Positions 1 through 45,835 of a stretch of 45,835 bases of DNA are shown one piece after another. The first letter of the stretch is position 1, and every line of letters begins with the position of its first letter. Both the position numbers and the translations under genes were made by a program. The notes beneath the pieces were generated by a model. That model made no database searches and was not told where the DNA came from. It saw nothing but the letters and a program-made list of their open reading frames with translations. Origin of the DNA: an uncultured Pelagibacteraceae bacterium. GTDB taxonomy: Bacteria > Pseudomonadota > Alphaproteobacteria > Pelagibacterales > Pelagibacteraceae. The stretch spans positions 1-45,835 of the forward strand of contig CACJMW010000007.1 of the NCBI GenBank assembly GCA_902594655.1. Direction: 5' to 3'.

Positions 1-1062
1 AAAATTAGTGATATGTGGGCCGTAAATAATTTTACATCCAAATCGCGCAGGTTCTAAAGGATTTTGACCTCCATGTTTTATTAACGAACCACCCATGAAA
101 ACTAAATTTGAAATTTTATAGAATTTATTTGCTTCACCATATGAATCTACTAGATATATATCTGTTCCTTTTGGAATTTTTTTTTTATTACTATGTAAGT
201 GAATATTTAAAGAAATCTTTTCTAACTCTTTTTTTATTTCTTCTGCTCTTTCTATATGCCTTGGAATTATTATTGAGATTAAATTTTTTTTATGTTTTTT
301 TGAAAAATATTTGTGACTTTTTGCTATAAAATCCTCTTCATTAAAATGTGTACTAGCTGCAGTAATTAAAATTTTCTTCTTTCTAAAAAAATCTTTTAAA
401 TTATTATCTAAGGTTTCATGTCTAACATTGTCGCTTGTTGAAAATTTTAAATTTCCCAGTGTAAGAATATTCTTTGCTCCTAAAATTAATAGCCGTTTTT
501 TTGTTTCATGGTTTTGTGCTAAGCATAAATGAAATTTACTAAAAATTTGTCCTGAAAAATTTTTAATTTTTTTCCATCTATTGAATGACTTTGATGTCAT
601 TCGTCCATTCAATAATATTAACTTTATTTTATTTTTATAAACAGAATTTATCAAATTTGGCCAGATCTCAGACTCACAAAGAAAAAAGACCGAAGGTTTC
701 CAATATTTTATAAAATTATTTATAATCAAATTATTATCAATTGGAAAAAACTGATGTGTTACTTTTTTAAAAGCAAATTTTTTTATTACTCTTGATGAGC
801 TTAAAGTTGTTGTTGTTAAAAGAATTTGTTGGATTTTTTTGTTAGCTTCTAACTTTTCAACCAGAGGAATTATGCTTAGTAACTCTCCTACACTTGAGCA
901 ATGGAACCATATTAAGTTTCCGTTTTTTCTCTTAGTTGAATTAAACCCATATCTTTCTGGAAATCTACTTTTACTCTCTTTCTGGATTATAATTCTGTAA
1001 AAAATAATTATTGGAGAAATCAATAAAAAAAAATAACTTAAAATTCTATAAAAAATAAACAT
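1..1062 (-). CDS. waaA: 3-deoxy-D-manno-octulosonic acid (Kdo) transferase, C-terminus cut by window edge
   Basis: This enzyme transfers Kdo from CMP-Kdo to lipid A precursors at the inner membrane, starting the lipopolysaccharide core. The reading frame is open from the ATG at 1062 down to base 1, giving 354 codons; the family is usually about 420 residues, so the C-terminus lies outside the window. The N-terminus has a short hydrophobic anchor (about residues 4-25), then HCSSVGE at 54-60, whose Glu matches the conserved catalytic base. Near residue 323 is the hallmark GGSLIKHGGQNPLEPA, the nucleotide-sugar binding segment of GT30 enzymes. Its ATG overlaps the msbA stop by one base (TAATG), so the two are probably translationally coupled. 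The pairing with the lipid A exporter fits. Identification is secure. Confidence 0.95.
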   Translation of the reverse strand, partial: MFIFYRILSYFFLLISPIIIFYRIIIQKESKSRFPERYGFNSTKRKNGNLIWFHCSSVGELLSIIPLVEKLEANKKIQQILLTTTTLSSSRVIKKFAFKKVTHQFFPIDNNLIINNFIKYWKPSVFFLCESEIWPNLINSVYKNKIKLILLNGRMTSKSFNRWKKIKNFSGQIFSKFHLCLAQNHETKKRLLILGAKNILTLGNLKFSTSDNVRHETLDNNLKDFFRKKKILITAASTHFNEEDFIAKSHKYFSKKHKKNLISIIIPRHIERAEEIKKELEKISLNIHLHSNKKKIPKGTDIYLVDSYGEANKFYKISNLVFMGGSLIKHGGQNPLEPARFGCKIIYGPHITNF

Positions 1063-2792
1063 TAATTTTTTGTTATTTGTTTTTCATAAAAATTTTTATA
1101 AAGTTCTGAATTTTTAAGCAGTTCATAATGATTTCCATTTGCGATAACTTTTCCATCGTCAATGACATAAATTCTATTTGAATTTATAACAGTAGAGAGT
1201 CTATGTGCTATAACTAAAGTAGTTTTTCCCTCAGTTAGAGTATTGATCGCTTTTTGAATTTTTGACTCAGTTTCTGAATCTAGCGATGATGTTGCTTCAT
1301 CTAAAAGAATAATCTTGCTTTTCTTAAGCATAGCCCTTGCTATAGATAGCCTTTGCTTTTCACCACCAGATAATCTAACACCGTTTTCGCCAATTATTGT
1401 TTCATAGCCATCTGGCATTTTGCTAATAAATTCATCACAATATGATAATTTTGAGGCTTGAATAATCTCTTCATCTGATGCATCAAGATCGGAATATTTT
1501 ATATTATTTTTTATTGTATCATCAAAAAGTGAAGTATCTTGGCTGACCAAAGATATATTTTTTCTAATTGAATCAAATGAAAAATTTTTTATAAGTTGAT
1601 CATCAATTTTAATCTCTCCTTTACTAGGTTCATAAAATCTTGGAATTAAATTCATTATTGTAGTTTTACCAGCCCCACTATGTCCAACCAAAGCTGTGAA
1701 TTTACCACCTTCAATTTTTAAATTTATATTTTTTAAAATATCTAAATCTTTATTAGAATATTTGAATGATATATTCTCAAACACAATTGAACCATTAGTG
1801 ATTTTAATATTATTTCTATAGTTTTTATCTTTTAATTCTGAATCAATTATTGGAAGAATTCTTCTAGCTGCAGATATACCTTGTTGTATCCCAATATTTA
1901 AAGTAGCAAGAGATCTAACTGGCTGATATGCAAGCATCATTGCTGCTAAAAAAGAGAAGAAATTGTTTATACTCAGTTGATCATCCATAACCAAACTGCC
2001 GGCAAAATAAATTAAACCACCAATCATTAAACCTGTTAATGTTTCCATTATTGGTGCTGTTCTAATCATTACTTTAGCAATTTTTACTGTTCTATTTTTA
2101 AATTCTTCAAAATAATTATCTGCCCTTTGATTTTCATGATTTTCTCTTTGAAATATTTTAATTATTTTATGGTTTTTGAAAATTTCTAAAAGAAAAGTAG
2201 TAACATTTCCATAGGTCTCCATAGTTTGTGTTGATATTTTTCCCATTCTTTTGCCCAATGATTTTGCTGCAACTGATGCCAATGGTATCATTATCAATGC
2301 AAATAAAGCTAGTTTCCAATTCTGGTAAAACATTACAGATAGAAGACCAATTAATGTCAATGTATCTTTAGTCATTAATAAAATAGTATCAGTCACAAGA
2401 GTTTCAATCATTGAAACATCCGTAGTTAAGTGAGCTGTATACTTTCCAGAGTGTTTTTTATCCATAGTCTCAAGATCAGAAGATACAATCGATTTAAAAA
2501 GTTGTTTTTGTATTATTTTTCTTATTTCAGCACCAACAGAAATTAAAATTGATCTTGCGATATATAAAGAAAATCCTTTTGTGGAAAAAGCTATCACAAT
2601 GGCTAATGGTATTAGCAACATCAAAGTCTTATTTTTTTCAATAAATATTTTCTCAATTGCTGGGTCTAGTAAATATGCAATAGAAGATGTGCTCCCAGCA
2701 ACTAAGAGTGAAAATAAAATTGAAAGAAATATTTTACCCAAAAAATTTTTTGTATAATTCTTATATCTTTTTATAATATCTAATCCTGACAT
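1062..2792 (-). CDS. msbA: MsbA-type lipid A / phospholipid ABC exporter
   Basis: This is a half-transporter (576 residues, the usual size) with a fused membrane domain and ATPase, expected to work as a homodimer flipping lipid A-core across the inner membrane. The first about 310 residues carry hydrophobic segments of an ABC type I exporter. The ATPase follows, with Walker A GHSGAGKTT near residue 368, signature LSGGEKQR near 472, Walker B IILLDEAT near 494 and switch histidine in IAHRLSTV near 527. Position between waaA and ubiA in a tightly packed minus-strand run supports the lipid A role over a generic multidrug exporter, but sequence alone cannot exclude another lipid or drug substrate. 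The ATG at 2792 directly abuts the ubiA stop. Confidence 0.88.
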   Translation of the reverse strand: MSGLDIIKRYKNYTKNFLGKIFLSILFSLLVAGSTSSIAYLLDPAIEKIFIEKNKTLMLLIPLAIVIAFSTKGFSLYIARSILISVGAEIRKIIQKQLFKSIVSSDLETMDKKHSGKYTAHLTTDVSMIETLVTDTILLMTKDTLTLIGLLSVMFYQNWKLALFALIMIPLASVAAKSLGKRMGKISTQTMETYGNVTTFLLEIFKNHKIIKIFQRENHENQRADNYFEEFKNRTVKIAKVMIRTAPIMETLTGLMIGGLIYFAGSLVMDDQLSINNFFSFLAAMMLAYQPVRSLATLNIGIQQGISAARRILPIIDSELKDKNYRNNIKITNGSIVFENISFKYSNKDLDILKNINLKIEGGKFTALVGHSGAGKTTIMNLIPRFYEPSKGEIKIDDQLIKNFSFDSIRKNISLVSQDTSLFDDTIKNNIKYSDLDASDEEIIQASKLSYCDEFISKMPDGYETIIGENGVRLSGGEKQRLSIARAMLKKSKIILLDEATSSLDSETESKIQKAINTLTEGKTTLVIAHRLSTVINSNRIYVIDDGKVIANGNHYELLKNSELYKNFYEKQITKN

Positions 2793-3656
2793 TTAAATTT
2801 TTCCAATAAGAATGATTAAAAATATAATTAATCCAAAATTGCTATTACTTTTAAAAATACTTAGACATTTTTCTTTATCATTTTTATCAAATCTATAGAT
2901 TTGAAATAATAACATGTGCAAAACTATTAATATAGATCCCATTAAGAAATAGTTATTTAATTTCAAATACATACCCATTATTAAAAAACAAAAAATAAAT
3001 ACTAGATAACATGCTAATAGAAATTTTTTTGGATTATTTTTAAATTTTATCGATGTTGACTTTACTCCTATAATTTCATCATCCTCAATATCTTGGAATC
3101 CATATATAGTGTCGTAACCGAGTGTCCAAAATATGGCCCCAAAATAAAAAATAAAAGCCTCAATACTTAAATTTCCATAAATTGATGTCCAACCTAATAG
3201 TAGGCCATAGTTAAATGTAATTCCTAAAAACAATTGTGGCCAATAAGTGAATCTTTTCATCAGTGGATAAGTAAAAGCAAGAGGCATCGATGCAAATGCT
3301 AGTATAATCGTCATCATATTAAAGTTTATCAAAACAAAAAAAGCTAACAAACATAGAATAGCAGAATAAATTATTGCAACTTTAATAGAAATTTTTCCAG
3401 AGGCAATTGGTCTATTTTTGGTTCTATAAACATTTTTATCGAAATCTCTATCAGCAATGTCGTTAACAATACATCCTGCTGATCGCATTAAAACTGAACC
3501 TAAAAAAAATAAAAAAACATAAAAAAAATATTTTTCCAAGCCATCTTGGAAGTCGTAAGCTATCGTTAATCCCCAGATGCAAGGCCAAAATAATAACATG
3601 AAACCAATTGGCTTTTTTAACCTTGTTAATTCAAGGAAGATGCTTATATGAGACAT
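2793..3656 (-). CDS. ubiA: 4-hydroxybenzoate polyprenyltransferase
   Basis: This membrane enzyme attaches the polyprenyl tail to 4-hydroxybenzoate in ubiquinone synthesis. It has 287 residues, typical of UbiA, with multiple hydrophobic helices. The two Asp-rich motifs that bind prenyl diphosphate through Mg are present: NDIADRDFD near residue 63, followed by NRPIASG, and DTIYGFQDIEDD near 180. It is the first gene of the waaA-msbA-ubiA minus-strand run and is divergent from the DUF2721 gene, with 48 bp between them that must hold both promoters. I saw no strong promoter match there. The ubiquinone made here would serve the bc1 complex encoded later in the window. Confidence 0.95.
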   Translation of the reverse strand: MSHISIFLELTRLKKPIGFMLLFWPCIWGLTIAYDFQDGLEKYFFYVFLFFLGSVLMRSAGCIVNDIADRDFDKNVYRTKNRPIASGKISIKVAIIYSAILCLLAFFVLINFNMMTIILAFASMPLAFTYPLMKRFTYWPQLFLGITFNYGLLLGWTSIYGNLSIEAFIFYFGAIFWTLGYDTIYGFQDIEDDEIIGVKSTSIKFKNNPKKFLLACYLVFIFCFLIMGMYLKLNNYFLMGSILIVLHMLLFQIYRFDKNDKEKCLSIFKSNSNFGLIIFLIILIGKI

Positions 3657-3704
3657 ATAAATTATTAAATAACAAAGTTTTTTTATTAAGCAAATTTAAT
3701 CGAC

Positions 3705-4112
3705 ATGAATATAGATTACACAGTTGTGGCACTTATGTTTCCTGCTATTCCATTGATTATGAATGTATACTCAACAAGATTTCATACTTTAAGTGCTTTA
3801 ATCAGAAAAATTCATGATGAATATGTTTTTGAAAAACATACACCACCTGAATGGAAAGACCAGCTTAACAATTTAAACGATAGAATTGACGTTTTAAAGT
3901 ATTCAATAATGTTTGGAGCATTTGGCTTTTTATTTAATATGGTTACTGTATTTGCTCTTTACTTAGACGAACTTTTTATTGCTAGAATTATTTTCGGTTC
4001 TTGTTGTTTATCAGTTATGATATCAATTATTTTTTTTATAAGAGAAATTCAAATATCCACAAAAGCTTTAAGACTTCATATATCTGATATGGATGAGCAG
4101 TTTAAGGAATAA
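3705..4112 (+). CDS. DUF2721 family membrane protein
   Basis: This 135-residue protein resembles the DUF2721 family, whose function is unknown. The pattern seen is an N-terminal hydrophobic segment with ALMFPAIPLIMNVYS at about residues 9-23, then a soluble linker with a likely amphipathic helix (residues about 30-65), then two further hydrophobic helices (about 68-90 and 94-113) and a charged tail. It is a single gene, divergent from ubiA, and its last 11 bases overlap the end of the convergent quinone oxidoreductase gene. I assign the family from the motif near the first helix and overall architecture, and cannot give a function. Confidence 0.75.
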   Translation: MNIDYTVVALMFPAIPLIMNVYSTRFHTLSALIRKIHDEYVFEKHTPPEWKDQLNNLNDRIDVLKYSIMFGAFGFLFNMVTVFALYLDELFIARIIFGSCCLSVMISIIFFIREIQISTKALRLHISDMDEQFKE

Positions 4113-5073
4113 TAACAGCTGGGCCTAAAATTTTTCTTCCCTCCAAATCCTTATGTGCCTCAACTGAATGTTCAAGTTTGTACTCTCTAAAGATATTAAC
4201 TTTAACTTTTCCTGAAGTTACTTTTTCAAATAATACTTTAGACGCTTCATCAAGATCTTCTTTTGTACTTAAATATTGCTGCATAGATGGTCTAGTTAAG
4301 TAAAGACCTTTTGGCTGAATTAATTTTGGAACATTAATATCTGATAATGGCCCGGATGCATTTCCAAACGAAACCATCATTCCTCTTATACTTAAACATT
4401 CGAGAGAACCTTCAAGTGTATTTTTTCCTACACCATCATAAACAACTGGCAGTCCTTTATTGTTTGTAATCTCCAAAACTTTTTTTGCAAAATTCTCTTT
4501 ATTATAATTAATTACGTGATCGTAACCATTTTTTTTGGCATTTTCTATTTTGTCATCTGAACCAACTGTTCCTATAACATTACAACCTAAGCTTTTAGCC
4601 CATTGACCAAAGATTTGCCCAACACCTCCTGCAGCTGCATGAAATAAAACTGTTTCGCCTTTTTTAACTGGGTATGTTTTGTGTAATAAATAAAAAGTAG
4701 TCAAACCTTTTGTCATTAAGGTTGCAGCTATTTTAAAGTCAACACTGTCAGGAATTTTTACTAAATTTTTAGTTGGGTAATTTCTATGTGATGAGTAGGA
4801 ACCCAAAGGTGCTCCAGCGTATGAAACTCTATCACCAACTTTAAAATCTTTTATATCAGAACCTACATCAGTAATCACTCCAGCTCCTTCAGCTCCGATT
4901 CCAGTTGGGAGTTTTAAAGGGTATAATCCTGATCTGTGGTAGGTATCAATATAGTTTAAACCAATTGCTTTATGTTCAATTGTTACTTCATCTGATTTTG
5001 GCTTTTCTAGAGAAATATCTTTTAATTCCAATACTTCTGGTCCACCATGTTTTGAAATTTGTATTGCTTTCAT
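4102..5073 (-). CDS. qor: NADPH:quinone reductase-like zinc-independent alcohol dehydrogenase family protein
   Basis: A 323-residue medium-chain dehydrogenase/reductase of the QOR branch, predicted to reduce quinones or other unsaturated carbonyls with NADPH. The N-terminal GroES-like domain contains GLNYIDTYHRSGLYP (about 38-52) and GAEGAGVITDVG (about 60-71). The Rossmann domain carries AAAGGVGQIFGQWAKSLG from about residue 146. The cysteine and histidine zinc ligands of true alcohol dehydrogenases are not at the expected places, as in other QOR proteins. It lies 3 bp downstream of the pirin gene in the same orientation, so the two are probably cotranscribed. The natural substrate is not determined by sequence. 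Confidence 0.88.
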   Translation of the reverse strand: MKAIQISKHGGPEVLELKDISLEKPKSDEVTIEHKAIGLNYIDTYHRSGLYPLKLPTGIGAEGAGVITDVGSDIKDFKVGDRVSYAGAPLGSYSSHRNYPTKNLVKIPDSVDFKIAATLMTKGLTTFYLLHKTYPVKKGETVLFHAAAGGVGQIFGQWAKSLGCNVIGTVGSDDKIENAKKNGYDHVINYNKENFAKKVLEITNNKGLPVVYDGVGKNTLEGSLECLSIRGMMVSFGNASGPLSDINVPKLIQPKGLYLTRPSMQQYLSTKEDLDEASKVLFEKVTSGKVKVNIFREYKLEHSVEAHKDLEGRKILGPAVIIP

Positions 5074-5076
5074 AAT

Positions 5077-5913
5077 TTATTTTACAAATGTACCACTATG
5101 GTAATCTTCTATAGCTTGAAGTATCTCTTGTTTTGTATTCATTACAAATGGTCCACCTCTAGCTATTTGCTCTCCAATTGGTCTACCAGAGATTAATAGA
5201 AATTTTGCATTAGATAAAGCTGAAACTTTAAGATTTTTTCCTTTTGTTAAGAGAATTAATGTGGAGTCTTTTACTTTATCGTGAGCTTGATCCCCAATAG
5301 CTATTTCACCATTTATTAAATAAATAAATGAGTTATGTGTTGATGGAATATGAAAAATAAATTCTTTTCCTTTTTTTAATTCGATATCAAAATATACTGG
5401 CTCTACATTATGTCCTTTGATAGGGCCTTCTGCTTTTTCAAATTTGCCAGCTATCACTTTAATTTGTTTATCATCATCTTTGTGTACTGCCATTTTATCA
5501 GCATCAATATAATGATATTCTGGCTTACTCATTTTCATTTTTGCAGGCATGTTAATCCATAATTGGAAACCATGAAGTTTCCCTTCTTTCATTGCTGGCA
5601 TTTCAGAGTGTATAATACCACTACCAGTTTTCATCCACTGAACATCTCCAGCAGTCATTCTCCCTTTACCGCCTGTGCTGTCTTTATGTTCAAAATCTCC
5701 AGCTAGCATATATGTAACTGTTTCAATTCCTCTATGTGGATGAGGAGGGAAGCCAGCGATATAATCGTCTTTATTTTCAGATCCAAATTCATCTAACATT
5801 AAAAATGGATCAAAATAATTTGGTTCTACACCAATGCTTCTTTTTAATTTTACACCTGCGCCATCTGTTGCTGCAGTTGGATTAATGATTTGATTTACTT
5901 GAATCTCAGACAT
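5077..5913 (-). CDS. Pirin family bicupin protein
   Basis: A 278-residue pirin-like protein with the expected two cupin domains. The N-terminal cupin has metal-binding residues in HPHRGIETVTYMLAG (about 57-71) and HSEMP (about 102-106), with a Glu/His set typical of pirins with Fe. The C-terminal part contains PVYFDIELKKGKEFIFHIP and the family ending with IARGGPFVMNT (about 251-261). Some bacterial pirins have quercetin dioxygenase activity and others are regulatory, so the role is uncertain. On the minus strand upstream of its ATG there is TTGATT (5951-5946 region) followed by an AT-rich TATAAA just before GGCCATG, a possible promoter that would leave almost no leader. Confidence 0.88.
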   Translation of the reverse strand: MSEIQVNQIINPTAATDGAGVKLKRSIGVEPNYFDPFLMLDEFGSENKDDYIAGFPPHPHRGIETVTYMLAGDFEHKDSTGGKGRMTAGDVQWMKTGSGIIHSEMPAMKEGKLHGFQLWINMPAKMKMSKPEYHYIDADKMAVHKDDDKQIKVIAGKFEKAEGPIKGHNVEPVYFDIELKKGKEFIFHIPSTHNSFIYLINGEIAIGDQAHDKVKDSTLILLTKGKNLKVSALSNAKFLLISGRPIGEQIARGGPFVMNTKQEILQAIEDYHSGTFVK

Positions 5914-5957
5914 GGCCTTTATATAATTCCTTATATTATTTAATCAAGACTTTGACT

Positions 5958-6518
5958 ATGAATTCTAGAGCAAAAACTATTATAGATTTTTGGTTTATAA
6001 AAACCTCATCTGACAAAAGGTTTAAAAAGGATGAAGCTTTTGATCTTGAAATAAAAAATAATTTTATGCAAGATCATAATTTAGCTAAATCAGGTGAATA
6101 TGAAGATTGGCTAAATACACCCAAAGAATGTCTGGCTTTAATTATACTGCTTGATCAATTTTCAAGAAATTTGTTTAGAGATAAAAAAGAGGCATTTGAT
6201 CAGGACCACAAAGCTAGATTAGCAGTAAATCAAGGAATATATTTAGGTCACTTACAAGTGCTCAATGAGACAGAAAGATTATTTTTTCTCTTGCCTCTAA
6301 TTCACAGCGAAGAATTAATTGATCACGAAAGAGCGTATGCTTTATTAGATAAATATTTAAAAAATCATCCTGATATAGAAAAAATTAAAAAATTTTGGGC
6401 TGATCATACACGGGCAATTGAAAAATTTAGAAGGTACCCTCACAGAAATAAAATTTTAGGAAGACAATCAACTGATGAAGAGATTAAGTTTTTAAATGGT
6501 CCAAACTCTTCTTGGTAA
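5958..6518 (+). CDS. DUF924 family protein
   Basis: A soluble protein of 186 residues of the DUF924 family, function unknown. Diagnostic pieces are IIDFWF near the N-terminus, the segment LALIILLDQFSRNLFR (about 55-70), and FFLLPLIHSEELIDHERA (about 110-127), which form the all-helical TPR-like fold of the family. I chose the ATG at 5958 over the in-frame TTG at 5952 because ATG is the far commoner start and the family begins just before the conserved DFWF motif. It is divergent from the pirin gene and its stop codon directly abuts the stop of the convergent HAD gene, leaving no terminator space. Confidence 0.85.
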   Translation: MNSRAKTIIDFWFIKTSSDKRFKKDEAFDLEIKNNFMQDHNLAKSGEYEDWLNTPKECLALIILLDQFSRNLFRDKKEAFDQDHKARLAVNQGIYLGHLQVLNETERLFFLLPLIHSEELIDHERAYALLDKYLKNHPDIEKIKKFWADHTRAIEKFRRYPHRNKILGRQSTDEEIKFLNGPNSSW

Positions 6519-7178
6519 TTAAAGTAAATTAATTAGATCACCCAGGTTATTAATTTCTGTTATTGGTTTATAATCTAAATTATCAAATATATTTTTATTT
6601 CTATTAACCCATACCGCATTGAAACCAAAGTTACCTGCAGCAGACACATCCCAAGTGTTAGCACTTAAATATGCAAATTTATTTTTTTCAATTTGATACT
6701 TTTTAACTGGAATATTATAAACATTTGGATGAGGTTTATATATTTTTACTTCCTCAATAGATAACACATCATCAAAAATACTTTCTAAATTATTACTACT
6801 CACCAATTCCTTTAACAGAGACGGCGTTCCATTTGAAAGAATGACAAGTTTATATTTTTTTTTAAGTTTTTTTAAAGTTTCCTCGACTTCAGGAAAAGTT
6901 GATAGAACTTTATAAAGATCTAATAATTCATCTTTCATAGATGCATCAATTTTAAAAATTTTCATTGATTTATCCAAGCTTTGTTCAGTAACTTTCCAAA
7001 AATCTTGATGTCTGCCCATTAGACTTCTTAGCCATGTGTATTCAAGCTGAGTTGTTCTCCAATAATTTGCAAATGGTTCCCATTTTTCTCCAATTCTATT
7101 TTTACATTTTTCAGCAGCTGAATTAACATCAAAAAGTGTTCCATATGCATCAAAAATAATTGTTTTGATATTTTTCAT
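6519..7178 (-). CDS. HAD-superfamily hydrolase, haloacid dehalogenase type II-like
   Basis: A 219-residue HAD hydrolase. Motif I is FDAYGTLFD (residues 9-17) with the nucleophile Asp, motif II is LSNGTPSLL (about 114-122), and the motif III lysine lies in IYKPHPNVYNIP. The ending SANTWDVSAAGNFGFNAVWVNR (split here as SANTWDVSAAG and FNAVWVNR) is the form seen in type II (S)-2-haloacid dehalogenases rather than phosphatases. Such genes in marine alphaproteobacteria are often of unproven substrate. The gene stands alone on the minus strand, with its start 20 bp from the divergent rsmE start. Confidence 0.85.
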   Translation of the reverse strand: MKNIKTIIFDAYGTLFDVNSAAEKCKNRIGEKWEPFANYWRTTQLEYTWLRSLMGRHQDFWKVTEQSLDKSMKIFKIDASMKDELLDLYKVLSTFPEVEETLKKLKKKYKLVILSNGTPSLLKELVSSNNLESIFDDVLSIEEVKIYKPHPNVYNIPVKKYQIEKNKFAYLSANTWDVSAAGNFGFNAVWVNRNKNIFDNLDYKPITEINNLGDLINLL

Positions 7179-7198
7179 AAAACTTTTAATTTAATTAT

Positions 7199-7900
7199 AT
7201 GTCTAATATTAGATTATTTTACTCAGAAAGTTTATCCAATAATTTAAGTGGAAAATTAAATAAAGATCAGTCTAGATATTTAACTTCAGTAATGCGTCTA
7301 AAAACTAATCAAGAATTTTCTCTTTTTAATAAATCAGGTGAATGGAATACAAAAATCTTATTGATAAATAAAGGGATTGTAGAATTTGAGGTTCAAAATC
7401 AATTAAGACAATCAATTCAAGAAAGAGAAATATGGTTAGTGTTTGCACCCATTAAATCAAATTATTTTAATTTTATGTTGCAGAAGGCAACTGAAATTGG
7501 AGTAACAAAACTTTTTCCAATAACTACTGAGAGAACAATAGTAAGAAAAATAAATGAAGATAGATTAAATAAAATTTTAATTGAGGCTACAGAACAAAGT
7601 AATAGATTAACTGTTCCATCAATTGAAAAAATTCAAAAGTTAGAAAAATTTTTAAATGAAAATAAAAATATAAATTTGGTATTTGGAGATCTAAATACAG
7701 AAAATAAAAAAATTGAATTAAAAGATCCTTCTAAACCAATTGCTGTATTAATTGGTCCAGAGGGAGATTTTTCAGAAGCAGAAAGAGTAAAGATTCTTGA
7801 ATTTAATGGAGTTCAATCGATTAAATTGAATGATAATATTTTAAGATCGGAAACTGCCGTAATATCGTCGTTATCTATTATAAATTATCTGATAAATTGA
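7199..7900 (+). CDS. rsmE: 16S rRNA (uracil1498-N3)-methyltransferase
   Basis: This SPOUT-class enzyme methylates U1498 of 16S rRNA in the decoding region. The 233-residue length is standard. An N-terminal PUA-like part contains HYLTSVMRL-like SRYLTSVMRLK (about 25-35). The knotted C-terminal methyltransferase domain has FMLQKATEIGVTKLFPI (about 91-107), the AdoMet-binding IGPEGDFSEAE (about 184-194), and the family ending LNDNILRSETAVISSL. It is read toward the oxidase operon, which begins 59 bp downstream. In some relatives a glutamate-cysteine ligase gene follows rsmE; it is not here. Confidence 0.95.
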   Translation: MSNIRLFYSESLSNNLSGKLNKDQSRYLTSVMRLKTNQEFSLFNKSGEWNTKILLINKGIVEFEVQNQLRQSIQEREIWLVFAPIKSNYFNFMLQKATEIGVTKLFPITTERTIVRKINEDRLNKILIEATEQSNRLTVPSIEKIQKLEKFLNENKNINLVFGDLNTENKKIELKDPSKPIAVLIGPEGDFSEAERVKILEFNGVQSIKLNDNILRSETAVISSLSIINYLIN

Positions 7901-7959
7901 TAAATTGTCGCGAATATTAAAGTGTATTTTTTCTAAATTGGTCATATATAAGTTTACAA

Positions 7960-10415
<2,456 letters not shown>

Positions 10416-10443
10416 TTTTATTTAAAAAGATAGAATTGGTTAA

Positions 10444-11352
10444 ATGTCTACGGTTTATACAAAATTAAAAAAAACATCATTAGATTTAGGAATAGTTCCT
10501 GAACTATTGAAGTTAATGAAGCCTAGAGTTATGTCTTTAGTAATATTTACATGTGCTGTTGGGCTACTTACAGCACCAAATTCAGTTTCATTTACAACTT
10601 CAGCTCTAGGTATTTTAATAGTTGCGGTCGGCGCAGGCGCGGCAGGCGCATTAAATATGTGGTATGAGGCAGATGTAGATAAGCTAATGACCAGAACTTG
10701 CCTCAGGCCAATACCTAGGGGGAGTTTAAAAAAAAAACAGGCTTTATATTTTGGAACAGCTTTATCTATATTATCAGTAACAACTCTTTATTATTTTACA
10801 AATTTACTTTCAGCTTCATTATTATTATTTACAATTTTATTTTATGTATTTGTTTATACAATTTGGTTAAAAAGAAAAACTCCTCAAAATATTGTAATAG
10901 GTGGAGCAGCGGGCGCATTACCTCCAGTAATTGGTTGGACAATAGCAACAAATAGCATTTCTATAGAGCCTATAACATTTTTTATAATCATATTTCTTTG
11001 GACACCATCTCATTTCTGGGCTCTAAGTTTATATAAAGTACAAGATTACAAAAAAGCAAATATTCCAATGATGCCTATTACAAATGGTATCGAAACTACA
11101 AAGAAAAATATATTTATTTATTCATTATTAATGTTACCAGCTATAGCTTTGCCATATTATGTTGGTTTCGTTGGTGATTTGTTTTTGGTAGGTGGATTAG
11201 CTTTGACATTTTATTATAATTATCTTTGCTATCAACTTTACAGCTTTAAGAAGAATAAATTTGAAATTAAAAAAGCTCAGCAGATATTTGGATACTCAAT
11301 TTTATATTTATTTTTAGTATTTGTATTATTTTTAGTAGATAGAATAATATAA
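10444..11352 (+). CDS. ctaB: Protoheme IX farnesyltransferase (heme O synthase)
   Basis: This polytopic enzyme of the UbiA superfamily adds a farnesyl group to heme B, making heme O, the precursor of heme A for subunit I. It has 302 residues. The first Asp-rich region is ALNMWYEADVDKLMTRT (about 71-87), followed by RPIPRG, and the second signature is WLKRKTPQNIVIGGAAGALP (about 140-159) with PPVIGWT after it. Nine or so hydrophobic segments follow the family pattern. It sits between ctaD and the small coxF-like gene, whose ATG overlaps its stop by one base. Heme A synthase (ctaA) is not in the window. Confidence 0.96.
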   Translation: MSTVYTKLKKTSLDLGIVPELLKLMKPRVMSLVIFTCAVGLLTAPNSVSFTTSALGILIVAVGAGAAGALNMWYEADVDKLMTRTCLRPIPRGSLKKKQALYFGTALSILSVTTLYYFTNLLSASLLLFTILFYVFVYTIWLKRKTPQNIVIGGAAGALPPVIGWTIATNSISIEPITFFIIIFLWTPSHFWALSLYKVQDYKKANIPMMPITNGIETTKKNIFIYSLLMLPAIALPYYVGFVGDLFLVGGLALTFYYNYLCYQLYSFKKNKFEIKKAQQIFGYSILYLFLVFVLFLVDRII

Positions 11353-11477
11353 TGATGGTCAAAGATGATAAAACAAAAAAGAGAAATTTGAAAACAGCTT
11401 TAGGATTAGTCATTTTTATAGTTTTTTTATTTATATTTACACTTTATAACGTAGGAGTATTCGATAGACCTTTATGA
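11352..11477 (+). CDS. CoxF-like 41-residue single-helix protein of the oxidase operon
   Basis: A short open frame starts with ATGATG at 11352 and ends with TGA at 11475-11477. It overlaps the ctaB stop by one base and the ctaG start by four (ATGA), the spacing of a real coupled gene. The product is 41 residues: a Lys-rich cytoplasmic head (MMVKDDKTKKRNLKTALG), a single hydrophobic helix (about residues 16-34) and a C-terminus FDRPL. The final RPL resembles the small CoxF-type proteins that occupy this slot between ctaB and ctaG in other alphaproteobacteria, recalled from memory rather than searched. It may assist oxidase assembly. Its exact function is unknown. Confidence 0.82.
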   Translation: MMVKDDKTKKRNLKTALGLVIFIVFLFIFTLYNVGVFDRPL

Positions 11478-12022
11478 TTAAAAAAAAAACACTAACCCCA
11501 TTAATATTATCTGGAATTTTCATTTTTATGTTAGGTTTATCTTTTGCAGCTGTTCCATTGTATGATCTATTTTGTAGAGTAACTGGATTTGGTGGAACAA
11601 CACAGATTTCAAAAGAAGCACCAAAAATAATATTAGATGAAACAATAAATGTAAGGTTAGATACAAATGTAAATTCACAATTGGATTGGAAGTTTGAGTC
11701 AGAGGCAAATACGATGGAAGTTAAGCCAGGTAAAGTTTATAAAATTAAATTTAATGTTGAAAACCTAGGCAGTGAACCATCGTCAGGTGTTGCAAGCTAT
11801 AATGTTTCACCTTCTTCTTTTGGCGCATATTTCAATAAAATCGGCTGCTTTTGTTTTGAAAAACAAACATTAAATCCTGGAGAAAAAGCCAGCTATGATT
11901 TAGTTTTCTATTTAGATCCAGAACTGGTAAAAGATCCTAAAACTGCGAGAGTAGAGGATGTAACTATGTCCTATACTTTTTTCTCGTCAGATTATTATAA
12001 GCAAAGTAAAAAGGTAAACTAA
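11474..12022 (+). CDS. ctaG: Cytochrome c oxidase assembly protein, CuB copper chaperone
   Basis: This Cox11/CtaG protein delivers copper to the CuB site of subunit I. It has an N-terminal membrane anchor (about residues 9-28), followed at once by the family signature VPLYDLFCRVTGFGGTT (about 27-43), and an immunoglobulin-like periplasmic domain holding the copper-binding CFCFEKQTLNPGE (about 134-146). The 182-residue length is typical. The start overlaps the previous small gene by ATGA and the stop overlaps ctaE by one base, so stoichiometric translation along the operon is likely. Confidence 0.96.
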   Translation: MIKKKTLTPLILSGIFIFMLGLSFAAVPLYDLFCRVTGFGGTTQISKEAPKIILDETINVRLDTNVNSQLDWKFESEANTMEVKPGKVYKIKFNVENLGSEPSSGVASYNVSPSSFGAYFNKIGCFCFEKQTLNPGEKASYDLVFYLDPELVKDPKTARVEDVTMSYTFFSSDYYKQSKKVN

Positions 12023-12813
12023 TGTCAGCAGGTGAAAAAAAACACGATTACCATCTTGTAGATCCAAGTCCTTGGCCGATTTATACTTCATTTGCAACTT
12101 TAGTCTTGGCAGTTGGATCAATTTACTATTTCCACTCAAAAGTAATGTGGGCAATGATCCTTGGTTTAGCTCTTGTCTGTTATGGAGCTTTTATGTGGTT
12201 CAGAGATGTTGTGATTGAAGCTGAACATCAGGGTCATCATACTCCTGTTGTTCAAATTCATCACAGATATGGAATGACTTTATTCATTGCTTCCGAGGTA
12301 ATGTTCTTTGTTGCTTGGTTCTGGGCTTACTTTGATGCAAGTTTGTTTCCAAGTGAATTTACTGGAAACGTTTGGCCCCCAAAAGACATAGAGGTATTTG
12401 ATCCTTGGGATATTCCATTAATAAATACATTAGTATTATTATTGTCAGGAACTACAGTAACGTGGGCCCATCATGCTCTACTTGAGGACGATAGAATAGG
12501 TTTTATTCAAGGTTTATCATGGACAGTCTTTCTAGGTGTATGTTTCACAGCGTTACAAGCATATGAATATCAACACGCAACATTTGAATTTTCTAATCAT
12601 ATTTACGGTGCTACTTTTTATATGGCAACAGGGTTTCATGGTTTCCATGTAATCATAGGAACAATTTTTTTAGCAGTTTGCTTATGGAGAGGGAAATTAG
12701 GTCATTTTAATAAAGACCATCACTTTGGATTTGAGGCTGCTGCTTGGTACTGGCATTTTGTTGACGTAGTATGGCTATTCTTATTTGCAGCCATATATGT
12801 TTGGGGTAGTTAA
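12022..12813 (+). CDS. ctaE: Cytochrome c oxidase subunit III
   Basis: A 263-residue seven-helix subunit that stabilises the core oxidase and proton uptake. Typical pieces are the N-terminal HDYHLVDPSPWPI, the FIASEVMFFVAWFWAYF stretch (about 91-107) with the conserved Glu, GTTVTWAHHALL (about 143-154), FHGFHVIIGTIFL (about 208-220), and the C-terminal HHFGFEAAAWYWHFVDVVW with EAAAWYWHFVD conserved through mitochondria. It is coupled to ctaG by a one-base overlap, and a surf1 gene begins 11 bp after it. Confidence 0.97.
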   Translation: MSAGEKKHDYHLVDPSPWPIYTSFATLVLAVGSIYYFHSKVMWAMILGLALVCYGAFMWFRDVVIEAEHQGHHTPVVQIHHRYGMTLFIASEVMFFVAWFWAYFDASLFPSEFTGNVWPPKDIEVFDPWDIPLINTLVLLLSGTTVTWAHHALLEDDRIGFIQGLSWTVFLGVCFTALQAYEYQHATFEFSNHIYGATFYMATGFHGFHVIIGTIFLAVCLWRGKLGHFNKDHHFGFEAAAWYWHFVDVVWLFLFAAIYVWGS

Positions 12814-12824
12814 AACATACTAAT

Positions 12825-13478
12825 TTGAAACATAAACTTTCTTTTTCAATATTTGTCTATTCATTCATTCTAATATTCATCGCATTAGGAGTTTGGCAAC
12901 TATATAGACTTGAATGGAAACTCAATCTTATTTCAGAAATAAATAATGCAATTTCAAGCGAACCCGTTCAGTTTAATTCAAATAATATTAAAAATTTTCA
13001 AAAAGTTAGTTTCAAAGGAAAGATTGATAATGAAAAGATCATTTATTTATATAACTTAAACGAAGATGGTGAGCCTGGCTTTGATATTATTAATCCAATC
13101 AATATAGAAAATATAAATTTTCTCATAAATAGAGGATGGGTAAAAATAAGTGATAAAAACAAACCTTTTATTACCAACAATGAAAATTTTGTAGGAATTT
13201 TAAGAGAAAAATCAAAATCAAGCTATTTTAAGCCTGAAAACGATTTATCCGACAATTATTGGTTTAAATTAGAAGATGTTGATTTGGAAAAATATACAGG
13301 GTTAGCATTTTCAAATTATATTATTTATCTGAACGACTCAAATCCAACAAAAATTCCTAAACCAAAAAATATTTCTGCAAATTTATCAAATAATCATTTA
13401 AAATACGCATTAACTTGGTTTTCATTAGCGATTTCAATTTTTTTAATATATTTATATTTTAGAAAAAAAAATTACTAA
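12825..13478 (+). CDS. SURF1 family cytochrome oxidase assembly protein
   Basis: Surf1 proteins help place heme A into subunit I. This 217-residue protein has the expected two-helix hairpin architecture: an N-terminal helix ending in GVWQLYRLEWK (about 22-32), which is the family motif, a periplasmic domain with INRGWVKI, and a C-terminal helix introduced by HLKYALTWFSLAI (about 191-203), the second family motif. The start is TTG at 12825; no in-frame ATG lies nearby, and this start places the first helix correctly. It ends on the thrC ATG with one base overlap, so thrC is probably in the same transcript. Confidence 0.92.
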   Translation: MKHKLSFSIFVYSFILIFIALGVWQLYRLEWKLNLISEINNAISSEPVQFNSNNIKNFQKVSFKGKIDNEKIIYLYNLNEDGEPGFDIINPINIENINFLINRGWVKISDKNKPFITNNENFVGILREKSKSSYFKPENDLSDNYWFKLEDVDLEKYTGLAFSNYIIYLNDSNPTKIPKPKNISANLSNNHLKYALTWFSLAISIFLIYLYFRKKNY

Positions 13479-14851
13479 TGGAATATATAAGCACAAGAAA
13501 TAATCAGAAAAACTTTACTTTTAAGGATGTTTTCCTCAAAGGTTTGGCAGATGATGGAGGACTTTTTGTACCAAAGTCAATTAAACCTTTTAGTAAAGAA
13601 GAATTAAATCATCTGAACAGTCTGAGTTATAATGATTTAGCATCTGAAATAATTTATCCTTTTATTGGAGATTTTATGTCCAAAGATGAATTAATCTCTA
13701 CTATATCGAAATCTTACTCAAATTTTAGATCTAACGATGTCGTAAAAATCTGCAATTTAGGAAATTTAAAAGTTTTAGAATTATTTCATGGCCCAACACT
13801 TGCATTCAAAGATATTGCAATGCAATTAATAGGTAATTTTTATCAATACCATTTAGTAAATGATCAAAAAAAAATTAATATAATAGTGGCAACATCAGGT
13901 GATACAGGTGCGGCTGCTATTGATGCATTAAAAGGAAAAGATAATTTAAACGTGTTTGTGTTGCACCCAAATAATAGAATTTCACCAGTGCAAAGAAAAC
14001 TAATGACAATACACGAGGACAGCAATGTATTTAATATTGCAATAGATGGTAACTTTGATGATTGTCAAAATCTAGTAAAAGCAATGTTTAACGATGAAAA
14101 ATTTTCTAAAACAATTAATATGTCAGGCGTAAACTCAATCAACTGGGCAAGAATTATTGCTCAGGCAGTTTATTATTTTTATGCTTACTTTAAAGTTGGA
14201 AAAGGCCAACTTATATCTTTTTCTGTTCCAACAGGAAACTTTGGAGATATTTATGCAGGTTATTTGGCAAAAAAATTAGGTCTTCCGATTAATAAATTAA
14301 TCGTAGCTACAAATAAAAATGACATACTTCACAGGGCAATATCTGTTGGAGATTATACTCAAAAGAAAGTAGAGGAAACAAATACACCAAGTATGGATAT
14401 TCAGATAGCAAGTAACTTTGAAAGGCTTTTATATGATGTAAAAGATTGCAACTCAGATGTCACAAAGGATGTAATGAGTAAGATTAAAAACAATACATAT
14501 AAAATCGAAAAAAGTGATTTAGACGAGATCAAAAAGAATTTTATTTCTGAGATGCTTGATGAAAATGAAACTATTGAAATGATAAAGATAATTAACGATG
14601 AAAACCAAAAAGTAGTTGATCCTCATACTGCAGTTGGTATTGGAGCTGTAAGAAAACTTGGATTAGAAAAAAATTGCGTTGTATTGTCAACCGCACATCC
14701 TTGCAAATTTCCAAAAGCAATAGAGGATGCAATTTCAAAAACTGAGAATCTACCAGATAGTCTTAAATTTGTTAATGATCGAGAAGAAAAATTTGAAGTT
14801 CTTCCAAACGATTTAGAAAAAGTAAAAAACTATGTAATGAATTCGATATGA
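13478..14851 (+). CDS. thrC: Threonine synthase
   Basis: This PLP enzyme converts O-phosphohomoserine to threonine. The 457 residues match the long (E. coli/yeast) class. It opens with YISTRN, has FLKGLADDGGLFVP (about 21-34), the PLP lysine in HGPTLAFKDIAMQL (about 105-118), the phosphate loop in ATSGDTGAAAIDAL (about 137-150), and SVPTGNFGDIYAGYLAK (about 250-266). The ending DPHTAVGIGAV and STAHPCKFPKA is also typical. The pathway partner homoserine kinase (thrB) lies at 16169-17137 on the other strand, so the two enzymes are near neighbours but not in one operon. It is fused to the oxidase operon by a one-base overlap with surf1. Confidence 0.96.
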   Translation: MEYISTRNNQKNFTFKDVFLKGLADDGGLFVPKSIKPFSKEELNHLNSLSYNDLASEIIYPFIGDFMSKDELISTISKSYSNFRSNDVVKICNLGNLKVLELFHGPTLAFKDIAMQLIGNFYQYHLVNDQKKINIIVATSGDTGAAAIDALKGKDNLNVFVLHPNNRISPVQRKLMTIHEDSNVFNIAIDGNFDDCQNLVKAMFNDEKFSKTINMSGVNSINWARIIAQAVYYFYAYFKVGKGQLISFSVPTGNFGDIYAGYLAKKLGLPINKLIVATNKNDILHRAISVGDYTQKKVEETNTPSMDIQIASNFERLLYDVKDCNSDVTKDVMSKIKNNTYKIEKSDLDEIKKNFISEMLDENETIEMIKIINDENQKVVDPHTAVGIGAVRKLGLEKNCVVLSTAHPCKFPKAIEDAISKTENLPDSLKFVNDREEKFEVLPNDLEKVKNYVMNSI

Positions 14852-15333
14852 GACTAAAAATAAAAGATCAAATACCAGATACTGAAATTTTTCACTTAAT
14901 TGATGGAGAACCTAAACAAAATAAATTAAGTGAGATTTTAGGCAATGGTAAAATTATTTTGTTTGGTTTGCCTGGGGCGTTTACATCAACCTGCTCAAAA
15001 CTTCATCTTCCAGGTTTTGTAGCAAATGCTGATAAAATAAAAGCAAAAGGAATAAAAAATATATTTTGTATATCGGTAAATGACCCTTATGTAATGAATG
15101 CTTGGGGAGATGCTAATAATACAGAAGATAAAATTAAAATGTTATCAGATCCATATTTATTATTCACAAAAGCAATCGGCGCAGAAGTTGATAGAAATTC
15201 AAAAGGAATGGGTATTAGATCAAATCGTTATGCAATGGTCATTGAAAATTTAAAGGTTTTAAAAATTCAAGTTGAAAAAGAAACTAAACAATGCGGTCTG
15301 ACCTCAGCAGAAAGCATTTTAGAGATCCTTTAA
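14848..15333 (+). CDS. Peroxiredoxin, Prx5 type
   Basis: A 161-residue thiol peroxidase expected to reduce hydrogen peroxide or alkyl peroxides in the cytoplasm. The peroxidatic cysteine is in LPGAFTSTCSKLHLPGF (about 41-57), the exact Prx5 signature. A further cysteine in KQCGLTSAESIL near the C-terminus is at the place occupied by a Cys in some type II plant and bacterial enzymes. The ATG overlaps the thrC stop (ATGA), implying translational coupling at the tail of the oxidase-thrC transcript, where a peroxidase near respiratory genes makes sense. The reductant (glutaredoxin or thioredoxin) is not shown by the sequence. Confidence 0.92.
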   Translation: MRLKIKDQIPDTEIFHLIDGEPKQNKLSEILGNGKIILFGLPGAFTSTCSKLHLPGFVANADKIKAKGIKNIFCISVNDPYVMNAWGDANNTEDKIKMLSDPYLLFTKAIGAEVDRNSKGMGIRSNRYAMVIENLKVLKIQVEKETKQCGLTSAESILEIL

Positions 15334-15348
15334 TTTAATATTTCAAAT

Positions 15349-15645
15349 TTAAAGTTTAACTGGGCTCAATTCATACATTTGAACTATTTCGATACATTCA
15401 TCAAAAATAGGTTTTGCTATAGGATTATTGCCTGAAGCAAATTTCTTCATTTCTTCTTCATTATGAACCGAAACTTTAAACATAACATAGCTTTTATCTG
15501 GTGCTATTCCAGGAACTGTTTTTTCAACATGGGCAATTGTCTTTCTTACTGCCATTCCCTCATCTGACTGCATAAATCCCATAAACTTTTCAAATTTCCC
15601 TTCACCAGATTTAATTCTTGCTATTGCAAGCATTTCTTTTTCCAT
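15349..15645 (-). CDS. Small conserved-looking protein of unknown function (98 aa)
   Basis: I do not recognise this gene. The product is 98 residues, soluble, without signal peptide or membrane helix. The alternation MLAIARIKSGEG, KFEKFMGFM, SYVMFKVSVHNEEEMKKFA and CIEIVQMYEL suggests a small ferredoxin-like alpha/beta fold similar to dimeric alpha-beta barrel (ABM/NIPSNAP-like) proteins, but this is inference from secondary-structure pattern. It is a single gene with its own leader: a near-perfect ribosome binding site AAAGGAG five bases before the ATG and a GAGGG/CCCTC hairpin upstream. Strong binding sites are uncommon in this window, so high expression is likely. It ends 15 bp from the convergent peroxiredoxin stop. 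Confidence 0.85.
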   Translation of the reverse strand: MEKEMLAIARIKSGEGKFEKFMGFMQSDEGMAVRKTIAHVEKTVPGIAPDKSYVMFKVSVHNEEEMKKFASGNNPIAKPIFDECIEIVQMYELSPVKL

Positions 15646-15650
15646 ATTTA

Positions 15651-15657
15651 CTCCTTT
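15651..15657 (-). promoter_or_regulatory. Strong Shine-Dalgarno site of the 98-aa gene
   Basis: On the minus strand the bases read AAAGGAG, five bases before the ATG at 15645. It matches the anti-Shine-Dalgarno sequence over seven bases. Most genes here overlap their upstream neighbour or have only AT-rich leaders, so this site and that of atpE stand out. Confidence 0.85.
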
Positions 15658-15661
15658 CTTT

Positions 15662-15697
15662 GAGGGCGTTTTGTTTAATTCCCTCGGTTAGATAGTA
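15662..15697 (-). promoter_or_regulatory. Leader hairpin and possible -10 of the 98-aa gene
   Basis: The minus strand contains GAGGG (15685-15681) and CCCTC (15666-15662), a five-bp GC stem with a 14-base AT-rich loop, ending four bases before the ribosome binding site. Just upstream is TACTAT (15697-15692), an acceptable -10; the matching -35 position (TTTCAA, 15720-15715) is poor. If transcription starts about seven bases after the -10, the mRNA would begin at or next to the hairpin. Whether this is a stabilising 5' hairpin or a regulated element is not decided by sequence. Confidence 0.45.
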
Positions 15698-15746
15698 CCA
15701 TAAAATATATCTTTTTGAAAAGTTTCAGTGTTGCTAGGAGTTTTGA

Positions 15747-16169
15747 TTATAAGTTTGCCGCTCCTCTAGCAATTAAATCAACTTCGTTATTTAACTTATC
15801 AGTTGAATGCGCTTTTACCCAACTCCATTTAATATCAAATTCATTTACAAGCAAATCTAGCTCCACCCAAAGATCTTTATTTTTAACTTTTTGTTTACTA
15901 GCAGTTTTCCATCCATTTTTTTTCCAACTTAGAATCCACTCTGTTATTCCTGACTTTACATACTTAGAGTCTGTAAAAATTTGAACCTTGCTGCCTTTAG
16001 GAATTTTTTTTAGAGCTTTGATCGGTGCCAATAATTCCATTTGATTATTTGTTGTATCTTTTTTGCTTCCTTTTATTTCAATCTTTTTTCCATCATTTAT
16101 TATTATTGCTGCCCAACCACCTTTGCCTGGATTTCCTATACAGGAACCGTCTGTATAAATTTTTATCAT
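15747..16169 (-). CDS. rnhA: Ribonuclease HI
   Basis: This nuclease cuts the RNA strand of RNA-DNA hybrids. The 140 residues carry all four catalytic acids: Asp in IYTDGSCIGNPGKGGWA (about residue 6), Glu in NNQMELLAPIKAL (about 44), Asp in FTDSKYVKSGI (about 66) and the last Asp in NEVDLIARGAA (about 131). His in VKAHSTDKLNN is the conserved active-site His. It is the last gene of the long minus-strand run and is coupled to thrB by a one-base TAATG overlap. A separate RNase HII (rnhB) lies at 31664-32236. Confidence 0.96.
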   Translation of the reverse strand: MIKIYTDGSCIGNPGKGGWAAIIINDGKKIEIKGSKKDTTNNQMELLAPIKALKKIPKGSKVQIFTDSKYVKSGITEWILSWKKNGWKTASKQKVKNKDLWVELDLLVNEFDIKWSWVKAHSTDKLNNEVDLIARGAANL

Positions 16170-17137
16170 TATTTTAGATAATCCCTAAAATTATTTATGT
16201 TCTGATGATATTTTAATTTTTGAATATACTCTCTTGGATCTTTAATTTTTATATAAGCATCTTTTGGAGTATTTAAATAATCATATGCTCTTGTTAGTAA
16301 ATATCTAAGCGCTGAACCTCTACAAAGTATATTAAAATTTTTCTTCTCGCTATTATTTAGCTTCCGAATGCTTTCATATCCTTTAATCAAATTTGTAGAT
16401 TTGTTTTTATTTAAAAAATATTTTTTTCCTTTTTTATTAAAACATAAAGCATTAATACAAATCGAAAGTTCATAAGCCAAAAAGTCATTTGCTGAAAAAT
16501 AAAAATCTATAAGTCCATAATATTTTTTTTTGTAGAAAAAAATATTATCAATAAATAAGTCACAATGGATAATTCCAGAATTTAAGTTTTTTGGCCAAGA
16601 TTTTTTTAAAAACTTATATTCATTCCTCATGTTACTTAAAATATTGTTTTGAACTTTGTCTATTTTTTTATTTATACTAGAAAGTAATTTATTTAATTTA
16701 GGTACTGCCAATGCATTTTTTCTATAAAGCTTTAGTTTTCTTGATGCATTATGTAGTTTAGCTATATTTTTTCCTACAATAAAGCAATCTTTTGGTGATA
16801 AGTTTCTTTTATCTTTTCCGTTTAGAAAGCTTACAATGCAAGCGTTTTTATTTTTTAATTTTATAAGATGTTGTCCATTTATTGATTTAACTGGCTCTGG
16901 ACATTTAATTTTTAGTTTTGAAAGACCATACATTAACTTCATAAAAAAAGGCAAATCCTTTGCATCAACTCTCTTTTCAAAAATAGTTAAAATGTAATTC
17001 GCTCTTTTAGTTTTTATGAGGTAATTTGTATTCTCAATTCCTTTTTTAATGCCTGAAAAACTTAAAATTTTTCCTATATTAAATTTATTCTCAATTATTT
17101 GTATTTCAGTTCGATTAATTTTTGTATAAACAGCCAT
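16169..17137 (-). CDS. thrB: Homoserine kinase, aminoglycoside phosphotransferase-fold type
   Basis: This 322-residue protein is of the ThrB class that uses the APH kinase fold, common in alphaproteobacteria, and phosphorylates homoserine for threonine synthase. It begins MAVYTKI, has the nucleotide-lysine region NYILTIFEKRVDAKDLPFF (split: NYILTIFEKR, DLPFFMKLM), the Brenner-like catalytic segment GIIHCDLFIDNIFF (about 187-200) and the metal site LIDFYFSANDFLAYEL (about 208-223). The context is metabolic housekeeping: its ATG overlaps the ispH stop by one base. A general choline/aminoglycoside kinase is an alternative, but the full layout fits ThrB. Confidence 0.9.
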   Translation of the reverse strand: MAVYTKINRTEIQIIENKFNIGKILSFSGIKKGIENTNYLIKTKRANYILTIFEKRVDAKDLPFFMKLMYGLSKLKIKCPEPVKSINGQHLIKLKNKNACIVSFLNGKDKRNLSPKDCFIVGKNIAKLHNASRKLKLYRKNALAVPKLNKLLSSINKKIDKVQNNILSNMRNEYKFLKKSWPKNLNSGIIHCDLFIDNIFFYKKKYYGLIDFYFSANDFLAYELSICINALCFNKKGKKYFLNKNKSTNLIKGYESIRKLNNSEKKNFNILCRGSALRYLLTRAYDYLNTPKDAYIKIKDPREYIQKLKYHQNINNFRDYLK

Positions 17138-18078
17138 TAGTTTAATTTTTTTGGAATTTTAAAAACTATATCTTCTTTTATAATTTCAACTTCCTCAATT
17201 TCAACTTCATATTTTTCTTTAAGATTGCTTATGAAATTACTAACTAAAATTTCAGGGGCAGATGCTCCCGATGAGATACCAATAGTGTTGCACTTATTAA
17301 TTTGTTCATATGGAGTAGTGCTTTCTGAATGTATTAAAGACGAATTTTTACATCCTGAGTTTTTAGCTACTTCAACTAGCCTTACAGAATTTGATGAATT
17401 TCTACTGCCTATAACAAAAAACATTTCACACAACTTAGCAATATTTTTAACTGCACTTTGCCTGTTTGTTGTTGCATAACAAATATCTTCTTTCTTTGGT
17501 TCTTTGATTTTAGGAAACTTAGTTCTTAATTTGTTTATAATGTCTTTTGTATCATCTACAGATAAAGTTGTTTGTGTAACATAAGCTATATTCTTTTTTG
17601 TAGTTTTATAGTTTTCAACATCCTCAATTGATTCAATTAAGTCTATAGATCCATTTGGTAGCTGACCTATAGTTCCTACAACCTCTGGATGGTTTTTATG
17701 ACCAATTAATAAAATATGACTTCCTGCTTTATGTAAATTTTCAGCTTCTCGATGAACTTTTGATACCAAAGGGCAAGTTGCATCAACATAAGTCATCTTC
17801 AAATCTTCTGCTTCTGTTGGAACAGATTTTGGAACACCATGTGCAGAAAATATAACTGGTCTAGTTTTATCTTTTATCTCACTTAGTTCCTCAACAAAAA
17901 TAGCTCCAATTTTTTTTAGACTTTCTACAACATGTTTATTATGAACAATTTCGTGTCTTACATAAACAGGTGCACCAAATTTATCTATACTTTTTTTTAC
18001 TATTTCAATTGCTCTATCCACACCAGCACAAAAACCTCTGGGTGCAGCTAGCAAAATTTTTATTTTATGCTTATTCAT
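17137..18078 (-). CDS. ispH: 4-hydroxy-3-methylbut-2-enyl diphosphate reductase
   Basis: The last enzyme of the MEP pathway, making IPP and DMAPP with an iron-sulfur cluster. Cluster cysteines are in APRGFCAGVDRAIEI (about residue 15), DATCPLVSKVHREA (about 100) and ICYATTNRQSAV (about 200). Substrate histidines are in HEIVHNKHVV and HGVPKS. I chose the ATG at 18078 rather than an in-frame TTG at 18087; this gives 313 residues and overlaps the blh end by eight bases. Coupling to blh means that precursor supply and retinal formation are probably on one message. Confidence 0.95.
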   Translation of the reverse strand: MNKHKIKILLAAPRGFCAGVDRAIEIVKKSIDKFGAPVYVRHEIVHNKHVVESLKKIGAIFVEELSEIKDKTRPVIFSAHGVPKSVPTEAEDLKMTYVDATCPLVSKVHREAENLHKAGSHILLIGHKNHPEVVGTIGQLPNGSIDLIESIEDVENYKTTKKNIAYVTQTTLSVDDTKDIINKLRTKFPKIKEPKKEDICYATTNRQSAVKNIAKLCEMFFVIGSRNSSNSVRLVEVAKNSGCKNSSLIHSESTTPYEQINKCNTIGISSGASAPEILVSNFISNLKEKYEVEIEEVEIIKEDIVFKIPKKLN

Positions 18079-18964
18079 TATTCTCAATTAAATATTCCAG
18101 CAATATATGCGGAAAGGTCAAAGAGGCCAAACCAATAAATATTACTTTTGATATAGCACTATCCAAAAAATAATTATTCTTTAAAAATAATAGTGATATT
18201 AAGAACAAAATAGCAGTCAAAATTGTTAATGGCATTGCTTTTATTATAAATTCTTTAAATCCCTTTATAAAATTATTTTTATTAAGTTCATTTGATAACT
18301 TAAAAGAGTGTCTAATTGAATGTAAAAAACAAAAGTAAATCGTAAATGCTAGCACTGGAGTTAAAAAATAGTTTAGTAGTAAGATTGACATAAAATCCAT
18401 AATTAAAATTGATTTGATTTCTATTTGTTTATTCGACGAAATTAAAATATTTGCAAAAAAACTAACAATTATAAATAGACATAAAAACTGATCAGAAATC
18501 AAATAGCTCTGCGAAATGTTAAAGTTTAAGTTATTAAAAATCTCTAAAGTTTCAGTTTTGTGAAATAATAAAGGAGCCGTAATTACTAAAGAACCTTTTA
18601 AAAAATAAATCAAATTATGACCCGGCTTATAACTAATGAATTCAGAATCTTCCTTTCCAAAATGAAAAGATGCAACAATTAAAAAAACTAGTAATAAGAT
18701 TTTAGGAAACATAAGCCATAAAAAAATTATACTTAATCCTGTAAAAATATATAAAATATAAAATGTAATAGTCGACTTATAATTAAGTAATTTTATCAGT
18801 TTTTTTCCTTTTGTGTGATCCAAAGCTCCATGTGATATTCCAAGACTTAATATTAAGAATAAAGAAAAAATAAGTAAGTTGTTGTCTCTTAAATACTCAA
18901 AGGCAGATAAAAAAATACACGAATTAAAAAATATTAATGAGTGATAAAAATTTATTTTATTCAT
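18071..18964 (-). CDS. blh: Brp/Blh family beta-carotene 15,15'-dioxygenase
   Basis: This membrane enzyme cleaves beta-carotene into two retinal molecules. The 297 residues have about seven hydrophobic segments and the conserved iron-binding histidines: GISHGALDHTKG (about 42-53), VASFHFGKEDSEF (about 97-109), CFLHSIRHSFKLSNEL (about 210-225) and FPHILLEYL (about 283-291). The order crtI-crtB-crtY-blh upstream makes the assignment firm. Its natural user would be proteorhodopsin, which is not in this window. It follows crtY after five bases and its end overlaps ispH. Confidence 0.93.
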   Translation of the reverse strand: MNKINFYHSLIFFNSCIFLSAFEYLRDNNLLIFSLFLILSLGISHGALDHTKGKKLIKLLNYKSTITFYILYIFTGLSIIFLWLMFPKILLLVFLIVASFHFGKEDSEFISYKPGHNLIYFLKGSLVITAPLLFHKTETLEIFNNLNFNISQSYLISDQFLCLFIIVSFFANILISSNKQIEIKSILIMDFMSILLLNYFLTPVLAFTIYFCFLHSIRHSFKLSNELNKNNFIKGFKEFIIKAMPLTILTAILFLISLLFLKNNYFLDSAISKVIFIGLASLTFPHILLEYLIENNE

Positions 18965-18969
18965 ATGAA

Positions 18970-20037
18970 TTAAAAAATATTTTTAATAAAAATCCATTTT
19001 GGCATTTTTAAAATTATTCCTATATCTTCAAAAATATTACTTTTATTTGATAAAAATTTTATAATCGTTTTAGATGGAGCTTTAAACATATTTAAGAATA
19101 TTTCTGGCATTTTATCTGGGTATTTTTTTAAAACATTTAAAAATACATTATCAAGAAATTCATATTTTTTTCCAATATGATAAGGCTTTGAACTTTGAAT
19201 TTTTTCAATATTATTTACTATGTATTTACTATGATCTTGTATATTTAGAAAAGTATACCCTGTGCTCAGACGAGTCATGCCTCCCGCAGATCCAATATTA
19301 ATTTTATTTTTCTCAATTTGATAAATAGGGTAAAATAAAGGAATAGCACCTTCCTCTTGATAATTAATTTTATAATTTTTTATTTTAAGAGTTTCTTCAA
19401 TATATTTTTCCAATTGAGCATCATAGTCTTTTAATGACTTGTTATCCATTTTTGATAACCAGGTAGTTTCAATCAAAGCTTTATTTTTTGTAAATGGTAA
19501 AGTATAAAAAAAATGTACATTGTCTCTTTGATCACAATCAAAATCCATCAAGTTAAATATTTTATCGTCAAAAATATTTTTAGACGTTTCAATTTCTATT
19601 CCCTTAAAATGTTGCCAAATTTTTCCTTCATAATTTTCCTTAGCAGGAATGCTATTGAATATAATAGAATTATTTAAATTTAATTGATTTATATTTTTAA
19701 AAAATTCAATATTTTTGTTTTGTCTAATTTTATTTAAAATTTTATTATAAAATAATCCACTATCTATTGTTTGGTATGGATAATCTCTATTTAAAACTTT
19801 ATGTGATCCTGATTTAGAATTTATAGAAAAATTATTCCAAGTTTTGATTATACAATCATCAAAGTTATGGTTATTAACTTTCCAAAATGACCATGTCTTA
19901 TCTCTTTTATATTCATCTCTAATTTCAACAATCGCTAATTTTTTATTTTTAATTTTATTATTAATATCCAATTCATAGGCCAATGACAGACCCGCACAAC
20001 CACCACCTAAAATTACATAATCAAATTCTTTCATCAA
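18970..20037 (-). CDS. crtY: Lycopene beta-cyclase
   Basis: This flavoprotein cyclises both ends of lycopene to beta-carotene. The 355-residue protein begins with a dinucleotide fold DYVILGGGCAGLSLAYEL (about 5-22), has YKRDKTWSFW (about 43-52) typical of CrtY, YQTIDSGLFYNKIL (about 86-99), and the substrate-side signature GSAGGMTRLSTGYTFLNIQ (about 252-270). Its start lies 17 bases inside the end of crtB in another frame, a long overlap that suggests strong coupling. It feeds beta-carotene to Blh. Confidence 0.93.
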   Translation of the reverse strand: MMKEFDYVILGGGCAGLSLAYELDINNKIKNKKLAIVEIRDEYKRDKTWSFWKVNNHNFDDCIIKTWNNFSINSKSGSHKVLNRDYPYQTIDSGLFYNKILNKIRQNKNIEFFKNINQLNLNNSIIFNSIPAKENYEGKIWQHFKGIEIETSKNIFDDKIFNLMDFDCDQRDNVHFFYTLPFTKNKALIETTWLSKMDNKSLKDYDAQLEKYIEETLKIKNYKINYQEEGAIPLFYPIYQIEKNKINIGSAGGMTRLSTGYTFLNIQDHSKYIVNNIEKIQSSKPYHIGKKYEFLDNVFLNVLKKYPDKMPEIFLNMFKAPSKTIIKFLSNKSNIFEDIGIILKMPKWIFIKNIF

Positions 20038-20911
20038 GATTTACATCCTCGCTAATAATCTCATGCTCTCTTTTTCTTTGATGAGGTTCTGTTTTTTTTA
20101 AAAAAAGAAATATTAAATCAAATAAAGATAAAAATGTTTGGAATAATTTACCAAAATTATTTACATATATTTTTCCAGATTTTTCATAATTTTCCATATT
20201 TCCTTTGCTCAAAATCTTTCTTCCAATCTGCCTATAAACTCTCCTAGCTACAATTATTGCAAACCTATATTTTAATGGAATTTTTTTAATAGAACTAAAT
20301 GAACTTTCATAAAACATGTCAGCTAGTTTCAAAGTTGCTTCGATATTTTCAAAGTCTGATTTGATATACTGCCTTTTCATTTTTTTATCTTCAATTACAT
20401 CTCTGGCTATATTTGTTAGTTGCATTGCAATCCCTAAATCAATAGCTCCTTTCAAACATCTTGTATCATTTACGTTTAATATTTTTGCCATCATTAGACC
20501 AACAGTTCCAGCAACTCTATATGAATAGACCAGTAAATCTTTTACTGATCTTAAATGAACTTTTGTTTTTAAATCAGAACCAACTCCTTCAATAAGATCA
20601 TCTAAAATTATTTTTTTGATCCTGTTATTATCTGCGATGACAATCATTTCATTAATAATCGTACCATGTTCATATTGATCTATTAATTTACTATTTTCAT
20701 CATTTTGTTCATATGCCTTATTAAAAAAGTGTCGGATTTTATTAAATCTTTCAGTTCTTAATTCTAGACTTTCTTTTTCATCAACCAAATCATCTAATAC
20801 TCTACAAAACGCATAAAGTTTTGAACAGTCATGATAAATATTTTTAGGTAAAAAAAAACCTGCCCAATTAAATGATTTGGCAAAAAGAGCTAGATAGTTT
20901 TTTTCTTTCAT
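20021..20911 (-). CDS. crtB: Phytoene synthase
   Basis: This enzyme condenses two GGPP into phytoene. The 296 residues carry both Asp-rich motifs for Mg-diphosphate binding: YAFCRVLDDLVDE (about 30-42) and NIARDVIEDKKMKRQYI (about 167-183). The segment YSYRVAGTVGLMM (about 129-141) is also diagnostic. A hydrophobic, Phe/Leu-rich tail near residues 258-272 may help membrane attachment. The ATG overlaps the crtI stop by one base. The GGPP synthase (crtE) that provides substrate is not in the window, so it must be elsewhere or be shared with another prenyl diphosphate synthase. Confidence 0.95.
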   Translation of the reverse strand: MKEKNYLALFAKSFNWAGFFLPKNIYHDCSKLYAFCRVLDDLVDEKESLELRTERFNKIRHFFNKAYEQNDENSKLIDQYEHGTIINEMIVIADNNRIKKIILDDLIEGVGSDLKTKVHLRSVKDLLVYSYRVAGTVGLMMAKILNVNDTRCLKGAIDLGIAMQLTNIARDVIEDKKMKRQYIKSDFENIEATLKLADMFYESSFSSIKKIPLKYRFAIIVARRVYRQIGRKILSKGNMENYEKSGKIYVNNFGKLFQTFLSLFDLIFLFLKKTEPHQRKREHEIISEDVNLDERI

Positions 20912-22371
20912 TAAATTATTTTATCCAAAACTTTTGCAGATGAAAGAACACCGGGTACTCCTGCGCCTGGATGAGTACCTGCGCCCACAAAGTAAAGACC
21001 TTCATAAACTTCTGATTTGTTATGAAATCTAAAGTAAGCAGATTGAGTAAATTTTGGTTGAATTGAAAATCCCGAACCATATTTAGTGTTAAGATCTTTT
21101 TCAAAATAATCAGGGGTTAAATAAAAATCTTCAACAATATTTTTTCTTAGTTCAGGCATTAGATCATTCTCCATCTTATCGATAACTAAATTTTTCATTT
21201 TTTCTCCCTCAATCTCCCAATTGATATTAGATTGATTGTTGGGCACTGGAACAAGAACATAAAAACAATCATGACCATCGGGAGCCATTGATTTGTCAGT
21301 CGCAGATGGTCTATGCAGGTAGTAACTAATATCATTATTTAATTTTTTATTTTCAAAAATATCTTCTAGATGTTCTTTATATTTATTTCCAAACTTAATT
21401 GTATGGTGCTCAACATCATCATAAACTTTCTTTGTTCCAAAATAATAGACAAATAATCCCATTGAATATTCCATTCTATTTTTTTTCCAATTAAATAAAA
21501 AAGAATTATTTTTATCTTTATTTAACAAGCTTTCATAAACTGCAGGAGGATCTGCATTGCATATAATATAATTTGCACTTATATTTTTTTTGTTATCTAA
21601 TTCAACACCTGTAATTTTTTTGTTATCTAAAATTATCTTTTTAACCTCATGACCTTTGATAACTTCAATTCCAACTTCATTCATTAATTTTTCTAGACCA
21701 TTTATAATGTTTCCTGTCCCACCCATTGAATAATGTATTCCCCATTTTTTCTCCAAATATAATATTAATCCATAAATTGATGTTGTTGTGAAAGGATTTC
21801 CACCAACCAATAGTGGATGCATGCTTAACATTCTTCTTAATTTTTCATTTTTTATAAACGAAGAAACTAAAGAATAAACTGATTTATAACTTTTTAATTT
21901 TAATAATGCTGGCAATTGTTGCATCATTACTAAAGGTTTATTAAATGGTATATCAGCAAGTTCAGTAAAACCTTTGTCAAAAATTTTTTTTGTAAATTTA
22001 ACTAATTTTGAATATCCTTCAACATCATTACTATCAATTTTTCCAATTTGACTTTTCATTTCAGTTTCATTTCCTGAATAATTAAATCTTGATTTATCTT
22101 CAAACACAAATTGATACCAAGTTTTAAGAGGCTGTAGTTTTATGTAATCATTTGTATCTTTTTTAAACAACTCAAATAATTCATTTATTAGATATGGAGC
22201 TGTTATAACTGTTGGCCCGCCATCGTAAGTAAAACCATTTCTTTTAAATACTCTTGCTCTGCCGCCAAGGTCTTTGTGTTTTTCAATTAATATAACATTA
22301 TGGCCTTTTGCTTTTAGACGAAGTGCAGCTGCAATACCACCAAACCCAGAGCCTATTATTATTGAATTCAT
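20911..22371 (-). CDS. crtI: Phytoene desaturase
   Basis: This FAD enzyme turns phytoene into lycopene. It is 486 residues, the usual CrtI length. The N-terminal FAD fold is IIGSGFGGIAAALRLKAKG with VILIEKHKDLGGRA (about 4-42), followed by FDGGPTVIT-type YDGGPTVITAPYLI. The C-terminal carotenoid signature is YFVGAGTHPGAGVPGVLSS (about 458-476). It heads the carotenoid genes and lies 32 bases downstream of the atpF stop on the same strand, separated by an AT-rich hairpin. A promoter of its own could not be picked out, so it may be read from the ATP synthase operon or start within it. Confidence 0.95.
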   Translation of the reverse strand: MNSIIIGSGFGGIAAALRLKAKGHNVILIEKHKDLGGRARVFKRNGFTYDGGPTVITAPYLINELFELFKKDTNDYIKLQPLKTWYQFVFEDKSRFNYSGNETEMKSQIGKIDSNDVEGYSKLVKFTKKIFDKGFTELADIPFNKPLVMMQQLPALLKLKSYKSVYSLVSSFIKNEKLRRMLSMHPLLVGGNPFTTTSIYGLILYLEKKWGIHYSMGGTGNIINGLEKLMNEVGIEVIKGHEVKKIILDNKKITGVELDNKKNISANYIICNADPPAVYESLLNKDKNNSFLFNWKKNRMEYSMGLFVYYFGTKKVYDDVEHHTIKFGNKYKEHLEDIFENKKLNNDISYYLHRPSATDKSMAPDGHDCFYVLVPVPNNQSNINWEIEGEKMKNLVIDKMENDLMPELRKNIVEDFYLTPDYFEKDLNTKYGSGFSIQPKFTQSAYFRFHNKSEVYEGLYFVGAGTHPGAGVPGVLSSAKVLDKII

Positions 22372-22378
22372 AATATAT

Positions 22379-22404
22379 AAATTTAACCTAAATAAGTTAA
22401 ATTT
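22379..22404 (-). terminator. AT-rich hairpin between atpF and crtI
   Basis: Perfect 9-bp inverted repeat AAATTTAAC / GTTAAATTT with an 8-base loop fills nearly all of the gap between the atpF stop and the crtI start. On the minus strand it has no clear U-run afterwards and few GC pairs, so it would be a weak terminator at best. It might be an attenuator that lowers read-through from the F0 operon into carotenoid genes, or an operator. This is inference from symmetry and position. Confidence 0.4.
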
Positions 22405-22901
22405 TAAGAATTAATTTTTTTTAATTCAGCTTTAGTTTCTTCTAGATTTTTATCAAAAAGATTGTCGAGTTTTGATTTATCGACAGATGTTGAGATGATT
22501 TTTTTAACTGACTCTACAGCAATCTGGATCGAGGTATTTTTTATATCTTTAATAGCACTTTCCTTCATTTGGTTTATTTTTTGTTGAGCAGCGTTTTTCT
22601 TTATTTCAGATGAATTATAAAATTTTTCATTCATTTCTAGTACAAGTTTTTCACTATCGTCTTTTGCTTGTTTTAAAATTCTACTTACTTCTTTATCAGC
22701 TGTGTCCAGTTTCTTTTGAGCTTCGTCAAGCATCGTTTTTGTTTCTGCTCTTAGTTTTTCACTCTCATCAATTTCTTTTTTGATACCATTGATCATATTA
22801 GATAATAACTCATTTATTTTGCTTGGAACTTTTAGATAAATCAAAACTCCAACAAAAATAAAAAATGATACTGCTACCCAAAATGTTGCGTCAAAAGTCA
22901 T
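22404..22901 (-). CDS. atpF: ATP synthase F0 subunit b
   Basis: A 165-residue peripheral stalk subunit. A single N-terminal helix (about residues 5-24) is followed by a long charged, Ala/Lys/Glu-rich coiled coil (about 30-125). It is the second of two related b-type genes, the usual state in alphaproteobacteria, where b and b' form a heterodimer. Its start overlaps the upstream b'-type gene by four bases (ATGA). Which of the two is formally b or b' rests on order (atpB, atpE, b', b) rather than any catalytic residue. Confidence 0.92.
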   Translation of the reverse strand: MTFDATFWVAVSFFIFVGVLIYLKVPSKINELLSNMINGIKKEIDESEKLRAETKTMLDEAQKKLDTADKEVSRILKQAKDDSEKLVLEMNEKFYNSSEIKKNAAQQKINQMKESAIKDIKNTSIQIAVESVKKIISTSVDKSKLDNLFDKNLEETKAELKKINS

Positions 22902-23476
22902 AAATTTTTATTTTTACTTGCGATATCGCTTACTATTGCTGTAATACTGCTGTTATTAATATTACCACCGATTAATTGATTGATTAAATCCGAAGAGGTT
23001 TCAACTGCAATTTTATTTATTTTATCAGGAGATTTTTTTTTAAGCTCCTCAATATCTGCTTCTACGATTTTTAATTCTTTATCTATTTCTTTCTCAAGTT
23101 TTTGTCTTTTATTGTTTATATCATTTAATAATTTTTTTCTTGATTCATTAAATAGATTTTTTGCGTCAATTTTTGATTTTAAAATAATATTATCAAATTC
23201 TTTTAATTTAGCCTCACTATCGCTTCTTTGTTTCTCAGCTAGCTCTAAATTATCCAAAACTTGTGATTTTCTTGTTTCAAGATTATCACTAATTTTTGGC
23301 AAGATTAATTTAGATAAAACTAAATATAAAATTCCGAAAGTTATAACTAACCAAAATATTTGTGAAAACCAAAATTCTGGATCAAGCTGAGGCATGCCTC
23401 CACTTTCAGCTGCTTGTATAAAATTTATTAATAAAAAATATACAGCCAGAGTTTCAAATATTATTTTTTTAAACAT
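22898..23476 (-). CDS. atpG: ATP synthase F0 subunit b'
   Basis: A 192-residue stalk subunit. A hydrophobic N-terminus (about residues 6-22) may be a signal-like extension, then GGMPQLDPEFWFSQIFWLVITFG (split: GGMPQLDPEFWFSQIFW) leads the membrane helix typical of alphaproteobacterial b' proteins, with KLILPKI at its end, then a coiled coil (about 70-150). It begins three bases after atpE. The name atpG is used here in the sense of AtpF'/b', not the F1 gamma subunit; F1 genes are absent from the window, as expected for the split ATP synthase of this class. Confidence 0.92.
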   Translation of the reverse strand: MFKKIIFETLAVYFLLINFIQAAESGGMPQLDPEFWFSQIFWLVITFGILYLVLSKLILPKISDNLETRKSQVLDNLELAEKQRSDSEAKLKEFDNIILKSKIDAKNLFNESRKKLLNDINNKRQKLEKEIDKELKIVEADIEELKKKSPDKINKIAVETSSDLINQLIGGNINNSSITAIVSDIASKNKNL

Positions 23477-23479
23477 TAA

Positions 23480-23707
23480 TTAAAATGCAAATAAAATAAT
23501 TAACGCAACAACCAAACCAAATAATCCTGTTGCTTCTGCTAATGCGAAACCTAACAATAGGTTTGGAAATTGTTTTTGAGCTGCAGAAGGGTTTCTCATC
23601 GCCCCTGATAGGTAATTACCAAAAATAATTCCTATTCCAACTCCTGCTCCTGCTAGAGCAATAGCTGCCAGTCCTGCTCCAATCATTTTTGCTGCTTCTA
23701 GTTCCAT
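23480..23707 (-). CDS. atpE: ATP synthase F0 subunit c
   Basis: The 75-residue proteolipid forms the rotor ring. Two helices flank the polar loop RNPSAAQKQ (about 38-46). The proton-binding carboxylate is the Glu in GFALAEATGLF (about residue 58). I see no residue set that argues for sodium rather than proton use. Helix 1 has a Gly-rich AGAGVGIGIIFG packing motif. The strongest ribosome binding site in the window lies just before its ATG, consistent with the need for many c subunits per complex. Confidence 0.97.
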   Translation of the reverse strand: MELEAAKMIGAGLAAIALAGAGVGIGIIFGNYLSGAMRNPSAAQKQFPNLLLGFALAEATGLFGLVVALIILFAF

Positions 23708-23712
23708 TATAT

Positions 23713-23720
23713 CCTCCTTT
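23713..23720 (-). promoter_or_regulatory. Strong Shine-Dalgarno site of atpE
   Basis: The minus strand reads AAAGGAGG with five bases to the ATG at 23707, an essentially ideal ribosome binding site. Other genes in this operon overlap or have weak sites. It would raise c-subunit translation above that of a, b and b', matching ring stoichiometry. Confidence 0.9.
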
Positions 23721-23726
23721 AATAAT

Positions 23727-24461
23727 TTAATGGTGTAAATTTAATGCATCATTCAAATAGATACATGTTAAAATTGCAAATACATATGCCTGTAGAAATG
23801 CTACTAAAATTTCTAAACCAGTAAGTGCAACCGAAAAACTAAGTGGAAGCCACCCTCCCACTATTCCTAAGCTCACAACGAAGCTTCCGAATACTTTCAT
23901 CATTGTATGTCCCGCCATCATATTAGCAAATAATCTTACTGAAAGACTAATTGGTCTACTTAAGTATGAAATAATTTCTATAACTACTATTAATGGTAAC
24001 AAAACCATAGGTACTCCACTAGGAACAAATAATTTTAGATATCCTAATCCGTGTTTTATAAATCCTATAATTGTTACTCCAACAAAAATAAAAGCTGCCA
24101 ATACAAAAGTTACAATAATATGACTAGTTACTGTAAATGTATAAGGTATCATTCCTAGCATGTTGCAAAATAATACAAACATGAATAGTGAAAATATGAA
24201 AGAAAAATAGGGCTTTGCTTTTGAGCCCGCTGTATCACTTATCATTTTCGAAATAAAAGAATAACTTAATTCGCCAAGCAATTGTAGCTTAGTTGGAATA
24301 ATTGATTTTTTTTTTGCTCCAAAATTAAATATTAGAAGTATAGTGATAGTGCTGATTACCATAAATAAGCTAGCGTTTGTGAAAGATATATCAATTTCAC
24401 CAATTTTGATTTCAGGCCCAATTCTGTATACATTGAATTGAGTCATCGGGTTTGCTGCCAT
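23727..24461 (-). CDS. atpB: ATP synthase F0 subunit a
   Basis: The stator subunit that forms the two proton half-channels. The 244 residues have about six hydrophobic helices. The essential arginine is in LSVRLFANMMAGHTMMKVF (about residue 175), next to the Asn and His typical of alphaproteobacteria. FCNMLGMIPYTFT (about 116-128) is the other family signature. It lies six bases after the atpI stop and 19 before atpE, within the F0 operon. Confidence 0.96.
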   Translation of the reverse strand: MAANPMTQFNVYRIGPEIKIGEIDISFTNASLFMVISTITILLIFNFGAKKKSIIPTKLQLLGELSYSFISKMISDTAGSKAKPYFSFIFSLFMFVLFCNMLGMIPYTFTVTSHIIVTFVLAAFIFVGVTIIGFIKHGLGYLKLFVPSGVPMVLLPLIVVIEIISYLSRPISLSVRLFANMMAGHTMMKVFGSFVVSLGIVGGWLPLSFSVALTGLEILVAFLQAYVFAILTCIYLNDALNLHH

Positions 24462-24467
24462 TTTTAT

Positions 24468-24743
24468 TTAGTCTTTCTGCATTTTTTTTGCTGATCTGAC
24501 AACATTCATAATTCCTGCTGCCACACCAATAAAAAAAAATAATATTATTAACCACGGTTTAGTATCAAACCAATTGTCTAAAATAAACCCTATAATTGTG
24601 GCTACTAATACCGCAGATACTAGCTCTGTACTAAGCTGAAAAGCCTTACCAAAGCTTGATTTTTTGTCATCTTTTGCTGAAGGATTTTTCTCCTTAAATT
24701 TATTTTTTGCAATTTTTAAGCGAGTTTTCAGATCCTCAGGCAT
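24468..24743 (-). CDS. atpI: ATP synthase-associated protein AtpI
   Basis: A 91-residue protein with a charged N-terminal half and two membrane helices (about 43-63 and 67-84), GFILDNWFDTKPWLIILFF (about 52-70) being the typical hairpin of the AtpI/AtpZ family. These proteins support c-ring assembly or Mg/ion handling. I chose the ATG at 24743 over the TTG at 24752, because it follows the smc stop with one base between and gives the standard N-terminus. The smc-atpI spacing implies a shared transcript. Confidence 0.87.
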   Translation of the reverse strand: MPEDLKTRLKIAKNKFKEKNPSAKDDKKSSFGKAFQLSTELVSAVLVATIIGFILDNWFDTKPWLIILFFFIGVAAGIMNVVRSAKKMQKD

Positions 24744-24744
24744 T

Positions 24745-27318
24745 TTAAGCAACTAAGCTTTCAGCTTTTTGTAAATCTACGGAAACCAGCTGACTGATGC
24801 CTTTCTCTGGCATTGTAACTCCATAAAGTCGATCCATTTTTGACATTGTTAAAGCATGGTGTGTAACAATAATAAATTTTGTTGTTGTTATTCTTGTTAA
24901 TTCTTCAAGTAAATTACAAAACCTTGTAACGTTTGCGTCATCTAAAGGAGCATCTACCTCATCAAGAACACAAATTGGCGCTGGGTTTGTAAGAAACACT
25001 GCAAAAATTAGAGATAATGCAGTTAAGGCCTGCTCACCTCCAGACAGAAGTGTAATTGATTGAAGTCTTTTACCCGGAGGACTAACTAAAAGATCTAATC
25101 CAGCATCTAAGGGATCTTCAGAATCAACAAGTTCAAGTTTTGCATTTCCTCCGTTAAAGAGTTTAGTGTAAACTTCATTAAATTTACGATTTACTTTATC
25201 AAACGCATCTAAGAGTCTTTCTCTACCTTTTTGGTTTAATTCATTAATACTATCTTTAAGTTTTGTTATTGCAGAAACAATGTCCTCTCTATCTTTCTCC
25301 ATTTTATTAATATCATCTTTATATTTACCTGTTTCTTCATCTGCTCTTAAATTCACAGAACCTAAATTATCTCTATCTCTTTTTTTCTTATCTAACAATT
25401 CTTCTTGAGTAACTGTATCTGGGAACTCATCTTCTTTTTCTAAATTTGAAAATTCTAAAAGATTTTCTTCTTTAATATCCAATTCACTCTCAACTCTTTC
25501 GATTAAATCACTTTTTCTTTTATTTAATCCAACTATAGTTGCATTTGCACTGGCTCTTTTTTCTCTAACACCAATAGAGCTTTCTTTAATTTCGTTCAAC
25601 TTCTTTTTATTTTCTTCTAGTTGTTGTTCTAAGGTATTTATTTTAGCTACATTATTAGTTTTTTCATTTTCTGAAATTCTAAGATTTTCAGAAATTTGAC
25701 CTTTTTTCTCTGCATTTAGGTTAGGTTGTTTTTCGAGATCAGATAGTTTTATATTTAACTTTTGTTTTCTATCTGCCAACTGAATAATCATTTTTTCAGA
25801 ATTTACTAAAAGATTTTTCCAACTTTCAATTTCTGTATCAATATTACTGATTCTTTCTTTTCTTTTCATGGACTCATCTTTAATACTCTGATTTTTACTA
25901 TAGGTTATTGTATATTCGTGCTGTAATTTTTTTATTGTTTCATTTTTTGAATTTATTTTTATTATTCCTTCATCATCATTTTCATCAGATATTTTTTGAA
26001 TTATATAAGATAAATTGACGTTAATATTATTCAAATTCTCCCTAGCTTGTTGTATTTGGTTTTTATCAATACATTCAATAGTTTCATTTAAAATTTTTCT
26101 TATTTCCTCTAGAGAATTTTTATGGTCCACAACTTTACCTGCGCTTAGTGAGTTTAACAAAATATTTATTTTTTCTTCCTCATTTTTCAGATTAATTTTA
26201 GCTACTTCTAAATCTTGCTCAGATTGTTTTTCTGTTTCATAATATTTAGAATCTATTTCAACTAATTTATCTTTTTCATCATTTAATCTTTTTTGGTTTG
26301 AATTAGCATCAATTACTATACTTTTTTCTCTATCTTCATCCTCATCAATTGTTTTTAATGATATTTTGGTTGCTTCTATCTCATTGGCCATTCTTTCTGT
26401 TTCTTCATCTAGATTTTGTAATTCTAAATTTAACCTTTGTATTCTTGAAATTATTTCTAAATTATTATCTCTTATTGGACGTATTTCATCTTCTAGTTTT
26501 TTTATTAAGTTATCTAAGTCTAATATTTTTTCATTAAATAATGAAAATTCTTTCTCTGCATCAGCATTAATTTCATTTTCAACATTAATTTCATTTTCAA
26601 TTTCCCTTATTTTTAAGAAATATAATCCAGCTTCTACTTTTTTTATCTCATCAGATATATTTTTATATTTCGTTGCTTCTTCAGCTTGTTTTTCTAAACT
26701 ATTTAATTGTTTTTCTAATTGTCTTCTTAACTCATCAGCTCTCTTTAAATTATTTTCTGCTGCATTTAATCTTAGTTCTGCCTCGTGTCGTCTTGCATGT
26801 AATCCTGAAATTCCAGCTGCTTCTTCTAATATTGCTCTTCTATCTTGAGGTTTTGCTGTTACTAATGATCCGATTCTTCCTTGGCTAATTATCGAAGGAG
26901 AATGTGCTCCAGTCGAAAGGTCAGCAAAAAACATTTGAGCATCTTTAGCCCTAACTTCCTTCTCATTTACAAAAAATCTAGAACCTTTATCTCTTTCAAT
27001 CTTTCTTCTAATTTCTATCTCTTCCATTTCTTTAAATTGAAAAGATCCAGATTTTTCTGGATTTGAAATATTAATTCTTACCTCAGCAATATTTTTAGAT
27101 GGTTTATTTGATGTTCCTGAAAAAATAACATCTTCCATGCCCGAGCCCCTCATACTTTTCGCAGAAGTTTCTCCCATACACCATCTTAAAGACTCCACTA
27201 TATTTGATTTTCCACAGCCATTAGGTCCCACAATGCCCGTTAGTCCTTTTTCAATTAAAAAGGTTGTCTTTTCAGAAAACGATTTAAATCCATTTAATTG
27301 GATTTTTTTAAACTCCAT
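24745..27318 (-). CDS. smc: Short SMC chromosome segregation ATPase
   Basis: An 857-residue structural maintenance of chromosomes protein; bacterial SMCs are usually about 1150-1200. Both ATPase halves are intact: Walker A GIVGPNGCGKSNIVESLRW (about 28-46), Q/R loop region PQDRRAILEEAAGISG (about 157-172), signature LLSGGEQALTALSLIF (about 755-770) and Walker B CVLDEVDAPLDDANV (about 781-795). The middle is nearly all coiled coil. I find no canonical hinge domain; the interruption near residues 385-450 (LSAGKVVDHKN onward) is short and helical. A tandem 18-bp duplication gives IENEIN-VENEIN at 240-251. No scpA/scpB in the window. Confidence 0.93.
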   Translation of the reverse strand: MEFKKIQLNGFKSFSEKTTFLIEKGLTGIVGPNGCGKSNIVESLRWCMGETSAKSMRGSGMEDVIFSGTSNKPSKNIAEVRINISNPEKSGSFQFKEMEEIEIRRKIERDKGSRFFVNEKEVRAKDAQMFFADLSTGAHSPSIISQGRIGSLVTAKPQDRRAILEEAAGISGLHARRHEAELRLNAAENNLKRADELRRQLEKQLNSLEKQAEEATKYKNISDEIKKVEAGLYFLKIREIENEINVENEINADAEKEFSLFNEKILDLDNLIKKLEDEIRPIRDNNLEIISRIQRLNLELQNLDEETERMANEIEATKISLKTIDEDEDREKSIVIDANSNQKRLNDEKDKLVEIDSKYYETEKQSEQDLEVAKINLKNEEEKINILLNSLSAGKVVDHKNSLEEIRKILNETIECIDKNQIQQARENLNNINVNLSYIIQKISDENDDEGIIKINSKNETIKKLQHEYTITYSKNQSIKDESMKRKERISNIDTEIESWKNLLVNSEKMIIQLADRKQKLNIKLSDLEKQPNLNAEKKGQISENLRISENEKTNNVAKINTLEQQLEENKKKLNEIKESSIGVREKRASANATIVGLNKRKSDLIERVESELDIKEENLLEFSNLEKEDEFPDTVTQEELLDKKKRDRDNLGSVNLRADEETGKYKDDINKMEKDREDIVSAITKLKDSINELNQKGRERLLDAFDKVNRKFNEVYTKLFNGGNAKLELVDSEDPLDAGLDLLVSPPGKRLQSITLLSGGEQALTALSLIFAVFLTNPAPICVLDEVDAPLDDANVTRFCNLLEELTRITTTKFIIVTHHALTMSKMDRLYGVTMPEKGISQLVSVDLQKAESLVA
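26566..26601. repeat. Tandem 18-bp duplication inside smc
   Basis: Two copies of ATTAATTTCATTTTCAA plus one base (26566-26583 ending C, 26584-26601 ending T) lie head to tail, 17 of 18 bases identical. It is in frame and encodes IENEIN then VENEIN at codons 240-251 of smc. It looks like recent slippage in coiled coil DNA. Confidence 0.85.
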
Positions 27319-27326
27319 GAATAAAC

Positions 27327-27908
27327 TTATAACAGTTTTTCTAAAGTTTTTTCTAAATTTTTATAGGTTAGCGTTTTTTCAAACTTTTCTTCATTGATAA
27401 TCAAAGTTGGAGTAGCGCTCACGTTGTATTTCTTTACTCCCTCGATTCGATCTTCTAAAACAAAGTCTTCAATTTTTTTATTATTAATACACTGGTTATA
27501 ATCAATGCCAAAATTCTTAGCATTCAATATTTTTTCAAGGTTCTCGTTTAAGTCTTCAATTGTACTTCCTTTTACCCATTCATCCTGATTTGTATAAAGA
27601 AAGTGTAAAATTTCTTCTCCGTTGCTACCTTTACAGTGCGCAGCTTTTGCTGCATTGAATGCTGCAAGATCTAAAGGAAAGTTCCTATACTCTAATTTTA
27701 CATACCCTTTATCAATAAAATTCTTTTTTAATTTTGGATAAATTTCAGAGTGAAATTTAGCGCAATGAGAGCAAGTAAGAGATTCATATACTAAAATAGT
27801 TATTTTAGAGTTTTTATCACCTTCATAAATTCTTTTGACATCTTCATTTGCATTTAAGTCTGTATTAAATACTAAAACAAACAATAACAAAAATAAAATT
27901 TTTTTCAT
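27327..27908 (-). CDS. DsbA-like thiol:disulfide oxidoreductase, periplasmic
   Basis: A 193-residue thioredoxin-fold protein. Signal peptide of about 20 residues (MKKILFLLLFVLVFNTDLNA), then the active site LTCSHCAKFHSEIYP (about 44-58) with CSHC in place of CPHC, a helical insert, and the cis-proline segment VSATPTLIINEEKF (about 163-176). It is closest to the DsbA / DSBA-oxidoreductase group used for disulfide formation or reduction in the periplasm; for example, CuA cysteines and heme-binding proteins of this cell would be clients. No DsbB is nearby. It overlaps the dciA-like gene by four bases. Confidence 0.88.
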   Translation of the reverse strand: MKKILFLLLFVLVFNTDLNANEDVKRIYEGDKNSKITILVYESLTCSHCAKFHSEIYPKLKKNFIDKGYVKLEYRNFPLDLAAFNAAKAAHCKGSNGEEILHFLYTNQDEWVKGSTIEDLNENLEKILNAKNFGIDYNQCINNKKIEDFVLEDRIEGVKKYNVSATPTLIINEEKFEKTLTYKNLEKTLEKLL

Positions 27909-28390
27909 TTTTTTTTAAATACTTTACTTAATTCTATAAGTGAACTTTTAATTTTATCATTTTTTATATCTGAAATTTGCTTTTTAAATTTGTTTTTTGT
28001 CACATCATTGTTGATCCTTTTTTCTTTGAATTCTTCATTTTTTTCTTCAAAAGATATTAATTTTATATTCTGAACTGCCTCATAACCAAAAAAAGAATTA
28101 ATTTTTTCAATAACCAAATTTTTAGAATATTCGAAATTCACCTCGTTGCCCCTTTTTATCATTATTGTAAGACAGCTAGATCCAAGCTTATTTTCATTTT
28201 TAAAGGATTTAGGAAAACTAATCTCAAATAAATCATTACCAACAAAATATCTCCAATTATCTAATATTCCGGAATAAATTTGACCTTTTTTATTAATAAT
28301 CTTTTTTATCTTTGAAGGCAAAATGTCTTTAAATGATCTAAGACCTTGTATAAATTTTCTGTTATTCTTGTTATAATTTTTTGAATTCAT
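27905..28390 (-). CDS. DUF721 / DciA-like protein
   Basis: A 161-residue protein with the DUF721 core, the family of DciA, which loads the replicative helicase in bacteria lacking DnaC. The match is by pattern: an N-terminal basic region with FIQGLRSFKDILPSKI, then ILDNWRYFVGNDLFEISFPKSF (about 42-63, cited in pieces: NWRYFVG, ISFPKSF), a strand CLTIMIKRGNEVNFEY and EKINSFFGYEAVQNIKLI (about 93-110), then a Lys/Glu-rich tail. DUF721 assignment is fairly sure, helicase loading is inferred. The start codon is immediately next to the mutY start on the other strand, with no base between. Confidence 0.75.
   Translation of the reverse strand: MNSKNYNKNNRKFIQGLRSFKDILPSKIKKIINKKGQIYSGILDNWRYFVGNDLFEISFPKSFKNENKLGSSCLTIMIKRGNEVNFEYSKNLVIEKINSFFGYEAVQNIKLISFEEKNEEFKEKRINNDVTKNKFKKQISDIKNDKIKSSLIELSKVFKKK
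28369..28377 (+). promoter_or_regulatory. Extended -10 promoter element of mutY
   Basis: TGTTATAAT, a perfect extended -10 (TGN-TATAAT), lies inside the first codons of the dciA-like gene, 13 bases before the mutY ATG. Predicted start about seven bases after it leaves a leader of about seven bases. No good -35 at 17 bases, which extended -10 promoters do not require. Confidence 0.6.
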
Positions 28391-29377
28391 ATGCGAGAGT
28401 CAAACATACCAAATAAAATTTTAAAATGGTACGATAATAATAAGCGTATACTTCCTTGGAGAAAAAAAACCACAACTAAAAATAGAGAATATTTCACATT
28501 AGTTAGTGAGTTTATGCTTCAACAAACACAAGTGAAAACTGTGATACCTTATTTTGAAAATTTTATTAAAAACTTTCCTAATTTAAAATCTTTAGTTAGA
28601 GCAAATGATCAAAGAATTTTAAAAAATTGGGAAGGGCTTGGATATTACTCTAGAGCAAGAAACTTAAAAAGGACTGCAATTAAAATATATGAGGATCATA
28701 ATGGAAAATTACCAAAAGACATTGAAAAACTTAAATCTCTGCCAGGCATAGGCGAATATACCTCTAGATCTATTTTAGCCATTGCTCATAACAAGCCCCA
28801 TATACCAATGGATGGAAATGTTGAGAGAATAATAAAGAGAATTTTTTTACTTAAGACGGAAAAAGAAACTACAAAAGAAAATTTAATTAAAAAAAAAAAA
28901 TTTTTTAATTATTCTAAAAGATCTAGTGATTATGCTCAAGCGATAATGGAAATAGGTGCATTAGTTTGCAAACCAACATTGCCATCTTGTGATGTATGTC
29001 CACTTATTCTTGACTGCAAAGCCTATAAGAGAAAAGATTTTTTAATAAAATCTAAAAATAAATTTAACAAAACAAAGTATTTTGAAGCCACTATTTATAG
29101 ACATAATAATAAATATTTACTGGTAAAAAATAAAAAATTTAATTTTTTAAAAAATTTAGTTATTTTTCCAATGAATGAAATAAACGAAAAAAAATTTAAA
29201 TACTCATTAAGTAAAAAAATAAATATAAAAATTTCTAATATGAATATGAAAATTATTATTAATAAAAATAATAAACTTAAAAAGACAAAAGACAGTCTTT
29301 TAATAGACAAAACTAATATAAATAAATATATTTTGCCATCATTCACAAAAAAAATATTTAATTCTGTGTTACAGTAA
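28391..29377 (+). CDS. mutY: Adenine DNA glycosylase MutY
   Basis: MutY removes adenine paired with 8-oxoguanine. The catalytic Glu is in SEFMLQQTQVKTVIPYF (about 37-53), the HhH segment is LPGIGEYTSRSILAIA (about 117-132), and the catalytic Asp in IPMDGNVERII (about 138-148). The four iron-sulfur cysteines are present as CKPTLPSCDVCPLILDC (about 197-213). The C-terminal NUDIX-like recognition domain is short and Lys/Asn-rich, 328 residues in total against about 350 in E. coli. Start chosen because the family begins 15-20 residues before LPWR. One base separates its stop from the next gene. Confidence 0.95.
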   Translation: MRESNIPNKILKWYDNNKRILPWRKKTTTKNREYFTLVSEFMLQQTQVKTVIPYFENFIKNFPNLKSLVRANDQRILKNWEGLGYYSRARNLKRTAIKIYEDHNGKLPKDIEKLKSLPGIGEYTSRSILAIAHNKPHIPMDGNVERIIKRIFLLKTEKETTKENLIKKKKFFNYSKRSSDYAQAIMEIGALVCKPTLPSCDVCPLILDCKAYKRKDFLIKSKNKFNKTKYFEATIYRHNNKYLLVKNKKFNFLKNLVIFPMNEINEKKFKYSLSKKINIKISNMNMKIIINKNNKLKKTKDSLLIDKTNINKYILPSFTKKIFNSVLQ

Positions 29378-29378
29378 A

Positions 29379-30512
29379 ATGAAAAATATAGCGATTTTAG
29401 GAGGAGGAATTTCTGGGCTATTCCTGGCTAATCTTTTAGAAAAGTATAGTTCTTTCTCTTATAAAATTTTTGAAAAAAAAAATTCATTAGATTTAACAGA
29501 TGGTTATGGAATACAACTTTCTGTTAATAGTGTAAATTTATTAAATAAATTAGGTTTTGAAAAAATAAATTCAAACGATGTTTATTTTCCAAAAAACGTA
29601 AATTTTTTTGATATAAGTACTCTAAAAAAAATATGTGATATTAACCTATCACAATTTAACTTTGATAATAATAGGTATACCACATTAAAAAGATCTAAAT
29701 TAATTAAATTTTTTTTAAGCAATATACCTAAAGAAAAAATAATTTTTGATTCAGATCTTATAGATATTAAAGAACGTGAGAAGTTAACATTATCTTTTAG
29801 AGATAAAAATACAGAGGAATTCGATTATTTAGTAGCAGCAGATGGAGTTTATTCAAAAACTAAAGAAATATTATTTAAAAAAGAAGGTTTACCAAAATAT
29901 TTTAATTCAATTGCATTAAGAGGGCATATTCATAATTTTAAAAACGCAGATATTTCGTTATATCTAGGTCCAAATTTTCATGTTGTAATTTATCCTATTA
30001 ATCAAAATAATGAGTTTAATTTTATATCTATTATAAGAAAACAATTAAGTGAATCTGAAATTTCAAACAGAAATTTATTTAATGACAAAATATTCACACA
30101 TAATTTGATTAAACAAATTTCTGATAAATCAAATTTAAATTTAACTGAGATTGTTAAAGAAATTAAATGCTTTCCAATTTTTGTAAGCAAAAAAATTCAT
30201 ATACCCCAATCTAAAAATATTTTTTTAACTGGTGACGCATTTTTTTCATTTCCACCTTCATTTGCACAAGGAGCATCTCAATCAATCGAGGCTGCCTATG
30301 AACTGTTTACAGATCTTACAAATAATTCTACAAGCTATTACAAAACAAGAATTTCTAAGACTAAACAGATAAATTCTAGATCCTCAATTAATCACTTTGC
30401 TTTCCATTTATCACATCCATTAAATATTTTTTTTAGAAACATTGTTTTGAAATATATTTCTAAAAATGAATCTTTTTTAGAGAATTACTTAGGTAAAATT
30501 TATAATAATTAG
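29379..30512 (+). CDS. FAD-dependent monooxygenase (UbiH / PHBH-type fold)
   Basis: A 377-residue flavin hydroxylase-like protein. It starts with IAILGGGISGLFLANLLEK (about 4-22), has the DG motif LVAADGVYSKTKEILFK (about 151-167), and the FAD-phosphate motif FLTGDAFFSFPPSFAQGAS (about 281-299), followed by QSIEAAYEL. These are the three motifs of the p-hydroxybenzoate hydroxylase family. Substrate unknown: ubiquinone ring hydroxylation, or an aromatic or carotenoid-related compound, are possible. It follows mutY by one base and its last four bases overlap ccrM. Confidence 0.82.
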   Translation: MKNIAILGGGISGLFLANLLEKYSSFSYKIFEKKNSLDLTDGYGIQLSVNSVNLLNKLGFEKINSNDVYFPKNVNFFDISTLKKICDINLSQFNFDNNRYTTLKRSKLIKFFLSNIPKEKIIFDSDLIDIKEREKLTLSFRDKNTEEFDYLVAADGVYSKTKEILFKKEGLPKYFNSIALRGHIHNFKNADISLYLGPNFHVVIYPINQNNEFNFISIIRKQLSESEISNRNLFNDKIFTHNLIKQISDKSNLNLTEIVKEIKCFPIFVSKKIHIPQSKNIFLTGDAFFSFPPSFAQGASQSIEAAYELFTDLTNNSTSYYKTRISKTKQINSRSSINHFAFHLSHPLNIFFRNIVLKYISKNESFLENYLGKIYNN

Positions 30513-31582
30513 GTTACAGGTCTTAAGCGCTGCCTAAGTTCATCAATAGGCTTTAAACTGTTTCCAACCTGATAGTGCCAATAAGTCCAACCATTACAGC
30601 TTTCGGCTCCTAAAATTTTAGCTGCAACTTTGTGAATAGATCCTTCATTTTTTTTATGCTTGATGCTTCCATCAACCATAACTTTTGCAAAAAACTTTTT
30701 TTTTTGATCATAAATTTCTGTTCCAGGTTTAATTACTCCTAGTTCTATTAGCGATCCAAAAGGTATTCTAGGTTTTGACTTATTATTTTGGACTGTATCT
30801 AAATATTCATCTTTAATTATATTAGTATTCTTTACTCTTCTGTTTGCTGCTTCAAGATATTTTTTTTCTTTTTCTATTCCAAAATAAGATCGTCCTAATT
30901 TTTTTGAAACTACAGCAGTTGTTCCTGAGCCTAAAAAAGGATCTAAAATAAAATCATTTTTATTTGAAGATGCTAATAATATTCTATGCAGCAATGATTC
31001 TGGTTTTTGAGTTGAATGAACTTTTGCTCCATTTTCTTTTAATCTTTCTTTTCCATTACATATAGGCAGACTCCATGTAGATCTCATTTGTAAATCATCA
31101 TTGAAAGCCTTCATTGATTGATAGTTGAATGTGTATTTTGATTTTTTACTTTTTGATGCCCAAATTAATGTTTCATGAGCATTAGTAAATCTTGTACCTC
31201 TGAAGTTTGGCATTGGATTATTTTTATTCCAAATTACATCATTTAATATCCAAAAACCAAGATCTTGTATTAACTTACCGACTCTAAAAATGTTGTGATA
31301 GCTGCCTATGACCCAAATAGATCCATCCTTTTTTAATACTCTTTTAGATTCTTTTAACCATTCGTAAGTAAAATTGTCATAGGAATTGAAGCTTTCAAAT
31401 TTATCCCATTTATCATTAACTGCATTAACTTTAGAGCTATCTGGTCTGAGTAAACTATTTTGTAATTGTAAATAATATGGTGGATCTGCAAAAATTAGAT
31501 CAAATGTTTCGTCAGGAATTTTTTTTAATTCGTCAAGGCTGTCGCCATTAATTAGTTTGTTATGTAAATTTTTAACATCCAT
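30509..31582 (-). CDS. ccrM: Cell-cycle regulated adenine-N6 DNA methyltransferase CcrM (GANTC)
   Basis: A 357-residue beta-class N6-adenine methyltransferase. Motif IV is FADPPYYLQLQNSL (about 31-44), the AdoMet motif I is DFILDPFLGSGTTAV (about 211-225). The region IWVIGSYHNIFRVG and the ending FGSLIELGVIKPG ... NGWTYWHYQ are those of the CcrM C-terminal domain, which distinguishes it from ordinary restriction methyltransferases. CcrM methylates GANTC after replication and controls cell-cycle genes. No restriction enzyme is near. Four GANTC sites lie in its own promoter. The ATG at 31582 has a predicted leader of about seven bases. Confidence 0.95.
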   Translation of the reverse strand: MDVKNLHNKLINGDSLDELKKIPDETFDLIFADPPYYLQLQNSLLRPDSSKVNAVNDKWDKFESFNSYDNFTYEWLKESKRVLKKDGSIWVIGSYHNIFRVGKLIQDLGFWILNDVIWNKNNPMPNFRGTRFTNAHETLIWASKSKKSKYTFNYQSMKAFNDDLQMRSTWSLPICNGKERLKENGAKVHSTQKPESLLHRILLASSNKNDFILDPFLGSGTTAVVSKKLGRSYFGIEKEKKYLEAANRRVKNTNIIKDEYLDTVQNNKSKPRIPFGSLIELGVIKPGTEIYDQKKKFFAKVMVDGSIKHKKNEGSIHKVAAKILGAESCNGWTYWHYQVGNSLKPIDELRQRLRPVT

Positions 31583-31595
31583 TTTTTAAAAAGTA

Positions 31596-31624
31596 ATTAG
31601 ACTCTAGCGCAGATTCCACGTCAA
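31596..31624 (-). promoter_or_regulatory. Sigma70-type promoter of ccrM
   Basis: On the minus strand, TTGACG (31624-31619), exactly 17 bases, then TCTAAT (31601-31596). Each hexamer matches the consensus at five of six positions. A GANTC site (31612-31616) lies within the spacer and another (31600-31604) overlaps the first two bases of the -10. Predicted start near 31589 leaves about seven bases to the ATG. It is the best promoter seen in the window. Confidence 0.75.
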
Positions 31625-31676
31625 CCAGAGATTGAAAAAAAAGGACTCGACTTGTTATATGATTTAATCTGGACTC
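31600..31676. promoter_or_regulatory. Cluster of four GANTC methylation sites upstream of ccrM
   Basis: GANTC occurs at 31600-31604 (GACTC), 31612-31616 (GATTC), 31644-31648 (GACTC) and 31672-31676 (GACTC). The last is in the end of rnhB, the others in the 81-bp gap. With about 30% G+C, roughly 0.2 sites would be expected in 77 bases, so four is a marked excess and suggests autoregulation by methylation. Confidence 0.85.
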
Positions 31677-32236
31677 AACATATTGTGTATTGGACCAAAG
31701 GTTTTTCGATGGTGCTGGGTTATTCCAAATTTCTTTATGGCTTTTAAATGTTCTTTAGTTCCGTATCCGGCATTTTTATCCCAAGCATATTTTTTATATT
31801 TTTTTGTCATTTTTGTAATAAGACGGTCTCTTGCAACCTTAGCAATTATGGATGCAGCTGAAATTTCAGATACTTTCTGATCACCTCTAATAATATACTT
31901 TAGCTTGTAGCCATTTACATTTGGTAATTTATTGCCATCAATCAAGGTTAATGATGGTTTTTGTTTAAGTTTTTTTATAGCTCTTTTCATAGCTAATAAA
32001 CTTGCATTTAGAATATTTAACTTTTCAATTTCTTTCAAAGAAGACGAGCTTACGCTCCAAATAGAATTTTTTTTAATATATTTTTCGAGGCAAAATCGTT
32101 TTACTTTCGAAAGCTGTTTAGAATCTTTAATTTTTTTTTTATCGATATTTTTTTTGAATATTACAGCTGCAGCAAAAACTGGCCCGATCAAACTTCCTCT
32201 TCCTGCCTCATCTACTCCAGCTATAATTTTTTTCAT
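31664..32236 (-). CDS. rnhB: Ribonuclease HII
   Basis: This nuclease removes single ribonucleotides and RNA primers from DNA. The 190-residue protein has GVDEAGRGSLIGPVFAAAV (about 6-24) with the catalytic Asp-Glu pair, the third Asp in LTLIDGNKLP (about 96-105), and AASIIAKVARDRLITKM (about 126-142) with the last acidic site. HHRKTFGPI at the end is typical. It overlaps the uracil-DNA glycosylase stop by one base. Its final codons contain a GANTC site belonging to the ccrM promoter cluster. Confidence 0.96.
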   Translation of the reverse strand: MKKIIAGVDEAGRGSLIGPVFAAAVIFKKNIDKKKIKDSKQLSKVKRFCLEKYIKKNSIWSVSSSSLKEIEKLNILNASLLAMKRAIKKLKQKPSLTLIDGNKLPNVNGYKLKYIIRGDQKVSEISAASIIAKVARDRLITKMTKKYKKYAWDKNAGYGTKEHLKAIKKFGITQHHRKTFGPIHNMLSPD

Positions 32237-32940
32237 CAGGTGCTAATTTTGAGCTCGTCTATCCTTTTTCTGATCATCTTAAGATCAGTCCAAGAATATT
32301 TTTTTTGTTCAGGTTGCCTTAAAAGATAAGCAGGATGAAAGGTTAAAATTGTTTGATAAGTTTTTTGATTAACTATTATCTCTTTCCATTTTCCTCTTTC
32401 TTTTGATATTTTTAATTTTTGTCCAAATAAAGCCTCCATAGCTGTACTTCCCATCAGTATTAAAATTTCAGGATCAATAATATTAATATGTTCTCTTAAA
32501 AATACTGAGTATCTATTTATTTCTGATGGCTCTGGCTTTCTATTATTTGGGGGCCTATAATTAACTACATTAGTAATATAAATGTTTGATCTTGTAATAT
32601 TAATTGCTCCAAGCATTTTGTTTAAGAGCGCACCAGCATCACCCACAAAAGGTTTTCCCAATTCATCTTCTTTTTGTCCAGGACCCTCGCCAATAATCAT
32701 AATTTGACTTTCAGGGTTGCCATCGTTAAAAACCATCTGCTTGGCGCTTTTCTTTAATTCACAATCATTAATTTCTAAAATTTTTTTTTTTAAATTTTCT
32801 AGCAAAGATTGTTTATCCTCAAAACTTCTCTTATCCAATGTTCGTTTAATTGGCTTATTTTCATAAACATAATCAATTTCAAATAAATCAATCATATCTT
32901 GAAAATTATTGTTATTTTGATTTTTATTCTCTATTTCCAT
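32236..32940 (-). CDS. Uracil-DNA glycosylase, family 4-like without complete iron-sulfur ligands
   Basis: This enzyme removes uracil from DNA. The 234 residues contain IIGEGPGQKEDELGKPFVG (about 85-103), the family 4 motif A, YITNVVNYRPPNNRKP (about 124-139), and FHPAYLLRQPEQKK (about 208-221), motif B. The family 4 iron-sulfur cluster normally uses four Cys; here only the one in NDCELKK is left, while the Cys before RPP is Tyr and the Cys after the PSEI segment is Tyr. A similar alphaproteobacterial subgroup appears to lack the cluster, as I recall. It begins 11 bases from the divergent TPR gene. Confidence 0.87.
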   Translation of the reverse strand: MEIENKNQNNNNFQDMIDLFEIDYVYENKPIKRTLDKRSFEDKQSLLENLKKKILEINDCELKKSAKQMVFNDGNPESQIMIIGEGPGQKEDELGKPFVGDAGALLNKMLGAINITRSNIYITNVVNYRPPNNRKPEPSEINRYSVFLREHINIIDPEILILMGSTAMEALFGQKLKISKERGKWKEIIVNQKTYQTILTFHPAYLLRQPEQKKYSWTDLKMIRKRIDELKIST

Positions 32941-32951
32941 ATATTAAAAAA

Positions 32952-34640
32952 ATGACTATTAGAATTTTAAATATTTTATATATACTTATAGCTTTTTTAT
33001 ATCATCCCTTTGCTTTTTCAAAAACAATAGAAAATAAAAATTTCAACCCTAGATATTTATCAAATTATTTTTCAGCACAAGTATCTCACAAAAATGGCGA
33101 TAATGAACTAGCTATAAATTATTTTAATTCAACAAAAGTAATACTTAGAGATTATCCCAACTATTTTGATCAATACATTAAAAGTCTAGTATTAAACAGC
33201 AATGTTCATGAGGCAATCAATCAAATTAAATTTTTTAAATCTAAAAATAAAATAGATAATTTCCAAACGGTTTTATTATTAACCATAGACTCTTTAAAAA
33301 ATAAAAATTTTCATCAAACAAATAATTATTTAAAAGATATGAAAATTGTAATAATACCTAATACATACGAACAAATTATTTTTGAAATTTTAAAATCCTT
33401 TAATCAATTATTTTTAGATAAAAAATTTTCTGAAGTAAGAAATTACGGAAAATTGAGTAAAATTATTTCTGCTTTTCAGTATTGTTATTTAGATGATAAT
33501 AAATCTAACAATTATTTTGTTGATTTATTAAATTTAGAGAGTGGGGATTATTCCAGATACTTATTTTTTTACATATCGAATTTAATATATAAAAATGAAC
33601 TCGAATTAGCGAAGAAAGTATCTTCAAAAATAGAACCAATAACCAGCACCTTATTAATGTTACAATCAAAAAATTGGATAGATAATTCAAAATTTGAAAA
33701 TTTCTCAAAGATTTTTTCTTGTAAGTCCGAAAATGATATTCTTGCAGAAATATTTTTTTTAATCTCAAATCTTTATGCGTCTCAGGAAGATTATGATGCA
33801 TCTAATTTTTTTAACAATATATCGAATTATTTGAATCCAAAATTTAAATTTAATCTGACTTTAGCCTCAGAAAATTTTTATCTTATGAATAAAGATAAGC
33901 AATTAAAAAAAATATTAAGAAATTTTAATGAAAATGATGAAATATACTATTGGTATAGAATTAAAAAAGAATTTGAAATTTTAAAAGAAAATGAGGGAAA
34001 AGAAAATTCTTTAGAATTTTTAAATGCAAAAATTAAAAAATTAAAAATCAAATCACCCAAAGTTTATTTTGATTTAGGAAATATTTATAAGAGCTTTGAA
34101 GATTACAATCAATCAATTGAATTTTTTAACTTAGCACTTGATAACATAAGTAAAGACACCGACTCATATGCTGATATCCTTTATAGAAGGGGAGGAAGCT
34201 ATGAAAGAATGAGAGATTATAAAAAAGCAGATAATGATTTATTAATGTCACTAGAATTAATACCGGACCAACCCTATGTTCTTAATTATTTAGCTTACAG
34301 TTGGCTAGAGAGAAAAATAAAAATTAATCAATCAATGGATATGTTATTAAATGCATACCAACAAAGAGAAGACGATCCTTACATTATCGACTCAGTTGGT
34401 TGGGCATATTTTTTAACTGAAGACTATTTATCTGCAGAGAAATATTTAAAAAGAGCATTATTAATAATGCCGAATGATCCAATATTGAATGATCATTACG
34501 GTGATGTAATGTGGAAATTAAATATGAAGTTACAGGCAACTTATTATTGGAGAGCAGCATTATTATCGGATGAAGCTGAACAGGAGCTAAAAAAAGAAAT
34601 TAATAATAAATTAATATATGGATTAAATAAGATTCAATAA
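32952..34640 (+). CDS. Secreted tetratricopeptide-repeat protein
   Basis: A 562-residue protein of unknown role. I start it at the ATG 32952 because it begins a good signal peptide (MTIRILNILYILIAFLYHPFAFS, cited as MTIRILNILYILIAFLY then HPFAFS), whereas an upstream in-frame start at 32850 would run through the glycosylase promoter. The N-terminal 350 residues are diverged helical repeats; the C-terminal half has clear TPRs, such as VYFDLGNIYKSFEDYNQSIE (about 377-396), YRRGGSYERMRDYKKAD, VGWAYFLTEDYLSAEKYLK and HYGDVMWKLNMKLQA. Similar TPR genes lie next to ispE in other alphaproteobacteria, as I recall. It probably acts in the envelope. Confidence 0.8.
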   Translation: MTIRILNILYILIAFLYHPFAFSKTIENKNFNPRYLSNYFSAQVSHKNGDNELAINYFNSTKVILRDYPNYFDQYIKSLVLNSNVHEAINQIKFFKSKNKIDNFQTVLLLTIDSLKNKNFHQTNNYLKDMKIVIIPNTYEQIIFEILKSFNQLFLDKKFSEVRNYGKLSKIISAFQYCYLDDNKSNNYFVDLLNLESGDYSRYLFFYISNLIYKNELELAKKVSSKIEPITSTLLMLQSKNWIDNSKFENFSKIFSCKSENDILAEIFFLISNLYASQEDYDASNFFNNISNYLNPKFKFNLTLASENFYLMNKDKQLKKILRNFNENDEIYYWYRIKKEFEILKENEGKENSLEFLNAKIKKLKIKSPKVYFDLGNIYKSFEDYNQSIEFFNLALDNISKDTDSYADILYRRGGSYERMRDYKKADNDLLMSLELIPDQPYVLNYLAYSWLERKIKINQSMDMLLNAYQQREDDPYIIDSVGWAYFLTEDYLSAEKYLKRALLIMPNDPILNDHYGDVMWKLNMKLQATYYWRAALLSDEAEQELKKEINNKLIYGLNKIQ

Positions 34641-35479
34641 TGAAAAAAAAATTCATCAAATCTTATGCAAAAATAAATTTATCTTTAAACGTTTTAGGAA
34701 AAAATAAAAATAACCTCCACGAAATACAAAGTATTTTCTCTTTTTTGGATTTTCATGATAAAATTTATATAAAACCTATAAATAAAAAAACTCATGTAGT
34801 TCTTTTTAAGGGAACATTTTCAAAAAATTTAAAAAAGAATACTATTTCGAAATTACTATATATTTTAGAAAAAAAAAAATTATTAAAAAAAAAATACTAT
34901 ATAAAAATTATTAAAAATATACCTCAACAGTCAGGACTTGGAGGTGGATCTATGAATGCTGCAACAGTTTTAAGCTACTTTTTAAAAAATAAAATATTAA
35001 ATCTGCCAAAAAAAGAAATTTTAAATATTTCAAATCAAATAGGGTCAGATGTTTTTTTGGGATTAAATCGAAAAAATTCAATATTAATAAATAATAAAAC
35101 TATAAGAAAATTTGATATTAAAATTAATTTATTTGCATTATTAATAAAACCCAATGTGGGTTGCTCAACAAAAAAAATATATAAGCAAGTAAGCAGTTTT
35201 TCTAAAAGAAGAATCACAATATCTAAAAATATCTTTAAAACTGATAAACTCAAAAATGAGCAAAATGATTTAGAAAAACCAGCATTTAAAATTTATCCAA
35301 TTTTAAGAAAATTAAAGTTTTTTTTATCTAGTCTTGAGCAAGTCAAATTTGTTAGAATGACTGGCTCAGGATCTACAATTGTAGCTTATTTTTCAAACAA
35401 AAAATCTGCTATAAATGCGCTATTATTAGCAAAGAAAAATTTTAAAAATTATTGGAGTATTTTATCAAAAACTATATAA
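34640..35479 (+). CDS. ispE: 4-diphosphocytidyl-2-C-methyl-D-erythritol kinase
   Basis: A GHMP kinase of the MEP isoprenoid pathway, 279 residues. The lysine of SYAKINLSLNVLGKN (about 6-20) and the ATP loop QQSGLGGGSMNAATVLSYF (about 95-113) fit. The catalytic Asp is in NQIGSDVFLGL (about 133-143); the Pro that usually follows DV is missing, a small oddity. The end holds MTGSGSTIVAYF (about 238-249). It overlaps the TPR gene stop by one base. Together with ispH this gives two MEP steps in the window, feeding the carotenoid and quinone genes. Confidence 0.93.
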   Translation: MKKKFIKSYAKINLSLNVLGKNKNNLHEIQSIFSFLDFHDKIYIKPINKKTHVVLFKGTFSKNLKKNTISKLLYILEKKKLLKKKYYIKIIKNIPQQSGLGGGSMNAATVLSYFLKNKILNLPKKEILNISNQIGSDVFLGLNRKNSILINNKTIRKFDIKINLFALLIKPNVGCSTKKIYKQVSSFSKRRITISKNIFKTDKLKNEQNDLEKPAFKIYPILRKLKFFLSSLEQVKFVRMTGSGSTIVAYFSNKKSAINALLLAKKNFKNYWSILSKTI

Positions 35480-35511
35480 AGATTTTTTTTGTGTTATATC
35501 GAAACCAATTT

Positions 35512-35586
35512 TGGGGCGTAGCCAAGTGGTAAGGCAGCGGTTTTTGGTACCGCCATTCCTAGGTTCGAATCCTAGCGCCCCAGCCA
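35512..35586 (+). tRNA. tRNA-Gln (anticodon UUG)
   Basis: A complete cloverleaf of 75 bases including encoded CCA. Acceptor stem TGGGGCG pairs with CGCCCCA, discriminator G, then CCA (35584-35586). Anticodon stem GCGGT/ACCGC encloses the loop TTTTGGT with anticodon TTG at 35544-35546, reading CAA (and CAG by wobble). The T arm contains GGTTCGAATCC. It lies 32 bases after ispE; TGTTATATC at 35492-35500 could be an extended -10 for it. The cca start codon is only three bases downstream. Confidence 0.97.
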
Positions 35587-35589
35587 TTT

Positions 35590-36873
35590 ATGATTAAATT
35601 TTTAGAAAAATTATTTAAATCAAAAAAAGACTTATTTAAGGATAAAGATAGCTTTAAAAAATTATCTTCAAGTAAAGAAATTCGAGAATTATTTAAATCA
35701 TTTAACTCTTATTCAAAAGATGCGGAGTTACGATTTGTCGGAGGTAGTGTAAGAAAGCTGATTATAAATGAAAAAGTTGATGATATAGATTTGTCAACAA
35801 ATTTAAGACCAGAAAATGTTTTGGAAATTTTAAAAAAAAATAATATCAGTTTTCATGAGACTGGAATTGAGCATGGAACAATAACCGCAATAATAAATAA
35901 TATAAGTTTTGAAATAACTTCACTAAGAAAAGATATTAAAACTGATGGAAGGCATGCTCAGGTTGAGTATACAAATAATTGGTTGGAAGATGCTTCTAGG
36001 AGAGACTTTACTATTAATGCAATTTATTCTGATATAGATGGAAATTTATTTGACCCATTCAATGGGAAAAAAGATTTAAACGAAGGTGTAATCAGATTTA
36101 TCGGTGATCCATATACTAGAATCAAAGAGGATTATCTTAGAATTCTAAGGTATATTAGATTTTTTTTGGGATATAGCAGTACTCAACATGATAAAAATAT
36201 AATAAAAATTATTAAGCAAAGTCTCATTGGTTTAAAAAATGTTTCAAAGAATAGACAATTACAAGAATTAAAGAAGATAATTGCAAGTGAAAACTTTAAT
36301 AAAATTAATTCTGATAAAATACTTAAAGAGATTTTTTTATTAATTTTTCCTGAACTTAAGTTTATTAATAGAATATACAAATTAGATAATTTAAGTAATG
36401 AAATTTTAAAGAAAAAAAGTTTTGGATTTGTTCTGTCTTTATTTATTATAGATAAAAGTGAAGATTCTGAATATTTTGTTTATAAATATAATTTGTCTAA
36501 TAAAGAAAAAGATAAAATCAGTCTTTTAAATTCTATATTTAGCGAGGAGCCAAAAAAAGATTTTTTTACTAAAGAAAATCTAACTAAAATTTTATTTAAA
36601 AATGGAAAACAAAACTTAATTGATATTTTAGATTATAAGATTTTGACAGCCAAAAAAAATAAAAACAACATTATAGATTTGAAAAAATATTTTATTGACT
36701 TTAAAATTCCAGTAATGCCGATTAAAGCCAAGGATTTAATTGAAAATTTTGACTTGAGCGAGGGAAGATTGTTGGGTTTAATATTAAGAGAAATTGAAGA
36801 TCAATGGTTAAATAATAATTTTAAAATTTCAAACAACCAAATAGAGGAAATAGTTAAATCTAAACGTATTTAA
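35590..36873 (+). CDS. cca: CCA-adding tRNA nucleotidyltransferase (class II)
   Basis: This enzyme repairs or adds the CCA end of tRNAs. The 427 residues include the nucleotidyltransferase core [10 protein letters not shown] (about 50-59) with catalytic carboxylates in [19 protein letters not shown] (about 65-83), [17 protein letters not shown] (about 107-123), the [15 protein letters not shown] stretch (about 137-151), and [19 protein letters not shown] (about 171-189). The PcnB poly(A) polymerase is a relative, but this length and these motifs fit the CCA enzyme. It begins three bases after the tRNA-Gln CCA, so tRNA 3' processing would release the mRNA. Its last 14 bases overlap greA. Confidence 0.92.
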
Positions 36874-37336
36874 CATCAAATATCTCAAAATTTTTCATAC
36901 CATTAGGTGTTTTAATTTCAACTAAATCACCCTTATTTTTTCCAATCAAACCTTTTCCAATTGGCGATTTAAAGTAAATTAATTTTTTTTTAAGATCTGC
37001 CTCATCTTTTCCAACAATTTTATATTCAATCTTTTCATTAGTATCTAAATTCTGCAATGATACAGTTGAGCCAAATATAATTTTTCCATCATTATTTAAT
37101 TTGGTAACATCAATTACATTTGCTGTAGCAATACTGTTTTCAATTTCTTGAATTCTACCTTCATTGTGGGACTGTTGTTCTTTTGCGGCATGATATTCTG
37201 CATTTTCTTTTAAATCTCCATGTGATCTTGCCTCCGAAATTGCGCTAACTATTTCAGGTCTTTTTGTTTCTTTCAAAAATTTTAATTCTTTTTTTAAATT
37301 TTCTAGGCCATTAATTGTAATTGGTTCTTTTTCCAT
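36860..37336 (-). CDS. greA: Transcription elongation factor GreA
   Basis: GreA rescues backtracked RNA polymerase by inducing transcript cleavage. The 158-residue protein has the N-terminal coiled coil with the acidic tip [16 protein letters not shown] (about 40-55), which contains the required Asp and Glu, and the C-terminal FKBP-like domain with [18 protein letters not shown] (about 124-141). It is the third gene of trmL-hemF-greA on the minus strand, one base after hemF, and runs into cca with a 14-base convergent overlap. Confidence 0.97.
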
Positions 37337-37337
37337 T

Positions 37338-38165
37338 TTATTTCCATTTTGCTAAAGGAGGTAATGACATTAAAATTGCATCTATATTACCATTAGTTTG
37401 TAAACCAAATTTTGTTCCTCTATCATATAAAAGATTAAATTCAACATATCTACCTCTTTTTAAATATTGAATTTCTTTATCAGATTTTGTCCATCTAATT
37501 TTATTTTTTTTTATAATAATTTCATTAAATATTTTAATAAATTCTAAGCCAACATCTTTTACAAAGTTGAAATCTTTTTCCCAATTATTTTTTTTATAAT
37601 CAAAAAAAATACCTCCTATACCTCTTGTTTCCGCCCGATGTGGAAGATAGAAATATTTATCACACCATTTACTATATTTTTTATAATAATATTTGTTGTG
37701 TCTATCGCACATTTTTTTAAGCTTTTTATGTAACCATTTTTTTAATTTATAATCTTTAAAACATGGAGTTACATCCATTCCACCTCCAAACCAATTTTGG
37801 GAGGTATTAATATAGCGGGTGTTGAAATGCATAGCTGGCACATGCGGATTTCGCATATGCATCACAATAGATATACCAGAAGCCCAAAAATTAGTATTTC
37901 TTGAAATACCTGGAATTTTACCTTTGAATTCATTTGGCAACTTTCCATAAACTTCAGAATAATTAACCCCAACTTTGTCAAACACCTTTCCATTTTCAAG
38001 CAATTTAGACTCTCCCCCTCCTTCATTTTTCTTTTTATTTCGAATCCATTTTTTACTTTTAAATAAAACTTTATTATTTTCTATTTCTTCAATATTTTTA
38101 CAAATGATTTCTTGAAGATTTTTAAACCATTGCTTAGTTAACTCTTGTTTTAAATTAATTTTCAT
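37338..38165 (-). CDS. hemF: Aerobic coproporphyrinogen III oxidase
   Basis: HemF makes protoporphyrinogen IX using O2, supplying heme to the oxidase and bc1 complexes. The 275-residue protein holds [19 protein letters not shown] (about 97-115), [12 protein letters not shown] (about 125-136), [15 protein letters not shown] (about 177-191) and [20 protein letters not shown] (about 234-253). The oxygen-dependent form suits an obligate aerobe. It sits between trmL (two bases upstream) and greA (one base downstream). Confidence 0.96.
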
Positions 38166-38167
38166 TT

Positions 38168-38638
38168 TTAATATAACGTTTGCCTTAAACTTTCTGAGAT
38201 AATTATAGCGGCTGAAGTAGCAAGATTCAAAGATCTTTTGTTTTCTCTCATTGGTATCTTTATTTTATATTTAATACTTTTATGCAAACTTTCAGGTACA
38301 CCAGAACTTTCTCTTCCAAATAACAATGTATCACCTTTTTTGTATTTAAAATTTGTATAAGTTTCTTTGGCTTTGGTAGTTGCTAATATTACACGTTCAT
38401 TGACATGGGCCTCTTCAAATACATGATAGTTTTTATAGAATTTTATTGTGTTTATATCCATATAATCCATAACAACCCTTTTGAATCTTGAGTCGTTTAA
38501 AAGAAAACCACAAGGCTCTATTATTTCAAGCTTGACACCAAGACATGAGCAAGTTCTAACTATAGCTGCTGTATTCTGTGGAATATCAGGTTGATAAAGG
38601 GCTATTTTGGGGCCTGTATTACTTGTTTTCTGTGTCAT
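38168..38638 (-). CDS. trmL: tRNA (cytidine/uridine-34-2'-O)-methyltransferase TrmL
   Basis: A SPOUT methyltransferase of 156 residues that methylates the wobble ribose of certain tRNAs. Motifs are IALYQPDIPQNTAAIVRTC (about 12-30), LLFGRESSGVPESLH (about 104-118) and the knot-closing SLNLATSAAIIISESLRQ (about 135-152). It heads the trmL-hemF-greA set. A perfect -10 (TATAAT, minus strand 38670-38665) lies 26 bases before the ATG. Confidence 0.92.
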   Translation of the reverse strand: MTQKTSNTGPKIALYQPDIPQNTAAIVRTCSCLGVKLEIIEPCGFLLNDSRFKRVVMDYMDINTIKFYKNYHVFEEAHVNERVILATTKAKETYTNFKYKKGDTLLFGRESSGVPESLHKSIKYKIKIPMRENKRSLNLATSAAIIISESLRQTLY

Positions 38639-38664
38639 TTCTGCAATAGAAAAATATATTTTTT

Positions 38665-38670
38665 ATTATA
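38665..38670 (-). promoter_or_regulatory. -10 element of trmL
   Basis: TATAAT on the minus strand in the 68-bp divergent gap between trmL and petA. Predicted start is about 20 bases before the trmL ATG. TTGACT lies 14 bases upstream, closer than ideal, so the -35 is uncertain. The petA promoter must share this gap. Confidence 0.5.
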
Positions 38671-38706
38671 TGAAATCATGTATTAGTCAAAAAATAAAAC
38701 AATTAA

Positions 38707-39219
38707 ATGTCAGACAAAAAACCAAAAAACAGAAGAGACTTCATATTTACTGCGACTGCAGCAGCTGGAGCTGTAGGAGTAGGTGCAGCTGTTTGGCCTT
38801 TAGTAGATCAAATGAATCCAGATGCCTCTGTTAAAGCTCTAGCAAGCACAGAGGTAGATGTTAGCTCTGTTAAGCCAGGACAATCGATCACAGTTGTTTG
38901 GAGAGGTAAACCGGTTTTTATAAAAAGAAGAACACAAGAAGAAATTGATAAAGCAAGGTCAGTATCATTAGATGAATTAAAACATCCAGAAAAAGATGAG
39001 GACAGGGTTAAAAATCCCGAGTGGTTAGTCATGCTTGGTATTTGTACTCATCTAGGGTGTGTTCCACTCTCAGATAAAGGAGAATATGATGGATGGTTTT
39101 GCCCATGCCATGGATCACACTATGACACTTCAGGAAGGATTAGAAAAGGACCAGCCCCAATAAATATGGAAATTCCGGAGTATGTTTTTTTAAATGAGAA
39201 TACAATAAAAATTGGATAA
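38707..39219 (+). CDS. petA: Rieske iron-sulfur protein of cytochrome bc1
   Basis: This 170-residue protein passes electrons from ubiquinol to cytochrome c1. A twin-arginine signal-anchor [20 protein letters not shown] (about 7-26) inserts it by the Tat path. The 2Fe-2S ligands are in CTHLGCVP (about 111-118) and CPCHGSHYD (about 131-139), with the extra disulfide cysteines at the usual places. It leads the petABC operon and is divergent from trmL. Confidence 0.97.
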
Positions 39220-39230
39220 TAAAAGTTTAT

Positions 39231-40511
39231 ATGAGTGATAGTAATTACACACCAAATTCAAAATTAGGAAAGTGGTTTAATGACAGGCTACCCTTATTAA
39301 CACTTGCAAATCACCTAACTGATTATCCAACTCCAAAAAATTTAAATTACTGGTGGACATTTGGAGGAATTCTAACTTTTTGTTTAATAACACAAATTGT
39401 AACAGGTCTAGTTTTAGCAATGCATTACATTGCGGATACAAAATTAGCTTTTGCAAGTGTTGAACATATAATGAGAGATGTTAATTATGGTTGGTTAATT
39501 AGATATGTCCATGCAAACGGTGCATCTATGTTTTTTCTAGCAGTTTATATTCATATTTTCAGATCTTTATTTTATGGCTCATATAAATCTCCAAGAGAAA
39601 TAATTTGGATAATAGGAATAATTATTTATTTGCTAATGATGGCGGCCGCTTTCATGGGTTATGTTCTTCCGTGGGGTCAAATGAGTTATTGGGGAGCCAC
39701 AGTGATAACAAATTTATTTAGTGCAATTCCTTTTATTGGTGAGGGAATTACTACTTGGCTATGGGGCGGCTACTCAGTAGATAACCCAACATTAACAAGA
39801 TTTTATGCTCTACATTATTTAATTCCATTTTTAATATTAGGTTTAGTAGTTCTTCATATATGGGCATTACATGTGCCTGGAAATAACAATCCAGTAGGAA
39901 TTGAGATTAAAAAACCATCAAATGATACGGTTCCTTTTCATCCATATATTGTAATTAAAGATGCATTTGCTTTATTACTATTTTTAATAGTGTTTGCTTT
40001 TTTTGTTTTTTATACTCCAAATATTTTAGGACACGCTGACAATTATATAGAAGCAAATCCACTTGTAACTCCGGCACATATAGTGCCAGAATGGTACTTG
40101 TTACCTTTTTATGCAATACTTAGGTCAGTTCCTGATAAATTAATGGGTGTAATTGCTATGTTCTCAGCAATATTAATATTAGCAGCCTTACCTTGGTTAG
40201 ACACATCCAAAGTTAGATCTGCAGTATTCAGACCTCTTTACAAACAGTTCTACTGGATATTAGTAATTGATGTTCTAGTCTTAGGCTATGTTGGTGCGAT
40301 GCCAGCTGAGGGTTTGTACTTACTTGTAGCTAGAGTAGCTACAGCATACTACTTTTTGCATTTTTTAATTGTTTTACCAGTCTTAGGCTGGACAGAAAAA
40401 ACTAATCCTGTACCACTAAATATAACTGAACCAGTTTTAGCAGGATCAGCGTTGGCTACGAGAAGTGTTAGAGAAGATAAAACTGAAATCAATTTAAAGA
40501 GTTTAGGGTGA
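39231..40511 (+). CDS. petB: Cytochrome b of the bc1 complex
   Basis: A 426-residue eight-helix protein with both b hemes. Histidine pairs are in MHYIADTK / [19 protein letters not shown] and in [20 protein letters not shown]. The Qo-site [16 protein letters not shown] (about 283-298) is intact, as is [17 protein letters not shown] (about 141-157). The C-terminus ends soon after helix H. It follows petA by 11 bases, and its TGA stop overlaps the petC GTG start (GTGA). Confidence 0.97.
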
Positions 40512-41287
40512 AGAAATTTATAAGTACATTTATAATTATTCTCACGATATTTTTCTCACAAAATAGCTCTATTTCAGCAGAAACACCAAAGCTATTAAAG
40601 ACAGATTGGACATTCAAAGGTTTATTTGGAAAATATGATAGGGCGTCATTGCAAAGAGGATATCAAGTTTATACTGAGGTATGTGCAGCATGCCATTCTA
40701 TGCAATATCTAAGTTACAGAAATCTCTCTGAGCCGGGCGGTCCAGAGTTTACTGAAGATGAGGCAAAGTTTATAGCTGCTAGTTTTGAAATACTAGACGG
40801 CCCTAACAGTGAGGGAGAAATGTTTACAAGACCTGCCAAATTATCAGATAAATTTTTAATGCCTTATGATAATGTTGAGGCTGCAAAGGCGGCAAATGGT
40901 GGGGCTTATCCTCCAGATATGTCCGTTTTGGTAAAAGCAAGAAAAGGTGGCGCTGATTATATTTACTCTCTTTTGTTAGGGTATGAAGATCCTCCATCAG
41001 ATATTAAGTTAGATGATGGGGTGTATTATAATAAATATATGTATGGTAATAAAATTAAAATGCCTGTTCCTTTATCAGATGGCTTGGTTGAATATGGTGA
41101 TGGAACGCTAGCAACCGAAGAGCAGATGGCAAAAGATATTACTACTTTTTTAATGTGGTCAGCAGAACCTCACTTGGAAACAAGACATAAAACTGGTTTT
41201 AGAGTAATCATATACCTTATTATACTTTCAATACTTGTATACTTGACTATGAAAAAAATATGGTCACGTGTTGAAACGAAAATTTAA
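40508..41287 (+). CDS. petC: Cytochrome c1
   Basis: A 259-residue membrane-anchored c-type cytochrome. Signal peptide of about 24 residues, then the heme-binding CAACH in [18 protein letters not shown] (about 55-72), the axial Met in [20 protein letters not shown] (about 181-200) and a C-terminal anchor (about 232-252). The start is GTG at 40508, fitting the signal peptide and overlapping the petB stop. The last 24 bases overlap the convergent ychF gene. Confidence 0.96.
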
Positions 41288-42337
41288 AACATCTCCGTCT
41301 TTTACAACATAATCTTTACCCTCTAATCTCATTTTACCATTAATTTTTGAGTTCAACCATCCTTTATTTTCAACAAATTCTTTATAGGAAATAGTTTCTG
41401 CTTTAATAAAGCCTTTTTCAAAATCAGTATGGATTTTACCAGCAGCTTTAGGTGCTAAACAATTTTTATTAATTGTCCAAGCCCTAGACTCTTCTGGACC
41501 TGAAGTAAAAAATGTTTCTAAATTTAACAAAGTATAACCTTTTTTTGTAAGCATTTTGATACCAGCTTCCTTTATATTTAGCATTTTCATATAATTTATT
41601 TTCTCTTTATCATTTAAAGAATTAAGCTGATTTTCAATTTCAGCAGAAATTATAATGGTATTTTTATTTCCATACTTTTCGATAAATTTTCTTGTATAGT
41701 TGTTTCCATCTTTAATACTATTTTCTTCCACATTACATACGTATAAATTTGGCTTTAAAGATAATAAACCACTAATTTCAATTTCTTTTTTTTCGTAAAG
41801 ATTATAAATTTCATCAATATTTTTATCGTTATTTATATAATCTAAAGTTGTCTCTAATATTTGAATTTGTTCAGCAGATATGTTTTTCTTATTTTTTTTT
41901 TCCAACCTTTTTTGAATAGATTCAATATCAGCCAATTTCATTTCAGTTTGGATAATTTCAAGATCTCTAATAGGGTCCACACTATCATTTACATTTTGTA
42001 TATCATCAGAGTCAAAACATCTTATCATATGAATAATTGCATCTACTTCCCTTATATGTGAAAGAAATTTATTCCCAAGCCCTTCACCCTTTGAAGCCCC
42101 CTCAACCAGTCCTGCTATGTCAACAAATGAAATAGTTGTGTAGATTTTTTTTTTTGAATTTGAAATTATTGTTAATTTATCTAATCTTTCATCATGAACT
42201 GGAACTATACCTAAGTTAGGTTCGATCGTACAAAATGGAAAATTCTCAGCCTGGGCTTTGCTTGAATTAGTTAAAGCGTTAAATAAAGTTGATTTACCTA
42301 CATTTGGTAATCCGACTATACCGCATTTAAAACCCAT
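41264..42337 (-). CDS. ychF: Redox/translation-associated GTPase YchF (OLA1 family)
   Basis: A 357-residue Obg-like P-loop protein that prefers ATP and binds ribosomes. G1 is GLPNVGKSTLFNAL (about 8-21), G3 is DIAGLVEGASKGEGLGNKFL (about 73-92) with the Leu that replaces Gln, and NVEENS is in place of NKxD. A coiled coil follows G3 and a TGS domain is at the end. It lies two bases downstream of pth, a frequent pairing in bacteria. Confidence 0.96.
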   Translation of the reverse strand: MGFKCGIVGLPNVGKSTLFNALTNSSKAQAENFPFCTIEPNLGIVPVHDERLDKLTIISNSKKKIYTTISFVDIAGLVEGASKGEGLGNKFLSHIREVDAIIHMIRCFDSDDIQNVNDSVDPIRDLEIIQTEMKLADIESIQKRLEKKNKKNISAEQIQILETTLDYINNDKNIDEIYNLYEKKEIEISGLLSLKPNLYVCNVEENSIKDGNNYTRKFIEKYGNKNTIIISAEIENQLNSLNDKEKINYMKMLNIKEAGIKMLTKKGYTLLNLETFFTSGPEESRAWTINKNCLAPKAAGKIHTDFEKGFIKAETISYKEFVENKGWLNSKINGKMRLEGKDYVVKDGDVLNFRFNT

Positions 42338-42339
42338 AT

Positions 42340-42894
42340 CTAATTATTTATTTTACTTGAAAATAAATCTAGCTTTTTATCTAACAATAAATTTAAAGAC
42401 TCGGTTATTTTTTTTGAAATTTCTTCTATTTGAATTTTCTCATCTTCATTAAAGTCGCCTAAAACAAAGTCATTAACTTGCAATTTTTCAGGCTTTCCTA
42501 TTCCAATCCTAACTCTGGAATAGTCTTTTCCTATAAATTTATCTAATGATTTAATACCGTTATGACCAGCATCAGTGCCTCCAAATTTTGCTTTGATTTT
42601 TCCAAATTCAATATCAAGATCATCATGAAAAACAATTATGTCTGAAGGTTCTATCTTAAAGTATTCTATAAGTTCTCTTATACAGGTGCCTGAATTATTC
42701 ATAAATGTTAAAGGTTTTATTGCATAAACTTTTTTATTGCCAATATTGCCCATTGTTAGCAAACCTTTAAATTTAGGTTTTTGCTTAGATAGATTAAAAT
42801 TTTGATTTATAGCGTCAATTATTTTAAAACCAATATTGTGTCTGTTGTTTTGACTGTCAGGTGTTGGGTTGCCTAGACCTACAAATAATATCAT
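42340..42894 (-). CDS. pth: Peptidyl-tRNA hydrolase
   Basis: Pth recycles peptidyl-tRNA dropped from ribosomes. The 184-residue protein has GLGNPTPDSQNNRHNIGFK (about 6-24) with the catalytic His, KPLTFMNNSG (about 60-69), and FHDDLDIEFGKIKAKFGGTD (about 89-108) with the Asp, then AGHNGIKSL. It lies 33 bases downstream of rplY, as in many bacteria (rplY-pth-ychF). Confidence 0.96.
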   Translation of the reverse strand: MILFVGLGNPTPDSQNNRHNIGFKIIDAINQNFNLSKQKPKFKGLLTMGNIGNKKVYAIKPLTFMNNSGTCIRELIEYFKIEPSDIIVFHDDLDIEFGKIKAKFGGTDAGHNGIKSLDKFIGKDYSRVRIGIGKPEKLQVNDFVLGDFNEDEKIQIEEISKKITESLNLLLDKKLDLFSSKINN

Positions 42895-42927
42895 TTTATA
42901 AGATTATTTTTAAGATTATAAACCAAG

Positions 42928-43647
42928 TTATTTTTTCTCTGGGGCAGCTTCTTTTTTTTCTTTTTGGTCCTCAGGTTTTTTTGTTTCATCTGTTGAATTT
43001 GCCTGTTCGCCTTCTTTAGGAGCTTCTCCTTCAGTTCCTGCCTCTGCACCTTCAGCACTTTCTTCAGCTGGTTTTTCAGGCTCTTTGACAATTGTTGGCG
43101 CTGCAACCGTTGCTATTACGAAATCTCTACCAGTAATTGTTGGGCTAACATTTTCTGGAAGTTTAATTGCTGAAATTTTTACACTTGCCCCTATATCCAA
43201 ACCTTCTAGGTCAACCACTAACTCATTTGGTATACTTTCGGTTGGACATTTTAATTCAACTTTTCTTCTTACAATATTTAAAACTCCACCTCTTTTTAGT
43301 CCTGGAGATTGATCATTATTTATAAATCTGACTGGAATTTCTAGTACTATTTTTCTTCCAGAGACCATTCTTAAAAAATCTACATGAATTGGCTCATCAG
43401 TCACCACATCAAAAGCAACATCTCTAGGAAGAACCTTAATTTCTTTATCTTTAATTTTGATTTTTAATACATTAGATAAAAAGTTTTCTTGATCCAATAA
43501 AATTTTCAGATGTTTTTTTGAAATGCTGATTAATTCATTTTTCTCTTCACCACCATATAATACTGCTGGCACCATTCCTTCTTTACGAAGAATATTATTT
43601 CGACCCTTAGATGTTTCGGCCCTTGGACTTGCTTCTAAATTGCTCAT
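42928..43647 (-). CDS. rplY: Ribosomal protein bL25, long (CTC/TL5) form with charged tail
   Basis: The 239-residue protein binds 5S rRNA. The N-terminal L25 domain includes GMVPAVLYGG (about 24-33) and the C-terminal TL5 domain follows to about residue 185, with ISAIKLPENVSPTI near 156. A final 50 or so residues are low complexity, rich in Glu, Ala, Lys and Pro (for example EEPAEESAEGAEAG-like stretches ending in KKEAAPEKK). This tail is not part of either domain. The gene begins the rplY-pth-ychF set. Confidence 0.93.
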   Translation of the reverse strand: MSNLEASPRAETSKGRNNILRKEGMVPAVLYGGEEKNELISISKKHLKILLDQENFLSNVLKIKIKDKEIKVLPRDVAFDVVTDEPIHVDFLRMVSGRKIVLEIPVRFINNDQSPGLKRGGVLNIVRRKVELKCPTESIPNELVVDLEGLDIGASVKISAIKLPENVSPTITGRDFVIATVAAPTIVKEPEKPAEESAEGAEAGTEGEAPKEGEQANSTDETKKPEDQKEKKEAAPEKK

Positions 43648-43695
43648 AAAAATGGTAGCTTTTAACTTAGTAGTTACACATTATCAAGTAGAAAA

Positions 43696-44628
43696 TTATC
43701 TAAATAAATCAGAAACAGATGTAGAATTTGATATTCTTTTTATGGCTTCACCAACTAAGTGAGAAATTGTCAAAATATCAATATTTTTTGCTTTTTCCAC
43801 CTTATCTGAATTATCTATTGTATCTGTAATAACCAATCTTTTAATTTTAGAATTTTTAATTCTTTCAATCGCTTTTCCACTTAATACACCATGGGTAACA
43901 TATACATGAACTTCTTTTGCGCCTCTTTCAATTAATGCATTTGCAGCATTTACGATTGTCCCACCCGAATCTATTATATCATCTACGATTATGCATGTTT
44001 TCCCTTTTACATTTCCGATAACATTCATAACCTCTGATTTTCCTGGAGCAGGTCTCCTTTTGTCTATTATTGCTAAACCTGCATGTAAAAATTTCCCTAG
44101 TGCTCTTGCTCTTTCTGTTCCACCAACATCTGGAGCAACACAAATTAAATTTTTATTTTTGATTTTCTTCCTTACATGTCTTGCAAAAATTGGTGTAGCA
44201 AATAAGTTATCGACTGGAATATCAAAAAATCCTTGGATTTGTCCCGCATGAAGATCAATCGTAACTACTCTATCAGCTCCAGCTTTAGTAATTAAGTTAG
44301 AAACTAATTTAGCAGATATAGAGGTTCTAGGGACTACTTTTCGATCTTGTCTTGCATATCCAAAATATGGAATTACAGCTGTAATATTTTTTGCAGATGA
44401 TCTTTTTAAAGCATCTATACATAGTAGAAGTTCCATTAAATTATCATTAGCTGGAGAGGAGACTGACTGAATAACAAAAATACTATTACCTCTTATATTT
44501 TCATTAATCTCAATATAGATTTCTCCATCAGAAAATTTTTTAATACTTGATCTAACTAGTCTATTTTTTAAATATTTAGATATTTTTATACTTAGGTTTT
44601 TGTTTGAATTACCTGTGATTATTTTCAT
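43696..44628 (-). CDS. prs: Ribose-phosphate pyrophosphokinase
   Basis: Prs makes PRPP for nucleotides, His and Trp. The 310 residues include ANDNLMELLLCIDALKRSSA (about 59-78), YFGYARQDRKVVPRTSISA (about 89-107), VAPDVGGTERARALG (about 168-182) and the PRPP loop IIVDDIIDSGGTIVNAA (about 214-230). VTHGVLSGKA follows. It lies 48 bases from rplY and seven bases downstream of pgeF on the same strand. Confidence 0.97.
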   Translation of the reverse strand: MKIITGNSNKNLSIKISKYLKNRLVRSSIKKFSDGEIYIEINENIRGNSIFVIQSVSSPANDNLMELLLCIDALKRSSAKNITAVIPYFGYARQDRKVVPRTSISAKLVSNLITKAGADRVVTIDLHAGQIQGFFDIPVDNLFATPIFARHVRKKIKNKNLICVAPDVGGTERARALGKFLHAGLAIIDKRRPAPGKSEVMNVIGNVKGKTCIIVDDIIDSGGTIVNAANALIERGAKEVHVYVTHGVLSGKAIERIKNSKIKRLVITDTIDNSDKVEKAKNIDILTISHLVGEAIKRISNSTSVSDLFR

Positions 44629-44635
44629 TAATATC

Positions 44636-45388
44636 CTACTTAAGCATAATTACTGATATATTTCTACCATAATCAGGTTCGTTTTTTTTTAAAGATCTTC
44701 TAGCACTAAAAAAATTATTTTTTTTATCAAAGGTATCTTTTCTTATAACATCAATTTTTAAAATTCCAAAACTAATTATTTGGTTTCGAATAAATTCTGC
44801 TAAATCGAAGTAAATCTTATTTTTTTTCAATTTGAAGAAAATTGAATTTTTTTTGCTTCTTCTTAGAAACTTTTGCTTAAATTCTTTACCAACCTCATAA
44901 TTTTTCTGACTAATACTTGGCCCAATAACTACGATAATATCTTTTTTACTGGATCCAGATTTAACAAGTCTTTTCAAAACTTTTATTACTATATTTTTAT
45001 ATGCACCCCTCCATCCTGCATGTACAGCTGCAACTATTTTTTGTTTAATGTCTAAAATTAATATTGGCGCACAATCTGCAGTTAGAATTCCGATTGGTAA
45101 TCCTTTAATATTTGTTATTAAACCATCTCCAACAAATTTTTTTTTTGGAAATTTTTTTATGAAGCAAATTTTTGAGCTATGTTTTTGATATAATAATACA
45201 ATATCATTTTTTTTTGATCTTATAATTTGCTTTACGTATCTAAGATTTTTTTTCACATTATTTTTATTGTCACTAGAACCTGTTCCACAGTTTAAGCTAT
45301 TATATATACCTTTTGAAAAACCATTTTTGGAATTAAAGAATCCATGTCTTACTATTGCAGTTTTACTTAATAATTTAGATATAATCAT
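44636..45388 (-). CDS. pgeF: Peptidoglycan editing factor PgeF / multicopper-laccase-domain (DUF152) protein
   Basis: A 250-residue protein of the YfiH/DUF152 family, linked to purine nucleoside phosphorylase activity and to peptidoglycan editing. Motifs are NCGTGSSDNKNNVKKN (about 33-48), YQKHSSKICFI (about 67-77), GILTADCAPILILD (about 98-111), VAAVHAGWRGAYKNI (about 117-131) and GPSISQKNYEVGKEF (about 156-170). His and Cys in the middle three bind zinc. Its start overlaps the midA-like gene by four bases. Confidence 0.9.
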   Translation of the reverse strand: MIISKLLSKTAIVRHGFFNSKNGFSKGIYNSLNCGTGSSDNKNNVKKNLRYVKQIIRSKKNDIVLLYQKHSSKICFIKKFPKKKFVGDGLITNIKGLPIGILTADCAPILILDIKQKIVAAVHAGWRGAYKNIVIKVLKRLVKSGSSKKDIIVVIGPSISQKNYEVGKEFKQKFLRRSKKNSIFFKLKKNKIYFDLAEFIRNQIISFGILKIDVIRKDTFDKKNNFFSARRSLKKNEPDYGRNISVIMLK

Positions 45389-45835
45389 TTAAAACCCAAT
45401 TTAAATTTTTTTTGTTTTTTATAAAAATATATTACTTTAAAAAGTTCACCCATTTGATTTTTTCCAATAAGACGATTAATCCGATAGAATATGTTAGCTT
45501 TCTCTAAGAAGTTTTTTTTATTAGCAGCTAATATTTCTGCCCTTTCCATAATACCAAGTTTTAATAAAAAATCTCTTTGAGTATTATAATCAAATTCCAA
45601 ATTAAATCTTTTCGTTATTTTTTTTAAAATAGGAATATTAATAATATGTGTAATATCTGCTGAGCCAACCTCGTTTAACACGTTCACTTTTTTGTGTTTT
45701 TTTACTGCTTGAAGAGTATCAAACATCTTATTATTTAAATATGCATAATCGATCATAAGTATACAGCCACCTTTTTTGGATATTATGCTATTTAAATTTT
45801 TCAACAGTTTTACTGCTTCAAAAGAAACTTCTAAA
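45385..45835 (-). CDS. MidA/NDUFAF7-like SAM-dependent methyltransferase, N-terminus cut by window edge
   Basis: The C-terminal about 150 residues of a DUF185/COG1565 methyltransferase, whose mitochondrial relative NDUFAF7 methylates an Arg of a complex I subunit. The reading frame stays open to the window end; upstream of the TTG at 45804 it reads LEVSFEAVKLL in the same frame, so that TTG is not the start. Conserved pieces are CILMIDYAYL, DTLQAVKKHKKVNVLNEVG, DITHIINI, TQRDFLLKLGIMERAEIL and MGELFKVIYF. Family length is about 350, so more than half lies outside. It overlaps pgeF by four bases. Confidence 0.85.
   Translation of the reverse strand, partial: LEVSFEAVKLLKNLNSIISKKGGCILMIDYAYLNNKMFDTLQAVKKHKKVNVLNEVGSADITHIINIPILKKITKRFNLEFDYNTQRDFLLKLGIMERAEILAANKKNFLEKANIFYRINRLIGKNQMGELFKVIYFYKKQKKFKLGFK

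Follow-up and report, generated by a model that had tools for sequence, protein, structure and literature searches.

Two conserved GANTC sites and an inverted repeat in the predicted ccrM promoter of a SAR11 bacterium

In Caulobacter, the gene for the GANTC methyltransferase CcrM is driven by CtrA. Self-methylating promoters of restriction-modification systems, such as those of M.CfrBI and LlaJI, carry the target of the methyltransferase in the promoter of its own gene. The SAR11 ccrM locus described here shares that target-in-own-promoter arrangement with M.CfrBI and LlaJI, but its mark is N6-adenine at GANTC and no nuclease partner was recognised nearby (six neighbours scanned, the rest of the window by eye). 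It differs from the CtrA-driven ccrM of Caulobacter in that CtrA was not seen in five complete SAR11 relatives, and resembles it in that the Caulobacter promoter is also thought to respond to methylation, which most probably acts directly on ccrM transcription (PMC3973325).

Among Caulobacter start sites, those with a GANTC between -10 and -35 form one timed class, and GANTC lies within 50 bp at only 31% of the GcrA-bound timed start sites (PMC4287350). At methylated promoters, GcrA, whose target is sigma2, promotes the formation of open complexes (PMC7403470). The SAR11 locus is like the GcrA/CcrM promoters of Caulobacter and Brevundimonas in its core-promoter GANTC, its GcrA and its CcrM writer (PMC3667746, PMC7987155, PMC4287350), but it has two phased sites, fixed offsets from TTGAC and, as the putatively regulated gene, that of the methyltransferase itself. 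Across orders, CcrM is predicted to belong to the core targets of GcrA, with this control lost in Caulobacterales (PMC7987155), and a methylation-read ccrM is an already published prediction. PMC7987155 also reports few likely GcrA targets in P. ubique, having scored extended motifs regardless of promoter location, while the account in PMC2877005 counts GANTC upstream of cell-cycle genes and deems control not derivable. In the open-access literature, to which our search was confined, we found no SAR11- or Pelagibacter-specific study of the ccrM promoter or of GcrA; within the same scope, what is new is the fixed geometry, its breadth, its near-invariance in the genus and the SAR11 inverted repeat.

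The ccrM locus and its enzyme

The window, a 45,835-nucleotide stretch from an uncultured Pelagibacteraceae bacterium, contains ccrM and the gene upstream of it on the same strand (Table 1). A row of genes at 18071-22371 is, we presume from inspection by eye, related to a retinal-forming carotenoid cleavage enzyme, lycopene cyclase, phytoene synthase and phytoene desaturase.

Table 1 Features of the ccrM locus in window coordinates. Motifs are read on the minus strand unless stated; counts are loci of the genus.
Feature	Position	Strand	Remarks
ccrM, GANTC adenine methyltransferase	30509..31582	-	N6_N4_Mtase and RAMA domains
rnhB, ribonuclease HII	31664..32236	-	PF01351, E 1.8e-39
rnhB-ccrM intergenic gap	31663 to 31583	-	81 bp
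Predicted -35, TTGACG	31624-31619	-	TTGAC invariant, 70/70
Predicted -10, TCTAAT	31601-31596	-	TCTA(A/C)T with 17-bp spacer, 70/70
GANTC across the -10 (GAGTC-TAAT)	31600..31604	-	GACTC on plus strand; kept in 69/70
GANTC in the -35/-10 spacer (GAATC)	31612..31616	-	GATTC on plus strand; 12 bp from the -10 site
Third GANTC, upstream of the -35	31644..31648	-	GACTC on plus strand; counterpart in 40/70, not strongly conserved
Fourth GANTC, in last rnhB codons	31672..31676	-	GACTC on plus strand; counterpart in 33/70
Inverted repeat TTCAATC-TCT-GGTTGAC (TTCAATCTCTGGTTGAC), candidate operator	31620..31636	-	Right arm within the -35

The encoded protein matches Pfam PF01555 and PF18755 above cut-off, the methylase plus RAMA-type C-terminal domain by which the CcrM family is recognised, and its best solved relative is CcrM 6pbd (E 1.6e-138 over residues 9-354). 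The NCBIfam CcrM model NF050803 gives 568 bits (E 5.9e-171), below its 830-bit equivalog cut-off; as this model is named DnaMtaseCcrMCaul and we read it as Caulobacter-centred, orthology is taken from the Pfam and 6pbd evidence. At window positions 31472-31474, adjoining the catalytic motif, the protein reads DPPYY where DPPYN stands in the seven relatives aligned with it, a difference that may be a sequencing error. A separate observation concerns genome G129 of genus g6 (79% complete, 4% contamination), which holds two full-length CcrM genes with differing promoter layouts on contigs 5 and 21 (L126), either through contamination or as a true second copy.

Methylation of GANTC in vivo has been reported for other Pelagibacter (PMC9516812, PMC12570018). 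Long reads show the motif methylated with an ori-ter gradient, and in the cultured strain NP1, 3477 of 3482 sites were fully methylated (PMC9516812).

Promoter layout and conservation within the genus

The original prediction placed four GANTC motifs within 77 bases upstream of ccrM, one in the spacer of a TTGACG-N17-TCTAAT promoter and another over the first bases of its -10. All are present as claimed, the four sites spanning exactly 77 bases and the first two bases of TCTAAT being the end of GAGTC (31604-31600). The fourth site lies outside the 81-bp gap, unlike the other three. The ccrM ATG stands 13 bases past TCTAAT; if the promoter is used, as we infer, the transcript would be nearly leaderless, with a predicted leader of about 7 bases. 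A generic promoter scan did not return this promoter, since it needs A at the second -10 position, where ccrM has C; an imperfect -10 with C at -11 would fit a promoter that requires an activator.

GANTC is depleted in the window (68 observed against 117.7 expected from shuffles). Across 21 stretches of this genome, window included, 572 sites occur in 413,101 bases (1.38 per kb; about 46% of the genome), with a mild intergenic excess by simple gene calls (1.62 versus 1.37 per kb). At this density a stretch of 77 bp should hold 0.107 sites, and by Poisson statistics at least four would turn up with a probability of 5e-6 per such stretch. The ccrM upstream is the densest cluster in the sample and its sole instance of four GANTC in 77 bp, while runs of three begin at seven places, one of them inside the ccrM cluster. 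The remaining intergenic clusters in the sample were judged by eye to be tRNA T-loops (L228), except for one genuine cluster ahead of umuDC, the only other three-site intergenic gap: on contig 8, three GANTC lie within 28 bp (L227, 993-1020) before a UmuD-like (PF00717) and a UmuC-like (by eye) gene pair. A LexA-type box, GTTC-N7-GTTC (motif from PMC7987155), sits closer to the gene than that cluster does; GANTC at SOS genes is remarked on in PMC7987155.

CcrM was found in 76 of the 101 genomes of the genus, and 70 ccrM upstreams were used (of six matches left out, two were full-length but not fetched, two partial, one a fragment and one a distant paralogue). TTGAC, a 17-bp spacer and TCTA(A/C)T occur in every one of the 70. 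Of the core GANTC sites, 69 loci keep the one over the -10 and 66 the one in the spacer; both stand together in 65 loci, the -10 site alone in four and the spacer site alone in one. The genus therefore carries one mark of a GcrA-CcrM methylation-responsive promoter, a conserved GANTC inside the -35/-10 of a sigma70-type promoter. Counterparts of the outer sites at 31644 and 31672 are found in only 40 and 33 of the 70 loci, and for the latter, conservation is no evidence of regulation because the site lies in rnhB coding context. The expectation that the sites would be conserved in relatives thus holds for the core two, which are the real feature among the four, and is not supported for the outer pair.

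Parsimony changes were counted on a tree built from 435 nt of ccrM, with the mean of 9.4 changes at ccrM third codon positions as yardstick. The -10-overlapping GANTC shows one change over its five columns. The dyad arms of the inverted repeat, TTGAC and GAGTCTAAT show 0-2 changes per column, and one G beside the right arm shows 5. Between the spacer GANTC and the -10 site the distance is either 12 or 11 bp, giving two registers under a constant -35/-10 spacing; changes at G, A, N, T and C number 0, 0, 3, 0 and 0 in the 37-locus register and zero in all five columns of the other (29 loci). A cluster that arose by chance or was inherited without function could account for the poor conservation of two of the four sites, but for the core pair it is refuted by the shuffle, control-motif and parsimony tests, and as an account of the whole we give it almost no credence.

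A subtler alternative is that the core sites are constrained only as sequence, by an unusual sigma70 promoter or a GcrA contact, with methylation incidental. All 70 loci have G as the N of the -10 site, so that conservation there may partly reflect promoter sequence. At the spacer site, by contrast, GA and TC are fixed while N takes all four bases, and from clade to clade the site shifts by one base without losing GANTC. Such a shift under a fixed -35/-10 spacing is as expected from two independent constraints, and we regard the purely sequence-based explanation as very improbable.

Distribution across SAR11 and the Alphaproteobacteria

When 39 genomes of other SAR11 genera were searched, 36 had a CcrM match (one weak), and 30 loci from 12 genera were read. 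Of these loci, 28 combine TTGAC with a -10-like hexamer across a 17-bp spacer, and 23 have at least one core GANTC: two in nine loci, one in 14 (12 found by pattern plus two g5 loci that the hexamer pattern missed) and none in seven. Those without a core GANTC are g9 and three of the four g12 loci, and ccrM is kept there. The pair is tightly kept in the genus of the window and loosely beyond, and the seven loci that have ccrM without it indicate that it is not indispensable. In this genome the strict pattern TTGACN{13,16}GANTCTA occurs only at ccrM. Across 17 genomes it gave 29 matches, 11 at ccrM and 18 elsewhere, against 44 control matches, and so revealed no wider SAR11 regulon sharing the two-element architecture.

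For the class, 192 genomes were drawn, of which 138 had CcrM at E <= 1e-100; 130 upstreams were obtained and eight were not. Removal of five without the start hallmark needed by the script, three from SAR11 and one stretch cut by a contig end left 121 non-SAR11 upstreams from 85 families. Of the 121, 64 (48 families) have two GANTC at a distance of 9-12 bp, and 45 (34 of the 85 families) have TTGAC-N1..5-GANTC-N4..7-GANTC, as compared with a mean of 1.66 and maximum of 5 pairs, and no TTGAC plus pair, in 100 dinucleotide-shuffled sets. Seven control pentamers gave 0-3 for the pair and 0-1 for TTGAC plus pair, and the shorter 190-nt coding stretches gave zero for both. The second GANTC starts 19 bases after the T of TTGAC in 38 of the 45 loci and 20 bases after it in five; in the genus of the window the distance is 20. 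The commonest pair spacing is 11 bp (24/45), one helical turn, and in Altererythrobacter (L298), Erythrobacter (L317, L319) and Qipengyuania (L309) the order is TTGAC, GANTC, six bases, GANTC. The remaining 57 of the 121 lack a 9-12 bp pair, and the two-site design is thus common, not universal, among Alphaproteobacteria and is not SAR11-specific. This runs against the proposal that a streamlined SAR11-type cell has specially kept the feedback: the arrangement is widespread in the class and is often reduced or lost in other SAR11 genera.

A pattern search of 40 genomes, mostly picked for their ccrM pair so that the ccrM matches are not independent, gave 83 matches against 19 for the control. 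Outside SAR11, TTGAC-GANTC-GANTC stood just before ftsB-like genes in 10 of the 16 loci read (L452, L458, L461, L462, L468, L471 and L473-L476; the four checked against Pfam are DivIC, PF04977). The promoter of ftsB may possibly be a second class-wide methylation-read promoter outside SAR11.

The inverted repeat, TTCAA-N7-TTGA(A/C), is a second conserved element that the original prediction had missed. Its strict form occurs in 68 of the 70 loci of the genus; in the 30 loci of other SAR11 genera (L120-L149), 18 carry the strict form, nine a relaxed form with TTCTA as left half, and three neither. It lies over the -35 in g11, g13 and one g6 locus, as in the genus of the window, over the -10 in g2, g4 and g10, and at the start region in g8, the other g6 locus and three of the four g3 loci, as well as, relaxed, in g7, g9 and g12. 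The movement among -35, -10 and +1 would fit a repressor operator better than an activator site. The repeat shares its N7 spacing with the CtrA box (TTAA-N7-TTAA), a candidate that was set aside: no CtrA was seen in five complete relatives and the halves are inverted.

In this genome the looser pattern TTCAAYNNNNNRTTGAM occurs at ccrM and at one other place. A search of 17 genomes located it at 50 distinct places, of which 12 are ccrM loci and the other 38, lying elsewhere, are at about the control level (78 matches on both strands against 48 for the control). The tighter TCAAYCNNNGRTTGA lies at ccrM in all nine genomes of the genus that were searched, two of which hold a single further copy, and is absent from the four genomes searched from other genera; its places were confirmed at ccrM also in four genomes without a prior protein search.

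Could the repeat be the main control, a dimeric repressor setting ccrM with GANTC serving mainly for mutual exclusion of methylation and repressor? Its incidence in both sets of SAR11 loci speaks for this, as do its shifting position, expected of a polymerase-blocking operator, and the persistence of the relaxed form in the g9 and g12 loci without a core GANTC; in g2, g4 and g10, moreover, the arms contain or abut GATTC or GAATC. In the genus of the window, on the other hand, the repeat is free of core GANTC overlap, and outside SAR11 its strict form was found in only 1 of the 121 ccrM upstreams although the GANTC pair occurs there, which argues that the pair has a reason of its own. We judge this explanation improbable.

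Readers of the mark and regulation of ccrM

As the original prediction had asked, a gcrA gene was looked for, and GcrA is encoded in this genome (profile match to PF07750, E 5.0e-31), one of 172 among the 197 family genomes searched to have it. The two solved domains of Caulobacter GcrA, DNA-binding (5yiu) and sigma-binding (5yix), each align with a GcrA from another SAR11 genus. On the minus strand the core sites read AGAGTCT and GGAATCT, neither of which fits the extended motif YGAKTCK reported for Caulobacter GcrA; as the account of B. subvibrioides in PMC7987155 describes no YGAKTCK preference, the mismatch is not decisive.

The genome of the window is 71% complete. Read by eye, the Trans_reg_C proteins of five complete SAR11 relatives (G012, G082, G105, G109, G140) included no CtrA, and the four from G012 scored at most 133.5 of the 350 bits needed on the CtrA model. 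Pelagibacter is described as lacking CtrA in PMC7987155 and PMC2877005 as well. A Trans_reg_C protein of about 190 residues without an obvious receiver was observed in this genome and two complete relatives (L174, L186, L187 and similar), with counterparts of 221-244 residues in g5, g9 and g12.

In S. meliloti, ntrX mutants have raised ccrM transcripts, and NtrX operators are given as CAAN2-5TTG in S. meliloti and Brucella and as GCAN9TGC in R. sphaeroides (PMC9223101). The SAR11 repeat, CAA-N7-TTG, can be written CA-N9-TG and so has the R. sphaeroides spacing, but its N7 falls outside the N2-5 of the CAA-N2..5-TTG form. As the protein of the SAR11 repeat, NtrX is a lead only.

Taken with these data, the 29-bp core of the ccrM promoter is probably, by a little better than an even chance, a GcrA-sigma70 methylation-sensing promoter through which CcrM supports itself under a SAR11 repressor ceiling. 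With two CcrM sites, the N6-methyladenines would be separated by roughly one turn of the helix, in a place where they could be read by GcrA held on sigma domain 2. GcrA-RNA polymerase would fire the promoter on methylated DNA, whether fully or half methylated, and CcrM would thereby support its own synthesis; replication through the locus would half-methylate the promoter and change its output. In SAR11, a putative dimeric repressor on the TTCAA-N7-TTGAA repeat would set the ceiling of expression. The sign of the loop is the weakest step: we favour activation on methylated DNA, given that this genome has GcrA and the promoter has the spacer site. A positive loop alone would risk permanent switch-off, which counts against this reading.

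Direct inhibition at the -10 is a real rival, if a rather unlikely one. It would act as negative feedback without GcrA: methylation at -14 and -12 would weaken sigma70 recognition of the -10, and ccrM would be on only while half-methylated or unmethylated after fork passage, then shut itself off. A GANTC overlapping the -10 in 69/70 loci is consistent with this, as is the most probably direct effect of methylation on ccrM transcription in Caulobacter (PMC3973325); in five complete genomes of the genus, ccrM lies 272-280 kb from dnaA and, if dnaA marks the origin, would be half-methylated at a fixed point of replication. Negative feedback leaves the spacer site and the helical-turn spacing unexplained, however, and the nearly complete methylation in NP1 (PMC9516812) would allow little unmethylated time.

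With GcrA present and the core sites conserved, the parallel that had been drawn with Caulobacter stands in that part, while the model that fits is GcrA without CtrA and not a CtrA-driven ccrM; the earlier interpretation is, overall, partly supported. More tentatively still than the activation reading, it is conceivable that in SAR11, with CtrA lost, ccrM is on a self-contained timer made of two phased CcrM sites read by GcrA-sigma70 and a dedicated repressor that has its operator at ccrM and almost nowhere else. Such a promoter would count fork passages without any other cell-cycle regulator, and the phased sites would be a class-wide ancestral design of which Caulobacter is the derived exception.

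SAR11 bacteria are among the most abundant cells on Earth and are without many known cell-cycle regulators, and how DNA methylation is timed in them is the question addressed here. That question can be put to the test in vitro with a promoter this small, in which two methylation sites hardly vary and an inverted repeat is conserved. As a signature of methylation-read promoters, the class-wide geometry is sharper than GANTC counts, and it singled out ftsB outside SAR11. For the SAR11 cell itself, the layout suggests a self-reading timer tied to the copying of DNA.
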